This document shows, one piece after another, positions 1-64,000 of a stretch of 64,000 bases of DNA. The position numbers and the translations under genes were made by a program. The DNA is from Brachybacterium phenoliresistens (GTDB taxonomy: Bacteria > Actinomycetota > Actinomycetes > Actinomycetales > Dermabacteraceae): the NCBI RefSeq assembly GCF_000576425.1, contig NZ_KK069988.1, positions 229,976-293,975 on the forward strand, read 5' to 3'. A model generated the notes under the pieces. It made no database searches. It was not told where the DNA came from and saw only the letters and a list, made by a program, of their open reading frames with translations. How positions within the stretch are numbered: the stretch's first letter is position 1; every line of letters starts with the position of its first letter.

Positions 1-1421
1 GAGATCGCCTCCCGGGCCCGGTCCTGGTCGCGGTGGGTGGGACGCGGGTCCTCGCGCAGGGCACGGTCCAGGGACCGGCGGAAGCGCTCCTCCTCGCGGG
101 CGAAGAGCTCCTCGGAGCGGTCCAGCTCGAAGACGGCGGACATGAAGTTGTCCGAGGAGGCGTTCTCCTCGAGGCGGCGCACCAGGTAGGACACGGCGAC
201 GTCGAACTGCTGCGGGGCGACGATGGGGACGTACAGGCGCATCGAGCCGACGCTCTCGCGCACCGCGGCCTGCTGGCCCGGCGCCATGCCGGCGAGCATC
301 TCGAACTCGACCCCGCCCTCGACCCCGGAGGCGATGCCGCGGCGCTGCATGAGCAGGTGCGCGAAGGCGGCGTCGAAGAGGTTGTGGCCCGCGACGCCCA
401 GGTGCACGGCCTCCAGGTGCTCGGGGCGCAGGGAGTCCAGCAGCACGCGCTTGTACTGCGCGTCCGTCTCCTCCTTGGTGTGGAACGGCGCCTGCTCGAA
501 TCCGTGGAGGGACGCGTCCACCTTCTCCAGCGCCAGGTTCGCGCCCTTGACGACCCGCACCTTGATCGGCGCGCCGCCCTGGGCGACCCGCCGGCGGGCG
601 AAGGCGCGCAGGCGCTCCATCGCCCCGAGGGCATCGGGCAGGTAGGCCTGCAGGACGATGCCGGCGCGCAGATGCAGCAGCTCGGGCCGGTCCAGCAGAC
701 GCTCGAAGACCTGGAGGGTCAGCTCGAGATCCCGGAACTCCTCCATGTCCATGTTCAGGAAGGTGGGCTCCTCGGCGCGGGCCGCGTCCAGGTACAGCGG
801 CAGGAGGGTCTCCACGATGTGGCGGACGGTGTCCTGCGCGCCCCACAGCGACAGGTGGTCGACGATGGAGGAGACCTTGATGGAGACGTAGTCGACGTCG
901 GGCCGCGCCACGAGATCGCGCACTCCGGCCAGGCGGCGCCCCGCCTCGCGGGCTCCGAGGACGGCCTCCCCGAGGAGGTTGATGTTCAGCCGGGTGCCGT
1001 CCGCGCGCATCCGGGCGATGGAGCGGCCCAGCGGGGCATCGCGGGCGTCGAGGATCAGGTGGGAGACCATCTGGCGGAAGACGCGCTGCGCGACGGGCAC
1101 CACCACCTGCGGCAGCAGCGGAGCGGCGCCCCCGCCGAGCGAGAGGATGCGGCGCAGCGGGGCGGGCAGGAAGGCCGGCGGCTCCGCGGCCAGGCGCTCG
1201 AGCTCCTGGGCCGCGGCCCGCGGATCCTCGGGCCGGATCACCCGGTCCACGAAGGCCACCGTGAACTCCAGCCCGCGGGGGTCCTTGAGCAGCTGCGCGA
1301 GCAGCCGCGCGGGGGCAGGGACATCATGCTGCGCAGCCGCGCGCACCCAGGCGCGGACCTGCTCGGTCACCGCCTCGGCGGAGACGTCGGCACGGGGGCG
1401 GTCGGGGCGGATGCCGGTCAC
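1..1421 (-). CDS. putA: PutA-type proline dehydrogenase / P5C dehydrogenase, N-terminal part (runs off left edge)
   Basis: Translating the minus strand from GTG at 1421 gives an uninterrupted frame of about 473 codons to the window edge. It contains the FAD-binding proline dehydrogenase (TIM-barrel) part of bifunctional PutA: an N-terminal helical segment, then VDYVSIKVSS, the stretch VRVVKGANLALEKVD, and GVAGHNLFDAAFAHLL. PRODH oxidises proline to pyrroline-5-carboxylate; the second, aldehyde dehydrogenase domain that makes glutamate would lie outside the window, so bifunctionality is inferred from the N-terminal organisation and family. The start is supported by AGGAG eight bases upstream of the GTG. 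A TACGAT box on the minus strand (1475-1480) could be its -10 element. The gene is divergent from the YtxH-like gene at 1609. No frameshift is seen in the visible part. Confidence 0.85.
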   Translation of the reverse strand, partial: MTGIRPDRPRADVSAEAVTEQVRAWVRAAAQHDVPAPARLLAQLLKDPRGLEFTVAFVDRVIRPEDPRAAAQELERLAAEPPAFLPAPLRRILSLGGGAAPLLPQVVVPVAQRVFRQMVSHLILDARDAPLGRSIARMRADGTRLNINLLGEAVLGAREAGRRLAGVRDLVARPDVDYVSIKVSSIVDHLSLWGAQDTVRHIVETLLPLYLDAARAEEPTFLNMDMEEFRDLELTLQVFERLLDRPELLHLRAGIVLQAYLPDALGAMERLRAFARRRVAQGGAPIKVRVVKGANLALEKVDASLHGFEQAPFHTKEETDAQYKRVLLDSLRPEHLEAVHLGVAGHNLFDAAFAHLLMQRRGIASGVEGGVEFEMLAGMAPGQQAAVRESVGSMRLYVPIVAPQQFDVAVSYLVRRLEENASSDNFMSAVFELDRSEELFAREEERFRRSLDRALREDPRPTHRDQDRAREAI

Positions 1422-1608
1422 GGGGCAGCTCCTGAGGGCGACGGGGTCGATTACACCGACGAGGCGGTCCCGTCATCGTATGTCCGCATCCTGGGCTCCG
1501 CTGACCATCCGGTCAGGCGCGGCTGGCCGCTCCCTGTGGCCTGTGCCACGATGGCATCGTCGGAACCAGAAGCCAGGCCAGCACCACCCCAGCACCCCAG
1601 GAGCAGCC

Positions 1609-2064
1609 ATGAAGAAGGTCATCTTCATCCTCGGCATCGCCATCGGCGTCGTGATCGGATCCCGTCTCGGACGCGGACCCTACGAGTCCCTCGAGCGCGG
1701 GGCGCGGCGCGTGGCCGAGGACCCGCACGTGCGCGAGAGCGCCGAGCGCGCCCGCGAGACCGTCGTGCGGGCCGCGCACGACACGGCCGAGACCGCGAAG
1801 AAGAAGGCGCCCGAGGCCGCCGCTGCGGTCCGGGAGAAGGTCAGCGAGAAGGTCTCCGAGGCCAGCGGACGCCGCGCCGCGAGCCCCGCGGATCCCGACG
1901 AGGCATCCGATGCCGAGTCCCCGGAGCCGGACGACTCGGCAGCCGCCGTCGGGCTGGAATCCGCCGATCTCGGGTCGGGCGAGGCCGCCGCCCCCGGCGC
2001 CGACGCCGAGGGCGTGGCAGGCGGCGACGCCGAGGTCGGGGACGACAAGCCGCTCAGCTCCTGA
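1609..2064 (+). CDS. YtxH-like membrane-anchored small protein
   Basis: A 151-residue protein with an N-terminal hydrophobic segment (FILGIAIGVVIGSRLG, residues about 6-21), followed by a charged Lys/Arg/Glu/Ala-rich helix (about 25-90) and an acidic Ala/Glu/Asp/Gly-rich tail. This layout fits the YtxH family of small membrane-anchored proteins with a cytoplasmic amphipathic helix; the function is not known. ATG at 1609 is chosen because AGGAG lies about five bases upstream. It is a single gene, separated from the minus-strand tdk by a strong hairpin. The acidic, low-complexity C-terminus is probably disordered. Confidence 0.75.
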   Translation: MKKVIFILGIAIGVVIGSRLGRGPYESLERGARRVAEDPHVRESAERARETVVRAAHDTAETAKKKAPEAAAAVREKVSEKVSEASGRRAASPADPDEASDAESPEPDDSAAAVGLESADLGSGEAAAPGADAEGVAGGDAEVGDDKPLSS

Positions 2065-2075
2065 GCGCCCCGCAG

Positions 2076-2112
2076 GACGCGGCCCCTGTCCAGCACGGAC
2101 AGGGGCCGCGTC
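2076..2112 (+). terminator. Strong hairpin terminator after the YtxH-like gene
   Basis: A perfect inverted repeat with 16-bp arms (2076-2091 and 2097-2112) and the 5-nt loop AGCAC starts 12 bases after the stop codon. There is no T-run, which is common for actinobacterial terminators. Because tdk converges from the other side it may act in both directions. Confidence 0.75.
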
Positions 2113-2172
2113 GCGCCGCCTGGCAGGGGGCCGCGTCGCGCCGCCGGGCAGGGGCCGCCCCCGCTGTCGGGC
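2101..2172. repeat. Three degenerate 23-25 bp tandem units beginning in the terminator's 3' arm
   Basis: Units at 2101-2124, 2125-2149 and 2150-2172 share the pattern AGGGGCCGCGTCGCGCCGCC plus TGGC or GGGC; the third is degraded. The first unit overlaps the 3' arm of the preceding hairpin, so the repeat seems to have grown out of the terminator. It is not part of any convincing gene. Confidence 0.7.
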
Positions 2173-2191
2173 CTCCCGGACACGCCGCCGG

Positions 2192-2806
2192 TCAGGCGCC
2201 GCCGATCACGTGCTGCCCGGCCCGTTCCTGCTCCTGCATGAAGCACGTGCCGCACAGCGACTCGTAGGAGACGTCGGCGCCGTCGATGGCGACCTGGTCG
2301 CCGTGGAAGACGTGCACGCCGTCGACCAGGCGGCAGTTGAACTCGGCCTGCGCCCCGCAGCGGCACATCGTCGGCAGCTTCTCGAAGTTGTCCGCGAGCT
2401 CGAAGAGGCGCTGCGAGCCCGGGAACACGGCGGTGAGGAAGTCCGTGCGCAGCCCGTAGCAGATCACCGAGATCCCGTCGCGCTTGGCGACCAGGTAGAG
2501 CTGGTCGATCTGCTCCCGGTCCAGGAACTGCGACTCGTCCACGAGGACGCAGTGCAGCGGGCGCAGCCCCTGCGCATCGGCGGTGGCGCGGATGCGGGCG
2601 CGGAGGTCCTCGCCGTGCTCGACGAGCACGTCCACCCGGCGCCGGGCCCCGCCGCGGGCGACCACCCAGTCCTCGCCCTTGGTGTCCACCGCCGCCTTCA
2701 CGGTGAGGGTCGCCAGGCCCCGCTCCTCGTAGTTGAAGGCGGTCTTGATCAGGGTGTCGGACTTCCCGGAGTTCATCGCTCCGTACTTGAAGTGCAGCTT
2801 GGCCAT
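2192..2806 (-). CDS. tdk: Thymidine kinase
   Basis: A 204-residue type II thymidine kinase, which phosphorylates thymidine to dTMP in the salvage pathway. Visible features are the P-loop GAMNSGKSDTL (residues about 9-19), the Walker B-like VDESQFL (about 89-95), the lasso/zinc part with CRCG near residue 148 and CGTC near 184, and the YESLC stretch before the last cysteines. Length matches the bacterial family. The downstream gene on the same strand is absent; the upstream Eis-like gene ends 36 bases before the start, so the two may be co-transcribed. Confidence 0.95.
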   Translation of the reverse strand: MAKLHFKYGAMNSGKSDTLIKTAFNYEERGLATLTVKAAVDTKGEDWVVARGGARRRVDVLVEHGEDLRARIRATADAQGLRPLHCVLVDESQFLDREQIDQLYLVAKRDGISVICYGLRTDFLTAVFPGSQRLFELADNFEKLPTMCRCGAQAEFNCRLVDGVHVFHGDQVAIDGADVSYESLCGTCFMQEQERAGQHVIGGA

Positions 2807-2842
2807 GCGCGGGGGAGCTCCGTGGGCGTCTCGGGAGGGATG

Positions 2843-4114
2843 TCAGAAGAAGTCGAGCACGCTGGGTCGCGGGCCGGCCAGCAGGGTATCGAGGAACGCC
2901 TCCGCGGCGGGGTCCGCGTCCGCGGCCAGCCCCAGGCGGCGGGCATCGGCCAGGCTGCGCCCGCCCGCCAGCAGGAGCGAGGCGGCGTGGATGTCCAGCC
3001 GGGCGCCCGGCGCGCCGGCGCCCGGATCCTCGTCGCGGCGCACGTCCGGCGGGGTCGGATCCTCGTGGGAGCCCGGGGCGTCCTCGGCCCGATCGGCGAG
3101 GCGATGCACGTGCACCGTCCCCTCCGACGCGCCGACCAGGAAATCCCCGGCCGCCGCGGCGACGGGCCCCGGACCTGTCGCATCGGTGACCCGGAGCCGG
3201 ATGCTGCCGTGCAGCCCGTGGGGTGCGGGGCGGGCCTCCAGCGCGGCCGCGGTGTCGATCACCCGCATCATCACCAGGGGGATCACCTCCGGATCGGGGC
3301 GCACCCGCCCGCCGGGGATCACGTCGAGCAGCGGGTCGTCCTGCCGGGTGCGCACCAGAGCGGCATCGGTGACCGTGGACCACGAGGCCAGCGAGCGCAG
3401 CAGCGCGGCCACGTGCTCGCGGCGCCGCCCCAGCAGGTCGAAGACCTCCAGCCCGGTGCCCGCGGGACCGTCGGGGGTGCGGGCGAAGGAGAGGTAGCCC
3501 TGCGCCGTCCCCTCCGCGTCGCGCACCAGCACGGCCGTCCAGGGCGCGGCGGGCATCTCCTCCCCGAACAGCGGGCCCTCGCGCAGCAGCAGTCCGTTCC
3601 CGGCGTCGACGACCTCGCGGTACAGGGCGCGCACCTCGGGCATCGCGGCGGCGGTCACGGGGGACAGGTGCAGCCCCGCGGGCGCGGGGATGCCGCGCAG
3701 GTCCGCGAGCGGCACGACCAGGCGGTCGACCTGCGAGACCTTCTGGTAGCCGAGGGCGCGGTAGATGCCCGGATTGGAGGGGTAGAGCATCGAGAAGGCG
3801 TGCCCGAGCTGCGTGCTGCGGGCGATCGCTGCCGTCATCAGGCGCGCGAACATGCCGCCGCCGCGGTGGGCCGGATGCACCGACACCCCGCCGATGCCGC
3901 CGCAGGGGGCGATGCCCCCGCCGACGGCGATGCGGTCGTGGCGCACCGTGAGGGCGGCGGCGAGGCCCTCCCCGCCCGGGGCGTCGATGCCCAGCGGCGA
4001 CTGCCCGGGACGGAAGGGCGCCGGGCCGGTGGCGCTCACGCTCCCGCCGAAGGCGAGGGAGCACAGCTGCTGGAAGGGGACGAGGTCGTCGGGGCCGAGA
4101 TCGCGCACGCGCAT
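2843..4114 (-). CDS. Eis-like GNAT-family N-acetyltransferase
   Basis: A 423-residue protein with the layout of the Eis family: an N-terminal GNAT domain with the acetyl-CoA loop VSVHPAHRGGGMFARLM (residues about 77-93), a second degenerate GNAT-like domain in the middle, and a C-terminal SCP2-like domain ending in FF, as the family commonly ends in aromatic residues. Eis proteins acetylate amines of aminoglycosides and other substrates; the natural substrate here cannot be told from sequence. The start ATG at 4114 is the first in frame. The region from about residue 325 to 380 is a low-complexity Asp/Pro/Gly-rich insertion. It lies 36 bases upstream of tdk on the same strand. Confidence 0.8.
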   Translation of the reverse strand: MRVRDLGPDDLVPFQQLCSLAFGGSVSATGPAPFRPGQSPLGIDAPGGEGLAAALTVRHDRIAVGGGIAPCGGIGGVSVHPAHRGGGMFARLMTAAIARSTQLGHAFSMLYPSNPGIYRALGYQKVSQVDRLVVPLADLRGIPAPAGLHLSPVTAAAMPEVRALYREVVDAGNGLLLREGPLFGEEMPAAPWTAVLVRDAEGTAQGYLSFARTPDGPAGTGLEVFDLLGRRREHVAALLRSLASWSTVTDAALVRTRQDDPLLDVIPGGRVRPDPEVIPLVMMRVIDTAAALEARPAPHGLHGSIRLRVTDATGPGPVAAAAGDFLVGASEGTVHVHRLADRAEDAPGSHEDPTPPDVRRDEDPGAGAPGARLDIHAASLLLAGGRSLADARRLGLAADADPAAEAFLDTLLAGPRPSVLDFF

Positions 4115-4223
4115 GATCGGAGTCTAGTGGGGGCGCGGTCCGCGTCCCGGCTCGGCACGGGCATCGGGTGGGAGATACTGTCGGGGCCGCCAACCGGTGC
4201 ATCGGCCGTGCCACGAGGAGGAC

Positions 4224-5165
4224 ATGGTGCCCAGGAACGGATCAGCGCAGGACCGCGGGCCCGCCCGGCCCCGCCCGCCCATCACGCGGCGCAGCCAGGC
4301 GCACGTCACGGGACGGGAGGCCCTGTCCCGGCGTCTCAGCGCCGGCGACCCGCTGAGCGCGCAGAGCCCCGCACGGCGCATCCCGGTGGGCGTGAGCACC
4401 TCCTCGGTGTTCCCCGCGAGCGTCGAGGAGTGCTTCCGGCTGGCCGCCGAGATCGGCTACGACGGCGTCGAGGTGATGGTCTCGACCTCGAAGGTCACCC
4501 GGTCCGTGCAGGAGCTCGCCGCGCTCTCGCGCGCCTACCGCCAGCCGATCCTCTCCCTGCACGCCCCGACGCTGTTCCTGCTCCAGCACGTGTGGGGGCT
4601 GGACCCGTGGGTGAAGATCGAGAGGACCGCGCAGATGGCGGTCGACCTCGACGTGCCCACCATCGTGGCCCACCCGCCGTTCCGCTGGCAGGGCTCCTAT
4701 GCGCGCGGCTTCGTGGAGGGCGTCGCCCGCCTGCAGGAGAAGTACGGCGTGGAGATCGCGGTGGAGAACATGTACCCGTGGCGCCTGGGGGTGCGCGAGG
4801 CCATGATCTACCTGCCCGACCACGACCCCACCGACGAGGACTACCAGCACGTCACCGTGGACCTCTCCCATGCGGCGACCGCGGGGGACGACGCGCTGGC
4901 CATGATCGACCGCCTGGGCGACCGCCTCGCCCACCTGCACCTGGCCGACGGCACGGGGCGCACCACCAAGGACGAGCACCTCCCGCCAGGGGAGGGCAAC
5001 CAGCCCTGCGCCGAGGTGCTGCGGCGGCTGTCCAACCGCGGCTGGCGCGGCTCGGTGCTGCTGGAGGTGAGCACCAGCGGCGGCGGGCCCGAGCATCGCG
5101 AGCGCGTCCTGCGCCAGTCCCTGGCCTTCGCCCGCCACCACCTGGGCCACGGGCTGGACTCGTAG
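4224..5165 (+). CDS. Sugar phosphate isomerase/epimerase-like TIM-barrel protein
   Basis: A 313-residue protein. After about 55 basic, Pro-rich residues comes an AP-endonuclease-2 type TIM barrel: VGVSTSSVFPASVEECFRLA, GYDGVEVMVS, LSLHAPTLF, VAHPPFRWQ, EIAVENMYPW, VTVDLSHAAT, LAHLHLADG and LLEVSTSG. The His, Glu and Asp residues on these strands are those that bind the divalent metal in this superfamily. The substrate is unknown. ATG at 4224 is preferred over an upstream in-frame codon at 4197 because GAGGAGG lies four to five bases before it. The gene is monocistronic as far as can be seen and precedes the ole operon by about 130 bases. Confidence 0.8.
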   Translation: MVPRNGSAQDRGPARPRPPITRRSQAHVTGREALSRRLSAGDPLSAQSPARRIPVGVSTSSVFPASVEECFRLAAEIGYDGVEVMVSTSKVTRSVQELAALSRAYRQPILSLHAPTLFLLQHVWGLDPWVKIERTAQMAVDLDVPTIVAHPPFRWQGSYARGFVEGVARLQEKYGVEIAVENMYPWRLGVREAMIYLPDHDPTDEDYQHVTVDLSHAATAGDDALAMIDRLGDRLAHLHLADGTGRTTKDEHLPPGEGNQPCAEVLRRLSNRGWRGSVLLEVSTSGGGPEHRERVLRQSLAFARHHLGHGLDS

Positions 5166-5232
5166 CCGGCGCCGCGCCGTCCGGCGTGGCATCGGACACG
5201 CGGAGCGCACTCGCAGGCGCCGGGTGGAAGAA

Positions 5233-5272
5233 TGCGTCCGGTGCGCTCCTGTGATCGGGGCGCCCGGACGCA
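5233..5272 (+). promoter_or_regulatory. Hairpin immediately upstream of oleA
   Basis: An inverted repeat pairs 5233-5246 with 5260-5272 (TGCGTCCGG then GCGC on the left; GCGC and CCGGACGCA on the right, with one bulged base) around a 13-nt loop. It ends just before the GAGG motifs that precede oleA. It could terminate transcription from the gene at 4224 or act in the oleA leader; the sequence does not decide between them. Confidence 0.5.
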
Positions 5273-5296
5273 CGAGGACTGAGGTTGAAACGGCAC

Positions 5297-6322
5297 ATGG
5301 GGAACACGTCATTCGTCCACCGCAACGTGGCACTGCTCTCGGTGGAGGCGAGCGTCGCCCAGGTGCCCGTCACCTCGGACGAGATCGACGACATGCTCGC
5401 GCCGGCGCGGCGCCGCCTGCGGCTTCCCAAGGGCGTCCTGCAGCGCGTCGCCGGGGTGTACGAGCGACGCTGGTGGCGTGACCGGGAGAACGGCTGGAAG
5501 CAGGGCATCGTGCTCGCCGCCGAGCGTGCCATGGCCAAGGCCGGCATCACCCGCGACCAGGTGGGGCTGCTCATCAACGCCTCCGTGTGCCGCCAGCACC
5601 TCGAGCCCGCCGTCTCCGCGACCGTGCACCATGCGCTCGGCATGCCGCGCAGCTGCATGAACTTCGACATCACCAACGCCTGCCTGGGATTCGTGAACTC
5701 GATGACGATGGCCGCCGGCATGATCGACTCCGGCCAGATCGAGTACGCGCTGATCGTCGGCGCGGAGGACGTCGAGGAGGTCCAGCGCGGCACCATCGAC
5801 CGCCTGAACTCCAAGCACGCCACCCGCGCCGACTTCAACAACCAGTTCGCGGCGCTGACGCTGGGCTCGGGCGCGGCCGCGGCGGTCCTCGGACGGGCCG
5901 ACGCCCACCCCGAGGGCCACCGCATCAACCTCACCGAGGGGCGCGCCGGCACCGAGCATCACGAGCTGTGCATCGGGGACATGGACGACATGCGCACCGA
6001 CTCGACCGGCCTGCTGGAGAACGGCGTCGAGCTGATCGTGGACACCTGGAAGGACGCGAGCTCCCGGGGACTCGACTTCAAGAGCATCGAGCACGTCATC
6101 CCGCACCAGGTCTCCATGGTCTACACCCGCAACTTCTCGAAGATCACCGGCGTGGGCATGGAGCGGATCCCCGTGACCTTCCCCGACTGGGGCAACGTCG
6201 CCGCCGAGGCCGTGCCGATGACCCTCGCCCATCACCAGGAGAACATCGCCCGGGGCGAGCGCGTGCTCATGCTCGGCGTCGGCTCCGGTCTGAACACCGC
6301 ATTCATGGAGGTCACCTGGTGA
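5297..6322 (+). CDS. oleA: OleA, acyl-CoA head-to-head condensing thiolase-fold enzyme
   Basis: A 341-residue KAS III-like enzyme. OleA joins two fatty acyl-CoAs by non-decarboxylative Claisen condensation to a 2-alkyl-3-ketoacid, the first step of long-chain olefin synthesis. Counting from ATG 5297, the catalytic Cys is Cys129 (DITNACLGF), the His is His270 (VIPHQVSM) and the Asn is Asn300 (DWGNVAAEAV). Glu103 in the CRQHLEP motif matches the family base that distinguishes OleA from FabH. An in-frame TTG at 5285 would add four residues; ATG 5297 begins with the MGN..F...NVALL pattern expected for OleA. It overlaps oleBC by 4 nt and the order oleA-oleBC-oleD makes the assignment firm. Confidence 0.93.
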   Translation: MGNTSFVHRNVALLSVEASVAQVPVTSDEIDDMLAPARRRLRLPKGVLQRVAGVYERRWWRDRENGWKQGIVLAAERAMAKAGITRDQVGLLINASVCRQHLEPAVSATVHHALGMPRSCMNFDITNACLGFVNSMTMAAGMIDSGQIEYALIVGAEDVEEVQRGTIDRLNSKHATRADFNNQFAALTLGSGAAAAVLGRADAHPEGHRINLTEGRAGTEHHELCIGDMDDMRTDSTGLLENGVELIVDTWKDASSRGLDFKSIEHVIPHQVSMVYTRNFSKITGVGMERIPVTFPDWGNVAAEAVPMTLAHHQENIARGERVLMLGVGSGLNTAFMEVTW

Positions 6323-8997
6323 GCACCCGCACCGCAGGACGTCGCCGCGCCGAGCCGGCGCCGGGCCCCGGCATCCCCGTCCTGCCGGGCGTGGACCCGG
6401 TCCACTCCCGCACCCTCGAGGTCCGCGACCACACCGGAGAGCTGCGCCGCTGGCACCTGCTGGACTCCGCGCCGTTCCTCGCCGAGCGCGGCATCACCCC
6501 GCGCGGCACCCTGCTGGCCGTCCACGGCAACCCCACCTACTCCTTCCTGTTCCGCTCCCTGATCCGGGAGGACATCCCCTGGCGCGTGATCGCCGTGGAC
6601 CAGCTGGAGATGGGCTGGTCCGAGCGCACCGGCGTCACCCGGCACCTGCAGGACCGCATCACCGACCTGTCCCTGCTGACGGACGCCCTGTCCCTCCGGG
6701 GCCCCGTGGTGACCGTCGGCCACGACTGGGGCGGCATCGTCTCGGTCGGCTGGGCGCTGGACAACCGCCACGACCTGGCCGGGATGATCCTCACCAACAC
6801 CGGCATCCACCAGGAGCTCGGGGAGTCGCTGCCGCGGGCGCTGCAGCTCGCCACGACCCCGGCGGTGCTGCCGGCGACCACCTCGATCACCGACGCCTTC
6901 ATCCGCACCACCATCGCGATCTCGAATCCGCCGCTGCCGGCCGATGTCGCCCGCGCCTACCTCGCCCCGTACCGCGGCCGCGCCCGCCGCCGCGGCATCG
7001 AGGCCTTCGTCGCGGACATCCCCGCGCACGCCGACCACCCCAGCAGGCCCACCCTCGAGCGCCTGGCCGAGGGCATCTGCGAGGTGGAGGTCCCGACGCT
7101 CATGGCGTGGGGACCCAAGGACGTCACCTTCTCGGACCGCTACCTGCGCGACCTCGTCGCCCGGGTCCCGCATGCGGACGTGCACCGCTTCGAGGGCGCC
7201 AGCCACCTCGTGTGGGAGGACGCCGATGTGGCGGGCCTCGTGGCCCGCTGGCTCGAGCGCACCTTCGGCGCATCGTCCCGGCCCGCGCGCGCCGTGTCGA
7301 CCTTCGCGCAGCAGGCCCCGGAGGGGCACGTCGGCGCGCCGATCGCGCGCCTGGCCGCCGATCCCGCCCACCGCCATGCGGACGCCGTCGTCGAGATGGG
7401 CGAGGACGGCAGGGAGCCCCGCCGGATCAGCTGGCAGCTGCTGCATTCCCGGGTCGAGGACATCGCCGCCGGCATGCTCGCCCACGGCATCGCCCCGGGG
7501 GACCGGGTGTGCGTGCTCATCACCCCCGGCGCGGACCTCACCGCGGTGCTGTACGCCTGCCTGCGCATCGGCGCCGTCGCCGTGATCGCGGACGCCGGCC
7601 TGGGCGTGGACGGCCTCACCCGCGCGGTGGTCGGATCCCACCCGGACTGGATCATCGGCATCGACAAGGCCCTGGCCGGGGCGCGCGCCCTGGGCTGGCC
7701 GGGACGGCGCATCTCCGTGGCCCGGAAGCCGACCCTGGACCGGGCGGCGCTGGGCATCGACACCTCCGTCTCCGAGCTGGCCGACGCCGGCCGGCAGATG
7801 CAGGAGCTCGGCGCCCCGCTGGACGCCCCCTGGCCCGATCCCGAGGCCGATGCGGCGGTGCTGTTCACCTCCGGCTCGACCGGTCCCGCCAAGGGCGCGG
7901 TCTACACGCACCGGCAGATGAGCGCGATGTTCACGGCCGTCGGGGACACCCTGCAGCTGGACCCGCAGCGCGGCCTGGTCGCCGGGTTCGCGCCCTTCGC
8001 CCTGCTGGGCCCCGCCCTCGGCGCCCCGTCCGTCGTCCCCGACATGGACGTCACCCGGCCGGGCGAGCTCACGGCGCAGGCGCTCGCCCACGCGGTCGAC
8101 GCGCTCGGCGCCCCCGCCGTGTTCACCGCCCCCGCCGCCCTGCGCAACATCCTGGACACCTCCGGCGTGCTGGACGGCGCCGAACGGGCCGCGCTCGCGC
8201 GCGTGCCCAGCTTCTTCAGCGCCGGCGCCCCGATCCCCGCGCCGCTCCTGCAGGAGCTGCGCGTCCTCATGCCCGCCGCGCGCGCCCTGACCCCCTACGG
8301 CATGACCGAGTGCCTGGCCATCACGGCGATCGACCTCGAGGGCATCGAGGCCGCCGGGCCCGGCGCCGGGGTGTGCGTGGGCACGCCCGTGCCGCGGGTC
8401 GAGATCGCGATCGCCGCGATGGACGCGCTGGGGGAGACCACCGGGGAGATCACCACCGAGGCCGGGATCACCGGAGAGATCCTCGTCCGCGCCCCCCACG
8501 TGCGCGACCGCTACCTGATGCTCTGGGGCACCACCGACACGGCCAGCCGCTTCGAGGGCTGGCACGCCACCGGGGACGTCGGCCAGCTGGACGCGGCGGG
8601 CCGCCTGTGGGTGGAGGGCCGCGCCGCGCACGTCCTGGCGACCGCCGAAGGGCTGGTCACGCCCGTGCGCATCGAGGAGGCGGCCGAGTCGGTCCCCACT
8701 GTGCGCCGCGCCGGGGCCGCCGCCGTCGGCCCCGCCGGGACGCAGCAGGTCGTCGTGATCCTCGAGACGGAGGCGGACCACCGGCCCGGCAGGGCCACCC
8801 GGCCCCGCCCCGCGGACCCGGCGCTGCAGGAGGCGGTGCGCCGCGCCGTCCAGCAGCGCGCCGGCGTCCCCGTGACCGCCGTGTTCACCACCCGGTGCCT
8901 GCCCACCGACATCCGCCACAACTCCAAGATCGACCGGGCGAGACTGTCCGCATGGGCCGATGCGACCCTGCGCGGAGAGCCGGGGCGTCCCCTGTGA
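6319..8997 (+). CDS. oleBC: OleBC fusion: beta-lactone decarboxylase + beta-lactone synthetase
   Basis: An 892-residue fusion. Residues about 25-310 are an alpha/beta-hydrolase of the haloalkane-dehalogenase type: HGNPTYSFLFR, the nucleophile Asp136 in VGHDWGG and His296 in GASHLVW. This is OleB, which decarboxylates a beta-lactone to a cis-olefin. Residues about 340-892 are an ANL-type ligase: the phosphate loop LFTSGSTGPAKG (about 515-526), YGMTEC (about 659) and GWHATGDVG near the hinge. This is OleC, which closes the beta-hydroxy acid to the beta-lactone using ATP. Fused OleBC is known from actinobacteria such as Micrococcus. The GTG start overlaps the oleA stop (GTGA), and the stop overlaps the oleD start in the same way. 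Confidence 0.93.
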   Translation: MSTRTAGRRRAEPAPGPGIPVLPGVDPVHSRTLEVRDHTGELRRWHLLDSAPFLAERGITPRGTLLAVHGNPTYSFLFRSLIREDIPWRVIAVDQLEMGWSERTGVTRHLQDRITDLSLLTDALSLRGPVVTVGHDWGGIVSVGWALDNRHDLAGMILTNTGIHQELGESLPRALQLATTPAVLPATTSITDAFIRTTIAISNPPLPADVARAYLAPYRGRARRRGIEAFVADIPAHADHPSRPTLERLAEGICEVEVPTLMAWGPKDVTFSDRYLRDLVARVPHADVHRFEGASHLVWEDADVAGLVARWLERTFGASSRPARAVSTFAQQAPEGHVGAPIARLAADPAHRHADAVVEMGEDGREPRRISWQLLHSRVEDIAAGMLAHGIAPGDRVCVLITPGADLTAVLYACLRIGAVAVIADAGLGVDGLTRAVVGSHPDWIIGIDKALAGARALGWPGRRISVARKPTLDRAALGIDTSVSELADAGRQMQELGAPLDAPWPDPEADAAVLFTSGSTGPAKGAVYTHRQMSAMFTAVGDTLQLDPQRGLVAGFAPFALLGPALGAPSVVPDMDVTRPGELTAQALAHAVDALGAPAVFTAPAALRNILDTSGVLDGAERAALARVPSFFSAGAPIPAPLLQELRVLMPAARALTPYGMTECLAITAIDLEGIEAAGPGAGVCVGTPVPRVEIAIAAMDALGETTGEITTEAGITGEILVRAPHVRDRYLMLWGTTDTASRFEGWHATGDVGQLDAAGRLWVEGRAAHVLATAEGLVTPVRIEEAAESVPTVRRAGAAAVGPAGTQQVVVILETEADHRPGRATRPRPADPALQEAVRRAVQQRAGVPVTAVFTTRCLPTDIRHNSKIDRARLSAWADATLRGEPGRPL

Positions 8998-9992
8998 GCG
9001 CGCAGAAGGTCCTGGTCACCGGCGCCTCCGGGATGCTCGGGCGGCATGTGGCGACGACCCTGCGCGACCGCGGGGACAGCGTGCGCGTGCTCCAGCGCCG
9101 CAGCGCCGGAATCGACGGCGTGGAGGAGACCCTGGGGTCCCTCACCGCCGCGGAGGACGTGCGCCGCGCGGTGGCGGGGATGGACGCCGTCGTCCACGTC
9201 GCCGCGAAGGTGTCCATCTCCGGCCCCGAGTCCGAGTTCCGCGAGGTCAACGTCGGCGGCACCCAGGCCGTGCTGGACGCCATGCGCGGGGAGGGCGTCG
9301 CGCGGCTGGTGAACATCTCCTCCCCGTCGGTCGCCCATCTGGGCACGTCCATCGTCGGCCTGGACGCGACCCCGGCGGATCCGCGTCGCGCCCGCGGCCC
9401 CTACGCCCGCACCAAGGCCGCCGCCGAGCAGCTGGCCATGGCCGCCGACGCCGCCGGGCAGCTGATGGTCACCTCCGTGCGCCCCCACATCGTGTGGGGA
9501 CCGGGGGACACCCAGCTGGTGGGGCGCATCGTCGACCGCGCCTCCCGCGGCCGGCTGCCCCTGCTGGACGAGGGCATGGCGCTGATCGACACCACGTACA
9601 TCACCAACGCCTCCGATGCGATCGTGGCGGCGCTGGACCGCATCGAGGACGTCCACGGCGAGAGCTTCGTGGTCACCAACGGCGAGCCCCGCACCGTGCG
9701 CGACGTGCTGGGCGGCTTCTGCGACGCCGCGGGCGTGGCCCGCCCGCACCGGCAGGTGCCCGGCGCCGTGGGACGCTTCGCCGGCCGCGTCGTCGAGCGG
9801 ATCTGGGAGCACCGCCCCGGCCACGACGAGCCGCCGATGACCGAGTTCCTCGCCGAGCAGCTCTCCACCGCCCACTGGTTCGACCAGCGCCGCACCCGCG
9901 AGCGCCTCGGATGGAGCCCGCGGGTGAGCCTCGACGAGGGGTTCGCCCGCCTCGCCGACTGGTTCGCGCAGAACCCCGTCCCCGCCCGCTGA
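8994..9992 (+). CDS. oleD: OleD, 2-alkyl-3-ketoacid reductase (extended SDR)
   Basis: A 332-residue NAD(P)-dependent extended short-chain dehydrogenase. The nucleotide-binding motif VTGASGMLG sits at residues about 8-16, the catalytic YxxxK (YARTK) at about 137-141, with an upstream ISSPSV serine. The family member OleD reduces the OleA product to the 2-alkyl-3-hydroxy acid used by OleC. GTG at 8994 overlaps the oleBC stop by 4 nt, so the three proteins are translationally coupled; in studied organisms OleB, OleC and OleD form large assemblies. Pathway role is inferred from the operon, since the fold alone fits many substrates. Confidence 0.9.
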   Translation: MSAQKVLVTGASGMLGRHVATTLRDRGDSVRVLQRRSAGIDGVEETLGSLTAAEDVRRAVAGMDAVVHVAAKVSISGPESEFREVNVGGTQAVLDAMRGEGVARLVNISSPSVAHLGTSIVGLDATPADPRRARGPYARTKAAAEQLAMAADAAGQLMVTSVRPHIVWGPGDTQLVGRIVDRASRGRLPLLDEGMALIDTTYITNASDAIVAALDRIEDVHGESFVVTNGEPRTVRDVLGGFCDAAGVARPHRQVPGAVGRFAGRVVERIWEHRPGHDEPPMTEFLAEQLSTAHWFDQRRTRERLGWSPRVSLDEGFARLADWFAQNPVPAR

Positions 9993-10032
9993 CCCGTCCC
10001 CTCCTCGCCCTCGCACCCCTGGGAGTCCCGCG

Positions 10033-10713
10033 ATGACCACCGACCGGTCCCACGACCCCGAGCCCACCGACGAGGAGCTGCTCGCCGAGATCGACGCGGA
10101 GCTCGCCGCGGAGGCCGCCGTCCGGCGGCGCGCCCCCGAGCGCGTCACTGGCGCCGTGCTGCTGCTGGGCGGCGCCGTCTCCTGGGTGGCGGCCCTGGTG
10201 CTGATGATCGACAAGCTGTTCCTGCTGGAGAACCCCGGGGCGCAGCTGGGCTGCGACATCAACCCCTTCATCTCCTGCGGGGACGTCATGTCGACCTGGC
10301 AGGCGGCGACGTTCGGGATCCCCAACATGGCCATCGGCCTGGCCGGATACGCGATCATGGCGTGCATCGGCTCCCTGCTGCTGAGCGGGGCGCAGCTGCC
10401 GCGGTGGTTCTCCTGGGCGACCCTGGGCGGGATGACCTTCGCCTTCGGCTTCATCCAGTTCCTGGCGATCTCCGCGATCTTCGTGATCAAGGCCCTGTGC
10501 CCCTGGTGCATGCTCGTGTGGCTGATGACCGCGCCGATGTTCTTCGCCGTCCTCGCCCGCACGATCGAGTCCGGCACCTGGCGGGCGCCGGCGCCCCTCG
10601 CGGCGGTGCTGCGGCACTGGGTGGTGCTGTCGATCGCCTGGTACGCCCTGGTGGTCCTCGCGATCCTCGCCGGGTTCTGGCGGCAGTGGCTGTACATGGT
10701 GGGCCTGGGCTGA
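10033..10713 (+). CDS. Vitamin K epoxide reductase (VKOR) family membrane protein
   Basis: A 226-residue integral membrane protein with an acidic N-terminal tail and about five hydrophobic segments. It carries the VKOR loop cysteines (CDINPFISC, residues about 74-82) and the redox CPWC motif (about 156-159). Bacterial VKORs reoxidise DsbA-like thiol oxidases using menaquinone, so it should act in disulfide formation outside the membrane. No DsbA partner is adjacent in this window. It lies 40 bases downstream of oleD on the same strand but a functional link is not implied. Its stop codon is followed by an unusual tandem repeat. Confidence 0.88.
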   Translation: MTTDRSHDPEPTDEELLAEIDAELAAEAAVRRRAPERVTGAVLLLGGAVSWVAALVLMIDKLFLLENPGAQLGCDINPFISCGDVMSTWQAATFGIPNMAIGLAGYAIMACIGSLLLSGAQLPRWFSWATLGGMTFAFGFIQFLAISAIFVIKALCPWCMLVWLMTAPMFFAVLARTIESGTWRAPAPLAAVLRHWVVLSIAWYALVVLAILAGFWRQWLYMVGLG

Positions 10714-10730
10714 ACCCCCGTGAGCCGGGG

Positions 10731-10829
10731 CTGACCGGGGTGGGGCCGGGCTGACCGGGGTGGGCCCGGCTGACCGGGGTGGGCCGGGGCTGACCGGGGT
10801 GGGGCCGGGCTGACCGGGGTGGGCCGCGG
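10731..10829. repeat. Five tandem copies of a ~20-bp unit after the VKOR gene
   Basis: Units at 10731-10750, 10751-10769, 10770-10789, 10790-10809 and 10810-10829 each begin CTGACCGGGGTGGG and differ only in the length of the following C/G run. The last 20 bases around the VKOR stop (10698-10717) match the unit at about 16 of 20 positions when read in the phase GGTGGGCC..GGCTGA. The remaining 10830-11000 holds no gene or clear signal that I can identify. Confidence 0.85.
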
Positions 10830-11000
10830 CCCAGGGGCAGCGGCCTCCCGACGGCGAGTGCCGGCTGACGAGCCGGGAAAGCCCACCTCCCGGCTCGGGA
10901 ACCGGCGATCGCCGGGGCCGCTTCTCCTCCCCAGGGCGCGCCTGTCCACAGCCCTGCGGCATCGGAGGCGGGACCGTCGCCGGGTGCCTAGCGTCGGGGC

Positions 11001-11840
11001 ATGGACCACGATCCCGTCCCGGAAGCCCGGCCCGGGCGGCACCGCCGCCGCGGCGAGCAGCTCGTCGCCGTGCGCGAGAACCGCGCGGGCCCGAAGGTGC
11101 GCCTGGCCGATCTGCCGCGGCCCAGCGCCACCGCCCTGCTGGGGCTGCTGGTGCTCGTCCTCATCGCGGCCGGCGCCATCCATCTCTCCACGCGCGGTGC
11201 GGCGATCCCGGCGGACGGCCACGGCACGGACGGCCAGGATTCCGCGGCCGCGCAGGAGGCCCCCTCCGGCACGGGCGTCGCCGCGGAGCCCACCGGTCCG
11301 GCGAGGACGGCGGGCGCGGGGGAGGCCGACGGCACGCGGGAGACCGCCGGCGCGGAGGAGGGCTCCGGCTCCTCGAGCCAGGGGACGGTGGTCGTGCACG
11401 TCTCGGGGCAGGTGGTCCGCCCCGGGGTGGTGGAGCTGCCCGCCGGGTCCCGGATCGACGACGCGATCGAGGCGGCGGGAGGGCCCGGGGAGGACGCCGA
11501 CCTCGCGGCGGTGAACCTGGCCCGGCCCCTCGTCGACGGCGAGCAGATCCACGTCCCCGCGCCGGGGGAGGCCCCGCCCGCCTCCGCCGCGCCGGCCGAT
11601 GCGCCGCCGGCCCCCGCACCGGGCGGCGCGGCCGACCCGGCCGGCGGTGCCCTGATCGATCTCAACACGGCCGACGCCGCCGCGCTGCAGGAGCTGCCCG
11701 GGGTCGGCCCCGCCCTGGCCGAGCGGATCATCCAGCACCGCGAGGCCAACGGTCCCTTCGCCGACGTCGCCCAGCTCGAGGAGGTCCCGGGGATCGGCCC
11801 CGCCACCCTCGCGAAGATCGCCCCGATGGCGACGGTCTGA
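11001..11840 (+). CDS. comEA: ComEA helix-hairpin-helix DNA-binding protein
   Basis: A 279-residue protein: basic cytoplasmic N-terminus, one membrane helix (LLGLLVLVLIAAGAIHL, about 46-62), a long Ala/Gly/Glu-rich linker, a SLBB-type domain (VVVHVSGQVVRPGVVELPAG, about 130-150), a Pro/Ala linker, and a C-terminal double helix-hairpin-helix (IDLNTADAAALQELPGVG, then EVPGIGPATLAKI). In competent bacteria ComEA binds incoming double-stranded DNA at the outer face of the membrane and hands it to ComEC. The comEC gene starts one base after the comEA stop, supporting the role. Whether this organism is naturally transformable cannot be told from these two genes. Confidence 0.93.
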   Translation: MDHDPVPEARPGRHRRRGEQLVAVRENRAGPKVRLADLPRPSATALLGLLVLVLIAAGAIHLSTRGAAIPADGHGTDGQDSAAAQEAPSGTGVAAEPTGPARTAGAGEADGTRETAGAEEGSGSSSQGTVVVHVSGQVVRPGVVELPAGSRIDDAIEAAGGPGEDADLAAVNLARPLVDGEQIHVPAPGEAPPASAAPADAPPAPAPGGAADPAGGALIDLNTADAAALQELPGVGPALAERIIQHREANGPFADVAQLEEVPGIGPATLAKIAPMATV

Positions 11841-11841
11841 G

Positions 11842-14178
11842 ATGCTCGCCCGCTCCGACCTGCGCCTGGCGCCGGCGGCCGCGGCGCTGTGGGCCCTCGC
11901 GGGCGTCGGGGTCCACGGCGGCGGGCCGATGCTGCTCGCCGTCCTCGCGGCCGCCGTCTCGATCGTGCTGCTGGTCGGCATCCTCACCGGAGGAGGCGGG
12001 ATGGCGCGGACGCTCGGCGCCCATCTCGGCCTGGTGCTGATCGGAAGCGTGCTGCTGGTGCCCGCGGCGCTCCGCCACGAGACGGCTGTGACCACCCTCC
12101 AGGACGCCGCGGCGCAGGGCCTCGTCCTCGAGGTCGACGTCGAGATCCTCGGCGACCCCGAGGTGCCCGATTCCGGTCCCGCCTGGGCGCGCGGCGGCAG
12201 CCAGGTGCTGGGGCGCACCGTGCCCGGTCCGGCACGGATCGGCCGGACGGCAGCGTCCGTGGGAGAGCTCCGCGTGCTGATCCGGGCCGAGGGCCCCGTC
12301 GCGGAGGAGGTCGCCGGGCTGCGGATCGGCGACCGGGTGCGGCTGCGGGGGACCGTGCGCGCCGCCGGAGACCTCGTGGTCCTCCTCCCGTCGCGGCTGA
12401 CGGCAGCAGAGACCGACCAGGACTGGCGGATCGTGCCGCGCGATCGCGCCCGGGAGGCGACGGCGCACCTGCCCGTGGACGAGGCGGCCCTGATCCGCGG
12501 GATGACGACCGGGGACACGCAGGGGCTCAGCCCGCGCGCCGAGGACGCCATGCGCCGCGCCGGGATCTCCCATCTGGTCGCCGTGTCCGGCGCCAACATC
12601 GCGCTCGTCCTGGCCGCCGTGCTGGTGCCGCTGCTCCTGCTCGGGATCGGGCGGCGGGTGCGGATCGTGCTGGCGGCCGCGGTCTGCGGAGGGTACGTCC
12701 TGCTGGTCGGGCCGGAGCCGAGCGTGCTGCGCGCGGCGACCATGGCCGCCCCGCTGCTGCTGGCCCGTTTCGTCGGGGTGCGAGCGTCACCGGTCGCCGC
12801 GCTCGCCCTGACCGTGGCGCTGTGGGCGAGCCTGGACCCGGTGACGGCGTCCTCGGCCGGCTTCGTGCTCTCGGCCCTGGCCACCGCCGCGATCCTGATC
12901 CTCGCACCGCCGCTGGCCCGGGCCCTGGCATCGATGAGCCGGGGCCGGGTGGGGGAGAGGGCCGCACTGGTCCTCGCCGTGCCGCTGGTGGCCCAGGCGG
13001 CCTGCACCCCGGTGCTGGTGCTGCTGACCCCGGAGGTCTCCGTCTGGGCGGTGGCGGTGAACATGGCCGTCGCGCCGATCGTCGCGCCCAGCACGGTCCT
13101 GGGCATGGTGGCCCTGCTGCTCGCCGTGATCTCCCCGGCGCTGGCGGCGCCCGTCTACGACATCGCCGCCGGAGGCGCGCATCTGGTGCTGCTCACGGCC
13201 CTGACCGCGGACGCGCTGCCCGGCGCGCGGATCCCCGTCCCGGAGGGCGCGGCCGGAGCCCTCGGCGCGGTCGTCCTGATGACCCTGGGGGCGGCGGCCC
13301 TGGCCGCGCGCCGCCGCCGGCTGGTCCGTTTCGCGCTCGTGGCCGTGCTGGTCGCCGCCCTCGCCCCGCCCCTCGCGACGCGGCTCCCCGGCGGCCGCGA
13401 CCAGGTCTGGATCGTCGCCGCCTGCGCCGTGGGGCAGGGGGACGCCGTGCTGCTGCGGCCCGCCGACGCGGCCACGACGATCCTCATCGACACCGGCCCG
13501 GACCCCCGCGCCCTCGCCGCCTGCCTGGACCTGCTGGGGGTGCGACGCATCGACCTGCTGGTGCTGACGCATCCGCATGCCGACCACGTGGGCGGCACCG
13601 CGGCGCTGACCGGGACCCGCACCCCGGCGCGCCAATGGACCTGCCCGCTGGAGGAGGCGAGCATCGGTATCACGGACGCCGTCGCGGCCGAGCCCGTGAC
13701 CATCGGCGCCGCATGGTCGGGGCCGGGCCTGGACGTCGAGGTCCTGTGGCCGCCGGACGCCGCCACCGCCCGCTCCGCCGCGGCGCGGGAGGACGGCGGC
13801 GGCGAGGGGGACGCGGCCAACGACTGCTCGGTCGTGATCGCCGCGACATGGGCCGACGGCACGCGGTACCTCGGCCTGGGGGACCTCGAACCGGTCGCGC
13901 AGCGGATGTTCGCGGCGCTCGCGCCGGCCCGGGCCGACATCGTCAAGATCGCCCACCACGGCTCCGCCCGCCAGCACGCCCCGCTGTACGAGCAGCTCTC
14001 GCCACAGGTGGTGCTGGTCACCGCAGGGCAGGAGAACTCCTTCGGGCATCCCACGCGCAGAGCGCTCGAGATCGCCCGAGGGCAGACGCCGCATGTGGGC
14101 CGCACCGACGTCCACGGGACCGTCCTCGTCCCTCCCGGGGACATCACCGCTCTGCGGGCCGTCGGTGCGGCCCGATAG
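11842..14178 (+). CDS. comEC: ComEC/Rec2 DNA internalisation channel
   Basis: A 778-residue polytopic membrane protein. It starts with hydrophobic segments, then an OB-like domain of about 100 residues, the ComEC competence domain with MRRAGISHLVAVSGANIAL (about 235-253) and many membrane helices. The C-terminus is a metallo-beta-lactamase domain with THPHADHVGG (about 574-583), IDTGPDP and KIAHHGS. ComEC forms the channel through which one DNA strand enters the cytoplasm. Length is typical. It directly follows comEA and precedes holA, an order seen in many Gram-positive genomes. Confidence 0.93.
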   Translation: MLARSDLRLAPAAAALWALAGVGVHGGGPMLLAVLAAAVSIVLLVGILTGGGGMARTLGAHLGLVLIGSVLLVPAALRHETAVTTLQDAAAQGLVLEVDVEILGDPEVPDSGPAWARGGSQVLGRTVPGPARIGRTAASVGELRVLIRAEGPVAEEVAGLRIGDRVRLRGTVRAAGDLVVLLPSRLTAAETDQDWRIVPRDRAREATAHLPVDEAALIRGMTTGDTQGLSPRAEDAMRRAGISHLVAVSGANIALVLAAVLVPLLLLGIGRRVRIVLAAAVCGGYVLLVGPEPSVLRAATMAAPLLLARFVGVRASPVAALALTVALWASLDPVTASSAGFVLSALATAAILILAPPLARALASMSRGRVGERAALVLAVPLVAQAACTPVLVLLTPEVSVWAVAVNMAVAPIVAPSTVLGMVALLLAVISPALAAPVYDIAAGGAHLVLLTALTADALPGARIPVPEGAAGALGAVVLMTLGAAALAARRRRLVRFALVAVLVAALAPPLATRLPGGRDQVWIVAACAVGQGDAVLLRPADAATTILIDTGPDPRALAACLDLLGVRRIDLLVLTHPHADHVGGTAALTGTRTPARQWTCPLEEASIGITDAVAAEPVTIGAAWSGPGLDVEVLWPPDAATARSAAAREDGGGEGDAANDCSVVIAATWADGTRYLGLGDLEPVAQRMFAALAPARADIVKIAHHGSARQHAPLYEQLSPQVVLVTAGQENSFGHPTRRALEIARGQTPHVGRTDVHGTVLVPPGDITALRAVGAAR

Positions 14179-14233
14179 GATCGACCGGCGCCGTCGGACC
14201 GACCACGGCCGCCTCAGCAGGAAGGACCCGCAC

Positions 14234-15217
14234 GTGAGCGATGTGGCCTGGCACAGCGTGGACCTCGCGCCGGTGATCCTGATCCACGGCACCGAGCCGC
14301 TGATCGCCTCCCGCGCCCTGGAGCGGCTGCGGACCCAGGCCCGCGAGCACGACCCCGACGTCGCCTTCCACGACCTGGGCGGGGACTCCGGCGCCGGCGC
14401 CCTCAGCCAGGTCACCAGCCCGTCCCTCTTCGGCGAGGCGCGCTTCGTGGTGATCCCCGAGCTGCAGTCCGCCTCGGAGCAGATGATCGCCGACGTCCAG
14501 TCGTACCTCGCGGCGCCCGAGCAGGACGTCACCCTCGTCCTCGTCCACCGCGGCGGCAACCGGGGCAAGAAGCTCCTGGACGCCGTGAAGAAGGCCGGGG
14601 TGCCGCGGGTGGCCGCCGATCCGATCAAGCGCGCGGCGGACAAGCAGACCTTCGCCGCCTCCGAGTTCAGCCGGGCGGGCCGCCGCATCCAGCCCGAGGC
14701 CGTCGGCGCGCTGGTGGACGCCTTCGGCGCCGATCTGTCCGAGCTCGCCGCGATCTGCCGGCAGATCATCGAGGACACCACGCCGGAGCCCGGCGCTCCT
14801 GCCCCGACCATCGCCGTCGAGGACGTCCATGCCCTCACCGCGGGGCGCGTGGAGACCACGGCCTTCGCCGTCGCCGATGCCGCGATCGCCGGTCGCGAGG
14901 CGGAGGCCCTGCAGCTGCTGGCCCAGGCGCAGCTCGTGGGCGCCGAGCCCGTGCCCATGGTCGCCGCGATCGCCTCGAAGATCCGCTCCCTGGCGAAGGT
15001 CTCCGCACCGGGCGCCTCCGCCCGCACCCTCGGGATGCCGGACTGGATGATCCGCAACCTCTCCCGCGAGGTGCGCGCCTGGAACGACCGGTCCCTGGCC
15101 CTGGCGATCGAGGCCGTCGCCCAGGCCGATCACGAGGTCAAGGGCGCCGGGCGCGACCCCGCCTGGTCGGTGCAGCACCTGATCATCCGCATCTGCGGGG
15201 CGCGCCGCCAGCGCTGA
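14234..15217 (+). CDS. holA: DNA polymerase III delta subunit
   Basis: A 327-residue delta subunit of the clamp loader, which opens the beta clamp. Recognisable parts are the N-terminal ILIHGTEPLIASRAL, the AAA+-like core with SLFGEARFVVI and LVLVHRGGNRGKKLLDAV, and the C-terminal helical collar with QLLAQAQLVGAEPVPMVAAIASKIR and the ending HLIIRICGARR. The GTG start at 14234 is supported by AGGAAGG eight bases upstream. It follows comEC by 55 bases, a conserved neighbourhood, and converges on rpsT with a shared hairpin between. Confidence 0.93.
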   Translation: MSDVAWHSVDLAPVILIHGTEPLIASRALERLRTQAREHDPDVAFHDLGGDSGAGALSQVTSPSLFGEARFVVIPELQSASEQMIADVQSYLAAPEQDVTLVLVHRGGNRGKKLLDAVKKAGVPRVAADPIKRAADKQTFAASEFSRAGRRIQPEAVGALVDAFGADLSELAAICRQIIEDTTPEPGAPAPTIAVEDVHALTAGRVETTAFAVADAAIAGREAEALQLLAQAQLVGAEPVPMVAAIASKIRSLAKVSAPGASARTLGMPDWMIRNLSREVRAWNDRSLALAIEAVAQADHEVKGAGRDPAWSVQHLIIRICGARRQR

Positions 15218-15373
15218 GGTCCCGCGGCCGACGCCCCGTGGCCGGACGCCGCGCGGCCGGTGCCGCGCGTGCGCTGGGGACGGGCGTTCCGCCGATGCGG
15301 TGGACGCCGCGATGCCGGCGAGCCGCGGACGCTGCCGCGCGGGGGCGCGGAGGTTCGATAGACGTCCGGACAT

Positions 15374-15417
15374 GACGACGGGCCCGGTGCGGAGTGTTCC
15401 GCACCGGGCCCGTCGTC
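15374..15417. terminator. Bidirectional terminator between holA and rpsT
   Basis: A perfect inverted repeat with 20-bp arms (15374-15393 and 15398-15417) and the loop GTGT lies between two converging genes. Its symmetry allows use from either side. The rest of 15218-15453 is GC-rich sequence with no gene that I can support. Confidence 0.85.
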
Positions 15418-15453
15418 CACCCCGTCAGACGGGGCAGCAGCTGAGCTGCGAGG

Positions 15454-15720
15454 TCACTTGGCGACGCCGGCGACCAGCTTGGCGAGACCGGACTTGCGGT
15501 TCGCGGCCTGGTTCTTGTGGATGACGCCCTTGGAGACGGCCTTGTCCAGCTTGCGCGCGGCGGTCTGCAGCGCGGTGCCGGCAGCAGCGGCGTCGCCGGC
15601 GGCCACGGCGGTGCGGACCTTGCGGACGTGCGTCTTCAGCTCGCTCTTGACGGCCTTGTTGCGCAGACGCGACTTCTCGTTGGTGAGGATCCGCTTCTTC
15701 TGGGACTTGATGTTTGCCAC
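15454..15720 (-). CDS. rpsT: 30S ribosomal protein S20
   Basis: An 88-residue basic protein beginning [10 protein letters not shown] after the GTG at 15720, with [17 protein letters not shown] and the C-terminal [19 protein letters not shown]. These are standard S20 features; it binds 16S rRNA in the small subunit body. An upstream in-frame start would add 14 residues that are not S20-like. A poor purine stretch (AGAGAAG) lies about six bases before the GTG. The leader upstream is long, about 190 bases, if the promoter-like sequence near 15900-15930 is used. Confidence 0.96.
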
Positions 15721-15907
15721 GAGGACTTCTCTCTTGTGCTGTGGGTGGTGGAACGCCCGCACCAGCTGAGGTGCGGTCCTGACGGGGACGGGCGGTGGGG
15801 ATCGCCTGGAGACGTCGGGACCGAGTCGCTGTCGCGGTCACACATCCGGATCGCACGGCCGCTTCACCCGAGACACGGGAGGGACCACGGCGTGCGCGCA
15901 CCGGACG

Positions 15908-15922
15908 GTATGTCACACATAC
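15908..15922. promoter_or_regulatory. Short palindrome in the probable rpsT promoter region
   Basis: GTATGT-CAC-ACATAC is a perfect 6+6 palindrome in an A/T-richer patch about 190 bases upstream of rpsT. On the minus strand the adjacent TACCGT fits an actinobacterial -10 (TAnnnT). The rest of 15721-16015 seems to be rpsT leader and spacer with no gene. Confidence 0.35.
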
Positions 15923-16015
15923 AAGGGTCGAGGTTACCAGAACGGTGTCCGCCGTTCAGCACCTGCGCAGCGTGTCACGCATCCCATTCGTGCACCTCAG
16001 AGGGCGCGCGACCGG

Positions 16016-16663
16016 TCAGAGGCTCCAGCCGTGCACCTCGCGCACCACGCGCGCGACCTGGTCGTAGCGCTCCCGGGACAGCTTCGCGCCCTCCCGGCGC
16101 ACGGAGGCGGGGCGCAGCCGCAGCAGGCGGTCGGCGCGGACCTCGGAGTCGCGGCCGCGGGAGTCCCAGGCGCCGGTGCCGATGTCGACCCAGGTGGCCC
16201 CGTGCTCGTCGACATGGACCGCGTCGCCGCGGTCACGGGAGGTGAGCATCAGGGCCACCAGCACCTCGCCGTGCTCGTCCCTCTCGCGGGCCAGCACGAG
16301 GACCGGCCGGTCCTTGCCCCGGGTGATGTCCTCCTCGAAGGGCACCCACGCCCAGGCGATCTCGCCCGGGTCGGCGTCCTCGTCATCGCGCGGGGAGTAG
16401 TCCAGCGCCAGCGGCGGGCTGCTCGGGCGGTCGGCCAGGGCGCCGTCGGCCGCCTCGGGCCCGGAGCCCGGTGCGCCCTGCCGGGAGCGGGCCTCCTGCG
16501 CGAGGTCGGCGCCGGACCGGCCCGCCGTCCCGCCGGAGGTCCCGTCGCGACGATCCTGCACCGCATCGACCACGGACCTGCCGATGTCGCGGGCGGCGCG
16601 GCGGGCTGCCGGGGAGCGCAGGACGGAGCGCAGGACGGAGGAGAACCGGGAGGCGAGCGACAT
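16016..16663 (-). CDS. PemK/MazF-family protein without an adjacent antitoxin
   Basis: A 215-residue protein. The N-terminal part (MSLASRFSSVLRSVLRS, then an Arg/Asp/Gly-rich region to about residue 90) is not part of the MazF fold. The C-terminal half (about 95-215) resembles the PemK/MazF barrel: GEIAWAWVPFEE, the segment DRPVLVLARE, VLVALMLTSRDRG, and LSRERYDQVARVVREVHGW. Classical members are mRNA endoribonucleases; activity here is unproven. No small antitoxin gene is visible next to it. ATG at 16663 is chosen because it starts the conserved-looking amphipathic N-terminus. It is divergent from the ATP-grasp gene at 16761. Confidence 0.65.
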   Translation of the reverse strand: MSLASRFSSVLRSVLRSPAARRAARDIGRSVVDAVQDRRDGTSGGTAGRSGADLAQEARSRQGAPGSGPEAADGALADRPSSPPLALDYSPRDDEDADPGEIAWAWVPFEEDITRGKDRPVLVLARERDEHGEVLVALMLTSRDRGDAVHVDEHGATWVDIGTGAWDSRGRDSEVRADRLLRLRPASVRREGAKLSRERYDQVARVVREVHGWSL

Positions 16664-16760
16664 GACAGCGAGCGTACCCATCCGCGCGGAGTCGGTCACG
16701 GCGAGGTCGCGGTGGACGGAACGGTGAAAGGCCGGGCCGCGGACGGTGTTAGATGGAGGC

Positions 16761-18428
16761 ATGTCAGGCGCATCACTCTTCGAGGGATACGGAGCCGAAC
16801 CCGCCGGCGACGAGATGTTCGCTGCGGACGGCGCGGTCCGCCCCACCTACGAGCTCCTCCACGACGCCCTGTCCAGCCTCGGGGAGGAGGAGTTCCGCTC
16901 CCGATCCGAGTCGCTCGCCCGCACCTATCTCGACCAGGGCGTCACCTTCGACTACGCGGGGGAGGAGCGGCCATTCCCCATCGACGCGATCCCCCGGATC
17001 ATCGCCGCCGAGGAATGGGCGGAGGTCTCCATCGGCATCGCCCAGCGGGTCCATGCCATCGAGGCGTTCCTCGATGACCTGTACTCCGACCGCGCCGCGG
17101 TGGCCGACGGGGTGATCCCGGAGAGCCTGATCGCCTCCTCCGACGCCGTGGTCGAGGCGATGCGCGGCTACCGGCCCCCCAACGGCGTGCGCATCCACAT
17201 CTCCGGGATCGACCTGGTGCGCGACGGCGAGGGCGGATTCCGCGTGCTGGAGGACAACGTGCGCACGCCCAGCGGCGTGTCCTACGTGCTCTCCAACCGT
17301 CGCGCCATGGCGCACACCTTCCCGGAGCTGTTCGCCTCCGCGCCGGTGCGCAGCGTCGACGAGTACCCCGGGCGCCTGCTGCGCGCCCTCGAGGCCGCCG
17401 CCCCGGACACCGCCGGCGAGCAGCCCACCGTCGTGGTGCTCACCCCCGGCCGCTACAACAGCGCGTACTTCGAGCACTCGCTGCTGGCGCGCACCATGGG
17501 CGTCGAGCTCGTCGAGGGCAGCGACCTGGTCGTCTCCTCCGACCGCGTCTACATGAAGACCACCGCCGGGCTGCGCCGCGTGGACGTCATCTACAAGCGC
17601 ACCGACGACGCCTTCCTGGACCCGGAGGTGTTCCGTCCCGACTCGGTGCTCGGCGTGCCGGGCCTGGTGCGCGCGATCCTCGCCGGGCACGTGGTGGTCG
17701 CCAACGCCATCGGCAACGGCATCGGCGACGACAAGCTCACGTACACCTACATCCCCGATCTCATCCGGTACTACCTGCAGGAGGAGCCGATCCTGCGCAA
17801 CGTGGACACCTGGCGCCTGGAGGACCCGTCCTCCCGCGAGGAGGTCCTGGACCGCATCGACGAGCTCGTGGTCAAGCCCGTGGACGGCTCCGGCGGCAAG
17901 GGCATCGTGGTCGGCCCGACGGCGAGCCGGGACGAGCTCGACGCGCTGCGCTCGCGGCTGCTGGAGGATCCGCGCGGCTGGATCGCCCAGCCGATGGTCC
18001 AGCTGTCCACCATCCCCACCCTGGTGGCCGACGGGCCCCGGCCCCGGCACGTGGACCTGCGCCCCTTCGCCCTGAACACGGGCGAGGACGTGTGGGTGCT
18101 TCCCGGCGGCCTGACCCGCGTCGCCCTGCCGGAGGGCGAGATCATCGTGAACTCCTCCCGCGGCGGCGGCTCCAAGGACACCTGGGTGATGGCCTCCTCG
18201 ACCCCGACCCGGGTGGAGGTGCCGACCTCGACCGGCTACATCCGCGTGGTCGAGGCCTCCGGAGAGGACGAGCCGCTCGAGGACCTCTCCGTGCCGGCCG
18301 ATGCGCCCCCGGTCGAACCCGATCCCGTCACCACCGCCATCCCGATCATCGACGCGGAGGAGCTGCAGACCCAGGAGCAGCTGCTGGGCGCCGAGGACCC
18401 CGCCGAGGAGGAGCGCGATGCTCAGTAG
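16761..18428 (+). CDS. Circularly permuted ATP-grasp protein (DUF404/DUF407 type)
   Basis: A 555-residue protein with features of the circularly permuted ATP-grasp family: GVTFDYAGEERPFPIDAIPRII, GIDLVRDGEGGFRVLEDNVRTPSGVSYVL, MRGYRPPNGVRIHISG, KPVDGSGGKGIVVGP and DLRPFALNTGEDVWVLPGGLTRVAL. Such proteins are thought to form amide bonds in small peptides; no substrate is established. ATG at 16761 has GGAGG only one base upstream, so a start at GTG 16746 or leaderless translation remains possible. The Alpha-E gene starts 11 bases before this gene ends, a tight coupling typical of the pair. The C-terminal 50 residues are acidic and variable. Confidence 0.85.
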   Translation: MSGASLFEGYGAEPAGDEMFAADGAVRPTYELLHDALSSLGEEEFRSRSESLARTYLDQGVTFDYAGEERPFPIDAIPRIIAAEEWAEVSIGIAQRVHAIEAFLDDLYSDRAAVADGVIPESLIASSDAVVEAMRGYRPPNGVRIHISGIDLVRDGEGGFRVLEDNVRTPSGVSYVLSNRRAMAHTFPELFASAPVRSVDEYPGRLLRALEAAAPDTAGEQPTVVVLTPGRYNSAYFEHSLLARTMGVELVEGSDLVVSSDRVYMKTTAGLRRVDVIYKRTDDAFLDPEVFRPDSVLGVPGLVRAILAGHVVVANAIGNGIGDDKLTYTYIPDLIRYYLQEEPILRNVDTWRLEDPSSREEVLDRIDELVVKPVDGSGGKGIVVGPTASRDELDALRSRLLEDPRGWIAQPMVQLSTIPTLVADGPRPRHVDLRPFALNTGEDVWVLPGGLTRVALPEGEIIVNSSRGGGSKDTWVMASSTPTRVEVPTSTGYIRVVEASGEDEPLEDLSVPADAPPVEPDPVTTAIPIIDAEELQTQEQLLGAEDPAEEERDAQ

Positions 18429-19332
18429 GATCGCCGACGCCATGTTCTGGATCGGCCGCTACGTCGAGCGGGCCGATCAGACCGCCCGCATCCTCGACGT
18501 CAACCTGCAGGCCGTCACGCAGGAGCCGGCGTCCCTGGTCACCGGTCGCTGCCGGCAGGTGCTGGGGATCTTCGGCATCGAGGCGGAGGAGGGGGAGGAG
18601 CCGGGCGTGCAGCGCCTGCTGGACCTGCTGGCCGTGGACCGCGGCAACCCCTCCGCCGTCGCCGGCGCCCTGCAGACGGCCCGCGAGAACGCCCGCGGCG
18701 CCCGCGAGGTGCTCTCCACCGAGGTGTGGGAGTCGCTGAACACGACCAGCCACGGCGTGCCGCGGGCCCTGCGCCCCTCGCGCATGCACGGCTACTTCCA
18801 ATGGGCCAAGGACCGCTGCGCGGTGGTCAACGGCCTCGTGGACGCCTCCATGACCCGCGACGAGGCGTGGCTGTTCTGGCAGCTGGGCAGCACCATCGAG
18901 CGGATCGACATGATCTCCCGCATCCTGCAGTCCCACGACCTCGAGGACACCTCCGACGCCAACACCGTGATGCTGCTGCGCACCTGCAGCGCCCACGAGG
19001 CGTACATCCGCTCCTACCGGGGCCAGGTCGATGCGGCCGATGCCATCAGCTTCCTGCTGCTGGACACCTTCTTCCCGCGCTCCATCGCGCACTGCCTGGC
19101 CCAGCTCGACCAGGCCCTGGACGCGCTGGCGAAGGTCCACGGGCACGCCTTCGACCGCTTCGGGACGCAGGACCCGGCGCGGCGCCTGGCCGGGCGGGCC
19201 CTGGCGAGCCTGCGCTACCGGACCCTCGAGGACATCACCGCGGACTTCGACGAGGAGATGGAGCACATCCAGATGGTCACCGGCGCCCTCACCCGGGCGC
19301 TGGACACGGCATATTTCCGCCCGATGGCCTGA
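18418..19332 (+). CDS. Alpha-E domain protein (DUF403)
   Basis: A 304-residue, all-helical protein starting MLSRIADAMFWIGRYVERADQTARILDV, the hallmark of the Alpha-E family, and containing GSTIERIDMISRIL in the middle. Alpha-E proteins are encoded with circularly permuted ATP-grasp proteins and often a transglutaminase-like protease; here the ATP-grasp partner overlaps its start by 11 bases but no transglutaminase gene follows. The biochemical role is unknown. The pair ends with an inverted repeat at 19345-19372. Confidence 0.85.
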   Translation: MLSRIADAMFWIGRYVERADQTARILDVNLQAVTQEPASLVTGRCRQVLGIFGIEAEEGEEPGVQRLLDLLAVDRGNPSAVAGALQTARENARGAREVLSTEVWESLNTTSHGVPRALRPSRMHGYFQWAKDRCAVVNGLVDASMTRDEAWLFWQLGSTIERIDMISRILQSHDLEDTSDANTVMLLRTCSAHEAYIRSYRGQVDAADAISFLLLDTFFPRSIAHCLAQLDQALDALAKVHGHAFDRFGTQDPARRLAGRALASLRYRTLEDITADFDEEMEHIQMVTGALTRALDTAYFRPMA

Positions 19333-19344
19333 GCTCCGGGCCGG

Positions 19345-19372
19345 GCATCGGCCCCGCCGGCGCGGCCGATGC
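19345..19372 (+). terminator. Inverted repeat after the Alpha-E gene
   Basis: GCATCGGCC (19345-19353) and its complement GGCCGATGC (19364-19372) flank a 10-base GC loop, 12 bases beyond the stop codon. It can act as a terminator. The arms are copies of a 9-mer that is frequent across the window. Confidence 0.45.
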
Positions 19373-19491
19373 GCCGCCCGCCACATGCGGGCCGGCGCAG
19401 CGCGACCGGACCCGGCGCATCGTGAGACGATGTCCCGGCCGCCGGGCAGGCTCCGGCGCACCCGCATGACGAACGCTGGACGAGAGGACGG

Positions 19492-21368
<1,877 letters not shown>

Positions 21369-21372
<4 letters not shown>

Positions 21373-22124
21373 CCGCCCCCGCCGGTGCGCTGGAGGTGAG
21401 CATCGATCCCGCCGCCGGCGGGCGGATCGCCGCGGTCTGCACCGTCGCCGAGCTGTTCGCCGTCCCCGAACGGCGGCTCATGAGCGGCATCGACAAGCGC
21501 CCCGTGGACGGTCCCGTGCGGCTGCTCGCGCACGGCGTGCTGGGCGACGTCCAGGGCGACCGCGAGCATCACGGAGGCATCTTCAAGGCCGTCTACGCCG
21601 TCTCCCGGGAGATGCGCGAGGCCTTCGCCCGCGAGCGCGGCGAGGACCTGCCCGACGGCTTCTTCGGCGAGAACCTCGTGACCACCGGCCAGGACACCGA
21701 CGAGGCGCTCGTCGGCGAGCGTTGGCAGATCGGCGAGGCCGTGATCGAGGCGACCTGCCCCCGCGAGCCCTGCAAGACCTTCGCCGCGCGCATGCAGGAC
21801 CGCTCCTGGCCGCGCCGCTTCCGGGACGCCGGTCGCTGCGGCGCCTACTTCCGCGTGCTCACCGAGGGCGAGGTCCGCGCCGGGGACCGGATCGAGGTCC
21901 TCGCCCGGCCCGAGCACGAGGTGAGCATCGGCCAGGTCTACCGCGGGCTCGCGCCGGAGCCGGCGGCACGGCTGCTGGACTGGGCCGAGGCGACGGGCAC
22001 GGTGCTGTACGAATCCCTGGTCCGCTCCGCGCTGGTCGCTCTGGATCGCGCCGGATCCCCGCGGCAGTTCCCGCAGCGCCTGCGCTCGACGGGGCGCGGC
22101 CTGGGCCTCGGGATGGGCCTGTGA
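21369..22124 (+). CDS. MOSC domain protein
   Basis: A 251-residue protein with a MOSC domain: [12 protein letters not shown], the conserved [12 protein letters not shown] and the cysteine-bearing [13 protein letters not shown], followed by [19 protein letters not shown] domains bind or transfer sulfur in molybdenum cofactor chemistry; many stand-alone members act on N-hydroxylated compounds or have unknown roles. The GTG start overlaps the lepA stop and the gene's stop overlaps hemW (GTGA at both ends), so it is an insertion within the usual lepA-hemW pair. The C-terminal 60 residues are outside the domain and helical. Confidence 0.85.
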
Positions 22125-23320
22125 GCGCGCCGACCCCGTCGGCCGATGCTCCCGCGGTGCACGTGCCCGGACCCCGGGATCTGTCGGTCTACATCCATGT
22201 GCCGTTCTGTGCGGTGCGCTGCGGGTACTGCGACTTCAACACGTACACCGCCACCGAGCTGGGCGGGGGCGGCAGCCAGGCCGAGTATGCCTCTCATGCG
22301 ATGCGGGAGATGGACCTGACCCTGGCCGACGACGCCGCGGCAGGGCACGTCTACGAGCAGGTCGGGACTGTGTTCTTCGGCGGGGGCACGCCCACGCTGC
22401 TGCCCGCGGACGATCTCGTCGCCCTGCTCGCCCACCTGCGGTCCCTGATCCCCCTGGCACCCGGCGCGGAGGTCACCACCGAGGCGAACCCCGACTCGGT
22501 CACTCCGCAGTCCCTGCGGCGCCTGGCCGAGGGCGGCATCACCCGGGTGTCCTTCGGGATGCAGTCGGCGGTGCCGGCGGTGCTCGCGACCCTGGGGCGC
22601 ACCCACGACCCGGAACGGGTGCCGCTGGCGGTGCAGTGGGCGAAGGAGGCCGGTCTCGACGTCAGCCTCGACCTCATCTACGGCACGCCGGGGGAGCGGC
22701 TCGAGGACGTCGTCACCTCCGTCCGGTCCGCTCTGGCCTGCGAGGTCGACCACATCTCGGCCTACTCGCTGATCATCGAGGGGAACACGGCCATGGCCCG
22801 GCAGGTGCGCCGCGGCGAGCTGCCCGAGCCCGACGGCGACGACATGGCCGACAAGTACGAGGCGATCGACGACCTGCTCGAGGCGGCGGGGCTCAGCTGG
22901 TACGAGGTCTCCAACTTCTCGCGCACTCCCGCGCACCGCTCCCAGCACAACCTCGCCTACTGGCGCGGCCGCGACTGGTGGGGCATCGGCCCCGGGGCGC
23001 ACCGGCACCGCGACGGGCTGCGGGCCTGGAACGTCAAGCATCCCAGCCGCTACGCCCGGATGCTCGGCGAGGGCGTCCTGCCGCGCCAGGAGTCCGAACG
23101 GACCTCCCCGGAGGAGAGGGCGCTCGAGCGGATCATGCTCGAGCTGCGCATCCGTGACGGTCTCGATGCCGACCAGATCGCCCCGCATCGGCGCGACATG
23201 ATCGACGTGCATGTGCGCCGCGGCCACCTCGAGGCCGATGCGGCCGCCCGCGGCCGCCTGGTCCTCACCCGTCCCGGCCGGCTGCTGGCCGACGCGGTGA
23301 TCCGCGACCTCACCGACTGA
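22121..23320 (+). CDS. hemW: HemW-like radical SAM heme chaperone
   Basis: A 399-residue radical SAM protein. The cluster motif CAVRCGYC (CxxxCxxC, residues about 28-35) follows SVYIHVPF, then FFGGGTPTLL, TTEANPDSV, RVSFGMQS, the DLIYGTPGE stretch and WRGRDWWGIGPGAH. Proteins of this group were called oxygen-independent coproporphyrinogen III oxidase, but those lacking the oxidase-specific N-terminal cysteine act as heme chaperones; this one shows only the three cluster cysteines plus the Phe-Asn-Thr after them, so HemW is preferred. GTG overlaps the MOSC stop. Confidence 0.9.
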   Translation: MSAPTPSADAPAVHVPGPRDLSVYIHVPFCAVRCGYCDFNTYTATELGGGGSQAEYASHAMREMDLTLADDAAAGHVYEQVGTVFFGGGTPTLLPADDLVALLAHLRSLIPLAPGAEVTTEANPDSVTPQSLRRLAEGGITRVSFGMQSAVPAVLATLGRTHDPERVPLAVQWAKEAGLDVSLDLIYGTPGERLEDVVTSVRSALACEVDHISAYSLIIEGNTAMARQVRRGELPEPDGDDMADKYEAIDDLLEAAGLSWYEVSNFSRTPAHRSQHNLAYWRGRDWWGIGPGAHRHRDGLRAWNVKHPSRYARMLGEGVLPRQESERTSPEERALERIMLELRIRDGLDADQIAPHRRDMIDVHVRRGHLEADAAARGRLVLTRPGRLLADAVIRDLTD

Positions 23321-23415
23321 CCCGGCGCCGGCCCCCGATACCTCTGCACTGCACCGCGTCCTACCCCCGCCGAGCTCCGCCTCGCCGAGCCCGGTTCCGC
23401 CGCGTCCCTCGGGAT

Positions 23416-23461
23416 GTCATTCTCCGTCGCTTGAACGCTCGTTCAAGCGACGGAGAATGAC
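23416..23461. repeat. 46-bp near-perfect palindrome (extragenic palindromic element, copy 1)
   Basis: Arms 23416-23437 and 23440-23461 are perfect 22-bp complements (left arm starts GTCATTCTCCGTCGC and ends TTGAACG) around the two-base spacer CT. It lies between the converging hemW and DUF4870 genes. A related copy is at 50121-50174: the left arms agree at 20 of 22 bases. It is A/T-richer than its surroundings, and looks like a dispersed element rather than a local terminator. Confidence 0.85.
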
Positions 23462-23494
23462 CTCCCGCGGCGGGATGGGCGGCCCTGAGCACGG

Positions 23495-23527
23495 CAGCGC
23501 CGCCGCCCCGAGGGGGCGACGGCGCTG
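23495..23527 (-). terminator. Hairpin terminator for the DUF4870 gene
   Basis: Arms 23495-23509 and 23513-23527 (15 bp each, one mismatch) with the loop GAG form a GC-rich hairpin 38 bases after the DUF4870 stop on the minus strand. It may also serve hemW. Confidence 0.7.
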
Positions 23528-23564
23528 CGGAGGGGACGCCGGTGCTCGCGGATCGAGCCCCGGA

Positions 23565-24674
23565 TCAGGAGAACAGGCGGATGTTCGCCGGGTAGTTCCA
23601 CCACTCGCCCTGGTTCGCCTTGACCGCGCCGATGATCGCGAAGATCAGCTGGATGAGCGCGGGCAGGCCGATCAGGGGGAATGCGATGCTTCCGATGCCC
23701 AGCGTGACGATCGCGAAGATCCCGATCGCGATGGACAGCACCACGGAGCTGATGAGCACGGCGATGGCTCCGTTGAGCGCTTCCGCGGCGTGGAACCGCA
23801 CGAAGCGGCTGCGGTCCTTGTACATGAGGAACACGATGAGCGGCCCCACCCAGCCCAGGAAGCCGATGCTCACCACGTGCCCGATCACGACGGACAGCTG
23901 CGCGAGCATCGCCCAGGTGCGGGCATCGGCCGGGGAGGTGGGCTGGCCGCTGAGCGCGCCGGCGTAGGCGCCCTTGGTCCCGGGCGGCGGGGTCTCGGAG
24001 AACTGGGTCCCGCCCGGCTGGCCCTGGGCCTGGCCAGCGAAGGGCTGGCCCTGGCCGGCCGGGTTCGGGCCGGCTCCCGGCTGGCCGACGCCGGGATAGC
24101 CCTGCTGTCCGGCCTGGGCCGACGGCGCGCCGGGAGCGCCGTACGGGCTCTCCTGGGCTCCGTACGGGCTCTGCTGCGGTGCACCGTACGGGCTCTGCTG
24201 CGCGCCGTAGGGGCTCTGCGGAGCCCCGGAGGGATCCTGTCCCGCGCTCTGGCCCTGCTGCTGCGCCGCATAGGCGGCCGATGCGGCGTAGGGGTCCGGC
24301 TGGGAGGCGCCGGGGAGGGTCCCGCCCGGGGTGCCGCCGACCGCCGGCGCGGCGGCAGCCGGCTCCCCGGGCTGGGTCCCGCCCGGGGTGCCGCCGACCG
24401 GCGGCGCGGCCGCAGCCGGCTCCCCGGGCTGGGTCCAGTCGGGCTGCGCGGCCGGGGCGGCGGCGCCGTCGGCCGAGCCGTGCGAGGCGCCGTAGGGATC
24501 CCCGCCGGCGACGGGCGCCGCCGGGGTGGCGTAGGGGTCCTGCGCCGGGGCGGGCGCCGCGTTCTCGGCCCCTGCCTGCTCGGCGGCGGGCTGCTCGGCG
24601 CCCGACTGCGCGGGCGGGGTGCCCCAGGGCGTCCCGGAGGTGTCCTGGCCGTGGTCATGACTCGGGGTGCTCAT
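23565..24674 (-). CDS. DUF4870 membrane protein with a long Pro/Gln/Gly-rich N-terminus
   Basis: A 369-residue protein. The first about 250 residues are low-complexity and rich in Pro, Gly, Ala, Gln and Tyr, with repeats of the type QSPYGAP/QSPYGAQ and two copies of a PGGTQPGEPAAAAP-like block. The C-terminal about 110 residues hold three hydrophobic segments (AMLAQLSVVIGHVVSIGFLG, then INVGPLIVFLM-like, then VLISSVVLSIAIGIFAIVTLG), matching DUF4870/Tic20-like small membrane domains; the ending GEWWNYPANIRLFS is typical. Function unknown. ATG at 24674 has GGGAGA just upstream. The N-terminal tail is expected to be disordered and cytoplasmic. Confidence 0.8.
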   Translation of the reverse strand: MSTPSHDHGQDTSGTPWGTPPAQSGAEQPAAEQAGAENAAPAPAQDPYATPAAPVAGGDPYGASHGSADGAAAPAAQPDWTQPGEPAAAAPPVGGTPGGTQPGEPAAAAPAVGGTPGGTLPGASQPDPYAASAAYAAQQQGQSAGQDPSGAPQSPYGAQQSPYGAPQQSPYGAQESPYGAPGAPSAQAGQQGYPGVGQPGAGPNPAGQGQPFAGQAQGQPGGTQFSETPPPGTKGAYAGALSGQPTSPADARTWAMLAQLSVVIGHVVSIGFLGWVGPLIVFLMYKDRSRFVRFHAAEALNGAIAVLISSVVLSIAIGIFAIVTLGIGSIAFPLIGLPALIQLIFAIIGAVKANQGEWWNYPANIRLFS

Positions 24675-24749
24675 GGCGTCTCCCTGACGAGGTGGTCGTT
24701 GGTCCCCTTGAGCGTATCGGGTGCCGCCCGGCCCGGTCATGGGGGAGAA

Positions 24750-24767
24750 CCCCCAGGATCCTGGGGG
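24750..24767. repeat. 18-bp perfect palindrome upstream of the DUF4870 gene
   Basis: CCCCCAGGA followed directly by its complement TCCTGGGGG, 76 bases upstream of the DUF4870 start and downstream of DUF3097. It could be a protein-binding site or the remains of a terminator; nothing else in 24675-24841 is recognisable. Confidence 0.5.
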
Positions 24768-24841
24768 AGCGCCGGAACGGGGCGGGGGCGGACCGCGCAC
24801 TCCGCGGAGCCGGGGCCACTGGCCGGGCGCGGCGACGCCCC

Positions 24842-24944
24842 GGACCAGACGGCGCCCTGGACCAGACGGCGCCCTGGACCCGACGGCGCCCTGGACCCGA
24901 CGGCGCCCTGGACCCGACGGCGCCCTGGACCCGACGGCGAGCCT
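24842..24944. repeat. Six tandem 17-bp units
   Basis: Units GGACC(A/C)GACGGCGCCCT start at 24842, 24859, 24876, 24893 and 24910, with a sixth, diverged copy at 24927-24944. The first two have A at position 6, the rest C, so the array has expanded locally. It lies in the 340-base gap between the DUF4870 and DUF3097 genes and is not translated in any supported gene. Confidence 0.9.
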
Positions 24945-24950
24945 GCGCGT

Positions 24951-25038
24951 CCTGCAGGACGGCTCACCCATGCGCGAGGGTCACTCCTGCGGGACGGTCA
25001 CCCATGCGCGAGGGTCACTCCTGCGGGACGGTCACCCA
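24951..25038. repeat. 34-bp tandem repeat covering the 3' end of the DUF3097 gene
   Basis: Copies at 24951-24985 (35 bp, one extra base), 24986-25019 (34 bp) and a partial copy at 25020-25038. Read on the minus strand each full copy contains the end of the DUF3097 gene: codons for VTVPQE, the TGA stop and about 13 bases beyond. The real stop is at 25015-25017; the next copy reproduces codons and stop downstream. Confidence 0.9.
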
Positions 25039-25890
25039 GTCGATGAGCTCCTCGATGCGGCCCGAGAGCGTCGGCTCCACATCGGCGTAGGAGCGCACGG
25101 TGGACAGGATGCGCTGCCACCCCCGGGCCACATCGGCCTGGTCCTCGTGCGGCCAGCCGAGCGCGGCGAGGGTGCCGTGCTTGATGTCGGTGCCCTTGGG
25201 GATGTGCGGCCATGCCGTCAGCCCCACGCGGGCCGGGCGCACGGCCTGCCACACGTCGACGTACGGGTGGCCGAGGATCAGCACGTTGCCCTGGGCGCCG
25301 CGCATCCTCATCACCTGCTGGGCGATGCGGGTCTCCTTCGAGCCCGGCACGAGGTGGTCCACGAGGATGCCCAGGCGCCGCTGCGGGTTCGGGGCGAAGT
25401 CCTCGACGCGCTCGGCGAGGTTGTCCGCGCCGTCGAGCATCTCCACGACGATGCCCTCGATCCGCAGGTCGTGGCCCCACACCTTCTGCACGAGCTCGGC
25501 GTCGTGCTTGCCCTCGACCCAGATGCGGGAGGCGCGGGCGGTGCGGGCCTTGGCGCCCTCGACGTAGACGGAGCCGCTCGCGGAGCGCTTCGGGGCCGCC
25601 GGGCCCGAGCGCACGGGGCGCACCAGGCGCACCGGGCTGCCGTCGATCATGAACCCGGGGCCCAGCGGGAAGGAGCGCAGCACGCCGCGGCCGTCCTCGA
25701 GCTCGACCACGATCTCGCCGGCGATCTTCTCGAGCCGGGTGACCGCGCCGGTGAAGCCGGTCGAGGCCTCCTCGACGACGAGACCCCGGGAGACGGGGAC
25801 GTCGCGGGCGACGGGGCGGCGCCGATGGTGGGCCGCGGGGGAGCTCAGCACATCGGAGCCATAGCGATCGGGGAAGGCGTTCGGTGACAC
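25015..25890 (-). CDS. DUF3097 family protein
   Basis: A 291-residue protein of the actinobacterial DUF3097 type, of unknown function. Visible stretches are SRIWVEGKHDAELVQKVWGHDLRIEGIVVE in parts, MLDGADNL, LGILVDHLVPGSKE, ILGHPYVDVWQAV and GTDIKHGTLAALGWP. The WVEGKHDAELV and LVDHLVPGSKE pieces resemble the TOPRIM pattern (Glu, then Asp-x-Asp-like), so a nucleic-acid role is possible but unproven. GTG at 25890 (SPNAFPDRYG start) is chosen as the family-like start; upstream codons in frame look non-coding. It is divergent from hrcA across the CIRCE site. Confidence 0.75.
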   Translation of the reverse strand: MSPNAFPDRYGSDVLSSPAAHHRRRPVARDVPVSRGLVVEEASTGFTGAVTRLEKIAGEIVVELEDGRGVLRSFPLGPGFMIDGSPVRLVRPVRSGPAAPKRSASGSVYVEGAKARTARASRIWVEGKHDAELVQKVWGHDLRIEGIVVEMLDGADNLAERVEDFAPNPQRRLGILVDHLVPGSKETRIAQQVMRMRGAQGNVLILGHPYVDVWQAVRPARVGLTAWPHIPKGTDIKHGTLAALGWPHEDQADVARGWQRILSTVRSYADVEPTLSGRIEELIDWVTVPQE

Positions 25891-25950
25891 GCCGTCACGG
25901 TACCCCGGTGGCGAACGCCTCCCGCGGAGACCCGCCCGGAGCGCGTAGCA

Positions 25951-25977
25951 TTGGCACTCGGAACCGCCGGGTGCCAA
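25951..25977. promoter_or_regulatory. CIRCE operator of hrcA-dnaJ
   Basis: TTGGCACTC, nine bases, then GGGTGCCAA: the CIRCE arrangement (TTAGCACTC-N9-GAGTGCTAA) with G/C-leaning changes that keep dyad symmetry. It lies 50 bases upstream of hrcA and directly beside a TAGCAT -10-like box (25946-25951). HrcA binding here would autoregulate the hrcA-dnaJ-rsmE operon under heat stress. Confidence 0.85.
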
Positions 25978-26026
25978 CTGTGACGATCGGACCCGGCCCC
26001 AGCCACGCAGACGGGAGGCGGACGGC

Positions 26027-27028
26027 ATGGACCCGCGCAAGCTCCAGATCCTCGGTGCGATCGTCGAGGACTTCGTCTCGACCCGCGAACCGGTCGGCTC
26101 GAAGTCGCTGCTGGATCGGCACGACCTCGGGGTGTCCGCCGCCACCGTCCGCAACGACATGTCCGTCCTCGAGGAGGAAGGGCTGATCACCCAGCCCCAC
26201 ACCTCCGCGGGCCGCGTCCCCACCGACAAGGGCTACCGCGCCTTCGTCGACCACGTGGCGACGATCAAGCCGCTCTCCACCGGGGAGCGGCGCGCCATCA
26301 GCACGTTCCTCGAGGACGCCGGGGACGTGGACGAGCTCCTCTTCCGCACGGTGCGCCTGCTCTCGCAGCTCACCCACCAGGTCGCGATGGTGCAGTACCC
26401 CGCGCCGCAGCAGGCGCGGGTGCGCCACGTCGAGCTGGTCAAGGTCGCCGACTCGCTCCTGCTGGTGGTGCTGATCACCGAGGCGGGCCGCGTGGACCAG
26501 CGCACGATCGCCCTGGCCCAGCCGCGGGACGCCGAGTTCTACGAGGGCCTGCGCGATGGACTGCTGCGGGCCGTCAGCGGACGCGAGGTCAACGACGTCG
26601 AGCGGGGCCTGGCCCGGCTGGTCGCCGCCACGGCGCCCGCCGATCAGGACGCCGTGCGCGAGGTCACCGACGTGGTCGCCGCCCTCGCCGCCTCCCGCAC
26701 CGAGGATCGGATCGTCATGGCCGGCACGGGGAACCTGGCGCGCTCCGCCGCTGATTTCGCCCGCGACATGGAGCCGCTGCTGGACCTCCTGGAGGAGCAG
26801 CTGGTGCTGCTGCGCCTGCTCTCGGAGATGGGCGCCGAGCCGGGGACGGTGCAGGTGCGCATCGGCGAGGAGAACCGCAACCGATCCCTCACCCAGGCGT
26901 CTCTCGTCGGGGCGGGGTACCGTGCCGGGTCGCATCTGGCGATCCTGGGCCCCACCCGCATGGACTACGTCACCGGCATCTCCACCGTGCAGGCCCTGGC
27001 CCGCTACATCCATCGCTTCCTGGAGTGA
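26027..27028 (+). CDS. hrcA: Heat-inducible transcription repressor HrcA
   Basis: A 333-residue repressor. The N-terminal winged helix is seen in LQILGAIVEDFVSTREPVGSKSLL in parts, ATVRNDMSVLEEEGLI and TSAGRVPTDKGYRAFVD; the GAF-like core and C-terminal domain include the ending GPTRMDYVTGISTVQALARYI. HrcA binds CIRCE and is activated by GroEL in studied bacteria. GGGAGG lies upstream of ATG 26027, and a CIRCE element is in the upstream region. dnaJ begins 55 bases downstream. Confidence 0.96.
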   Translation: MDPRKLQILGAIVEDFVSTREPVGSKSLLDRHDLGVSAATVRNDMSVLEEEGLITQPHTSAGRVPTDKGYRAFVDHVATIKPLSTGERRAISTFLEDAGDVDELLFRTVRLLSQLTHQVAMVQYPAPQQARVRHVELVKVADSLLLVVLITEAGRVDQRTIALAQPRDAEFYEGLRDGLLRAVSGREVNDVERGLARLVAATAPADQDAVREVTDVVAALAASRTEDRIVMAGTGNLARSAADFARDMEPLLDLLEEQLVLLRLLSEMGAEPGTVQVRIGEENRNRSLTQASLVGAGYRAGSHLAILGPTRMDYVTGISTVQALARYIHRFLE

Positions 27029-27083
27029 GCGGCCGCGCCCGCCGCCCCTCCGCACACCACCCATCGACCAAGGACACCGCTTC

Positions 27084-28217
27084 GTGAACGAGGACTACTA
27101 CGACCTGCTCGGCGTGCCGCGCGACGCCACCACGGACCAGATCAAGAAGGCCTATCAGAAGGCGGCCCGCACCCTGCATCCGGACGTGAACCCCGATCCG
27201 GACGCGGCGGAGAAGTACAAGAAGGTCTCCCAGGCCTACGAGACGCTCAAGAACCCCGACAAGCGCCGCCAGTACGACATGGGCGGCGGGCCTGGCATGG
27301 GCGGCGGCTTCCCCGGGGGCGGGGGCGCCGGATTCGACTTCTCCGACATCTTCGACATGTTCGCGGGCGCCTCGGGCATGCGCGGCCGCGGGCAGGGGCC
27401 GGTGCCGCGCCAGCGCCGCGGCGGGGACATCCTGCGCCGCACCACCATCGATCTGCGCGACGTCGTCTTCGGCACCGAGCAGAAGGTCACCTTCCGCACG
27501 GCCGTGCTGTGCGAGGCCTGCCACGGCTCCTGCTGCGCGGAGGGCACCTCGCCCACCCGGTGCAGCGCCTGCAACGGCACCGGCCACGTCCAGCGCGTGG
27601 TGCAGTCCCTGCTGGGCCAGATGGTCACCATGGCGCCCTGCACCGCCTGCGAGGGCCATGGCGACATCATCGAGTCGAAGTGCCCCAGCTGCGCCGGCCA
27701 CGGGCGCGTGCAGAGCGAGAAGACGCTCACCGTGAAGATCCCCTCCGGCGTCGAGAACGGCACCCGCATCCAGCTGCGCGGCGAGGGCGAGATCGGCGAG
27801 GCGGGCGGCCCGGCCGGCGACCTCTTCGTCGAGCTCGCGGTCCAGGAGCACGAGATCTACACCCGCGACGGGGAGGACCTCGTCGCCCACGTCTCGGTGC
27901 CCATGACCTCCGCGGCCCTCGGCGCGACGGTCCCCCTGGAGACCTTCGACGGCGTCCAGGAGCTGCAGATCCGTCCCGGCAGCCAGCCCGGCGAGGAGAT
28001 CACCCTCAAGGGCCTCGGCGTGACGCCGCTGCGGCGGGAGCGTCGCGGGGACATCCGCGTCGAGATCGACGTGGAGGTCCCCACGGGGCTGACCGACGAG
28101 CAGAAGGATCTCCTCGAGCAGTTCTCCGCCCTGCGCGGGGAGGAGACCCCGCGCACCGGCGGGCGACGCCACGGCGGAGTCTTCGACAAGATCCGCGATC
28201 GCTTCCGGGATCTCTGA
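27084..28217 (+). CDS. dnaJ: Chaperone DnaJ (type I J-protein)
   Basis: A 377-residue type I DnaJ: J domain with DYYDLLGVPRDAT and the HPD motif (about 35-37), a Gly/Phe-rich linker, the zinc-binding region and the two-barrel C-terminal substrate domain. The four zinc motifs are CEACHGSC, CSACNGTG, CTACEGHG and CPSCAGHG; the first ends in Cys instead of the usual Gly. It stimulates DnaK ATPase and binds unfolded proteins. The GTG start at 27084 gives the conserved NEDYYDLLG. Coupling with hrcA and rsmE in one operon is the usual actinobacterial arrangement for the second DnaJ. Confidence 0.95.
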   Translation: MNEDYYDLLGVPRDATTDQIKKAYQKAARTLHPDVNPDPDAAEKYKKVSQAYETLKNPDKRRQYDMGGGPGMGGGFPGGGGAGFDFSDIFDMFAGASGMRGRGQGPVPRQRRGGDILRRTTIDLRDVVFGTEQKVTFRTAVLCEACHGSCCAEGTSPTRCSACNGTGHVQRVVQSLLGQMVTMAPCTACEGHGDIIESKCPSCAGHGRVQSEKTLTVKIPSGVENGTRIQLRGEGEIGEAGGPAGDLFVELAVQEHEIYTRDGEDLVAHVSVPMTSAALGATVPLETFDGVQELQIRPGSQPGEEITLKGLGVTPLRRERRGDIRVEIDVEVPTGLTDEQKDLLEQFSALRGEETPRTGGRRHGGVFDKIRDRFRDL

Positions 28218-28218
28218 C

Positions 28219-29007
28219 ATGCCGGCCACTCCCGCGGCGTTCCTCGTGCCGCACGGCGCGCTGTCGCCGGCGCGCCGCGGGGAGGGGCTGGCGCTGACCG
28301 GGGAGGAGGGGCGCCACGCGGCGAAGGTCGCGCGCATCGGCCCCGGGGAGCGGGTCCTGCTCACCGACCCGGCGGGTGCCCAGGCGGTCGCCGAGGTGGT
28401 GGCGGCGGCCAAGGAGTCCCTGGAGCTGCGCCTGCTGGAGGACCCGGTCCCGGCGGTCCCGCGCCGCCCCGCCCTCGTGCTGGTCCAGGCCCTCGCCACC
28501 GGGGGTCGGGACGAGCAGGCGGTCGAGGCGGCCACCGAGCTCGGGGCCGATGTCCTCGTCCCGTGGATCGCGCGGCGCAGCGTGTCGGTGTGGCGCGGCG
28601 AGAAGCTGCGCAAGGGCCGCGCCAAGTGGGAGGCGACCGTGCGCGCCGCGGTCAAGCAGTCCCGGCGCCCGAGCGTGCCCGTCGTCGAGGAGGCGGTGGA
28701 CACCGCCGTGCTCGTGCGCCGCACCCGGGAATGGGCCGAGCAGGGCTCGATGGTGCTCGTGCTGCACGAGCAGGAGAGCGCGGCGCTGGTCGATCTCGCC
28801 GCGCCGCTGCGCGCGCTGCAGGGCCGCGAGGGGGCTGCCGTGGTGCTGGTGGTGGGCCCGGAGGGCGGTATCGCCGAGGAGGAGATCGCGGCGCTGCGCG
28901 AGGCCGGGGCCCGCAGCGTGCTGCTGGGGCCGGAGGTGCTGCGCTCCTCGACGGCGGGACCGGCGGCGATCGCCGCGATCAGCGCCCTCATCGGCCGCTG
29001 GGGCTGA
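28219..29007 (+). CDS. rsmE: 16S rRNA (uracil-1498-N3)-methyltransferase RsmE
   Basis: A 262-residue SPOUT-class methyltransferase. It has an N-terminal PUA-like part (EEGRHAAKVARIGPGERVLLTD) and the knotted SAM-binding domain: LVQALATGGRDEQAVEAATELG, then VVLVVGPEGGIAEEEI and VLLGPEVLRSSTAGPAAIAAI. RsmE methylates U1498 of 16S rRNA. It begins two bases after the dnaJ stop and is followed by a strong terminator, closing the hrcA-dnaJ-rsmE operon. Confidence 0.94.
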   Translation: MPATPAAFLVPHGALSPARRGEGLALTGEEGRHAAKVARIGPGERVLLTDPAGAQAVAEVVAAAKESLELRLLEDPVPAVPRRPALVLVQALATGGRDEQAVEAATELGADVLVPWIARRSVSVWRGEKLRKGRAKWEATVRAAVKQSRRPSVPVVEEAVDTAVLVRRTREWAEQGSMVLVLHEQESAALVDLAAPLRALQGREGAAVVLVVGPEGGIAEEEIAALREAGARSVLLGPEVLRSSTAGPAAIAAISALIGRWG

Positions 29008-29109
29008 GCCTGTCGCCGGGCCCTCTCGCCGGGCCCTCTCGCCGGGGCCGGACGCGCGGAGCAGGCGCATCGAGGCCGATGCGGCCCGCCGCCGGGCTGC
29101 GGAGATGCG

Positions 29110-29143
29110 GACAGGGCGGGCGCCGTGCGGCGCCCGCCCTGTC
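29110..29143. terminator. Terminator between rsmE and the flavin reductase gene
   Basis: Perfect 15-bp arms (29110-29124 and 29129-29143) with the loop GTGC lie between converging genes. A smaller hairpin, CGCATCG-AGGC-CGATGCG, is just upstream at 29066-29083, and a 13-bp unit CGCCGGGCCCTCT is repeated at 29014-29039. Confidence 0.8.
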
Positions 29144-29175
29144 GTGATCGGGGGAGAGGGAGGAGGAGGGGAGGG

Positions 29176-29727
29176 TCAGGCGACGACGGCGCCGGAGCGC
29201 TGGTCGGCCTTCTCGCGCAGGGCCGCGAGCGCCTCGACCAGGGCCTGCTGCTTCTCGGGGCGCACGCCCATCGCGCCCTCGGGGGACAGGTCCGCGCCGA
29301 AGCCCAGGCCCAGCTCGCCGACGAGGTCGGTCTCGAAGCGCCGCATGAGGCGCTCCAGCAGCTCGAGCACCTCGGCGCCGTCGCCCCAGCCGTAGCCGAC
29401 CAGCAGCGTGGGCAGGCCGTTCCACTCCTCGTAGAGGTAGTCGATCGCGTTCTTCAGCGCACCGGGGTAGCTGCCGTTGTACTGCGGGGTGACGATGATC
29501 GCGGCGTCCAGGGCGCCGATGCGCTCGGCCCAGGCCTTCGCATGGTCGGTCGCGCGCTCCAGGCCGGCCTTCGGAGCGCTGTGCTCGTCGAAGGAGGGCA
29601 GCTGCACCTCGCGCAGGTCGATCAGGTCCGTGTCCCAGCCGTCCACGTGCTCGGTGATCCACTGGGCGACGTGCCCGCCGATGCGGTTCGGGCGGGTGCT
29701 GGAGACGATGATTCCAAGGGTAGCCAT
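29176..29727 (-). CDS. NADPH-dependent FMN reductase family protein
   Basis: A 183-residue flavodoxin-fold protein with LGIIVSSTRPNRIGGHVAQWI (phosphate-binding loop, about 4-23), the segment LPSFDEHSAPK and the conserved VTPQYNGSYPGALKNAIDYL (about 99-118). Such proteins bind FMN and reduce quinones, azo dyes, chromate or supply reduced flavin; the substrate is not predictable. It is alone on the minus strand and divergent from the HIT gene. Confidence 0.88.
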   Translation of the reverse strand: MATLGIIVSSTRPNRIGGHVAQWITEHVDGWDTDLIDLREVQLPSFDEHSAPKAGLERATDHAKAWAERIGALDAAIIVTPQYNGSYPGALKNAIDYLYEEWNGLPTLLVGYGWGDGAEVLELLERLMRRFETDLVGELGLGFGADLSPEGAMGVRPEKQQALVEALAALREKADQRSGAVVA

Positions 29728-29892
29728 GACGGGTCCAACCCTCGCGGGCCAGCGGATCTTCCCGATTCCGCTGTGATCCCTTCAACATTCAACGATCCCG
29801 GAGGGCGCCCGCCGCTGCCGGAGGGGCCGGGCCCGGACGGCCACGACGCGGGAGCTCCGGGGCGCGGCGCGCGCACGCGTAGACTTCCCCCC

Positions 29893-30255
29893 ATGGAATC
29901 CGCCGCTCCCGCCCTGCGCGACGACGCGTGCGTCTTCTGCCGGATCGTCGCGGGGGAGATCCCCTCGGATCGGGTGCACGAGGACGATGCCGTCATCGCC
30001 TTCCGCGATCTCGCCCCCAAGGCCCCGGTCCACGTCCTCGTCGTCCCGCGCGAGCACCACCGGGACGTCCGCGACCTCACCTCCCGGCCCGAGCTGCTCG
30101 CCCACGTCGTCGAGGTCGCCCGAGACGTCGCCGCGGAGCTGGCCGACGGGGAGTTCCGCCTGATCTTCAACACCGGCGCGAGCGCCGGGCAGACCGTCTT
30201 CCACGTGCACGCCCACGTCCTGGCGAGCGGAGAGCTCGCAGAAGGAGAGATGTGA
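29893..30255 (+). CDS. HIT-family nucleotide-binding hydrolase
   Basis: A 120-residue protein with CVFCRIVAGEIPSDRVHEDD at the N-terminus and the histidine triad HVHAHV near residues 108-113, preceded by GASAGQTVF. This is the HinT-like branch that hydrolyses nucleoside phosphoramidates. The N-terminal cysteines (CxxC) together with histidines may bind zinc. ATG at 29893 gives a normal length. The stop overlaps the phoH GTG start by 4 nt. A HIT-phoH-ybeY-era order is widespread in actinobacteria. Confidence 0.92.
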   Translation: MESAAPALRDDACVFCRIVAGEIPSDRVHEDDAVIAFRDLAPKAPVHVLVVPREHHRDVRDLTSRPELLAHVVEVARDVAAELADGEFRLIFNTGASAGQTVFHVHAHVLASGELAEGEM

Positions 30256-31313
30256 CCGATCTCGAATCCGTCCCCGGCCGCGCACCCGAGGTACGCGAGC
30301 GCCGGCTGGCGATCCCGGACCACCTCAGCCCCTTCCAGGTGCTGGGCGAGAACGACCAGGCGCTGGCCGCGCTCGAGGACGTGGTCCCCGACACGGACGT
30401 GCACGTGCGCGGCCACCAGGTCACCCTGCGCGGCACCGAGGAGGCCCTGCGGCGCAGCGAGCACATCATCCGCTCGCTGATCGAGATGGCCGCCAAGGGG
30501 CAGGGCGTCACGGCGGAGGCGGTGCAGCGCGCCGCCGCGCTCTACGGCGACGACCGGCTGGGCGGCGAGCGCATCGAGAAGGTGCTCTCGCAGGCCGTGC
30601 TGTCCTCGCGCGGGCGCACCATCCGCCCCAAGACGCTGGGCCAGAAGACCTACATCGACGCGATCGAGGAGAACACGATCACGTTCGGGATCGGCCCTGC
30701 CGGCACCGGCAAGACGTACCTCGCCGTGGCCGTGGCCGTCCAGCACCTGCTGGCCAAGCGCATCAACCGGATCATCCTCACCCGGCCCGCCGTCGAGGCG
30801 GGGGAGCGGCTGGGCTTCCTGCCCGGCACCCTCAACGAGAAGATCGACCCGTACCTGCGGCCGCTGTACGACGCGCTGCACGACATGCTCGACCCGGAGT
30901 CGATCCCGCGGCTGATGGGCGCCGGCACCATCGAGGTCGCGCCGCTGGCGTACATGCGCGGGCGCACCCTGAACGATGCGTTCATCATCCTGGACGAGGC
31001 GCAGAACACCACGCCCGAGCAGATGAAGATGTTCCTGACCCGCCTGGGCTTCAACTCGACCATGGTCGTCACCGGCGATGTCACGCAGGTCGACCTCCCC
31101 GGCGGCCAGCGCAGCGGCCTGCGGGTGGTCGAGCAGGTCCTCTCCGGCGTCGAGGACATCGCCTTCTGCCGCCTGTCCTCGCGCGACGTCGTGCGCCACC
31201 GCCTGGTCAGCGACATCGTCGAGGCCTACGGCCGCTGGGAGGTCGGGCCGGGCGGCAACCGCGAGTCCCGCCGCCGCGGCGGCCCGTCCCCGTCCGGACC
31301 CCGAGGAGCATGA
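30252..31313 (+). CDS. phoH: PhoH-like ATPase
   Basis: A 353-residue P-loop protein of the PhoH/PhoL group: an N-terminal KH-like region (DVHVRGHQVTLRGTEEAL, about 49-66), then the Walker A motif GPAGTGKTY (about 148-156) and the Walker B segment FIILDEAQN, with TRLGFNSTMVVTGDVTQVDLP behind it. PhoH proteins are RNA-associated ATPases linked with rRNA or mRNA processing together with YbeY. The last 25 residues are Arg/Gly/Ser/Pro-rich. GTG start overlaps the HIT stop; ybeY starts four bases after its stop. Confidence 0.93.
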   Translation: MTDLESVPGRAPEVRERRLAIPDHLSPFQVLGENDQALAALEDVVPDTDVHVRGHQVTLRGTEEALRRSEHIIRSLIEMAAKGQGVTAEAVQRAAALYGDDRLGGERIEKVLSQAVLSSRGRTIRPKTLGQKTYIDAIEENTITFGIGPAGTGKTYLAVAVAVQHLLAKRINRIILTRPAVEAGERLGFLPGTLNEKIDPYLRPLYDALHDMLDPESIPRLMGAGTIEVAPLAYMRGRTLNDAFIILDEAQNTTPEQMKMFLTRLGFNSTMVVTGDVTQVDLPGGQRSGLRVVEQVLSGVEDIAFCRLSSRDVVRHRLVSDIVEAYGRWEVGPGGNRESRRRGGPSPSGPRGA

Positions 31314-31317
31314 CCCC

Positions 31318-31779
31318 ATGATCGAAGTGCGCAACGAGACCACCGTCCGCATCGACGAGCTCGAGTTCGTGGCGCTGGCCCGCTTCGTCTTCGAGGCGAT
31401 GCACCTGCACCCCGCCACCGAGCTGTCGCTGCGGTTCATCGACGAGACGGAGATGGAGCAGCTGCACATCCGCTGGATGGACGAGCCCGGCCCCACCGAT
31501 GTGCTCAGCTTCCCGATGGACGAGCTGACCCCCGGCACCGAGCTCGACCCGTCCCCCGAGGGCCTGCTGGGGGACATCGTGGTGTGCCCGAGCGTGGCCG
31601 CGCGCCAGGCGGCGGAGTCCGGGCACAGCGCCGCGGAGGAGATGCTGCTGCTGACCACCCACGGCATCCTCCACCTGCTGGGCTACGACCACGCCGAGGC
31701 GGAGGAGCGGCGGGTCATGTTCGACCTGCAGCGCAAGCTGCTGCTGACCTTCCTCGCCACGCGCGACCAGGAGTCGTGA
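31318..31779 (+). CDS. ybeY: rRNA maturation endoribonuclease YbeY
   Basis: A 153-residue zinc metalloprotein with the family signature HGILHLLGYDH near residues 119-129 (three metal-binding His), and upstream GPTDVLSFPMDE and LLGDIVVCPSVA. YbeY takes part in 16S rRNA 3' end maturation and ribosome quality control. It follows phoH by four bases and precedes the CNNM gene by 13 bases. Confidence 0.95.
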   Translation: MIEVRNETTVRIDELEFVALARFVFEAMHLHPATELSLRFIDETEMEQLHIRWMDEPGPTDVLSFPMDELTPGTELDPSPEGLLGDIVVCPSVAARQAAESGHSAAEEMLLLTTHGILHLLGYDHAEAEERRVMFDLQRKLLLTFLATRDQES

Positions 31780-31792
31780 CGGCTCCCGCCCC

Positions 31793-33124
31793 ATGACTGC
31801 TCTGCTCCTCGTCCTCATCCCCCTGGCCGTCCTCGGCGTCGTGGTGGGCGCCTCGCTCACCGCGGCCGATGCCGCGCTGCTCGCCATCTCCCGCGTCGCC
31901 CTCGAGCGCGCCCTCGAGGACAAGCCCGAGCGCCTGCGCCGGCGAGTCCTGCACCAGCACGACGACGCCCCGCCCACGCTGGCGGCGATCGGCCTGGGCC
32001 GCGTGATGGCCGATGCGGTGATGGCCGTGGCCATCACCGCGATCGTCTTCGAGACCCTCGACGGCTGGGTGCTGCCCACCCTGCTGTCGATCCTCATCGC
32101 GGGCGTCGGCTCCTTCCTCGCCGTGTCGGTCTCGCCGCGCACCCTGGGGCGCCGGCGCCCCGAGGCGGTCGCCATCGGGCTCTCGCTGCTGATCTCCATC
32201 ACCCGCACCGTGCTGGGCCCGCCGGCGCGGCTGCTGATCCACATCGGCTCGGCCTTCACCCCCGGCGGCGCCGTCTCCGGGGGTCCGTACGCCACCGAGG
32301 CGGAGCTGCGCCACAGCGTGGACCGGGCGCTGGAGAACGAGCAGCTCGAGCACGACGAGCGCGACATGATCCAGGGCGTGTTCGACCTGGGCGGCACGAC
32401 CGTCCGCGAGATCATGGTGCCGCGCACCGACATGGTCGTCATCACCGACGACACCAGCGCCGAGAAGGCGGTGCGGCTCTTCGTGCGCTCCGGCTTCTCC
32501 CGCGTCCCGGTGATCGGGGAGAACGTCGACGACCTGCTGGGCGTGCTGTACATCAAGGACGTGATCCGCGCCGTCCACTCGCCGTGGGATCCCCGGGCCG
32601 ACCGTCCGGTGCGCGAGCTCATGCGCCCGGCCCAGTTCATCCCCGAGTTCGTCGCGGCCGATGACCTGCTGCGCCAGATGCAGGCCAGCAGCGTGCACGT
32701 GGCCATCGTGGTCGACGAGTACGGCGGCGTGTCCGGGATCGTCACCATCGAGGACGTCCTCGAGGAGATCGTCGGCGACATCGCCGACGAGCACGACCGG
32801 CGCGAGCCGGAGATCGAGGAGCTCGGCGAGGGGCGCTTCCGCGTCCCCGCCCGCGAGAGCGTCTCCGGGACCGGAGAGCTGTTCGGCCTCGAGATCGATG
32901 ACGACGACGTCGACTCCATCGGCGGACTGCTCGGCAAGGCCCTGGGCCGGGTGCCGATCATCGGCTCCCATGCCGATGTGCTGGGCCTGCACCTGGAGGC
33001 CGAGCGCACCAGCGGGCGCCGAAAGCGCCTGTCCACCCTGATCGTCTCGCGCGCCGCGCGCGAGGAGGAGCCCGACTCCGTCGAGGCCCCCGCAGACCAC
33101 GCCTCCGAGGAGCACGATGACTGA
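31793..33124 (+). CDS. CNNM/CorC-HlyC family membrane protein with CBS domains
   Basis: A 443-residue protein. The first about 150 residues form the DUF21/CNNM membrane domain (starting MTALLLVLIPLAVLGVVVGA), followed by a CBS pair (IMVPRTDMVVI, FSRVPVIGENVDDLLGVLYIKD, then VHVAIVVDEYGGVSGIVTIEDVLEEIVGDI) and a CorC_HlyC domain (RFRVPARESV ... IGGLLGKALGRVP). Related proteins are Mg2+ or other divalent cation exporters; the old name hemolysin is misleading. The last eight bases overlap era. Confidence 0.92.
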   Translation: MTALLLVLIPLAVLGVVVGASLTAADAALLAISRVALERALEDKPERLRRRVLHQHDDAPPTLAAIGLGRVMADAVMAVAITAIVFETLDGWVLPTLLSILIAGVGSFLAVSVSPRTLGRRRPEAVAIGLSLLISITRTVLGPPARLLIHIGSAFTPGGAVSGGPYATEAELRHSVDRALENEQLEHDERDMIQGVFDLGGTTVREIMVPRTDMVVITDDTSAEKAVRLFVRSGFSRVPVIGENVDDLLGVLYIKDVIRAVHSPWDPRADRPVRELMRPAQFIPEFVAADDLLRQMQASSVHVAIVVDEYGGVSGIVTIEDVLEEIVGDIADEHDRREPEIEELGEGRFRVPARESVSGTGELFGLEIDDDDVDSIGGLLGKALGRVPIIGSHADVLGLHLEAERTSGRRKRLSTLIVSRAAREEEPDSVEAPADHASEEHDD

Positions 33125-34073
33125 CCCCGCCCCCATGCCGGAGCGCGAGCATCGCGCCGGCTTCGTCGCCCTCGTGGGCCGGCCCAACGTCGGCAAGTCC
33201 ACCCTCACCAACGCGCTGGTGGGCGAGAAGGTCGCGATCACCTCCTCCAAGCCGCAGACCACCCGCCGCGCGATCCGCGGCATCGTGACCCGCGAGGACG
33301 CCCAGATCATCCTCGTGGACACCCCCGGCGTGCACCGCCCCCGCACCCTGCTGGGGGAGCGGCTGAACGACCTGGTCCGCGAGACCCTCGCCGAGGTCGA
33401 CGTGGTCGGCTTCTGCCTGCCCGCGGACCAGCGCATCGGCCCCGGCGACCGGTTCATCGCCGAGGACCTCGCCGAGCTGCGCGGCAGCCGGTCGCGGCCG
33501 CGCGTGGTCGCCGTGGTCACCAAGGTGGACCTGGTGGACCGCGAACGGCTCACCGAGCACCTGATCGCCGTGGACCAGCTCCTGTCCGTCGACGCGATCG
33601 TCCCGATCAGCGCCGTGACCGGCGAGCAGGTCGACGTGCTGATGCAGGTCATCGCCGAGCAGCTGCCCGTCAGCCCGCAGCTGTACCCCGACGACCAGCT
33701 CACCGAGGAGTCGCGCGACGACCGCATCGCCGAGCTGATCCGCGAGGCGGCCCTCGAGGGAGTGCGGGACGAGCTGCCGCACTCCATCGCCGTGGTCGTG
33801 GAGGAGGTCGTGGAGACCGACCCGGAGGATCCCTTCGCCGAGGTCGCCCCGGGCGAGGGCCGGCTGGTCGTGCGGGCCAGCCTGTTCGTCGAGCGCGACA
33901 GCCAGAAGGGCATCATCATCGGCCGTGGCGGCTCCCGGCTGAAGGAGGTCGGCAGCGCCGCCCGCGCCGAGATCAACCGCCTGCTGGGGCGCAAGGTCCA
34001 CCTGGACCTGCGGGTCAAGGTCGCCAAGGACTGGCAGCGCGACCCCAAGCAGCTGGGCCGGCTCGGGTTCTGA
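33117..34073 (+). CDS. era: GTPase Era
   Basis: A 318-residue GTPase. The G1 motif GRPNVGKST is at about 21-29, SSKPQTTRRAIRG is switch I, DTPG is G3 and TKVD is G4; the KH domain at the C-terminus has FVERDSQKGIIIGRGGSRLKEVG in parts. Era binds the 3' end of 16S rRNA during small-subunit assembly. The start overlaps the CNNM gene by eight bases. The G4 motif is TKVD instead of NKxD, as in several actinobacterial Era proteins. Confidence 0.95.
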   Translation: MTDPAPMPEREHRAGFVALVGRPNVGKSTLTNALVGEKVAITSSKPQTTRRAIRGIVTREDAQIILVDTPGVHRPRTLLGERLNDLVRETLAEVDVVGFCLPADQRIGPGDRFIAEDLAELRGSRSRPRVVAVVTKVDLVDRERLTEHLIAVDQLLSVDAIVPISAVTGEQVDVLMQVIAEQLPVSPQLYPDDQLTEESRDDRIAELIREAALEGVRDELPHSIAVVVEEVVETDPEDPFAEVAPGEGRLVVRASLFVERDSQKGIIIGRGGSRLKEVGSAARAEINRLLGRKVHLDLRVKVAKDWQRDPKQLGRLGF

Positions 34074-34103
34074 CCCTCCGCGCGCGGCCGGCGCCGGCAG
34101 TGC

Positions 34104-34109
34104 TACGGT
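34104..34109 (+). promoter_or_regulatory. Probable -10 element of leuA
   Basis: TACGGT fits the actinobacterial TAnnnT -10 pattern and ends seven bases before the ATG of the leader peptide, so the transcript would begin at or next to that ATG. No convincing -35 box is seen. Confidence 0.5.
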
Positions 34110-34115
34110 GACGCC

Positions 34116-34160
34116 ATGCGTGGTTCGCTCCTTCTGCTTATCCGCCGCGTCGAGGCCTGA
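34116..34160 (+). CDS. leuL: leuA leader peptide (leucine-responsive attenuator)
   Basis: A 14-residue open frame, MRGSLLLLIRRVEA, ends 69 bases before leuA. It carries four consecutive leucine codons (CTC CTT CTG CTT), including two CTT codons that are rare in such a G+C-rich genome. The frame starts about seven bases after a -10-like box, so it may be read from a leaderless mRNA. Leader peptides with Leu runs ahead of leuA are described in actinobacteria; ribosome stalling at Leu codons under leucine shortage would raise leuA expression. The RNA structure that would transmit the signal was not worked out here. Confidence 0.75.
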   Translation: MRGSLLLLIRRVEA

Positions 34161-36059
<1,899 letters not shown>

Positions 36060-36085
36060 GGCGCCGCGGCGCCGGCACGGCGAGG

Positions 36086-36119
36086 AGGAACGGCCCCGGA
36101 GCGCTCCGGGGCCGTTCCT
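36086..36119 (+). terminator. leuA terminator
   Basis: Perfect 15-bp arms (36086-36100 and 36105-36119) with the loop GCGC begin 27 bases after the leuA stop and are followed by TGTG rather than a T-run. Confidence 0.8.
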
Positions 36120-36217
36120 GTGCGCGGGCCTGCGGACCGGAGAGACGGTGCGGGTCGTCCCCGGGGTCGGGGCCGTGCCCCATGGAGTCCCCAGGCTCCG
36201 GGCGCATGATGGGAGCG

Positions 36218-36239
36218 AAACGTACATGGATGTACGTTT
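36218..36239. promoter_or_regulatory. Palindromic operator upstream of the SDR-TetR genes
   Basis: AAACGTACAT and ATGTACGTTT are perfect 10-bp complements around GG, about 40 bases upstream of the SDR start. The size and symmetry are typical for TetR-family operators, and a TetR gene follows the SDR gene. The site is the only A/T-rich patch in the neighbourhood. Confidence 0.7.
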
Positions 36240-36279
36240 ACCTCGCGGCCCTCGCGGTCGCCCGACCGGAGGGATCCCC

Positions 36280-37284
36280 ATGCACGACGCCCCGCTCACC
36301 GCCGCCAGCACCATCGACCGGTGGCTGGACAGCCCGACCGGAGGGCCGCTGCTGCGCGAGCTCCTCGCCGGATCGGGCCAGACCCCGCAGGCCCTCGCCC
36401 CGGTCGCGCACCTGCCGCTGGGCCAGCTGGTCGCCCTCAGCGCAGGGCGCATGCCGCAGGGGGCGGTCGACGACCTGGTGCGCGCGGCGAACGACGGCGT
36501 GCTCGTCCAGGAGGAGACGCCGGCGGCCGCGCCGGGCTCCGCCCGCTTCGCCGGGCGCACCGTGATCGTCACCGGCGCGGCCTCCGGCATCGGCCGCGCC
36601 ACCGCCGTGCGCGTCGCGCGGGAGGGCGGGCGCGTGATCGCGGTCGACCTCGCCGCCGAGGGCCTGGACGCCCTGGCCGCCGAGCACGGCGAGCAGAGCG
36701 GCCCGATCGTCCCAGTGGCGGGGGACCTCACCCGCTCCGAGGATCGGGACCGTGTGCTCGAGGCCGCGGACGGCCGGATCGATGCGCTCGCGAACATCGC
36801 GGGGATCATGGACGGGATGGTGCCGCTGCACGAGACCGAGGACGCGCTGTGGGACCGGGTCCTCGGCGTCAACCTCGATGCCGTGTTCCGCCTGACCCGC
36901 GCGGTGATCCCGCTGATGCGCGCGGCGGGGGCCGGGGCGATCGTCAACGTCGCCTCGGAGGCGTCGCTGCGCGGGAACGCGGCCGGCACCGCGTACACGG
37001 TCTCCAAGCACGCCGTGGTCGGGCTGACCCGCAGCGCCGCGTTCCTGTACGGGCCCGACGGGATCCGGGTCAACGCCGTCGCCCCCGGCCCCACGGCCAC
37101 CGGGATCGAGGGATCGATGCGCTCGGAGATGGGGGCGCAGCGGCTGGGGCCGTTCCTGCGGATGATCCCGCCGGTCGCGACCGCGGAGACGATGGCCGCG
37201 TCCATCACCTGGCTGCTCAGCGACGACAGCGCGAACGTCTCGGGCGTGATCCTCCCCTCGGACGGCGGCTGGTCGGTGCAGTGA
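36280..37284 (+). CDS. Short-chain dehydrogenase/reductase with an N-terminal extension
   Basis: A 334-residue protein. Residues about 88-334 are a classical SDR: cofactor loop VTGAASGIG (about 96-104), the NIAG motif, the catalytic Ser (NVASEASLRG) and YTVSK (YxxxK), and the ending VSGVILPSDGGWSVQ. Residues 1-80 (STIDRWLDSPTGGPLLRELL, then VAHLPLGQLVALSAGRMPQ) form a separate helical domain that I do not recognise as part of any SDR. The substrate is unknown. GGAGGG lies five to ten bases before ATG 36280. It is probably co-transcribed with or adjacent to its regulator, the TetR gene 46 bases downstream. Confidence 0.85.
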   Translation: MHDAPLTAASTIDRWLDSPTGGPLLRELLAGSGQTPQALAPVAHLPLGQLVALSAGRMPQGAVDDLVRAANDGVLVQEETPAAAPGSARFAGRTVIVTGAASGIGRATAVRVAREGGRVIAVDLAAEGLDALAAEHGEQSGPIVPVAGDLTRSEDRDRVLEAADGRIDALANIAGIMDGMVPLHETEDALWDRVLGVNLDAVFRLTRAVIPLMRAAGAGAIVNVASEASLRGNAAGTAYTVSKHAVVGLTRSAAFLYGPDGIRVNAVAPGPTATGIEGSMRSEMGAQRLGPFLRMIPPVATAETMAASITWLLSDDSANVSGVILPSDGGWSVQ

Positions 37285-37330
37285 CCCTCCCGGGTCACCG
37301 GCGTCCCGGCGTCGGGGGCGGTACGCTGCG

Positions 37331-37900
37331 ATGATGGCCGCTCCCCGCAAGGACGCCGCACGCAACCGCGAGCTCCTCATCGACGCCGCGCGGGAGGTCT
37401 TCTCCGACCGCGGCGCCGACGCCCCGCTCGAGGTCGTCGCCCGCGCCGCCGGGGTCAGTCGGACCACCCTGCACCGGCACTTCGCCGATCGCTCCGCACT
37501 CGTGGCGAGCGTGCTCGAGGAGAACGTCCGGCGGATCGAGGCCCGCGCCGCGGAGCTGGACGAGGACCCGCTCGGCGCGGTCGTTCTGGTCCACGAGATG
37601 CTCGACGACCTGGTCCGCGCCCCCTGGCTGGCCGCGGTGGTCGGCGACGCCGAGGCGGCGGGGATGTCCGAGCGCGTCCTCGCCGCGCTGGAGCCGCTGG
37701 CCGCCGAGGCGCAGCAGCACGGGCTCACCCACCCCGGCGTCGGCGCGCGGGAGATGCTCCTGGTGCTGCCGATGGCGATGGCGGCCTCGGCGGCCGCCGA
37801 GCGGACCCCGCGGCCTCAGGACGAGGGGGCCGCGACCGAGCAGGCGGTGCGGGCGGTCCTCCACCGGGGCCTGTTCACGACGGCGCCGCCTGGGAGCTGA
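37331..37900 (+). CDS. TetR-family transcriptional regulator
   Basis: A 189-residue regulator. The N-terminal helix-turn-helix is clear: NRELLIDAAREVFSDRGAD, LEVVARAAGVSRTTLHRHFADRSAL; the C-terminal ligand domain is Ala/Glu-rich and has no assignable ligand. The start is ATG 37331 or 37334. TACGCT at 37322-37327 looks like a -10 box and would place transcription start at the second ATG, so a leaderless mRNA of its own is possible. It likely binds the palindrome at 36218-36239 and controls the SDR gene. Its 3' end overlaps the converging EamA gene by 26 bases. Confidence 0.88.
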   Translation: MMAAPRKDAARNRELLIDAAREVFSDRGADAPLEVVARAAGVSRTTLHRHFADRSALVASVLEENVRRIEARAAELDEDPLGAVVLVHEMLDDLVRAPWLAAVVGDAEAAGMSERVLAALEPLAAEAQQHGLTHPGVGAREMLLVLPMAMAASAAAERTPRPQDEGAATEQAVRAVLHRGLFTTAPPGS

Positions 37901-38870
37901 GAGCGTCCGTCCTCGGGGCCGCCGTCCCGAGGTCCAGCACGGGCATCTCGCCGGTGACGGTGGTGTGCGCCGGGACCAGCACCTCCTCCTCGGCGGGCGC
38001 GGCGCCGGCATCGGGCGCCCGGCGCGCCGAGGCCGTCACGCCGATGCTCGCCCCGACCACCAGCACCGCGGCGAGGACGCGCAGCGGGCTGGAGCCCTGG
38101 CCCAGCAGGATCATCCCGGCCAGCAGGGCGACCACCGGCTCCAGGCTCAGCAGGATCCCGAAGACGTGGCGCGGCAGGCGGCGCAGCGCGGAGAGCTCGA
38201 GGGTGTACGGCAGCAGCGTGGCGAGCACGGCGGTGCCGGTCGCGATGAGCAGGAGCCCCGGGGCCGTCAGCCCGTGCAGGGCGCCGGGCGCTCCCAGCGG
38301 CAGCACGACCAGCGCGCCGACGAGGATCGACAGGGCCAGCCCGCCCTGGCCCGGGACCAGGCTCCCGACCTTCGCGCTGGCGATCACGTAGAGCCCCCAG
38401 AAGACGGCGGCGACCAGCGCGAAGGCCACCCCGATCGCATCCAGCGGGGTGCCCTGAAGCGATTCGAGGCCGAACATGCTCACGCCGACCAGGGCGAGCA
38501 GCACCCACAGCAGGTCGCTGCGGCGGGTGGACAGGATCGCGGCCACGGCCAGAGGGCCCAGGAACTCCAGCGCCACCGCCGTCCCCAGCGGGATCCGGGC
38601 GATCGCGGCGTAGAAGGTGCCGTTCATGGCCCCCATGACCAGGCCCAGGGCGATCACCGCGAGCCATTGCCGCCGGTCGAGGCGATGCGCGGCCGGACGG
38701 GACAGCGCCAGCAGGAGCAGCCCCGCGATGCCCAGCCGCAGCACCGTCGTGCCCCAGGAGCCCAGGTCCTCGAAGAGGAGGGTCGCCAGCGCCGCCCCGA
38801 ACTGGAGCGAGGTGCAGGACCCGAGGATCATCAGGACGGGGGTGCTCGTGGAGCGGAGGGAGGTGGTCAC
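37875..38870 (-). CDS. EamA-family (RhtA-like) drug/metabolite exporter
   Basis: A 331-residue membrane protein with ten hydrophobic segments in two EamA repeats, including LGIAGLLLLAL, YAAIARIPLGTAVALEFLGPLAVA and SLEPVVALLAGMILLGQ near the C-terminal repeat. The closest characterised group is RhtA, which exports threonine and homoserine; the actual substrate is not predictable. Starts at GTG 38870 or GTG 38888 are both possible, without a clear ribosome-binding site. The C-terminal 45 residues are a hydrophilic tail. It is divergent from the LysR gene, which is likely its regulator. Confidence 0.85.
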   Translation of the reverse strand: MTTSLRSTSTPVLMILGSCTSLQFGAALATLLFEDLGSWGTTVLRLGIAGLLLLALSRPAAHRLDRRQWLAVIALGLVMGAMNGTFYAAIARIPLGTAVALEFLGPLAVAAILSTRRSDLLWVLLALVGVSMFGLESLQGTPLDAIGVAFALVAAVFWGLYVIASAKVGSLVPGQGGLALSILVGALVVLPLGAPGALHGLTAPGLLLIATGTAVLATLLPYTLELSALRRLPRHVFGILLSLEPVVALLAGMILLGQGSSPLRVLAAVLVVGASIGVTASARRAPDAGAAPAEEEVLVPAHTTVTGEMPVLDLGTAAPRTDALSSQAAPS

Positions 38871-38922
38871 GGATCCAGCGTGCCGCACCCACGAACATCC
38901 AGTCCAGCGGGACTTTCCATCC

Positions 38923-38946
38923 TATAGTGTGAAGCAGGACTTCACA
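38923..38946. promoter_or_regulatory. LysR promoter -10 box and dyad operator between EamA and LysR genes
   Basis: TATAGT (38923-38928) is a good -10 element for the LysR gene; its complement offers TAGGAT for the opposite gene, so the promoters probably overlap. Directly after it, TGTGAAG (38928-38934) and CTTCACA (38940-38946) form a dyad with a 5-base spacer, containing the T-N11-A pattern typical of LysR-type binding sites. Confidence 0.65.
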
Positions 38947-38963
38947 GTCGACGGGAGCTGCCG

Positions 38964-39890
38964 ATGCTGAACCTCCACCGCCTGTTCCTCCTGCACGAGC
39001 TGCAGCGCCTGGGCACCATGGCCGCGGTCGCCCGCACGCATTCCATGTCGCCCTCGGCCGTGTCCCAGCAGCTCGCCCTGCTCGAACGGGAGACGCGCGC
39101 CACGCTGCTGGAGAGCGCCGGGCGGGGCGTCGTCCTCACCGATGCGGGCGAGCGCCTGGCCCGACGCTCCGAGGAGGTGCTGGGCCTGCTGGAGACGGCC
39201 CAGGCCGAGCTCGCCGCCCCCGGCGGCGAGGTCGCCGGCACCCTGCGGGTGGCCTCCTTCCAGACCCCGCTCATCGTGCTCGCCCCGGTGGCGGTGAGCG
39301 TCCTCGAGCAGCGCCACCCCCGGCTGCGCATCGAGATCGGCCAGCGCGAGGTCGACGACGCCTACGACGGGCTGCTCGCCCACCAGTTCGCGGTGATCCT
39401 GGGCGAGGACTACCCCGGCGGCGCCCAGGTGGTGCGCCGCGGCACCGACCGCGAGGGCCTGCTGACCGACCCGCTGCTCCTCGTGCTCCCGGCCGATGCC
39501 CCGTGGTCCCATCCCCGCACCCTCGCCGATCTCGCCGAGGTCCCCTGGGCGCTGGATCCCGAGCCGACCCGCACCGGGGCGTGGGAGCGCAGCTTCCTGC
39601 GAGCCCACGGCGTCGAGCCCTGGGTCCGCTTCGACACGCCCGACCCGCTGCTCCAGGTCCACCTGGTGCGCTCCGGGCACGCCGCCGCCTTCGTCCCCGG
39701 GCTGATCGCCGCCGAGCACCTCGGCGGCACGCGCGTGATGCGCCTTCCCGGCTCCCCGGAGCGGCGCCTGTACACGGCGGCCCGGGCCGGCGCCGGGGAC
39801 CACCCCGCGCTGCGGGCGTTCCGCGAGGCGCTGCTCGAGGCCGCCGGGCTGGTCGAGGGGCTGGAGGACCTCGCCCAGCTGGGCGCATGA
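38964..39890 (+). CDS. LysR-family transcriptional regulator
   Basis: A 308-residue LysR-type regulator. The winged helix is seen in LHRLFLLHELQRLGTMAAVA, HSMSPSAVSQQLALLERETR and VLTDAGERLARR; the effector domain begins at about residue 90 (GTLRVASFQT) and includes PWALDPEPTRTGAWERSF. Small-molecule effectors are unknown. It is divergently transcribed from the EamA exporter gene, with a dyad site in the 93-base spacer, the classical LysR arrangement for control of the neighbour and of itself. Confidence 0.92.
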   Translation: MLNLHRLFLLHELQRLGTMAAVARTHSMSPSAVSQQLALLERETRATLLESAGRGVVLTDAGERLARRSEEVLGLLETAQAELAAPGGEVAGTLRVASFQTPLIVLAPVAVSVLEQRHPRLRIEIGQREVDDAYDGLLAHQFAVILGEDYPGGAQVVRRGTDREGLLTDPLLLVLPADAPWSHPRTLADLAEVPWALDPEPTRTGAWERSFLRAHGVEPWVRFDTPDPLLQVHLVRSGHAAAFVPGLIAAEHLGGTRVMRLPGSPERRLYTAARAGAGDHPALRAFREALLEAAGLVEGLEDLAQLGA

Positions 39891-39972
39891 GCGCGGCCCG
39901 GCGGGCATCGGGCGGCGGATCTCCTCCGTTCGACGGATGACCTGCTGCTCCCGGGCCCGGTAGAAGGGGAGC

Positions 39973-42267
39973 ATGCGCATCCGCCCCGGAATCGTCCCGT
40001 CCCTGCTCATGCTGGTGCTCGTGCTCGCGAGCGCCGGCGGCCTGCTCTCGCGGGGGACCGCGGCGCCCCGCGACGCCTCCGCGCCGAGCACGGTCTTCAG
40101 CGCCGAGCGCGCCGCCGAGGCCGTCGCTCCCGTGGTCGCCGTCCCGCGTCCCGTCGGCAGCGCCGCGAACGCCGAGGCGCGCGCGGTGCTGGCCGAGCGG
40201 CTCGAGGCCCGGGGATTCACGGTGGAGGAGCACGAGGGGCTCGGCACCCGGGCCGTGGACGACTGGGCCGTGGCGGGGTACACGCACTCCCTCGTGGCCA
40301 CCCGCCCCGGCACGGACCCGACCGGGACGGTGGTGCTCGCCACCCATATCGACTCCGTCGTGGGCGCACCGGGTGCGGCCGATGCCGGCGTCGGCCTGGC
40401 GGTGATCCTCGAATCGGTGCGGGCCCTCGGCGACGAGGGGCGGCGCAACGACCTGGTCGTGCTGCTGGTCGACGGCGAGGAGGACGGTCTGCTGGGGGCG
40501 GCGGCGTTCATGGACGACGGGTCGCAGGAGCTGAGGGCCCCGGTCGTGGTCCTCAACCACGAGGCCCGCGGCACCTCGGGGCGGCCCATCGTCACCCGCA
40601 CCGCCGGGCCCCTGCACGAGGTCCTGCCGGCGATGCCGCGACCGGAGGCGGAGTCGCTGTCCGACGCGCTGTTCGAGATCGTCCCGAACGACACCGACTT
40701 CACCGAGTACCGCGACGGCGGCTGGTGGGGAGCGGACATGGCGCTGATCGGCGGGTCGTGGGCATACCACAGCCCCCAGGACACGGCGGAGAACCTCGAC
40801 CCCTCCGCGCTCCAGCACTACGGCGACATGTCCCTCGCCCTCTCGCAGGACCTGCTCGACCGGGACCTGGGCGAGCTCTCGGCGGCGGCGTCGCAGAGCC
40901 CCGTGATGACCACGATGCCCTGGGGGATCCTCTCCGTGCCGGAGATGGTCATCCGGATCGCCGCCGCGCTGCTGATCCTCGGGTCGGTCGCGGCCGTGGT
41001 CCGCGCCCGTCGCCGCGAGGCGGCGCGCACCGGGCGCATCGCCCTGGCCGCCCTGCTCGGACTGCTGGCCCTCTGCGCGGCATCGGCCGCGGCGATCGGC
41101 TCCTGGATGCTCATCGCGTCCGTGCTCGCGCCGATGACCTCGGCCACGGTCGGGGAGCCCGTCCGGCCCGGGGGCCTGCTGGCGGCCGAGATCGCCCTCG
41201 CCGCCGCGGCGGTCTCGGGCGCCTGGCTGCTGGCGCGCCGCCGCGGCTCCGGGGCGGAGGCGGCGACGGGAGCCGCCGTGCTGCTCGGGCTGCTCGTCGG
41301 CGTCCCCGGGCTGATGCTGCCCTCGCTGCTGGGCTGGCTGGTGCTGCCGATGTCCCTCGCGGTGATCCTGTCGACGCTGGCCCACCGGGCGGAGGACCAG
41401 GGGGCGAGGGCGCCCGCCGCCGCCGGCGCGCGGCGGGCCGTGGCGCTCGGGATGCGGGTCGTGGCCCTGGCCGGACTGGGCTGGATGCTCGGCACGCAGC
41501 TGTCCACCCTGGCCGACTTCGGCATCGCGAGCTCCGCGGGGGCCCTGGCCGGGTCCGCCGTCCTGGTCCTGCTCGCCGCGGGCGCGGTGCTCCCGACGCA
41601 GCCTGCCGGGACGCCGGACCCGACCTCCCCGGCGACGTCCTCGCCGCCGAGGGTCCCCGCTGCGGTGTCGCCGGGCGCGCGCCGGGGCTCGGGCCGATCC
41701 CGTCCCGCGCTGCTGGTGGGCGTGCCACTGATCGCCGCCCTCGCGCTGACGGGTGCCGGGATCGCCCGCTCCCTCGATGCGCCGCATCCGGTTCAGGAGC
41801 GGGTGAGCGCCGAGGTGTCCGCGCAGGACGGATCGACGCGCTGGACGGTGCGCGGCGTGACGCCGTGGGGGCAGCGGCTGGCGTCGCGGACCGGCACCAG
41901 CGGGCTCGCGGGTCCCGAGGTGCAGGTCCAGGATGCGGGGGAGGGGCGCGTGCGCCTGGCGGTCACCTCCCGTCGCGAGGCCCGGACGCTCGAGCTGCGG
42001 GCCGAGGGCGGGATGCTGCGTGCGGTGCGGGTGGAGGGGGCGGAGATCGAGGATCCCGACGGCGCGCGGACCCTCGTCGTGACGGGGATCAGCCCGGGGC
42101 GCACGGTCGAGATCGAGGCGGACGTCTCCGCGCTGGACGGGCTCACCGTGCTGGACCAGAGCGATGATCCCTCGGAGGCGGCGGGGTGGAGCGACCCGGG
42201 ACCGGAGATCTCCGTGGTGCAGCCGCGCGTCCGGGTGGCGGTCGAGGTGCCCCTCGAGGTATCTTGA
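39973..42267 (+). CDS. M28-family aminopeptidase-like membrane protein
   Basis: A 764-residue protein. An N-terminal signal-anchor (LLMLVLVLASAGGLL, about 11-25) precedes an M28 peptidase domain with the zinc ligands in ATHIDS, a GAADAGVG stretch, DGEEDGLLGA, NHEARG and AYHSPQDTAE near residue 260. From about residue 315 come some eight or nine membrane helices and then a soluble C-terminal domain (about 600-764). The peptidase domain would face outside. One expected zinc ligand, a DNxSG-type Asp, is DAGVG here, so activity should be treated as likely rather than certain. Its stop lies within a palindrome at 42260-42277. Confidence 0.8.
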   Translation: MRIRPGIVPSLLMLVLVLASAGGLLSRGTAAPRDASAPSTVFSAERAAEAVAPVVAVPRPVGSAANAEARAVLAERLEARGFTVEEHEGLGTRAVDDWAVAGYTHSLVATRPGTDPTGTVVLATHIDSVVGAPGAADAGVGLAVILESVRALGDEGRRNDLVVLLVDGEEDGLLGAAAFMDDGSQELRAPVVVLNHEARGTSGRPIVTRTAGPLHEVLPAMPRPEAESLSDALFEIVPNDTDFTEYRDGGWWGADMALIGGSWAYHSPQDTAENLDPSALQHYGDMSLALSQDLLDRDLGELSAAASQSPVMTTMPWGILSVPEMVIRIAAALLILGSVAAVVRARRREAARTGRIALAALLGLLALCAASAAAIGSWMLIASVLAPMTSATVGEPVRPGGLLAAEIALAAAAVSGAWLLARRRGSGAEAATGAAVLLGLLVGVPGLMLPSLLGWLVLPMSLAVILSTLAHRAEDQGARAPAAAGARRAVALGMRVVALAGLGWMLGTQLSTLADFGIASSAGALAGSAVLVLLAAGAVLPTQPAGTPDPTSPATSSPPRVPAAVSPGARRGSGRSRPALLVGVPLIAALALTGAGIARSLDAPHPVQERVSAEVSAQDGSTRWTVRGVTPWGQRLASRTGTSGLAGPEVQVQDAGEGRVRLAVTSRREARTLELRAEGGMLRAVRVEGAEIEDPDGARTLVVTGISPGRTVEIEADVSALDGLTVLDQSDDPSEAAGWSDPGPEISVVQPRVRVAVEVPLEVS

Positions 42268-42277
42268 CATCAAGATA
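42260..42277. promoter_or_regulatory. MarR-type palindrome upstream of the trans-aconitate methyltransferase-like gene
   Basis: TATCTTGA and TCAAGATA are perfect 8-bp complements around CA. The site overlaps the M28 stop codon and lies 20 bases before the methyltransferase start; TTGACA (42264-42269), within it, could be a -35 box. Streptomyces tam is under a MarR-family regulator (TamR), but a match to its exact site cannot be claimed here. Confidence 0.65.
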
Positions 42278-42296
42278 AATGAAGGAGCCGCGCCGC

Positions 42297-43061
42297 ATGG
42301 ACCATCGCTGGGACCCCGATCAGTACCTCGTCTTCGCCGACGAGAGATCCCGCCCCTTCCTCGAGCTGACCGTTCGCATCCGCGCGGAGGATCCCGCCGA
42401 GGTCGTCGACCTCGGGGCGGGCCCGGGCACCCTCACGCAGCTCCTGCGCCAGCGGTGGCCCCGGGCGCAGGTGACCGCGGTCGACGCGAGCCCCGAGATG
42501 ATCGCGCGGGCCCGCACGGTGCCCGGGCTCCGCGCCGAGCTCGCCGACCTGCGCACGTGGCGGCCGGCGGAGCCGGTGGACGTGATCGTCGCGAACGCCT
42601 CCCTGCAGTGGGTCCCCGGCCACCTCGACCTGCTGCCCGAGCTCCTCGCGGCGCTGCGCCGCGGCGGCTGGCTCGCCCTGCAGGTGCCCGGGAACTTCGA
42701 GGAGCCCAGCCACGCCCTGCGCCGGCAGCTCGCCGGGCGCGCCCCCTACGCCGCGCACCTGGAGGGCGTCGCCGTCCCCGGCGCGCACGACGCGGCGACC
42801 TACCTGCGCGCCCTCCAGGACCTCGACTGCGAGGTCGACGCCTGGGAGACCACCTATCTGCACGTGCTGCACGGAGAGGACCCGGTCCTGGAGTGGGTGA
42901 GCGGCACCGGGGCCCGGCCCACGCTGCAGGCGCTGCCCCCGGACCTGCGCGAGGCCTTCCGGGAGGAGTACCGCCTGCTCCTGCGCGAGGCCTATCCCGA
43001 TCATGGCCGCGGCGTCGTCCTGCCCTTCCGGCGCGTCTTCGCCGTGGCCCGACGCCGCTGA
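42297..43061 (+). CDS. tam: Trans-aconitate 2-methyltransferase-like enzyme
   Basis: A 254-residue class I SAM-dependent methyltransferase. It begins with the family-typical DHRWDPDQYLVFADERSRPF and has the SAM motif VVDLGAGPGTLTQLL (about 35-49), followed by VDASPEMIARAR and VIVANASLQWVPGH. Tam methylates trans-aconitate, an inhibitor formed from the aconitase intermediate. ATG at 42297 has AAGGAG nine bases upstream. A perfect palindrome is just upstream, suggesting specific repression. A stem-loop at 43062-43095 may end its transcript. Confidence 0.85.
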   Translation: MDHRWDPDQYLVFADERSRPFLELTVRIRAEDPAEVVDLGAGPGTLTQLLRQRWPRAQVTAVDASPEMIARARTVPGLRAELADLRTWRPAEPVDVIVANASLQWVPGHLDLLPELLAALRRGGWLALQVPGNFEEPSHALRRQLAGRAPYAAHLEGVAVPGAHDAATYLRALQDLDCEVDAWETTYLHVLHGEDPVLEWVSGTGARPTLQALPPDLREAFREEYRLLLREAYPDHGRGVVLPFRRVFAVARRR

Positions 43062-43095
43062 CGCGCATCGGCGCGGGCTCGCGCTGTGATGCGCG
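43062..43095 (+). terminator. Inverted repeat after tam
   Basis: CGCGCATC (43062-43069) and GATGCGCG (43088-43095) can pair around an 18-base loop directly after the stop codon. The stem is short, so the call is tentative. Confidence 0.4.
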
Positions 43096-43165
43096 CCGTC
43101 CCGGGCCGGGCGCGGGAGCGGCGCAGCGCCCGTCCGTCCAGCCCGCGCGGTAGATTCGGGGGACC

Positions 43166-43897
43166 ATGCAGAAGCTCTACCGGGACCACGGGATCGTCCT
43201 GCGCACCCACCCGCTGGGCGAGGCCGATCGCATCATCACGCTCCTGACCCGGCATCACGGGAAGGTCCGCGCCGTGGCCAAGGGCGTGCGACGCACCGGC
43301 AGCCGCTTCGGGGCTCGGCTGGAGCCCTTCGGGCTCGTGGACGTGCAGCTGCACAGCGGCCGCACCCTGCACACCGTGACGCAGGTCGTCACGATCGAGA
43401 CCTTCGCCCAGGCGATCACCGCGGACTACCCGCGCTACACCGCCGCGAGCGCCATGCTCGAGACCGTGGATCGCCTCACCGACGACGTCGTGGACCCCTC
43501 CGCGCGCGGGTTCCTGCTCCTGGTCGGCGCGATGCGCGCGATGGCCGGCGGCAGCATCCCCCCGGCGCTCGTGCTGGACTCCTTCCTGCTGCGCAGCCTG
43601 GCCCTGTCGGGATGGGCCCCCTCGCTCAGCGACTGCGCGGCCTGCGGCGCCGACGGGCCGCACCACGCCTTCGACGTGAGCGCCGGAGGGCTCGTCTGCA
43701 GCGCCTGCCGGAAGGCCGGGGCGGTCGCCGTGCGCCGCTCCGCCGTCGAGCACCTCATCCTGCTGCTGGCCGGGGACTGGGAGAATGTCGTCCTCAGCGA
43801 CGAGACGACCGCGCTGGAGGCCAGCCGCATCGTCTCGGACGCCGTGACCTGGAACCTGGAGCGGTCCGTCCGCTCCCTGGGCTATGTGGAACGCTGA
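43166..43897 (+). CDS. recO: DNA repair protein RecO
   Basis: A 243-residue RecO with an N-terminal OB fold (YRDHGIVLRTHPLGEADRII, then VRAVAKGVRRTGSRFGARLEPF) and a helical C-terminal part with a four-Cys zinc site (CAACG near residue 160 and CSAC near 182). RecO loads RecA with RecR and anneals SSB-coated strands. TAGATT (43151-43156) is a probable -10 box close to the ATG. uppS follows after about 80 bases, a conserved pair in actinobacteria. Confidence 0.94.
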   Translation: MQKLYRDHGIVLRTHPLGEADRIITLLTRHHGKVRAVAKGVRRTGSRFGARLEPFGLVDVQLHSGRTLHTVTQVVTIETFAQAITADYPRYTAASAMLETVDRLTDDVVDPSARGFLLLVGAMRAMAGGSIPPALVLDSFLLRSLALSGWAPSLSDCAACGADGPHHAFDVSAGGLVCSACRKAGAVAVRRSAVEHLILLLAGDWENVVLSDETTALEASRIVSDAVTWNLERSVRSLGYVER

Positions 43898-43978
43898 GGC
43901 GGCTCCCCGCGGCGCGGGGCATCGGCCGGCCCCCACAGGCCCCATCGGACGCATCCGGACCACCTCGAGGAGGCACCC

Positions 43979-44776
43979 ATGAGCGCAGGGCGACGCGAGG
44001 ACGTCCCGCCGTACCCCCATCCCAGCGGGCAGCAGCCTCCGCAGCTCCCGTCGCAGGTCGTGCCGCGCCACATCGCCGTGGTGATGGACGGCAACGGGCG
44101 CTGGGCCAACGCCCGCGGCCTGCCGCGCACCGCCGGGCACGAGGCGGGAGAGGCCGCCCTGCTCGACGTCGTCGCCGGGGCCCTGCAGATCGGCGTGACG
44201 CATCTGTCCGCCTACGCCTTCTCCACCGAGAACTGGAAGCGCTCCCCAGAGGAGGTCCGCTTCCTCATGGGATTCTCGCGCTCCGTGCTGCGGCGCCAGC
44301 GCGACACCCTCAACTCCTGGGGCGTGCGCATCGTGTGGATCGGTCGCGAGCAGCGGCTGTGGGGCAGCGTGATCAAGGAGCTCAAGGAGGCGGAGGAGCT
44401 CACGGCGCAGAACACGCGCATGACGCTGTACATGTGCGTGAACTACGGCGGCCGCGCCGAGATCGTCGACGCCGTGCGCCAGGTCGCGGCCGAGGCCCGC
44501 GCCGGGCGCATCAGCGGTCGCGGCATCACCGAGGCGAGCTTCGCCCGCCATCTCATCGATCCCGACATGCCGGACGTGGACCTGTTCCTGCGCACCAGCG
44601 GCGAGCAGCGCACCTCGAACTTCCTGCTGTGGCAGGCCGCCTACGCCGAGCTCGTGTTCGTCCCCGAGCTCTGGCCCGACGTGGACCGGATCGTCCTGTG
44701 GCGCGCCGTCGTCGAGTACGCGCGGCGGGACCGGCGCTTCGGCGGCGCGATCGACGCCCCCGGCGCGCAGGGCTGA
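43979..44776 (+). CDS. uppS: Isoprenyl (undecaprenyl/decaprenyl) diphosphate synthase
   Basis: A 265-residue cis-prenyltransferase. Visible are [13 protein letters not shown] (catalytic Asp, about 31-43), [19 protein letters not shown], and the C-terminal [19 protein letters not shown] with the metal-binding segment. It makes the long polyprenyl diphosphate carrier used in peptidoglycan synthesis; the product chain length cannot be read from the sequence. A GAGGAGG site precedes ATG 43979. It converges on the DedA-like gene. Confidence 0.95.
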
Positions 44777-44812
44777 TCCGCCGCCGCCTCTCCCTGCGTC
44801 CCAGCCGGTCCG

Positions 44813-44842
44813 GGGCGAGGGCGTGCTCGCGCGCCGTCGCCC
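44813..44842. terminator. Hairpin between converging uppS and DedA-like genes
   Basis: Arms 44813-44823 and 44832-44842 (11 bp, one mismatch) around an 8-base loop lie in the 83-base spacer. The adjacent CCGGCCATGGCCGG (44846-44859) is a 14-bp palindrome. Confidence 0.5.
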
Positions 44843-44859
44843 GCCCGGCCATGGCCGGA

Positions 44860-45342
44860 TCAGGAGCGCTCGGGGAGCACCCTGCGGTCGCGGCGGCGCA
44901 GCACGAGGCCGGTCACGACGGCCACGACGAGCAGGAGCAGCGCCACCGCGGCCCAGGGGCTCGCGAGGAACAGCTCGGCCCACAGCACGATCGCCGCGAG
45001 CCCGACCGTGGCGTAGACGACCGCCCAGGCCAGGCCGCCGATCGCGAGGGCGGGGAGATAGCGTCGCAGCGGCATCCGGGTCAGCCCGGCGGCGGCGTTG
45101 GCGGCGGTCTGGAAGCCGATGGTGAGGAAGCTCAGCGCGACGACGGGGGCGCCCCAGCGGTTGACCACGGCGATCGCCCGGGCGACGCGGGGGCCGCGCA
45201 GCGCCTCGGCGACGCGGCCGCGGTCGGCCAGGCGGTGCGCCCCGCGCCCCAGGGCATAGGTGCCGCCGGCGCGCAGCAGGATGACGCAGTACAGGATCCC
45301 CACCGCCGGCAGCAGCGGCAGCGACTGGATCCAGTCCATCAT
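44860..45342 (-). CDS. DedA-like (VTT domain) membrane protein
   Basis: A 160-residue membrane protein with about four hydrophobic segments. The central stretch NRWGAPVVALSFLTIGFQTAANAAAGLTRMPLRRYLPALAIGGLAWA (in parts) matches the VTT/DedA pattern of a re-entrant helix with a conserved Gly and Ala-Gly. DedA proteins move lipid carriers or protons; the role here is unknown. It is shorter than typical DedA (about 200). ATG at 45342 overlaps the zur stop as ATGA, so it is read as the last gene of the zinc operon. Confidence 0.75.
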   Translation of the reverse strand: MMDWIQSLPLLPAVGILYCVILLRAGGTYALGRGAHRLADRGRVAEALRGPRVARAIAVVNRWGAPVVALSFLTIGFQTAANAAAGLTRMPLRRYLPALAIGGLAWAVVYATVGLAAIVLWAELFLASPWAAVALLLLVVAVVTGLVLRRRDRRVLPERS

Positions 45343-45749
45343 CGGGACGGAGCCTCCCCGGCCTCGTGCTCGGGGCACAGGCCGAAGACCTCCATGGTGT
45401 GGTGGACGTCCGTGAAGCCGTGGGCGGCGGCGATCGCGCGGGTCCACTCCTCCAGCTCCGGCGCCTGGAACTCCACGGTGCTGCCGCATTCGCGGCACAC
45501 CAGGTGATGGTGGTGCGCCTCCTCGGCGCACTGGCGGTAGATGGACTCGCCGTCATCGGTGACGAGCACGTCGACCTGGCCGCCCGCGGCGAGGGCCTGC
45601 AGATTGCGGTAGACGGTCGCCAGGCCCACGGCCTGTCCGGCGGAGCGCAGGTCGTCGTGGAGCTGCTGGGCGCTGCGGAAGTCCTCCTGCTCGGCGAGCG
45701 CCTCGAGGATCGCCGTGCGCTGCTTCGTGGTGCGCTGCTTCGTCGTCAT
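45339..45749 (-). CDS. zur: Fur-family zinc uptake regulator (Zur)
   Basis: A 136-residue Fur-family repressor: winged helix with AQQLHDDLRSAGQAVGLATVYRNLQ in parts, HHHHLVCRECG near residue 82-92, TVEFQAPELEEW, and a C-terminal FGLCPEH with a second cysteine. Location within an operon with znuABC makes Zur the best assignment; it would repress zinc uptake when zinc is bound. The N-terminus contains a duplicated TTKQR (MTTKQRTTKQRT). Start and stop overlap the neighbouring genes by 4 nt, and a Zur-type site lies at the znuA start. Confidence 0.9.
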   Translation of the reverse strand: MTTKQRTTKQRTAILEALAEQEDFRSAQQLHDDLRSAGQAVGLATVYRNLQALAAGGQVDVLVTDDGESIYRQCAEEAHHHHLVCRECGSTVEFQAPELEEWTRAIAAAHGFTDVHHTMEVFGLCPEHEAGEAPSR

Positions 45750-46627
45750 GCCGGTGCCTCGACCTCCTGTGCGCGGTGTGCCCGGACCCGTTCCCGGACG
45801 GCCCGGACGGCGACCCCGACCGCGTACATCCCGATGGCCAGCAGCACGATCACGCCGCCGGGCGGCAGGTTGACGTACGCGGTGAGGACCAGCCCGCCCA
45901 GGCTGCACACCAGTCCCACCATCATCGCCCATCGCATGGTCCGGTTGAAGCCGATCACGAGGGTCTGGGCCGTGGCGACGGGCACGATCATCAGCGCGCT
46001 GACCATCAGCGCGCCGACGATCCGCATGGCGAGGGTGACGGTGAGGGCCGCGATGACGACGATGAGCAGGTTCGTCGCCCGCACGGGCAGCCCCGAGGCG
46101 CGCGCGAACTCCTCGTCGCCGGTGACGGCGAACAGCAGTCCGCGCAGGCCGATGCCGACGGCCAGCACGATCGCGGCGAGCACCACGGTGATCCCCAGAT
46201 CGGAGGAGGTCACCGTCGAGATGGAGCCGAAGAGATAGGCCATGAGGTTCTGCGAGGTGCCGCCGGCCAGCTGGATGATGACCACACCGCCGGCGATGCC
46301 GCCGTAGAAGAGGATCGCCAGGGCGACGTCGCGGCTGGTGTGCCCGATCTCGCGCACGTACTCGATGGCGAGGGCGCCGAGCACCGAGGCGGTGAGCGCC
46401 CCGGGGATGGCCAGGGCGTCGTGCGGGGTGGTGGAGACCCAGGCGCCCACCAGCCAGCCCATGGCGACACCGGTGAGGGCGACGTGGCCGAGGCCGTCGC
46501 CCAGCAGCGACAGCCGGCGCTGGACCAGGTACGTCCCCACGATCGGGGCGGTGAGCCCGATGAGCACCGCGATGATCAGCGGGTAGCGCATGATGTCCGA
46601 GGTCAGGAGATCCCACGGGGTCAGCAT
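45746..46627 (-). CDS. znuB: Zinc ABC transporter permease
   Basis: A 293-residue ABC-3 type permease with eight or nine membrane helices (PLIIAVLIGLTAPIVGTYLV, LGDGLGHVALTGVAMG, AILFYGGIAGGVVI, IVGALMVSALMIVPVATAQ). The GDGLGHVALTG stretch and SALMIVPVATA are family hallmarks. It brings zinc (possibly manganese) across the membrane with ZnuC. It ends inside the zur start codon (4-nt overlap) and begins next to znuC, which ends at 46627. Confidence 0.93.
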   Translation of the reverse strand: MLTPWDLLTSDIMRYPLIIAVLIGLTAPIVGTYLVQRRLSLLGDGLGHVALTGVAMGWLVGAWVSTTPHDALAIPGALTASVLGALAIEYVREIGHTSRDVALAILFYGGIAGGVVIIQLAGGTSQNLMAYLFGSISTVTSSDLGITVVLAAIVLAVGIGLRGLLFAVTGDEEFARASGLPVRATNLLIVVIAALTVTLAMRIVGALMVSALMIVPVATAQTLVIGFNRTMRWAMMVGLVCSLGGLVLTAYVNLPPGGVIVLLAIGMYAVGVAVRAVRERVRAHRAQEVEAPA

Positions 46628-47394
46628 CAGGAATCGAGCTCCTGTCCGAGCGCGGGCACGGGGCGCAGCTCGTGGTCGTGGCCGGGGTCCAGGCGCGGGC
46701 GCTGGGAGGGGGGACCGTCGTGGATCACGCGCCCCTCGTCCAGCACCACCGCCCGGGTGATGTCGTCCTCCAGCTCGCCGAGGTCGTGGAGCACGACGAG
46801 GATGGTGGTGCCGCGGCTGTGCAGGCGGCGGAAGATGCCGGCGATCAGCTCGCGGCTGGCGATGTCGACGCCGCTGAACGGTTCGTCCAGCACCAGGAAG
46901 GACGGTCCGCGCACCAGGGCGCGGGCGATCATCACCCGCTGGCGCTGGCCGCCCGACATCGCGGTGACGGGCCGGTCGGCGAGCCCGGAGAGGCCCACAT
47001 CGGACAGCAGGGCGTCCACCCGCAGGTCGCGGGCCCGGGGGAACCAGGCGCGCGGGCCCAGCAGGCCGGTCGCGACGGTCTCCCGGGCGGTGGCGGGGAT
47101 GTTGCCGGACTCGGCCGCGTGCTGGGGGACGTAGCCGAGCTGCTGGTGGGCGCGGTGGCGGGACACGTCGTGGCCGAACAGGCGGGCGCTGCCCGAGTCC
47201 AGTCCCAGCGCGCCGACGACGGTGCGCAGCAGGGTCGACTTGCCCGAGCCGTTGGCGCCGAGCAGGGCGACGAGCTCGCCGGGCCTCACCTCGAGGTCCA
47301 CCGAGTGCAGGACGCGCTGCGAGCCCAGCGTGACGACCGCCTTGCGGACGTCGACGACGGGGTTCTGCGGGGCGGAGTCGTCGGGCCGGCTCAT
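46627..47394 (-). CDS. znuC: Zinc ABC transporter ATP-binding protein
   Basis: A 255-residue ABC ATPase: Walker A GANGSGKST, Q-loop LGYVPQH, signature MSGGQRQRV, Walker B FLVLDEPF and the H-loop VLHDLGEL. It powers the ZnuB permease. The start overlaps the znuA end by 4 nt (47391-47394). The C-terminal 25 residues form a His/Pro/Asp-rich tail (LDPGHDHEL) that could bind metal but is not a known motif. Confidence 0.93.
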   Translation of the reverse strand: MSRPDDSAPQNPVVDVRKAVVTLGSQRVLHSVDLEVRPGELVALLGANGSGKSTLLRTVVGALGLDSGSARLFGHDVSRHRAHQQLGYVPQHAAESGNIPATARETVATGLLGPRAWFPRARDLRVDALLSDVGLSGLADRPVTAMSGGQRQRVMIARALVRGPSFLVLDEPFSGVDIASRELIAGIFRRLHSRGTTILVVLHDLGELEDDITRAVVLDEGRVIHDGPPSQRPRLDPGHDHELRPVPALGQELDS

Positions 47395-48440
47395 CGCCAG
47401 CTCGCGGCCAGGGCTTCTGCGTTGCTGCGCATCACCGCAGGATAGTCCACCGATTCGTCGAGCTGGGTCTCGAGGTTGTCGAGCTCGGCGGCCGTGATGC
47501 CGAGCTTGTCCGCGAGGGTCTGGGCGACCTTGGGGGAGGCGGTGGTCTCGAAGAACACGGTGGTCACGCCCTCCTCCCGGATCACGGACTCGAGCTCGAG
47601 CAGCCGCTGCGGGCTGGGCTCGACCTCCGGGTCCACCCCGGTGATGCCGATCTGCTCGAGCCCGTAGCGGTGGGCGAGGTAGGCGAAGGCGGTGTGGCTG
47701 GTGACGAAGGGCTTGGGGCCGTCGATCGCGCCGAACAGCTCCTCGAGCTCCTTGTCCAGCGCCTCGAGCTCCGCGCTCAGAGCCTGCGCGTTGTCGCGGT
47801 AGGTGCTCGCGCTGTCCGGGTCGATCTCCGCGAGGCGGTCGCCGATCGCGACGGCGACCTGCGCCATCAGCGAGGGGTCGTGCCAGAAGTGCGGGTCGGT
47901 GTCGCCGTGGTCGTGCTCCTCCTCGCCGCCGGCGTCCGATCCCTCCTCGGCGTGCTCGGCGTGCTCCTCCGCGCTCTCGCCGGCGTGCTCGTCGTGACCG
48001 GCCGCGGCCGCGTCGGAGGGGAGCATCTCGATGACGGAGTCCACGGCCAGGGCGTTCTCGCTGCCGTGGGAGGCCAGGGCGTCGTCGACCGCGGTCTGGA
48101 AGCCGGGGATCATCACGACCAGATCCGCGCCGGCGAGCTGGGAGACCTCGGAGACGGACAGCTCGAGGCCGTGGGCGTCGACCCCGGGCTTGGCCAGGTC
48201 GATCACCTCCGCCGAGTCCCCGGCCACGGTCTTGACCAGGTAGGACAGGGCGTAGGCGGTCGTCATCACGCGGGTGCCGTCGCCGCTCGCCCCGCCGGAT
48301 CCCGAGCAGGCCGCCAGGGCGGCCGCGGCGAGCGCGGCGCCGCCGCCGAGGGCCGCGCGGCGCCCCATCGGCGCCCGCAGCAGGCGGGAGAGGTCCAGGG
48401 GGCGGGGGGACGAGGCGGTCGGGCGCGAGGACGAAGACAT
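47391..48440 (-). CDS. znuA: Zinc-binding lipoprotein, substrate-binding protein of the ABC transporter
   Basis: A 349-residue ZnuA. The N-terminus has RR followed by a hydrophobic stretch and the lipobox LAAC (about residue 46), which fits a lipoprotein, possibly exported by Tat because of the RRAALGG pattern. The protein carries the His-rich, acidic loop (HDEHAGESAEEHAEHAEEG, then EEEHDHGDTDPHFWHDP, residues about 145-195) that captures zinc, and SHTAFAYLAHRYGLEQIGI and FFETTAS as typical ZnuA segments. ATG 48440 is chosen; another ATG lies 9 bases upstream. The Zur-like site overlaps the start, so the mRNA is likely leaderless. Confidence 0.92.
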   Translation of the reverse strand: MSSSSRPTASSPRPLDLSRLLRAPMGRRAALGGGAALAAAALAACSGSGGASGDGTRVMTTAYALSYLVKTVAGDSAEVIDLAKPGVDAHGLELSVSEVSQLAGADLVVMIPGFQTAVDDALASHGSENALAVDSVIEMLPSDAAAAGHDEHAGESAEEHAEHAEEGSDAGGEEEHDHGDTDPHFWHDPSLMAQVAVAIGDRLAEIDPDSASTYRDNAQALSAELEALDKELEELFGAIDGPKPFVTSHTAFAYLAHRYGLEQIGITGVDPEVEPSPQRLLELESVIREEGVTTVFFETTASPKVAQTLADKLGITAAELDNLETQLDESVDYPAVMRSNAEALAASWR

Positions 48441-48454
48441 GACAATCATTCTCA
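48440..48454. promoter_or_regulatory. Zur box at the znuA start
   Basis: TGACAATCATTCTCA (plus strand) is a dyad of the actinobacterial Zur type (TGAnAATnATTnTCA). It overlaps the znuA start codon on the minus strand and faces glyS on the other side. It is an A/T-rich island in G+C-rich sequence, which strengthens the call. Confidence 0.8.
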
Positions 48455-48574
48455 GGAGCCGGTGGGGCCGGGTCAAGCCGAACCGGGCCCGGTGCGGTGT
48501 CTGTCTCGACACACCTCCGGCCTCGTGCGCGGGTGCGGGAGGATCTGCGCTTCCTGCCTGCGCGGAGCCGCCGA

Positions 48575-48580
48575 TATGCT
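48575..48580 (+). promoter_or_regulatory. Probable -10 element of glyS
   Basis: TATGCT fits TAnnnT, 37 bases upstream of the glyS start; no clear -35 box is seen. The transcript would carry AGGAG (48606-48610) at a good distance from GTG 48617. Confidence 0.4.
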
Positions 48581-48616
48581 GATTCCCCCTCCATCCGTCG
48601 ACCGCAGGAGACCCTC

Positions 48617-49998
<1,382 letters not shown>

Positions 49999-50008
<10 letters not shown>

Positions 50009-50050
50009 CCCGCCGCGTCCCGGCGCCTGACCCGCCCCGTTCCGGCGCCG
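49999..50050. repeat. 22-bp tandem repeat copying the glyS stop region
   Basis: Units at 49999-50020 and 50021-50042 (both start CGGCGCCTGACCCGCC) plus a partial third at 50043-50050. The first unit contains the last glyS codons and its TGA stop; the second carries the same bases downstream. The rest of 50051-50120 shows nothing recognisable. Confidence 0.8.
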
Positions 50051-50120
50051 CGCCATGGCGGTCCGCCCCGACGGGGGTCCATGGGCTCGCGCCGGCGGGC
50101 TGCGGCGGACCTCTCGCGCC

Positions 50121-50174
50121 AGAAGTCATTCTGCGTCGCGTGAACGCCCGTTCAAGCACCGAGGAATGACTTCT
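50121..50174. repeat. Imperfect palindrome related to 23416-23461 (extragenic palindromic element, copy 2)
   Basis: Arms 50121-50146 and 50149-50174 complement at 21 of 26 positions around CC. The ends AGAAGTCATTC and GAATGACTTCT and the centre TGAACG-CC-CGTTCA match copy 1. It lies between glyS and the DUF4037 gene, away from either coding region. Confidence 0.85.
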
Positions 50175-50256
50175 CGGCGATCGCCCGGGCGGGCCATCGG
50201 CGTACCGGGAGCGGCGCCGCGCGCCCGCTCGCGGCGGGGCATGGCACGCTGGGGCC

Positions 50257-51300
50257 GTGCAGACGTCGACGGACATCGCCCCGGATCGCAGCGGTCGCGG
50301 GATCGCCCGCGCCTACTACGGCGAGGTCGTCCGCCCGCTGCTGGAGGACGCCCTGCCCGGTCTCGCGCATGCCGCCGGGCGCCTGGGCAGCGGATCCGAC
50401 GTGCTGGGGTTCGACGACGCCCAGTCCCGGGACCACGACTTCGGTCTGCGCCTGACCCTGCTGGTCGAGGACGGGCGGGCCGCAGAGGTCGACGACCTGC
50501 TGGCGGCGCGCCTGCCCGAGGCCTGGCAGGGGCTGCCCGTCCGCTTCGCGACGACCTGGGATCCGCAGGTCCGCCACCGCTGCGAGGTGGCCTCCGCGCG
50601 GGACTTCGCCGTCTCCCGGCTCGGCCTGGACCCGACCGGGCCGATGACCGCCTCCGACTGGCGCACCCTCACGGGCCAGGCCGTGCTCGAGGTGGTGGCC
50701 GGCCCCGTCTTCCACGACGGGACCGGGGAGATCACCGCGATCCGGGAGCTGCTGTCCGGGTACCCGCGCGACGTGCGCCTGCATGCCCTGGCCTCCGGAT
50801 GGGACCGGCTGCGCCAGGAGTTCCCCGACGTGGGCCGCGCCGGCCTGCGCGGCGACGAGGACGGCTCCGCCGTGCTGGCCGCCCGGCACGTGCGCACCAT
50901 GATGCATATGGCCCACCTGATCCACAGACGCTGGGCGCCCTACGGGAAGTGGCTCGCCCGCTCCGCGGCGGCCCTGCCCAGCGGGCAGGAGCTGCGCGGA
51001 TGCTGGATGCAGGTGCTGCGGGCTCGCGGATGGCAGGAGCGCCAGGGTGCTCTCGCCGAGGCCGCGGAGCTGCTGGCCGCGGCCCAGGCCGGCGCCGGCC
51101 TTCCCGTGCTGCTGCCGGCGACGGAGCCCTTCTTCGACCGGCCCCATGTGGGAGTGCGGGAGATCCCCGAGGCGCTGGTCGCCGCGATCGAGGATCCGGA
51201 GCTGCGGGCGCTGGGCTCGCGGGCCGGGACCGCGGAGCAGATGAGCGACAGCGTCTCGCTCCTCGTGGACCCCGCGGCCCGGCGACGGCTCATCGGCTGA
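50257..51300 (+). CDS. DUF4037-type nucleotidyltransferase-like protein
   Basis: A 347-residue protein. The N-terminal part has the Pol-beta-like nucleotidyltransferase signature GSDVLGFDDAQSRDHDFGLRL (in parts, about 43-65: Gly-Ser, then a pair of acidic residues), and the middle part WDRLRQEFPDVGRAG and HVRTMMHMAHLIHRRWAPYGKWLAR belongs to DUF4037. The C-terminal 100 residues are helical and not recognised. The enzymatic role is unknown. The GTG start at 50257 has no good ribosome-binding site. Its end overlaps the GH1 gene by 11 bases. Confidence 0.75.
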   Translation: MQTSTDIAPDRSGRGIARAYYGEVVRPLLEDALPGLAHAAGRLGSGSDVLGFDDAQSRDHDFGLRLTLLVEDGRAAEVDDLLAARLPEAWQGLPVRFATTWDPQVRHRCEVASARDFAVSRLGLDPTGPMTASDWRTLTGQAVLEVVAGPVFHDGTGEITAIRELLSGYPRDVRLHALASGWDRLRQEFPDVGRAGLRGDEDGSAVLAARHVRTMMHMAHLIHRRWAPYGKWLARSAAALPSGQELRGCWMQVLRARGWQERQGALAEAAELLAAAQAGAGLPVLLPATEPFFDRPHVGVREIPEALVAAIEDPELRALGSRAGTAEQMSDSVSLLVDPAARRRLIG

Positions 51301-52582
51301 GCAGGGCGGCCTCCGCCGGCGCGGCCGCGGCCTCCCGCGCCGCGCGCACTGCGGCGGCGTACGCCGCGCAGCTGGGCTTGGGGCTGCGCTCCAGACTCGC
51401 GCGGTCCACCGCGACCAGGCCCAGCTTCGAGCCGTAGCCGGAGATCCACTCGAAGTTGTCCAGCAGGGTCCAATGGCAGTACCCGAGCACCGGGGTGCCG
51501 GCGGCGATCTCCTGCCCGAGCTCGGCGAGGGCATCGGGGATGAACGCGGCGCGCCGGGAGTCGTCCTCGGTCTGCATGCCATGCTCGGTGACCAGCACCG
51601 GGACGCCGGAGCGCTGGTGGGCGTAGCGCACCGCCCCGGCGAGCGACCCGGCGGCCGCGACCGAACCCATGCCGTTGACCTCGTCGTCCGCTCCGGGCGA
51701 GACCTCGCCCCCGGCGTCGAAGTGGAACCGCTCGTAGTTCTGCACGCCGATGAAGTCGTCCTCGCGAGCGACGTCGAGCCAGTGGTCGTAGACCGCCGCC
51801 CGCCGGGCGTCGCGGTGGGCCTCGCCGCCGGGCAGGGCGACGTCGTCGGCGATCGCGATGGAGACGCCCACGGGCAGATCGCCGCGGCGATCCTTCACGG
51901 CGTCCCGGGCGGCGCGGTGCGCCCGGGTGAAGCCCTCCTGGAACGCGGCCTGTGCGCGGGCGGGGATGACGTTGGAGGCGAAGTACTGCGCGGTGCCGGC
52001 ATCGCGGGCCGCCGCAGCGAGCATGTCCTCCTTGAGCTGCTCTGCCTCCGGAGGCAGCTTGCTCCCCGCCTGCAGCAGCTGCTCCAGGTTCGGCTCGTTC
52101 AGGGTGACCGCCGCGGCGATGCGGTCGCCGAGGCGGGCCATCACCCGGTCGCACTGCCGGGCGAACAGCTCCGCGGCATCGGCGGCGAGCCAGGATCCCG
52201 CCGCCGCGAACCAGTGCGGGGAAGCGAAGTGGTTCAGCGTGACGATCGGGGCGAGACCTCGGGCCAGAGCGGCGTCGACGACCTGCTCGTAGTGGTCCAG
52301 CTCGGCCACGACGACCTCGCCGCGGTGGGGCTCGATGCGCGCCCACTCCACGGAGAAGCGGTAGGCGTTCAGGCCCATTCCCGCGACGAGGTCGAGATCC
52401 TCCTCGAAGCGGTGGTAGCTGCCGCAGGCGGGGCCCGAGCGCTCCCGGAAGAGGGAGGGACGGGTGCGCTCCAGGGTCCAGATGTCGGAGGCGGTGTTCT
52501 CGCCCTCGCTCTGGTGCCCGGCGGTCGCCACGCCCCACAGGAAGTCGGAGGGGAAGGAGGCGGGGGTCGGGTCGATGGTCAT
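51290..52582 (-). CDS. GH1 family beta-glycosidase
   Basis: A 430-residue glycoside hydrolase family 1 enzyme: N-terminal FLWGVATAGHQSEGENTASD (in parts), the acid/base motif TLNEPN (about 161-166), GVQNYERFHF and the nucleophile region VTEHGMQ, then GYCHWTLLDNFEWISGY. In most GH1 enzymes the nucleophile motif is TENG; here it is TEHG, one residue off at the Asn, which may alter the active site. Substrate is probably a beta-linked sugar. It lies 52 bases after the MFS gene on the same strand (MFS upstream), forming a transport-hydrolysis pair. Its end overlaps the DUF4037 gene. Confidence 0.85.
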   Translation of the reverse strand: MTIDPTPASFPSDFLWGVATAGHQSEGENTASDIWTLERTRPSLFRERSGPACGSYHRFEEDLDLVAGMGLNAYRFSVEWARIEPHRGEVVVAELDHYEQVVDAALARGLAPIVTLNHFASPHWFAAAGSWLAADAAELFARQCDRVMARLGDRIAAAVTLNEPNLEQLLQAGSKLPPEAEQLKEDMLAAAARDAGTAQYFASNVIPARAQAAFQEGFTRAHRAARDAVKDRRGDLPVGVSIAIADDVALPGGEAHRDARRAAVYDHWLDVAREDDFIGVQNYERFHFDAGGEVSPGADDEVNGMGSVAAAGSLAGAVRYAHQRSGVPVLVTEHGMQTEDDSRRAAFIPDALAELGQEIAAGTPVLGYCHWTLLDNFEWISGYGSKLGLVAVDRASLERSPKPSCAAYAAAVRAAREAAAAPAEAALLSR

Positions 52583-52634
52583 CAGGAGTCTCTCGGTTCG
52601 GATCGGAAGGGGCAGGGGCGAGCGCGCGACCGGC

Positions 52635-53975
52635 TCAGCGGGCGCCGCGCACGAGGGTGATGGCGAGGCCTCCGGCGACGGCCGCGAGGGCTCCCGCCAG
52701 GAACAGCGCGGCGAAGTTCTGGCCGCCGCCGATGGCCAGCAGCGCGGGCGCGACCGCGGCGACGATGGTGACCGGCAGGTTGTCGGCGATCTTGAGGATG
52801 CCGAGGTCCTTGCCGGGATTCTCGGGATCGGGCAGCACCTGGGTGGCCAGGGACAGTTCGACGGAGAAGTAGACGCCCTGTCCCAGGCCCACCACGGTGC
52901 AGGCCACGAGGTAGAACCCGAAGCTGGGTGCGCTCGCGGCGAGCACCAGTCCGAGGGCGAGGATCAGCGCCGCGGCCAGGACGAAGGGCTTTCGCACGTC
53001 CAGCCGGTCGCTCAGACGCCCCACGAGCGGAGCGACCAGCAGCGTGATGCCGGCGTTGACGATGACGGTCAGCAGGATCGCCCCGCCCAGCCGGGCGGGC
53101 TCCATGCCCAGCCGCTGCAGCAGGAAGATCGCCTGGTAGGCGTTCAGCGCCGCGACGCCGGAGAAGACGAGCATGCGGCTGGTGAAGACCCAGGTGAAGC
53201 TCGCGTGCCGGCGCGGGTCCACCCAGAACAGGCCGAGGGTGCGACGCAGATCGAGCCGGGGCGGCACCTGCGTGCGCTGCGGATCACGCACGGCGAGGGC
53301 GAGCGTGGTCATCCCCGCCACGGCGAACAGGGTCGGGATCCCCACCAGCGGGACCAGCGCATCGCCGAAGGGCACGGACACGGCCATGCCCAGCAGGGCA
53401 CCGAGGGCGGTGCTCATGCTGATCAGGGCGGTGGCGACCCCCCGGCGACGGGCAGGCAGCTGATCGGTCATCAGCGCGGTGACGGTGACGTGCGCGGTGA
53501 CGAAGCCCAGGGTCAGCAGCAGGTGGGCCAGGACGAGGGCGGGCACGCCGGGGGCCAGCACCAGGGCGGTGCCCCCGGCCGCGAAGGCGAGCGCGCCGAA
53601 CAGGAGGAACGGTCGCCTGCGGCCCAGCCGCGATCGGGATCGGTCGCTCAACGCGCCCACCGTCGGCAGCGCCACCAGGGTGAGCGCGCCCGCGATCGCG
53701 CTCGAGATCGAGATCGTGGTGGCGGCCGATGCGGCATCCAGGGCCGTCGCCTTGAGGGTCAGGGTGAGCAGGGCGGCCGACATCTGCGCGGCGCCCGCGC
53801 CGATGATCGCGAAGGCCAGCAGGGCGACCAGGCCTCGGCGGGGAGCGGCGGGGGAGCCGGGCCGGGGCAGGGTCGGGCCGGTGCCCGCGGCGGGAGGCGC
53901 TGCGGCGGCCGTGGGGGCGGGCGCCGGCGGGGCCGCCGACGTCCGCGAGCTGGGGGTCTCGGTGCGAGGGGTCAT
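52635..53975 (-). CDS. MFS sugar transporter (GPH-like)
   Basis: A 446-residue major facilitator with twelve hydrophobic segments. The loop between helices 2 and 3 carries GALSDRSRSRLGRRRPFLL, and LVAPLVGRLSDRLDVRKPFV is the repeat in the second half. The first about 50 residues are Pro/Ala/Thr-rich. GPH or sugar-cation symport fits the GH1 neighbour, but the transported sugar is unknown. ATG at 53975 has AAGGA eight bases upstream; an ATG six codons earlier lacks it. The divergent TetR gene likely represses both. Confidence 0.85.
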   Translation of the reverse strand: MTPRTETPSSRTSAAPPAPAPTAAAAPPAAGTGPTLPRPGSPAAPRRGLVALLAFAIIGAGAAQMSAALLTLTLKATALDAASAATTISISSAIAGALTLVALPTVGALSDRSRSRLGRRRPFLLFGALAFAAGGTALVLAPGVPALVLAHLLLTLGFVTAHVTVTALMTDQLPARRRGVATALISMSTALGALLGMAVSVPFGDALVPLVGIPTLFAVAGMTTLALAVRDPQRTQVPPRLDLRRTLGLFWVDPRRHASFTWVFTSRMLVFSGVAALNAYQAIFLLQRLGMEPARLGGAILLTVIVNAGITLLVAPLVGRLSDRLDVRKPFVLAAALILALGLVLAASAPSFGFYLVACTVVGLGQGVYFSVELSLATQVLPDPENPGKDLGILKIADNLPVTIVAAVAPALLAIGGGQNFAALFLAGALAAVAGGLAITLVRGAR

Positions 53976-54064
53976 GGAGGGCTTCCTTGCCATCGGGCCG
54001 CGCGAGGGGTCCTCGTCCCTGAGGGCCGGCCGTCCGCGGCGGGTGTGGCGAGCACGCTAGACCA

Positions 54065-54088
54065 AAAACATGCAAGGTGCAATGTTTT
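54065..54088. promoter_or_regulatory. Palindromic operator between the MFS and TetR genes
   Basis: AAAACAT (54065-54071) and ATGTTTT (54082-54088) are inverted repeats around ten bases, in the only A/T-rich patch between the divergent genes. It overlaps the zone of the TetR gene's probable promoter (TAGCGT at 54103-54108), so it suits a TetR-type repressor. Confidence 0.6.
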
Positions 54089-54115
54089 GGCGTTCTCGGT
54101 GATAGCGTGCCGGTC

Positions 54116-54751
54116 ATGCCTGGACCCCGCGGCGAGTACCGCAAGAGCGCGCAGCGGCGTGCGCAGATCCTCGACGCCGCCTTCGAGGTGTTCTCCCGCT
54201 CCGGGTACACCGCGAGCTCCGTCAACGAGATCGCCCGGCAGGTCGGGATCACGCAGACCGGCGTGCTGCACCACTTCGCCGGCGGGAAGAAGGCTCTTCT
54301 GCAGGCCGTCCTCGAGCAGCGCGACGCCCGCGCCGAAGGGGTGCTGGAGCGGCGCACCGGGCGTGCCTTCCTCGCCGGCCTGGTCGAGATCTCCCGGGCC
54401 CAGGCCTCCCAGCGCGGCGTGGTCCAGATGTACCGCCACCTCTCCGCCGAGGCGGTGGACCCCGAGCATCCCGCCCACCGGTATTTCCGCGACCGCCTGC
54501 GCCGGATCGCCGCTGCTGTCGAGGGGGCCTTCTGCGAGGTCGCCGCGGAGGGCGGCCTGCGGGAGGGCGTCGACCCGGCTCAGGCGGCCCAGCGCACCCT
54601 CGCCATGACCGAAGGGCTCGAGCACCTCTGGCTGATGGGGCACGAGGTCGACATGGCCGAGGACATCCGCCGGGTCATCGACGAGTTCCTCGTCGAGCCC
54701 CTCCCCTCGGCCCCGGACCGCCAGGACCCGGATGCGGGGGAGGGCGCATGA
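54116..54751 (+). CDS. TetR-family transcriptional regulator
   Basis: A 211-residue TetR regulator: RRAQILDAAFEVFSRSGYTASSVNEIARQVGITQTGVLHHFAGGKKAL (in parts) is the helix-turn-helix, and the C-terminal domain has AMTEGLEHLWLMGHEVDM. The ligand is unknown; context suggests a sugar or nucleoside. ATG at 54116 comes eight bases after TAGCGT, a -10 box, so the mRNA may be leaderless. The nucleoside hydrolase gene begins 4 nt before its end, and the MFS-GH1 genes are divergent from it. Confidence 0.9.
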   Translation: MPGPRGEYRKSAQRRAQILDAAFEVFSRSGYTASSVNEIARQVGITQTGVLHHFAGGKKALLQAVLEQRDARAEGVLERRTGRAFLAGLVEISRAQASQRGVVQMYRHLSAEAVDPEHPAHRYFRDRLRRIAAAVEGAFCEVAAEGGLREGVDPAQAAQRTLAMTEGLEHLWLMGHEVDMAEDIRRVIDEFLVEPLPSAPDRQDPDAGEGA

Positions 54752-55569
54752 CCTGGAGGATCGGGCCGCGCACCCGGGTCGTCGTCGACAACGACTGGGC
54801 CGGGGACCCGGACGGGCTCGTCGCCCTGGCGCACCACCTGCTCTCGCCGACCGATGCCGTCGTCACCGTCACCGGCAGCTTCACGAGCCCGCTGTTCGGC
54901 GATCCCACCGGGACCGCCGCGCGCGGGGCGGCGATGGCGCGAGAGCTCATGGATCTGGTGGGCGGCCATGGGGGCGTCCCCGTGCACGCCGGGGCCGATT
55001 CCGCCTTCGCCGGCCGGCCCCGGCAGAGCGAGGCCGCCCGCGCCATCGTCGCGGCGGCGCAGGAGGAGTGCGTGCTGGTGTGCGGGGGCCCGCTCACCAA
55101 CGTCGCCGACGCGCTGATCCGCGAACCCGGCATCACCGCGCGGATCCGCCTGCTCTGGGTCGGCGGCACGCAGGAGGACGGGGCCGCCGAGTACAACCGC
55201 GACACCGACCCGGTCGCCGCCCGGTTCGTCCTCGAGCACCCGCAGCTGCGCATCGACCGCTTCCCCCGGGAGACCTACCGGCTGCTGGCGGTCTCCGTGG
55301 CGGAGCTCGAGCTGATGCTCACCGAGGGCGGTCCCATCGGCCGCTGGCTCTGGCAGCGGTACCGGGACCTGCCGCTGCCCGAGGGTGTCGAGGTCGACCC
55401 GGTGTGGCCGCTGGGTGACAGCGCTCCGCTGGCCCTGACCGCGCTGCACCACGGCGCCGTGCGGTTCTCGGAGGATGACGGCCTCTCGCACCACCGCACC
55501 TGCACCGCTCTGGATCCGCGGCTGATCATCGGGGACCTCGCCGCGCGCCTGCGCCTGTCCTCCCCATGA
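54748..55569 (+). CDS. Nucleoside hydrolase-like protein
   Basis: A 273-residue protein of the inosine/uridine nucleoside hydrolase fold. The N-terminal DNDWAGDPDGLVALAHHLLS carries the calcium-binding Asp cluster, though the usual DTDPGxDD is DNDWAGDPD, so the second Asp of the final pair is replaced. The later GGPLTNVADAL and EYNRDTDPVAARFVL segments are conserved. It would split ribose or another pentose from a base. Coupling with TetR (ATGA overlap) and the GH1-MFS neighbours suggest a substrate other than ordinary nucleosides. Confidence 0.8.
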   Translation: MTWRIGPRTRVVVDNDWAGDPDGLVALAHHLLSPTDAVVTVTGSFTSPLFGDPTGTAARGAAMARELMDLVGGHGGVPVHAGADSAFAGRPRQSEAARAIVAAAQEECVLVCGGPLTNVADALIREPGITARIRLLWVGGTQEDGAAEYNRDTDPVAARFVLEHPQLRIDRFPRETYRLLAVSVAELELMLTEGGPIGRWLWQRYRDLPLPEGVEVDPVWPLGDSAPLALTALHHGAVRFSEDDGLSHHRTCTALDPRLIIGDLAARLRLSSP

Positions 55570-55636
55570 CCCGCCGATGCACATCACCCTCGCCCGCACT
55601 CCCGACCGGTGCGTCGAGGTGGAACAATCGAGCACG

Positions 55637-56857
55637 ATGACCACCCTCGACGCCCCGACCTCGCCCCCCAGCGCCCCGCAGCGGTCCTCCGGGACGCCCG
55701 CGCGGCGCACCCTGACCATCGGCCCGCACACGGTGGACACCCCCGTGGTGCTCGCCCCGATGGCCGGGATCACGAACATGGCCTTCCGGCTGCTGTGCCG
55801 TGAGTTCGGCGCGCTCCACAGCGAGGACGACGGCGGCCTGTTCGTCTCGGAGATGGTGACCACCCGGGCGCTGGTCGAGGACCACGCGGAGTCCTGGCGC
55901 CTGGTGACGATGGGGGAGCGGGAGCGTCCCCGCTCGGTGCAGCTGTACGGGGTCGACCCCGCGACCGTGCGCCGCGCCGTGGAGATGATCCGGGAGCGGG
56001 ACCTCGCCGACCACATCGACCTCAACTTCGGGTGCCCGGTGCCGAAGGTGACCCGGCGCGGCGGCGGCGGGATCCTGCCGTGGAAGACGGAGCTGTTCAC
56101 CCGGATCGTGCGCGGCGCCGTCGAGGCCGCCGGGGACGTCCCCGTGACGGTCAAGACCCGCATCGGGATCGACGAGGACCATGTGACCTACCGCGACGCC
56201 GGGCTCATCGCCCAGGAGGTCGGGGCGGCCGCGATCGCCCTGCACGGGCGCACCGTCACCCAGCACTACTCCGGACAGGCGAACTGGGACGCGATCGCGG
56301 ACCTGAAGTCCCTGGTCACCGGCATCCCCGTGCTGGGCAACGGCGACATCTGGTCGGCCGAGGACGCGCTGCGCATGGTCGAGCAGACCGGCTGCGACGG
56401 GGTCGTGGTCGGCCGCGGCTGCCAGGGCCGGCCCTGGCTGTTCGCCGATCTCGCGGCCGGCTTCGCCGGGAGCGATGCCCGGGTGCGTCCCACGCTCGGC
56501 GAGGTCGCCCGGATCCTGCGCCGCCATGCGGAGCTGCTCGTGGAGTTCTTCGAGGACGAGGGGCGCGGCATCCGCGACCTGCGCAAGCACGTGGCCTGGT
56601 ACTTCAAGGGGTACCCGGTGGGCGGGGAGATGCGCCACCGGCTGGCGACCATGGAATCGCTCGAGGACCTCGACGCGAAGCTCGCCGAGCTCGACGCGGA
56701 CTCGCCCTACCCCGGAGAGGCGGTCGAAGGACCCCGCGGGCGCGCGGGCACGCCCAAGCGGGCCGTCTGCCCGCAGGGGTGGATGGACTCCCGCGAGATC
56801 ACCGCCGACATCGCCGCGCGCCTGCACGAGGCCGAGCTCAGCGTGTCCGGTGGGTGA
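55637..56857 (+). CDS. dusB: tRNA-dihydrouridine synthase
   Basis: A 406-residue Dus enzyme with FMN barrel: VLAPMAGITNMAFRLLCREFG, FVSEMVTTRALVE, DLNFGCPVPKV (catalytic Cys), GAAAIALHGRT and VLGNGDIWSAEDALRM. The C-terminal helical part has WYFKGYPVG. It reduces uridines in tRNA D-loops. ATG at 55637 begins after the Asp/Gln-rich upstream frame; an ATG 20 codons earlier is less likely. dgt begins four bases after its stop, and dnaG follows, the standard dus-dgt-dnaG cluster. Confidence 0.93.
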   Translation: MTTLDAPTSPPSAPQRSSGTPARRTLTIGPHTVDTPVVLAPMAGITNMAFRLLCREFGALHSEDDGGLFVSEMVTTRALVEDHAESWRLVTMGERERPRSVQLYGVDPATVRRAVEMIRERDLADHIDLNFGCPVPKVTRRGGGGILPWKTELFTRIVRGAVEAAGDVPVTVKTRIGIDEDHVTYRDAGLIAQEVGAAAIALHGRTVTQHYSGQANWDAIADLKSLVTGIPVLGNGDIWSAEDALRMVEQTGCDGVVVGRGCQGRPWLFADLAAGFAGSDARVRPTLGEVARILRRHAELLVEFFEDEGRGIRDLRKHVAWYFKGYPVGGEMRHRLATMESLEDLDAKLAELDADSPYPGEAVEGPRGRAGTPKRAVCPQGWMDSREITADIAARLHEAELSVSGG

Positions 56858-56861
56858 GCCG

Positions 56862-58172
56862 ATGACCTCTCCGGCATCGGCCCCGGCGGGCTACGATCCG
56901 GCGGATCTCGAGCGCTGGGCGCCGGAGCCGCCGAAGTCCCGCACGCGCACCCCCTTCCAGCGCGATCGCGCGCGCGTGCTGCACTCCTCGGCGCTGCGCC
57001 GCCTGGGAGCGAAGACGCAGGTCCTCGGCGCCGGCTCGAACGACTTCTCCCGGACCCGGCTCACGCACTCCCTCGAGGTCGCCCAGGTGGGGCGGGACCT
57101 CGCCATCGAGCTGGGCTGCGACCCGGACGTCGTCGATGCCGCCTGCCTCTCCCACGACCTCGGCCACCCGCCCTTCGGCCACAACGGCGAGAAGGTCCTG
57201 GACGACATCGCCGCGGACTTCGGCGGCTTCGAGGGCAACGCCCAGACGCTGCGTCTGCTCACGCGGCTCGAGCCGAAGGTCATCGGGGAGGACCGCCCGT
57301 ACGGGCTGAACCTCACCCGCGCGGTGGTCGACGCGGCCATCAAGTACCCGTGGACGCGCCGCCAGGGCCCGGATCCGCGCTCCCCGAAGTTCGGCGCCTA
57401 TGCCGACGACGTCGACGTCTACTCCTGGGCCCGCGAGGGCGCCGTGCCGGGGCGGAAGTGCTTCGAGGCGCAGGTCATGGACGTCTCCGACGACATCGCC
57501 TATTCGGTGCACGACGTCGAGGACGCCATCACCGGGGGCTCTCTCGAGCTCGAAGCGCTGGCGGACCCGCAGGAGCGGGCGGCCGCGCTGTACGTCGTCC
57601 AGGACTGGTACACCCCCGAGGACTCCCTGGAGGAGCTCGACGAGGCCCTGTCGCGGCTCGAGGCCGAGGCCTCCTGGGTGCGCGGCTTCGACGGCTCGCT
57701 GCGTGCCGCCGCGGCCCTGAAGGACCTCACCAGCCAGCTGATCGGGCGCTTCACCCACGCCGTCGTGGCCGCCTCGCGGGAGGTGCACGGGGACGTGCCG
57801 CTGGCCCGCTATCGCGGCGAGCTCGTCGTGCCCGCGAGCGTGCGCCGGGAGATCGCGGTCCTCAAGGGGCTGGCCGCCGCGTACGTGATGTCCTCCGCGA
57901 CCCAGCAGCCCGTGTATGCGCAGCAGGAGCAGATCATCCGCGAGCTGTATGCGCTGCTGTGGAACACCGGCACCACCCATCTCAGCCCGATCTTCGCCGA
58001 GCTGTGGGAGAGCGCCCCCGACGACGACGCGCGGCGCCGCGTCGTGGTCGACCAGATCGCCTCGTACACCGATGTCACGGCGCGGCGGCTGCACGATGCG
58101 CTCTACGATCGGAGCACCACGCACGTCACGGCGGCGGACACCCCGCTGCCCGGTCTGGGATCGGAGCTCTGA
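56862..58172 (+). CDS. dgt: Deoxyguanosine triphosphate triphosphohydrolase-like protein
   Basis: A 436-residue HD-domain dNTPase: RTRLTHSLEVAQVGR, AACLSHDLGHPPFGHNGEKVLD (HD motif, about 85-105), NLTRAVVDAAIKYPW, and VMDVSDDIAYSVHDVEDA. It removes triphosphate from dNTPs to keep pools balanced. The start is ATG 56862, close after dusB. The gene ends eight bases before dnaG starts. Length is typical of the actinobacterial dgt family. Confidence 0.94.
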   Translation: MTSPASAPAGYDPADLERWAPEPPKSRTRTPFQRDRARVLHSSALRRLGAKTQVLGAGSNDFSRTRLTHSLEVAQVGRDLAIELGCDPDVVDAACLSHDLGHPPFGHNGEKVLDDIAADFGGFEGNAQTLRLLTRLEPKVIGEDRPYGLNLTRAVVDAAIKYPWTRRQGPDPRSPKFGAYADDVDVYSWAREGAVPGRKCFEAQVMDVSDDIAYSVHDVEDAITGGSLELEALADPQERAAALYVVQDWYTPEDSLEELDEALSRLEAEASWVRGFDGSLRAAAALKDLTSQLIGRFTHAVVAASREVHGDVPLARYRGELVVPASVRREIAVLKGLAAAYVMSSATQQPVYAQQEQIIRELYALLWNTGTTHLSPIFAELWESAPDDDARRRVVVDQIASYTDVTARRLHDALYDRSTTHVTAADTPLPGLGSEL

Positions 58173-58179
58173 GGACACG

Positions 58180-60153
58180 GTGAGCTCGGGCAGGATCCGA
58201 CGCGAGGACATCGACCAGGTCCGCGATCGCGCACGCCTGGAGGAGGTCGTCAGCGAGCACGTCACGCTGCGCACCGCCGGCATCGGCTCCATGAAGGGCC
58301 TGTGCCCCTTCCACGACGAGAAGACGCCGTCCTTCCATATCCGCCCCCAGCTGGGCCATTGGCACTGCTTCGGCTGCGGCGAGGGCGGGGACGTGTTCGC
58401 CTTCGTGCAGAAGATCAACCACCTCAGCTTCGTCGAGGCCGTGGAGATGCTCGCCGGCCGCTACCAGGTCCAGCTCCGGTACGAGGAGTCCGGGCCGGGC
58501 GGGGGCGGTCGCGGCGAGCGCACCGACTTCGGGACCCGTCAGCGCCTGCTGGACGCCCACGCCATCGCCGAGGAGTACTTCCGCGAGCAGCTCGCGACGC
58601 CGGCCGCCGAGGTGGGCCGCCGCTTCCTCGCCGAGCGCGGCTTCGACCGCGCGGCCGCGGAGCGCTTCGGCGTGGGATTCGCCCCCGAGGGCTGGGACTC
58701 CCTGCTGGGGCACCTGCGCGGTCGCGGCTTCACCGAGCCCGAGCTGCAGTCCAGCGGACTCGTCTCGCAGGGGCAGCGCGGCGTGTACGACCGGTTCCGC
58801 GGCCGGCTGACGTGGCCGATCCGCGACGTCACGGGGAAGACCATCGGCTTCGGGGCCCGGCGCCTGCTGGAGAGCGACAAGGGACCCAAGTACCTCAACA
58901 CCCCCGAGTCGCCGCTGTACCACAAGGCGAAGGTCCTCTACGGGCTCGACCTCGCCCGCAAGGAGATCGCCGCCCAGCACCGCGTGGTCGTCGTCGAGGG
59001 GTACACCGATGTGATGGCCGCCCACCTGGCCGGGGTCACGACCGCCGTGGCCAGCTGCGGGACCGCCTTCGGCGCCGAGCACGTGAAGATGGTCCGCCGG
59101 GTGATGGGGGATACCGCGGCGACGGCGGCGCTGAACCTCGGCGGGGAGAGCCGCGGCATGCGAGGCGAGGTCATCTTCACCTTCGACGGCGACGCGGCCG
59201 GCCAGAAGGCGGCCCTGCGCGCCTTCGAGGAGGACCAGCGCTTCGTCGCGCAGACCTTCGTGGCCGTCGAGCCCAGCGGCATGGACCCCTGCGAGCTTCG
59301 GATCGCCAAGGGGGACGAGGCCGTGCGCGACCTCATCGACTCCCGCATGCCGATGTTCGAGTTCGCGATCCGCTCGGTGCTCGACCAGGTGGACCTGAAC
59401 ACCGTCGAAGGCCAGGTCAGCGGGCTGCGGATGGCGGCCCCCGTGGTCGCGCAGATCCGCGACCACGCCATGCGGCCGGAGTACGCGCGCCGTCTGTCCG
59501 GATGGCTCGGCATGGACGAGCGCACCGTGCTGCGCGCGGTGCACGACGCCTCGCGCAGCGCCCCGCGCCCGGGGCGCCACGCCGCGCCCGCGACGGCCCC
59601 GCAGGGCTCCGAGCCTGCGGCCGATGCCGCCGCGCCGATCGTCGCCGCGCCGCGGATCGCCGACGTGGTCAGCCCTCGCGATCCGGTGGGCCAGGTCGAG
59701 CTGCAGTCCCTCGCCGTCATGCTGCAGGCGCCGAACCACCTGGACGCCGAGAAGGTCGCCTCCCTGCCCGACGACTCCTTCCACGTCCCGGCGCTGCAGG
59801 GGGTCTGGGACGTGATGCTCGCGGCCGGAACGCTGCTGGACGCCGTCGAGGGGACGCTGAGCCCCGGCCGCTACATCGACCAGGTGCTCGAGATCGCGGG
59901 GGAGACCACCCGCCCCCTGGTCGTCGAGATCGCGAACCATCCGCTGCCGGCCCGGGACGAGGCGGCGCTGGGGCGGCTGGCGACCTCCCTGCTGGACCGG
60001 CTCGTCGAGCTGTCGGTCACGCGCGAGTACTCGGTGCTCAAGCAGCGACTGCAGCGCGTGGACCCCGGTCGCGACCCCGAGCGCTACCAGCAGATCCTCA
60101 CCCAGCTCAGCGCCGTGCAGGAGAAGCGTCGGGCGATCCGCGGCGCCGACTGA
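58180..60153 (+). CDS. dnaG: DNA primase
   Basis: A 657-residue primase: N-terminal zinc ribbon (CPFHDEKTPSFHI and WHCFGCGEGGDVFAFVQ, about 38-70), a TOPRIM core (VVVVEGYTDVMAAHLAGV near residue 270 and the FTFDGDAAGQKAALRAF stretch near 330), and a C-terminal DnaB-binding helical domain after a Pro/Ala linker. It makes RNA primers at the replication fork. GTG at 58180 has GAGG six bases upstream. Between the TOPRIM motifs is a short insertion (NLGGESRGMRG). tRNA and csp genes follow. Confidence 0.96.
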   Translation: MSSGRIRREDIDQVRDRARLEEVVSEHVTLRTAGIGSMKGLCPFHDEKTPSFHIRPQLGHWHCFGCGEGGDVFAFVQKINHLSFVEAVEMLAGRYQVQLRYEESGPGGGGRGERTDFGTRQRLLDAHAIAEEYFREQLATPAAEVGRRFLAERGFDRAAAERFGVGFAPEGWDSLLGHLRGRGFTEPELQSSGLVSQGQRGVYDRFRGRLTWPIRDVTGKTIGFGARRLLESDKGPKYLNTPESPLYHKAKVLYGLDLARKEIAAQHRVVVVEGYTDVMAAHLAGVTTAVASCGTAFGAEHVKMVRRVMGDTAATAALNLGGESRGMRGEVIFTFDGDAAGQKAALRAFEEDQRFVAQTFVAVEPSGMDPCELRIAKGDEAVRDLIDSRMPMFEFAIRSVLDQVDLNTVEGQVSGLRMAAPVVAQIRDHAMRPEYARRLSGWLGMDERTVLRAVHDASRSAPRPGRHAAPATAPQGSEPAADAAAPIVAAPRIADVVSPRDPVGQVELQSLAVMLQAPNHLDAEKVASLPDDSFHVPALQGVWDVMLAAGTLLDAVEGTLSPGRYIDQVLEIAGETTRPLVVEIANHPLPARDEAALGRLATSLLDRLVELSVTREYSVLKQRLQRVDPGRDPERYQQILTQLSAVQEKRRAIRGAD

Positions 60154-60232
60154 CCCCGGGGGCCGCCGCGGATTCGCGGCATGCCCGCGGAGCTGGAAGA
60201 ATGGGCCGGTCTCCCGGCCCCGCCGGGTGCGC

Positions 60233-60306
60233 GGGCCTGTAGCTCAGTCGGTCAGAGCACCGGACTCATAATCCGTCGGTCGTGGGTTCAAGCCCCACCA
60301 GGCCTA
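60233..60306 (+). tRNA. tRNA with CAT anticodon (Met or Ile2)
   Basis: A full cloverleaf: acceptor GGGCCTG (60233-60239) with CAGGCCT (60299-60305), D-stem GCTC/GAGC, anticodon loop CTCATAA, T-stem GTGGG/CCCAC with TTCAAGC. CCA is not encoded (next bases are CCT). The anticodon CAT serves both elongator Met and, after lysidine modification, Ile. The G1-U72 pair and the variable-loop sequence resemble Ile2 tRNAs, but this is not decisive. Confidence 0.9.
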
Positions 60307-60977
60307 CCTGCGATGCCGTGACCTGCGCTCGGGCGCCGCCCCGGCGCAGGCGGCGGCGCCGGCCCGGGCGGACGCCTGCCCGGCGACGCGCCGGAGACCA
60401 CGGCGGACATCCGCTGTGCAACGGTTCGGCAACGCGCGGTGCCTCCGGTCACTGTGTGCGCGACGCGGGGGCCGGAGTCGTGTAGCGTAGGACATGTCCG
60501 CGGCGCAGGCTGCGGGCGTCCGTGCGAAGCACTCCTGGGTGGCAGCCATCGGCTGGCGGCAGAGATGCCGCTTCGCACATGCACGGGGCGTCCATGCTCC
60601 CGTGCGCGTCTCTAGGATTTGGTTTTCATCTCAGCACTGGCATCACCGGCAGCTTCCCTCACTCATCGCGACCCCTCGCGTCCTCTCCACTGGCGTCACG
60701 CCGCGGATGACGTGCTCGTCGCGACGACCTCGGGCGAATATGCTGGCCACATCGTTTCGGACAGCGGGATCTTCTGTGTCTTCGGGTCGATGGGCGAGAA
60801 CCACGGAAGCGCGGATTCCCTCGCGGGAGCCCGCGCCATCCTCGAGAGTCCCCAGCGGAAACGCGACTCCTCCACCACGACACGCTTCGCCTCTGCGAAG
60901 CATGCCTCGTCGAGGCCCGCGCGACCGCACTCTCTGGCCGAGCCCTCGGCCGAACACATAGTAGAAAGAAGCACCCC
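60307..60977 (+). other. 670-bp non-coding upstream region of the cold-shock gene
   Basis: No convincing gene in six frames; the stretch is less G+C-rich than its neighbours after about 60600. Inverted repeats occur at 60522-60530 with 60570-60578 (GTGCGAAGC/GCTTCGCAC), GCTTCGC-CTCT-GCGAAGC near 60884-60901 and GGCCGAG-CC-CTCGGCC at 60937-60952. TAGCGT (60483-60488) could be a -10 box, which would give a leader of nearly 490 bases. Cold-shock mRNAs in other bacteria have long structured leaders; the true start is not known here. Confidence 0.5.
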
Positions 60978-61181
60978 ATGACTACTGGCACCGTGAAGTG
61001 GTTCAACTCCGACAAGGGCTTCGGCTTCATCGCTCCCGATGACGGCACCCCCGACGTCTTCGCTCACTTCAGCAACATCGCCGGCTCCGGTTTCCGCAAC
61101 CTGGAGGAGAACCAGAAGGTCTCCTTCGAGGTCGAGCGCACCGACCGCGGCATGGCCGCGGTGAACATCCAGGCCATCTGA
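60978..61181 (+). CDS. cspA: Cold-shock protein (CspA family)
   Basis: A 67-residue protein with [21 protein letters not shown] (in parts) and VFAHFSNI, the RNP1 and RNP2 motifs of the cold-shock OB fold that binds single-stranded RNA. AAAGAAG lies six bases before the ATG. It ends with two tandem terminators and has a long upstream region. Confidence 0.96.
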
Positions 61182-61196
61182 GCCTCGGAGCACCCA

Positions 61197-61228
61197 GGAA
61201 CGCCCGCCGGATCTCCGGCGGGCGTTCC
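61197..61228 (+). terminator. cspA terminator 1
   Basis: Perfect 14-bp arms (61197-61210 and 61215-61228) with the loop ATCT, 16 bases after the stop codon. The following hairpin is nearly the same sequence. Confidence 0.8.
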
Positions 61229-61256
61229 CGCGTCCGGGGCTGCCCCCGTACGCACC

Positions 61257-61290
61257 AGGAACGCCCGCCGATCGCTCGGCGGGCGTTCCT
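61257..61290 (+). terminator. cspA terminator 2 (duplicate)
   Basis: Perfect 15-bp arms (61257-61271 and 61276-61290) with the loop TCGC; arm sequence and the trailing GCGTCCGGGG match terminator 1, so the hairpin and its flank look duplicated in tandem. Its mirror symmetry may also stop transcription from the desaturase side. Confidence 0.8.
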
Positions 61291-61369
61291 GCGTCCGGGG
61301 CGCCGGCGATCCCGGCGGCGACGGACGACGGACAACGGGGCGGGGAACGAGGGACGACGGGACCCGGCG

Positions 61370-61440
61370 CCGAAAGACGACGGGCCCCGGAGCCGAAAGA
61401 CGACGGGGGCCCGGAGCCGAAAGACGACGGGGGCCCGGCG
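61370..61440. repeat. Three tandem 23-24 bp units before the desaturase end
   Basis: Units CCGAAAGACGACGGG followed by (C/G)GCCCGG at 61370-61392, 61393-61416 and 61417-61440; the flanking AGGGACGACGGGA (near 61349 and 61444) is a degraded relative. The region 61291-61493 has no gene. Confidence 0.8.
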
Positions 61441-61493
61441 ACGAGGGACGACGGGACGGAGGCCGCCCCGTCGTCGGTCGTGCCGCCCGCGGG

Positions 61494-62603
61494 TCAGGCC
61501 CGGTTGCGGTACTGCGCCATCAGCGGACACTCGAAGGGATCGCGGGCGGCGATCCCGACCGTGTTCAGGTAGCGGATCACCGAGACGTACGAGCCGTAGA
61601 CGGACTCCTCGGTGTAGGGCACGTGCAGACGCTCGCACTGCTCGCGGACGATCTCCCGGGCGCGCGCGAGGTGGGGGCGCGGCATCGAGGGGAACAGGTG
61701 GTGCTCGATCTGGTAGTTGAGGCCGCCGAAGATGGCGGTCGCCCACCAGCCGCCGCGGATGTTGCGCGAGGTGCGCACCTGCTTGGAGAAGAAGTCCAGG
61801 CGGGCGTCCCGCGCGACGAGGGGCATGCCCGTGTGGTTCGGCGCGAACGAGGCGCCCATCGAGAAGCCGAACACGGCGATCTGCACGCCGAGGAACGCGA
61901 AGGCCATGCCGAGCGGCAGCATGAGGAAGACCGGGACGGCGATCAGCGCGAAGCGCCCGAGCACGAGGGCGAGCTCGAGGGCGCGATGGGTGGTCTGCCT
62001 GGCCCCGAAGAGGTGCTTGAAGCTGTGCAGGTAGAGGTTCAGGCCCTCGAGGAGCAGCAGGGGGAAGAACAGCCAGCCCTGCCGCTTGGTGATCCACCGG
62101 CTGAGCCCGCGGGAGGCGGCGGCGTCATCGGCCGTGAACGCGATCACGTCCACGGCGATGTCGGGGTCCTTGTCGACGCGGTTGGGGTTGCCGTGGTGGC
62201 GGGTGTGCTTGGTCTCCCACCAGCTGTAGCTGAGGCCGATCATCCCCGCCAGCACCCGCGCCAGCAGCGTGTTGGACTTCCCGCCGGCCAGGACCTGGCG
62301 GTGGCCGGCCTCATGGGCGACGAAGGCGACCTGGGTGAGGACCAGGCCGGAGACCCCGGCCACGATGAGCTGGAGCCAGCTGTCGCCGAGCAGCACGAAG
62401 GCCGCGACGCAGGCGGCGCTGACCAGCGCGAGGACCGCCCCGAGCAGGATGTAGTACCAGCGCGCACGGCGCAGGAGGCCCTCGGCCTTCACGAGGTTCG
62501 AGACCTCCATGAAGGCACGCAGCTGGGGAGGGAACGATCCCGCGTCCACGGGGGCGTGCGCGGGAGCGCCGGACGCGGGAGCGGGAAGGACGGTAGCGGT
62601 CAT
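61494..62603 (-). CDS. Membrane fatty-acid desaturase
   Basis: A 369-residue integral membrane desaturase with three His boxes: HEAGH (about 118-122), HTRHH (about 154-158) and QIEHH (about 306-310), plus hydrophobic pairs between them. The last box with Gln marks the acyl-lipid or front-end-like group. It introduces a double bond into membrane fatty acids; the position is not predictable. GAGGAG four to six bases upstream supports ATG 62603. It is encoded next to the cold-shock gene, and both would suit adjustment to cold, though no shared regulation is shown. Confidence 0.9.
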   Translation of the reverse strand: MTATVLPAPASGAPAHAPVDAGSFPPQLRAFMEVSNLVKAEGLLRRARWYYILLGAVLALVSAACVAAFVLLGDSWLQLIVAGVSGLVLTQVAFVAHEAGHRQVLAGGKSNTLLARVLAGMIGLSYSWWETKHTRHHGNPNRVDKDPDIAVDVIAFTADDAAASRGLSRWITKRQGWLFFPLLLLEGLNLYLHSFKHLFGARQTTHRALELALVLGRFALIAVPVFLMLPLGMAFAFLGVQIAVFGFSMGASFAPNHTGMPLVARDARLDFFSKQVRTSRNIRGGWWATAIFGGLNYQIEHHLFPSMPRPHLARAREIVREQCERLHVPYTEESVYGSYVSVIRYLNTVGIAARDPFECPLMAQYRNRA

Positions 62604-62781
62604 GGGACTCCTCGGGTCGAGGTGACGCGTGGACCGCGCCGGGTTCGCCGAGGGGCTCCCCAACTCCTCCTACGGTACGGGCCGCGGCTGGGAGACGCGT
62701 GCGCGATCCACGAGAACACCCCTGCCGCGCCCGCGCGACTACCATGGGACGACCCCCGGAACCTCGACAACGGAGCGAACC

Positions 62782-63375
62782 ATGGTCACCGCCCTTCTGA
62801 TCGTCGATGCGCAGCTCGACTTCACCGAAGGGGGTGCGCTCGGCGTCGACGGGGCCACCGCGGCATTCCGGCGCACCGCAGAGATGCTCGCGCAGGCCCA
62901 GGGCGAGGGCCGCCTGCTCCAGGAGTACCCCCTGATCGTCACGACGCAGGACTGGCACGTCGATCCGGGCTCGCACTGGTCCGAGCACCCCGACTACCTC
63001 GCCTCCTGGCCGGTGCACTGCCGCGCCGGATCTCCCGGGGCGGAGCTGAACCCGATCATCTCCGCGGCCCTGCGCACCGTCCCCCCGGAGAGGCTGGTGC
63101 GCATCACCAAGGGCGAGCACGAGGCCGCCTATTCCGGCTTCGAGGGGCACGACGCCTCCGGGACCCCGCTGGCCGAGCTGCTGCACGGGCGGGGCATCAC
63201 GGCGGTGGACGTGTGCGGGATCGCCACGGACCACTGCGTGCGGGCCACGGCCCTGGACGCCGTCTCCGCCGGGTTCTCGGTGCGGCTGCTGTCCGACCAG
63301 GTGGCCGCGGTCGACCCCGGCCGCGGCCAGTCGACCATCCAGGAGCTGCGCGAGGCCGGGGCGCTGATCGTCTGA
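62782..63375 (+). CDS. pncA: Nicotinamidase
   Basis: A 197-residue isochorismatase-fold enzyme with the catalytic triad of nicotinamidase: Asp in LLIVDAQLDF (about 10), Lys in VRITKGEH (about 114) and Cys in GIATDHCVRAT (about 155). TTQDWHVDPGSHW contributes metal-binding residues. It converts nicotinamide to nicotinate for NAD salvage. ATG 62782 begins the conserved MVTALLIVDAQ. It is divergent from the desaturase and followed by tRNA-Asn. Confidence 0.93.
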   Translation: MVTALLIVDAQLDFTEGGALGVDGATAAFRRTAEMLAQAQGEGRLLQEYPLIVTTQDWHVDPGSHWSEHPDYLASWPVHCRAGSPGAELNPIISAALRTVPPERLVRITKGEHEAAYSGFEGHDASGTPLAELLHGRGITAVDVCGIATDHCVRATALDAVSAGFSVRLLSDQVAAVDPGRGQSTIQELREAGALIV

Positions 63376-63468
63376 TCGGTGCCGACGTGGCATCGGTCAT
63401 AAACCCCCGGTCAGGGCGCTGTGGATGTGCGCCGGGCGCCCCGCCCCTGGTAGAGTTCTTCTCGTTGA

Positions 63469-63544
63469 TCCCGCGTAGCTCAATCGGCAGAGCATTCGAC
63501 TGTTAATCGAACGGTTACTGGTTCAAGTCCAGTCGCGGGAGCCA
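63469..63544 (+). tRNA. tRNA-Asn(GTT)
   Basis: Acceptor TCCCGCG (63469-63475) pairs with CGCGGGA (63534-63540); anticodon loop CTGTTAA with GTT; T-loop TTCAAGT. A 3' GCCA is encoded (63541-63544), unlike the CAT tRNA. TAGAGT (63451-63456), a likely -10 box, lies 12 bases upstream of the gene. Confidence 0.95.
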
Positions 63545-63551
63545 TTGCCCC

Positions 63552-63585
63552 CAGGTCAGCCCCGGATCCGTCCGGGGCTGACCTG
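63552..63585 (+). terminator. Terminator after tRNA-Asn
   Basis: Perfect 15-bp arms (63552-63566 and 63571-63585) with the loop TCCG, followed by TTTG, 8 bases after the tRNA. Confidence 0.85.
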
Positions 63586-63640
63586 TTTGCTCCCACCGTC
63601 GCTCCGCTCCGTCCGATCCCTGCCGCAGGAGGATCCCCGC

Positions 63641-64000
63641 GTGACCACCATGCCGGATGACCGGTTCGAGCTGCCCGAGGCCTTCGGCGACGGGTCCGTC
63701 TGGGCCGACCGCGTGGCCGAGCGCAGCTACGTCGGCCGCAATCGCCGCGGCGTCGAGATCCCCATCGGCTCCGGCGAGGGCCAGATCAACCCGGGGGAGC
63801 TGCTCAAGCTCGCCCTGATCGGCTGCGCCGGGATGAGCGCCGACTTCGCCATCGGCCGCCGCCTGGGCCCCGACTTCGCCGCCCGGCTGTGGGCCCACGG
63901 GGTGGCGGACCCGGAGACGGATCGCTACGCCGAGATCGGCGAGCAGATCCAGCTGGACCTGGAGGGCCTGGACGACGCGGGCCTGGCGCGCCTGGTGACG
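63641..64000 (+). CDS. OsmC-like peroxiredoxin-family protein, N-terminal part (runs off right edge)
   Basis: 120 codons to the window edge. The frame has WADRVAERSYVGRNRRGVEIPIGSGEG (in parts) and NPGEELLKLALIGCAGM-like (residues about 50-65: INPGELLKLALIGCAGMSADFAIG), the conserved region around the first catalytic Cys of OsmC/Ohr proteins, which detoxify organic hydroperoxides; the second Cys would lie beyond the edge. GTG 63641 has AGGAGG seven bases upstream. Confidence 0.75.
   Translation, partial: MTTMPDDRFELPEAFGDGSVWADRVAERSYVGRNRRGVEIPIGSGEGQINPGELLKLALIGCAGMSADFAIGRRLGPDFAARLWAHGVADPETDRYAEIGEQIQLDLEGLDDAGLARLVT

Follow-up and report, generated by a model that had tools for sequence, protein, structure and literature searches.

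An apparently intact oleA-oleBC-oleD cluster with a fused oleBC gene in Brachybacterium phenoliresistens

Organization of the ole locus

The window, that is, the whole stretch of DNA that was analysed, comprises 64,000 nucleotides of Brachybacterium phenoliresistens (contig NZ_KK069988.1, positions 229,976 to 293,975). Translation gave three adjacent, co-directional open frames, corresponding to oleA, a fused oleBC and oleD. The features of the locus are listed below by window position, with the basis for each in parentheses.

4206-5165, upstream of oleA: xylose-isomerase-like TIM-barrel gene (Pfam)
5281-5284, + strand: GAGG, likely ribosome-binding site (by eye; putative function)
5297-6322, + strand: oleA, 341 aa (translation)
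6319-6322, + strand: GTGA overlap of oleA and oleBC (sequence; relatives compared)
6319-8997, + strand: fused oleBC, 892 aa (translation)
8994-8997, + strand: GTGA overlap of oleBC and oleD (sequence; relatives compared)
8994-9992, + strand: oleD, 332 aa (translation)
10033-10713, 40 bp downstream of oleD: VKOR-family gene (Pfam)

For comparison, a pattern-based contig scan with OleA, limited in its reach to close relatives, yielded 25 loci at 72-87% identity, titled Brachybacterium (21), Dermabacter (2), Helcobacillus (1) and Actinomycetales MAG (1). With four further loci of the family and 20 from other families, the sample amounted to 49 loci, some of them probably near-duplicates; these and the protein of the window make up the 50 rows of the alignments.

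The original prediction of an oleA-oleBC-oleD order with a 4-nt GTGA overlap at each junction was exact in its coordinates, and both overlaps are present: the upstream TGA stop codon overlaps a GTG that is in frame with the downstream gene. At the end of oleA, the letters GTGA are accounted for by the TGG codon of the C-terminal tryptophan (Trp341, which is invariant) followed by TGA, and the evidence at the oleA/oleBC junction therefore lies in the frame of the GTG alone. There, GTGA was in frame in all 29 loci of the family and in 14 of the 20 loci of other families; the remaining six comprise four with GTAG and two in which GTGA is out of frame. Between oleBC and oleD, GTGA was in frame in 26 of the 29 family loci, the exceptions being L056 (ATGA, in frame), L027 (out of frame) and L023 (which ends early), and either GTGA or ATGA was in frame in 17 of the 20 others. 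The overlapping GTG would serve as the start codon of oleBC. Residues 1 to approximately 17 of OleBC are poorly conserved, and many tblastn matches begin at residues 17-20.

The ATG at position 5297 is supported as the start of oleA by the GAGG at 5281-5284, from which it is separated by 12 nt. Among 17 upstream stretches read by eye, the same tetranucleotide stands at this spacing before an ATG in several Brachybacterium relatives and does not in others. A consensus scan of positions 4100-10900 found no sigma-70-like promoter, a result that says little in a high-G+C actinobacterium. A search with OleA found one ole locus in this genome; two further matches, at 25% and 29% identity, are what would be expected for other ketosynthases.

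Identification of the Ole proteins

The hallmarks of OleA include a cysteine nucleophile, a histidine and an asparagine. All three are present (C129, H270 and N300), as is the Glu-Pro pair (E103-P104), and the four residues named in the original prediction lie exactly where it had placed them. The NCBIfam model NF006720/PRK09258, named 3-oxoacyl-ACP synthase III, scored 421.6 bits, above its cut-off of 285. PDB entry 3row (E value 9.6e-65) and its sister entries, likewise listed as 3-oxoacyl-[ACP] synthase III, aligned with residues 7-341, to the end of the protein; we take all of them to be OleA of Xanthomonas campestris. Cys129 and Glu103 align with the same chain positions in 3row, and presumably correspond to Cys143 and Glu117 in the literature numbering of the X. 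campestris enzyme. In that numbering, Glu117-Pro is named as essential and as a mark of OleA (PMC7064751, in part). The OleA search pattern of PMC7158056 matches this protein and 47 of the 49 relatives, the exceptions being L022 and L072. The protein thus appears to be a thiolase-superfamily enzyme that would catalyse head-to-head (Claisen) condensation of two acyl-CoAs.

The OleBC protein consists of an alpha/beta-hydrolase OleB half (about residues 20-315) and an AMP-binding OleC half (about residues 346-885). A family search placed the OleB half among hydrolases of the haloalkane dehalogenase type. OleB, the beta-lactone decarboxylase, is characterized by an HGNP motif, an aspartate nucleophile in GHDWGG and a histidine. 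Each of these was found, with Asp136 in GHDWGG and His296 in GASHLVW at the numbers previously given for them. Residues E103, C129, H270 and N300 of OleA, and H69, N71, D136, W137, D268 and H296 of OleBC, do not vary in any of the 50 rows, so that their occurrence is not due to chance. Asp268, given its invariance in those rows, is a candidate for the third member of the OleB triad.

In the OleC half, the ATP-binding motifs that had been claimed were located as SGSTGPAKG (from residue 518), TPYGMTE (from residue 658), Asp753 and Lys870. These residues are the same in all rows apart from Ser520, which is Ala in L073, and two defective rows: L023, which is truncated and has gaps from Tyr660 on, and L027, which is frame-broken and differs at Lys870. 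The closest similarity was to OleC-type models. The three best NCBIfam models were PRK09274 (336.9, against a cut-off of 478), whose name is fatty acid CoA ligase family protein and which we assume to be linked to OleC, and two models for olefin beta-lactone synthetase (265.4 and 232.2, with cut-offs of 900 and 850, respectively); the next ligase scored 129.8. Both synthetase models carry Xanthomonas and Shewanella names, and scores below the cut-offs, while they remain shortfalls, fit a distant lineage.

OleD has a glycine-rich NAD(P) motif (G10, G13, G16), S109 and a YxxxK motif (Y137, K141), the last two residues being the same in 48 of 49 rows (exception, L027). Two OleD models ranked first, NF042422 at 292.9 and the other at 217.9, each against a cut-off of 580, and the next model scored 128.4; a lineage far from Xanthomonas and Shewanella would be expected to fall short in this way too. 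The protein is probably a dehydrogenase of the 2-alkyl-3-oxoalkanoate reductase type. Because the scores lie below the curated cut-offs, the naming of both the OleC half and OleD rests on rank, on the fusion and on gene order.

Distribution of the fused gene

A strong OleBC match was found in all 38 genomes of the genus Brachybacterium; in 37 of them a single match covers both halves, and an assembly artefact as the source of the fusion is rejected on this count. The whole protein lies in one match in 35 of the 38, and no stops occur inside the strong matches. In genome G026, OleBC lies on two contigs, with the break at residue 621, and in G027 it has a frame break near residue 837; in G029, a piece of the OleC half only was found, the match starting from residue 380, where a contig ends. 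A chance arrangement is likewise rejected, given conservation of the cluster across the genus.

The search was extended to 297 genomes of the order, evenly drawn from a larger group. Matches listed to an E value of approximately 1e-18 were counted by hand, and a single OleBC match was scored if it began no later than residue 128 and ended no earlier than residue 883. At least 108 of the 297 genomes have such a match, including all 23 of the family and at least 85 of the 274 outside it, the latter figure being a lower bound because further genomes have OleBC in two listed pieces. Among the matches listed, 11 of the 19 other families are represented; two of the 85 genomes (G075 and G171) have a stop inside the match, and one family, f5, is represented by G075 alone. 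Most of the weak matches listed fall within the AMP-binding half. It is apparent that the fused, overlapping ole arrangement is common in the order.

In genus f15 g42, whose genomes are large, a fused OleBC approximately 50% identical to that of the window stands beside a very different OleA, of 29-31% identity in all six of its genomes searched (G164, whose locus is L072, G099, G138, G151, G204 and G226). The OleA of L072 keeps the glutamate and the cysteine and does not have the NACL motif. These sequences look like the outcome of an exchange of OleA, or of its strong divergence, in this genus.

Flanking genes

The TIM-barrel gene lies upstream of ole in 25 of the 25 titled relatives, and the VKOR gene lies downstream in 22; L023 and L026 end early, and L025 is without it. 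Of the same loci, 22 have comEA and 21 have comEC. In two Brachybacterium loci, L025 and L049, no VKOR gene was found between oleD and comEA, and comEA directly follows oleD. Neither the TIM-barrel gene nor the VKOR gene was detected in any of the 20 loci of other families (tblastn, E value 1e-4; approximately 7 kb on each side, except for L061, which ends approximately 2 kb after oleD), a search that divergent copies could escape. These flanks are the gene order of the family Dermabacteraceae. It is very unlikely that the neighbouring VKOR-family membrane protein and the TIM-barrel gene upstream were recruited to work together with the ole operon in this family; were it true, such a partnership could tie alkene content to the redox state of membrane quinones or disulfides.

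Comparison with known systems and fate of the pathway

The cluster has the same four activities as oleABCD of X. campestris, in which oleB and oleC are separate genes; against the Xanthomonas-named models and the OleD models, its OleC half and OleD fall far short of the cut-offs. Both the oleA-oleBC-oleD order and the OleB-OleC fusion are, to judge by published description, shared with Micrococcus luteus and other Micrococcales (PMC7158056 and PMC7064751, in part), although the M. luteus cluster belongs to a different genus from that of the window. The operon is given as oleA, oleBC, oleD in PMC7158056, and excerpts of PMC7064751 describe the oleBC fusion as having been seen earlier in certain Actinobacteria, typically Micrococcales. 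The locus is an intact-looking, ordinary actinobacterial ole cluster, without departure from the known system, with which many actinobacteria make a long alkene from two fatty acids coupled head to head.

Sequence, family ranking, gene order and conservation together support the original prediction of a complete OleABCD pathway, and the three genes very probably constitute a working, translationally coupled operon of the usual actinobacterial type, with expression, coupling and activity predicted from sequence. OleA, OleC and OleD are common to beta-lactone pathways (PMC7064751, in part), and the cluster could accordingly end at the beta-lactone, as in lipstatin-like oleACD clusters, with the OleB half inactive or otherwise employed. 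The beta-lactone clusters in the available text of PMC7064751 are without oleB, whereas the OleB half here keeps His69, Asn71, Asp136, Trp137, Asp268 and His296, as do all of the other rows; a beta-lactone end product is rejected on these intact residues, and we consider that reading extremely improbable. Still harder to credit, to the point of being nearly negligible, is a silent or decaying remnant. A possible sign of decay exists in one relative, L027, near the oleBC/oleD junction, and none is present in the window, where the frames are open; moreover, the genus has strong OleBC matches without internal stops, and the active sites are conserved. In L027 itself (Brachybacterium sp. Z12), the last part of oleBC and the first part of oleD, at about 9545-10219, are out of frame relative to its relatives, which may reflect either a sequencing error or decay, the two being indistinguishable here.

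In a working operon, OleA would condense two acyl-CoAs, giving a beta-keto acid for OleD to reduce to a beta-hydroxy acid; the beta-lactone would then be closed by the OleC half, and removal of CO2 by the OleB half would leave a long internal alkene. This order of reactions follows PMC6463001 and PMC7158056, the former also describing an OleBCD complex (both in part). The strain is likely to produce alkenes. In Brachybacterium, anteiso-C15:0 is the dominant fatty acid, followed by anteiso-C17:0 or iso-C16:0 (PMC3035206 and PMC6090031, in part). The arithmetic of condensation gives C29 (C15+C15), C31 (C15+C17) and C33 (C17+C17), and the product would be anteiso-rich monoalkenes of about C27-C31.

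According to excerpts of PMC7158056, many Micrococcales make olefins, mostly anteiso-branched and of C27-C29; olefins were found in all of the ole-containing genera whose strains were analysed, and they are expected in further genera with ole genes. Fig. 3 of that paper marks additional genera that have such genes. A search of the open-licence literature found no joint mention of Brachybacterium and long-chain olefins, which is no proof of absence; for Brachybacterium and oleA, the sole joint mention among the matches listed concerns olive pulp.

Significance

The ole locus changes no concept. What the data add is that a fused ole operon, to all appearances intact, runs through Brachybacterium and its family, which is useful for reading hydrocarbons in the lipids of these organisms and offers OleA variants.
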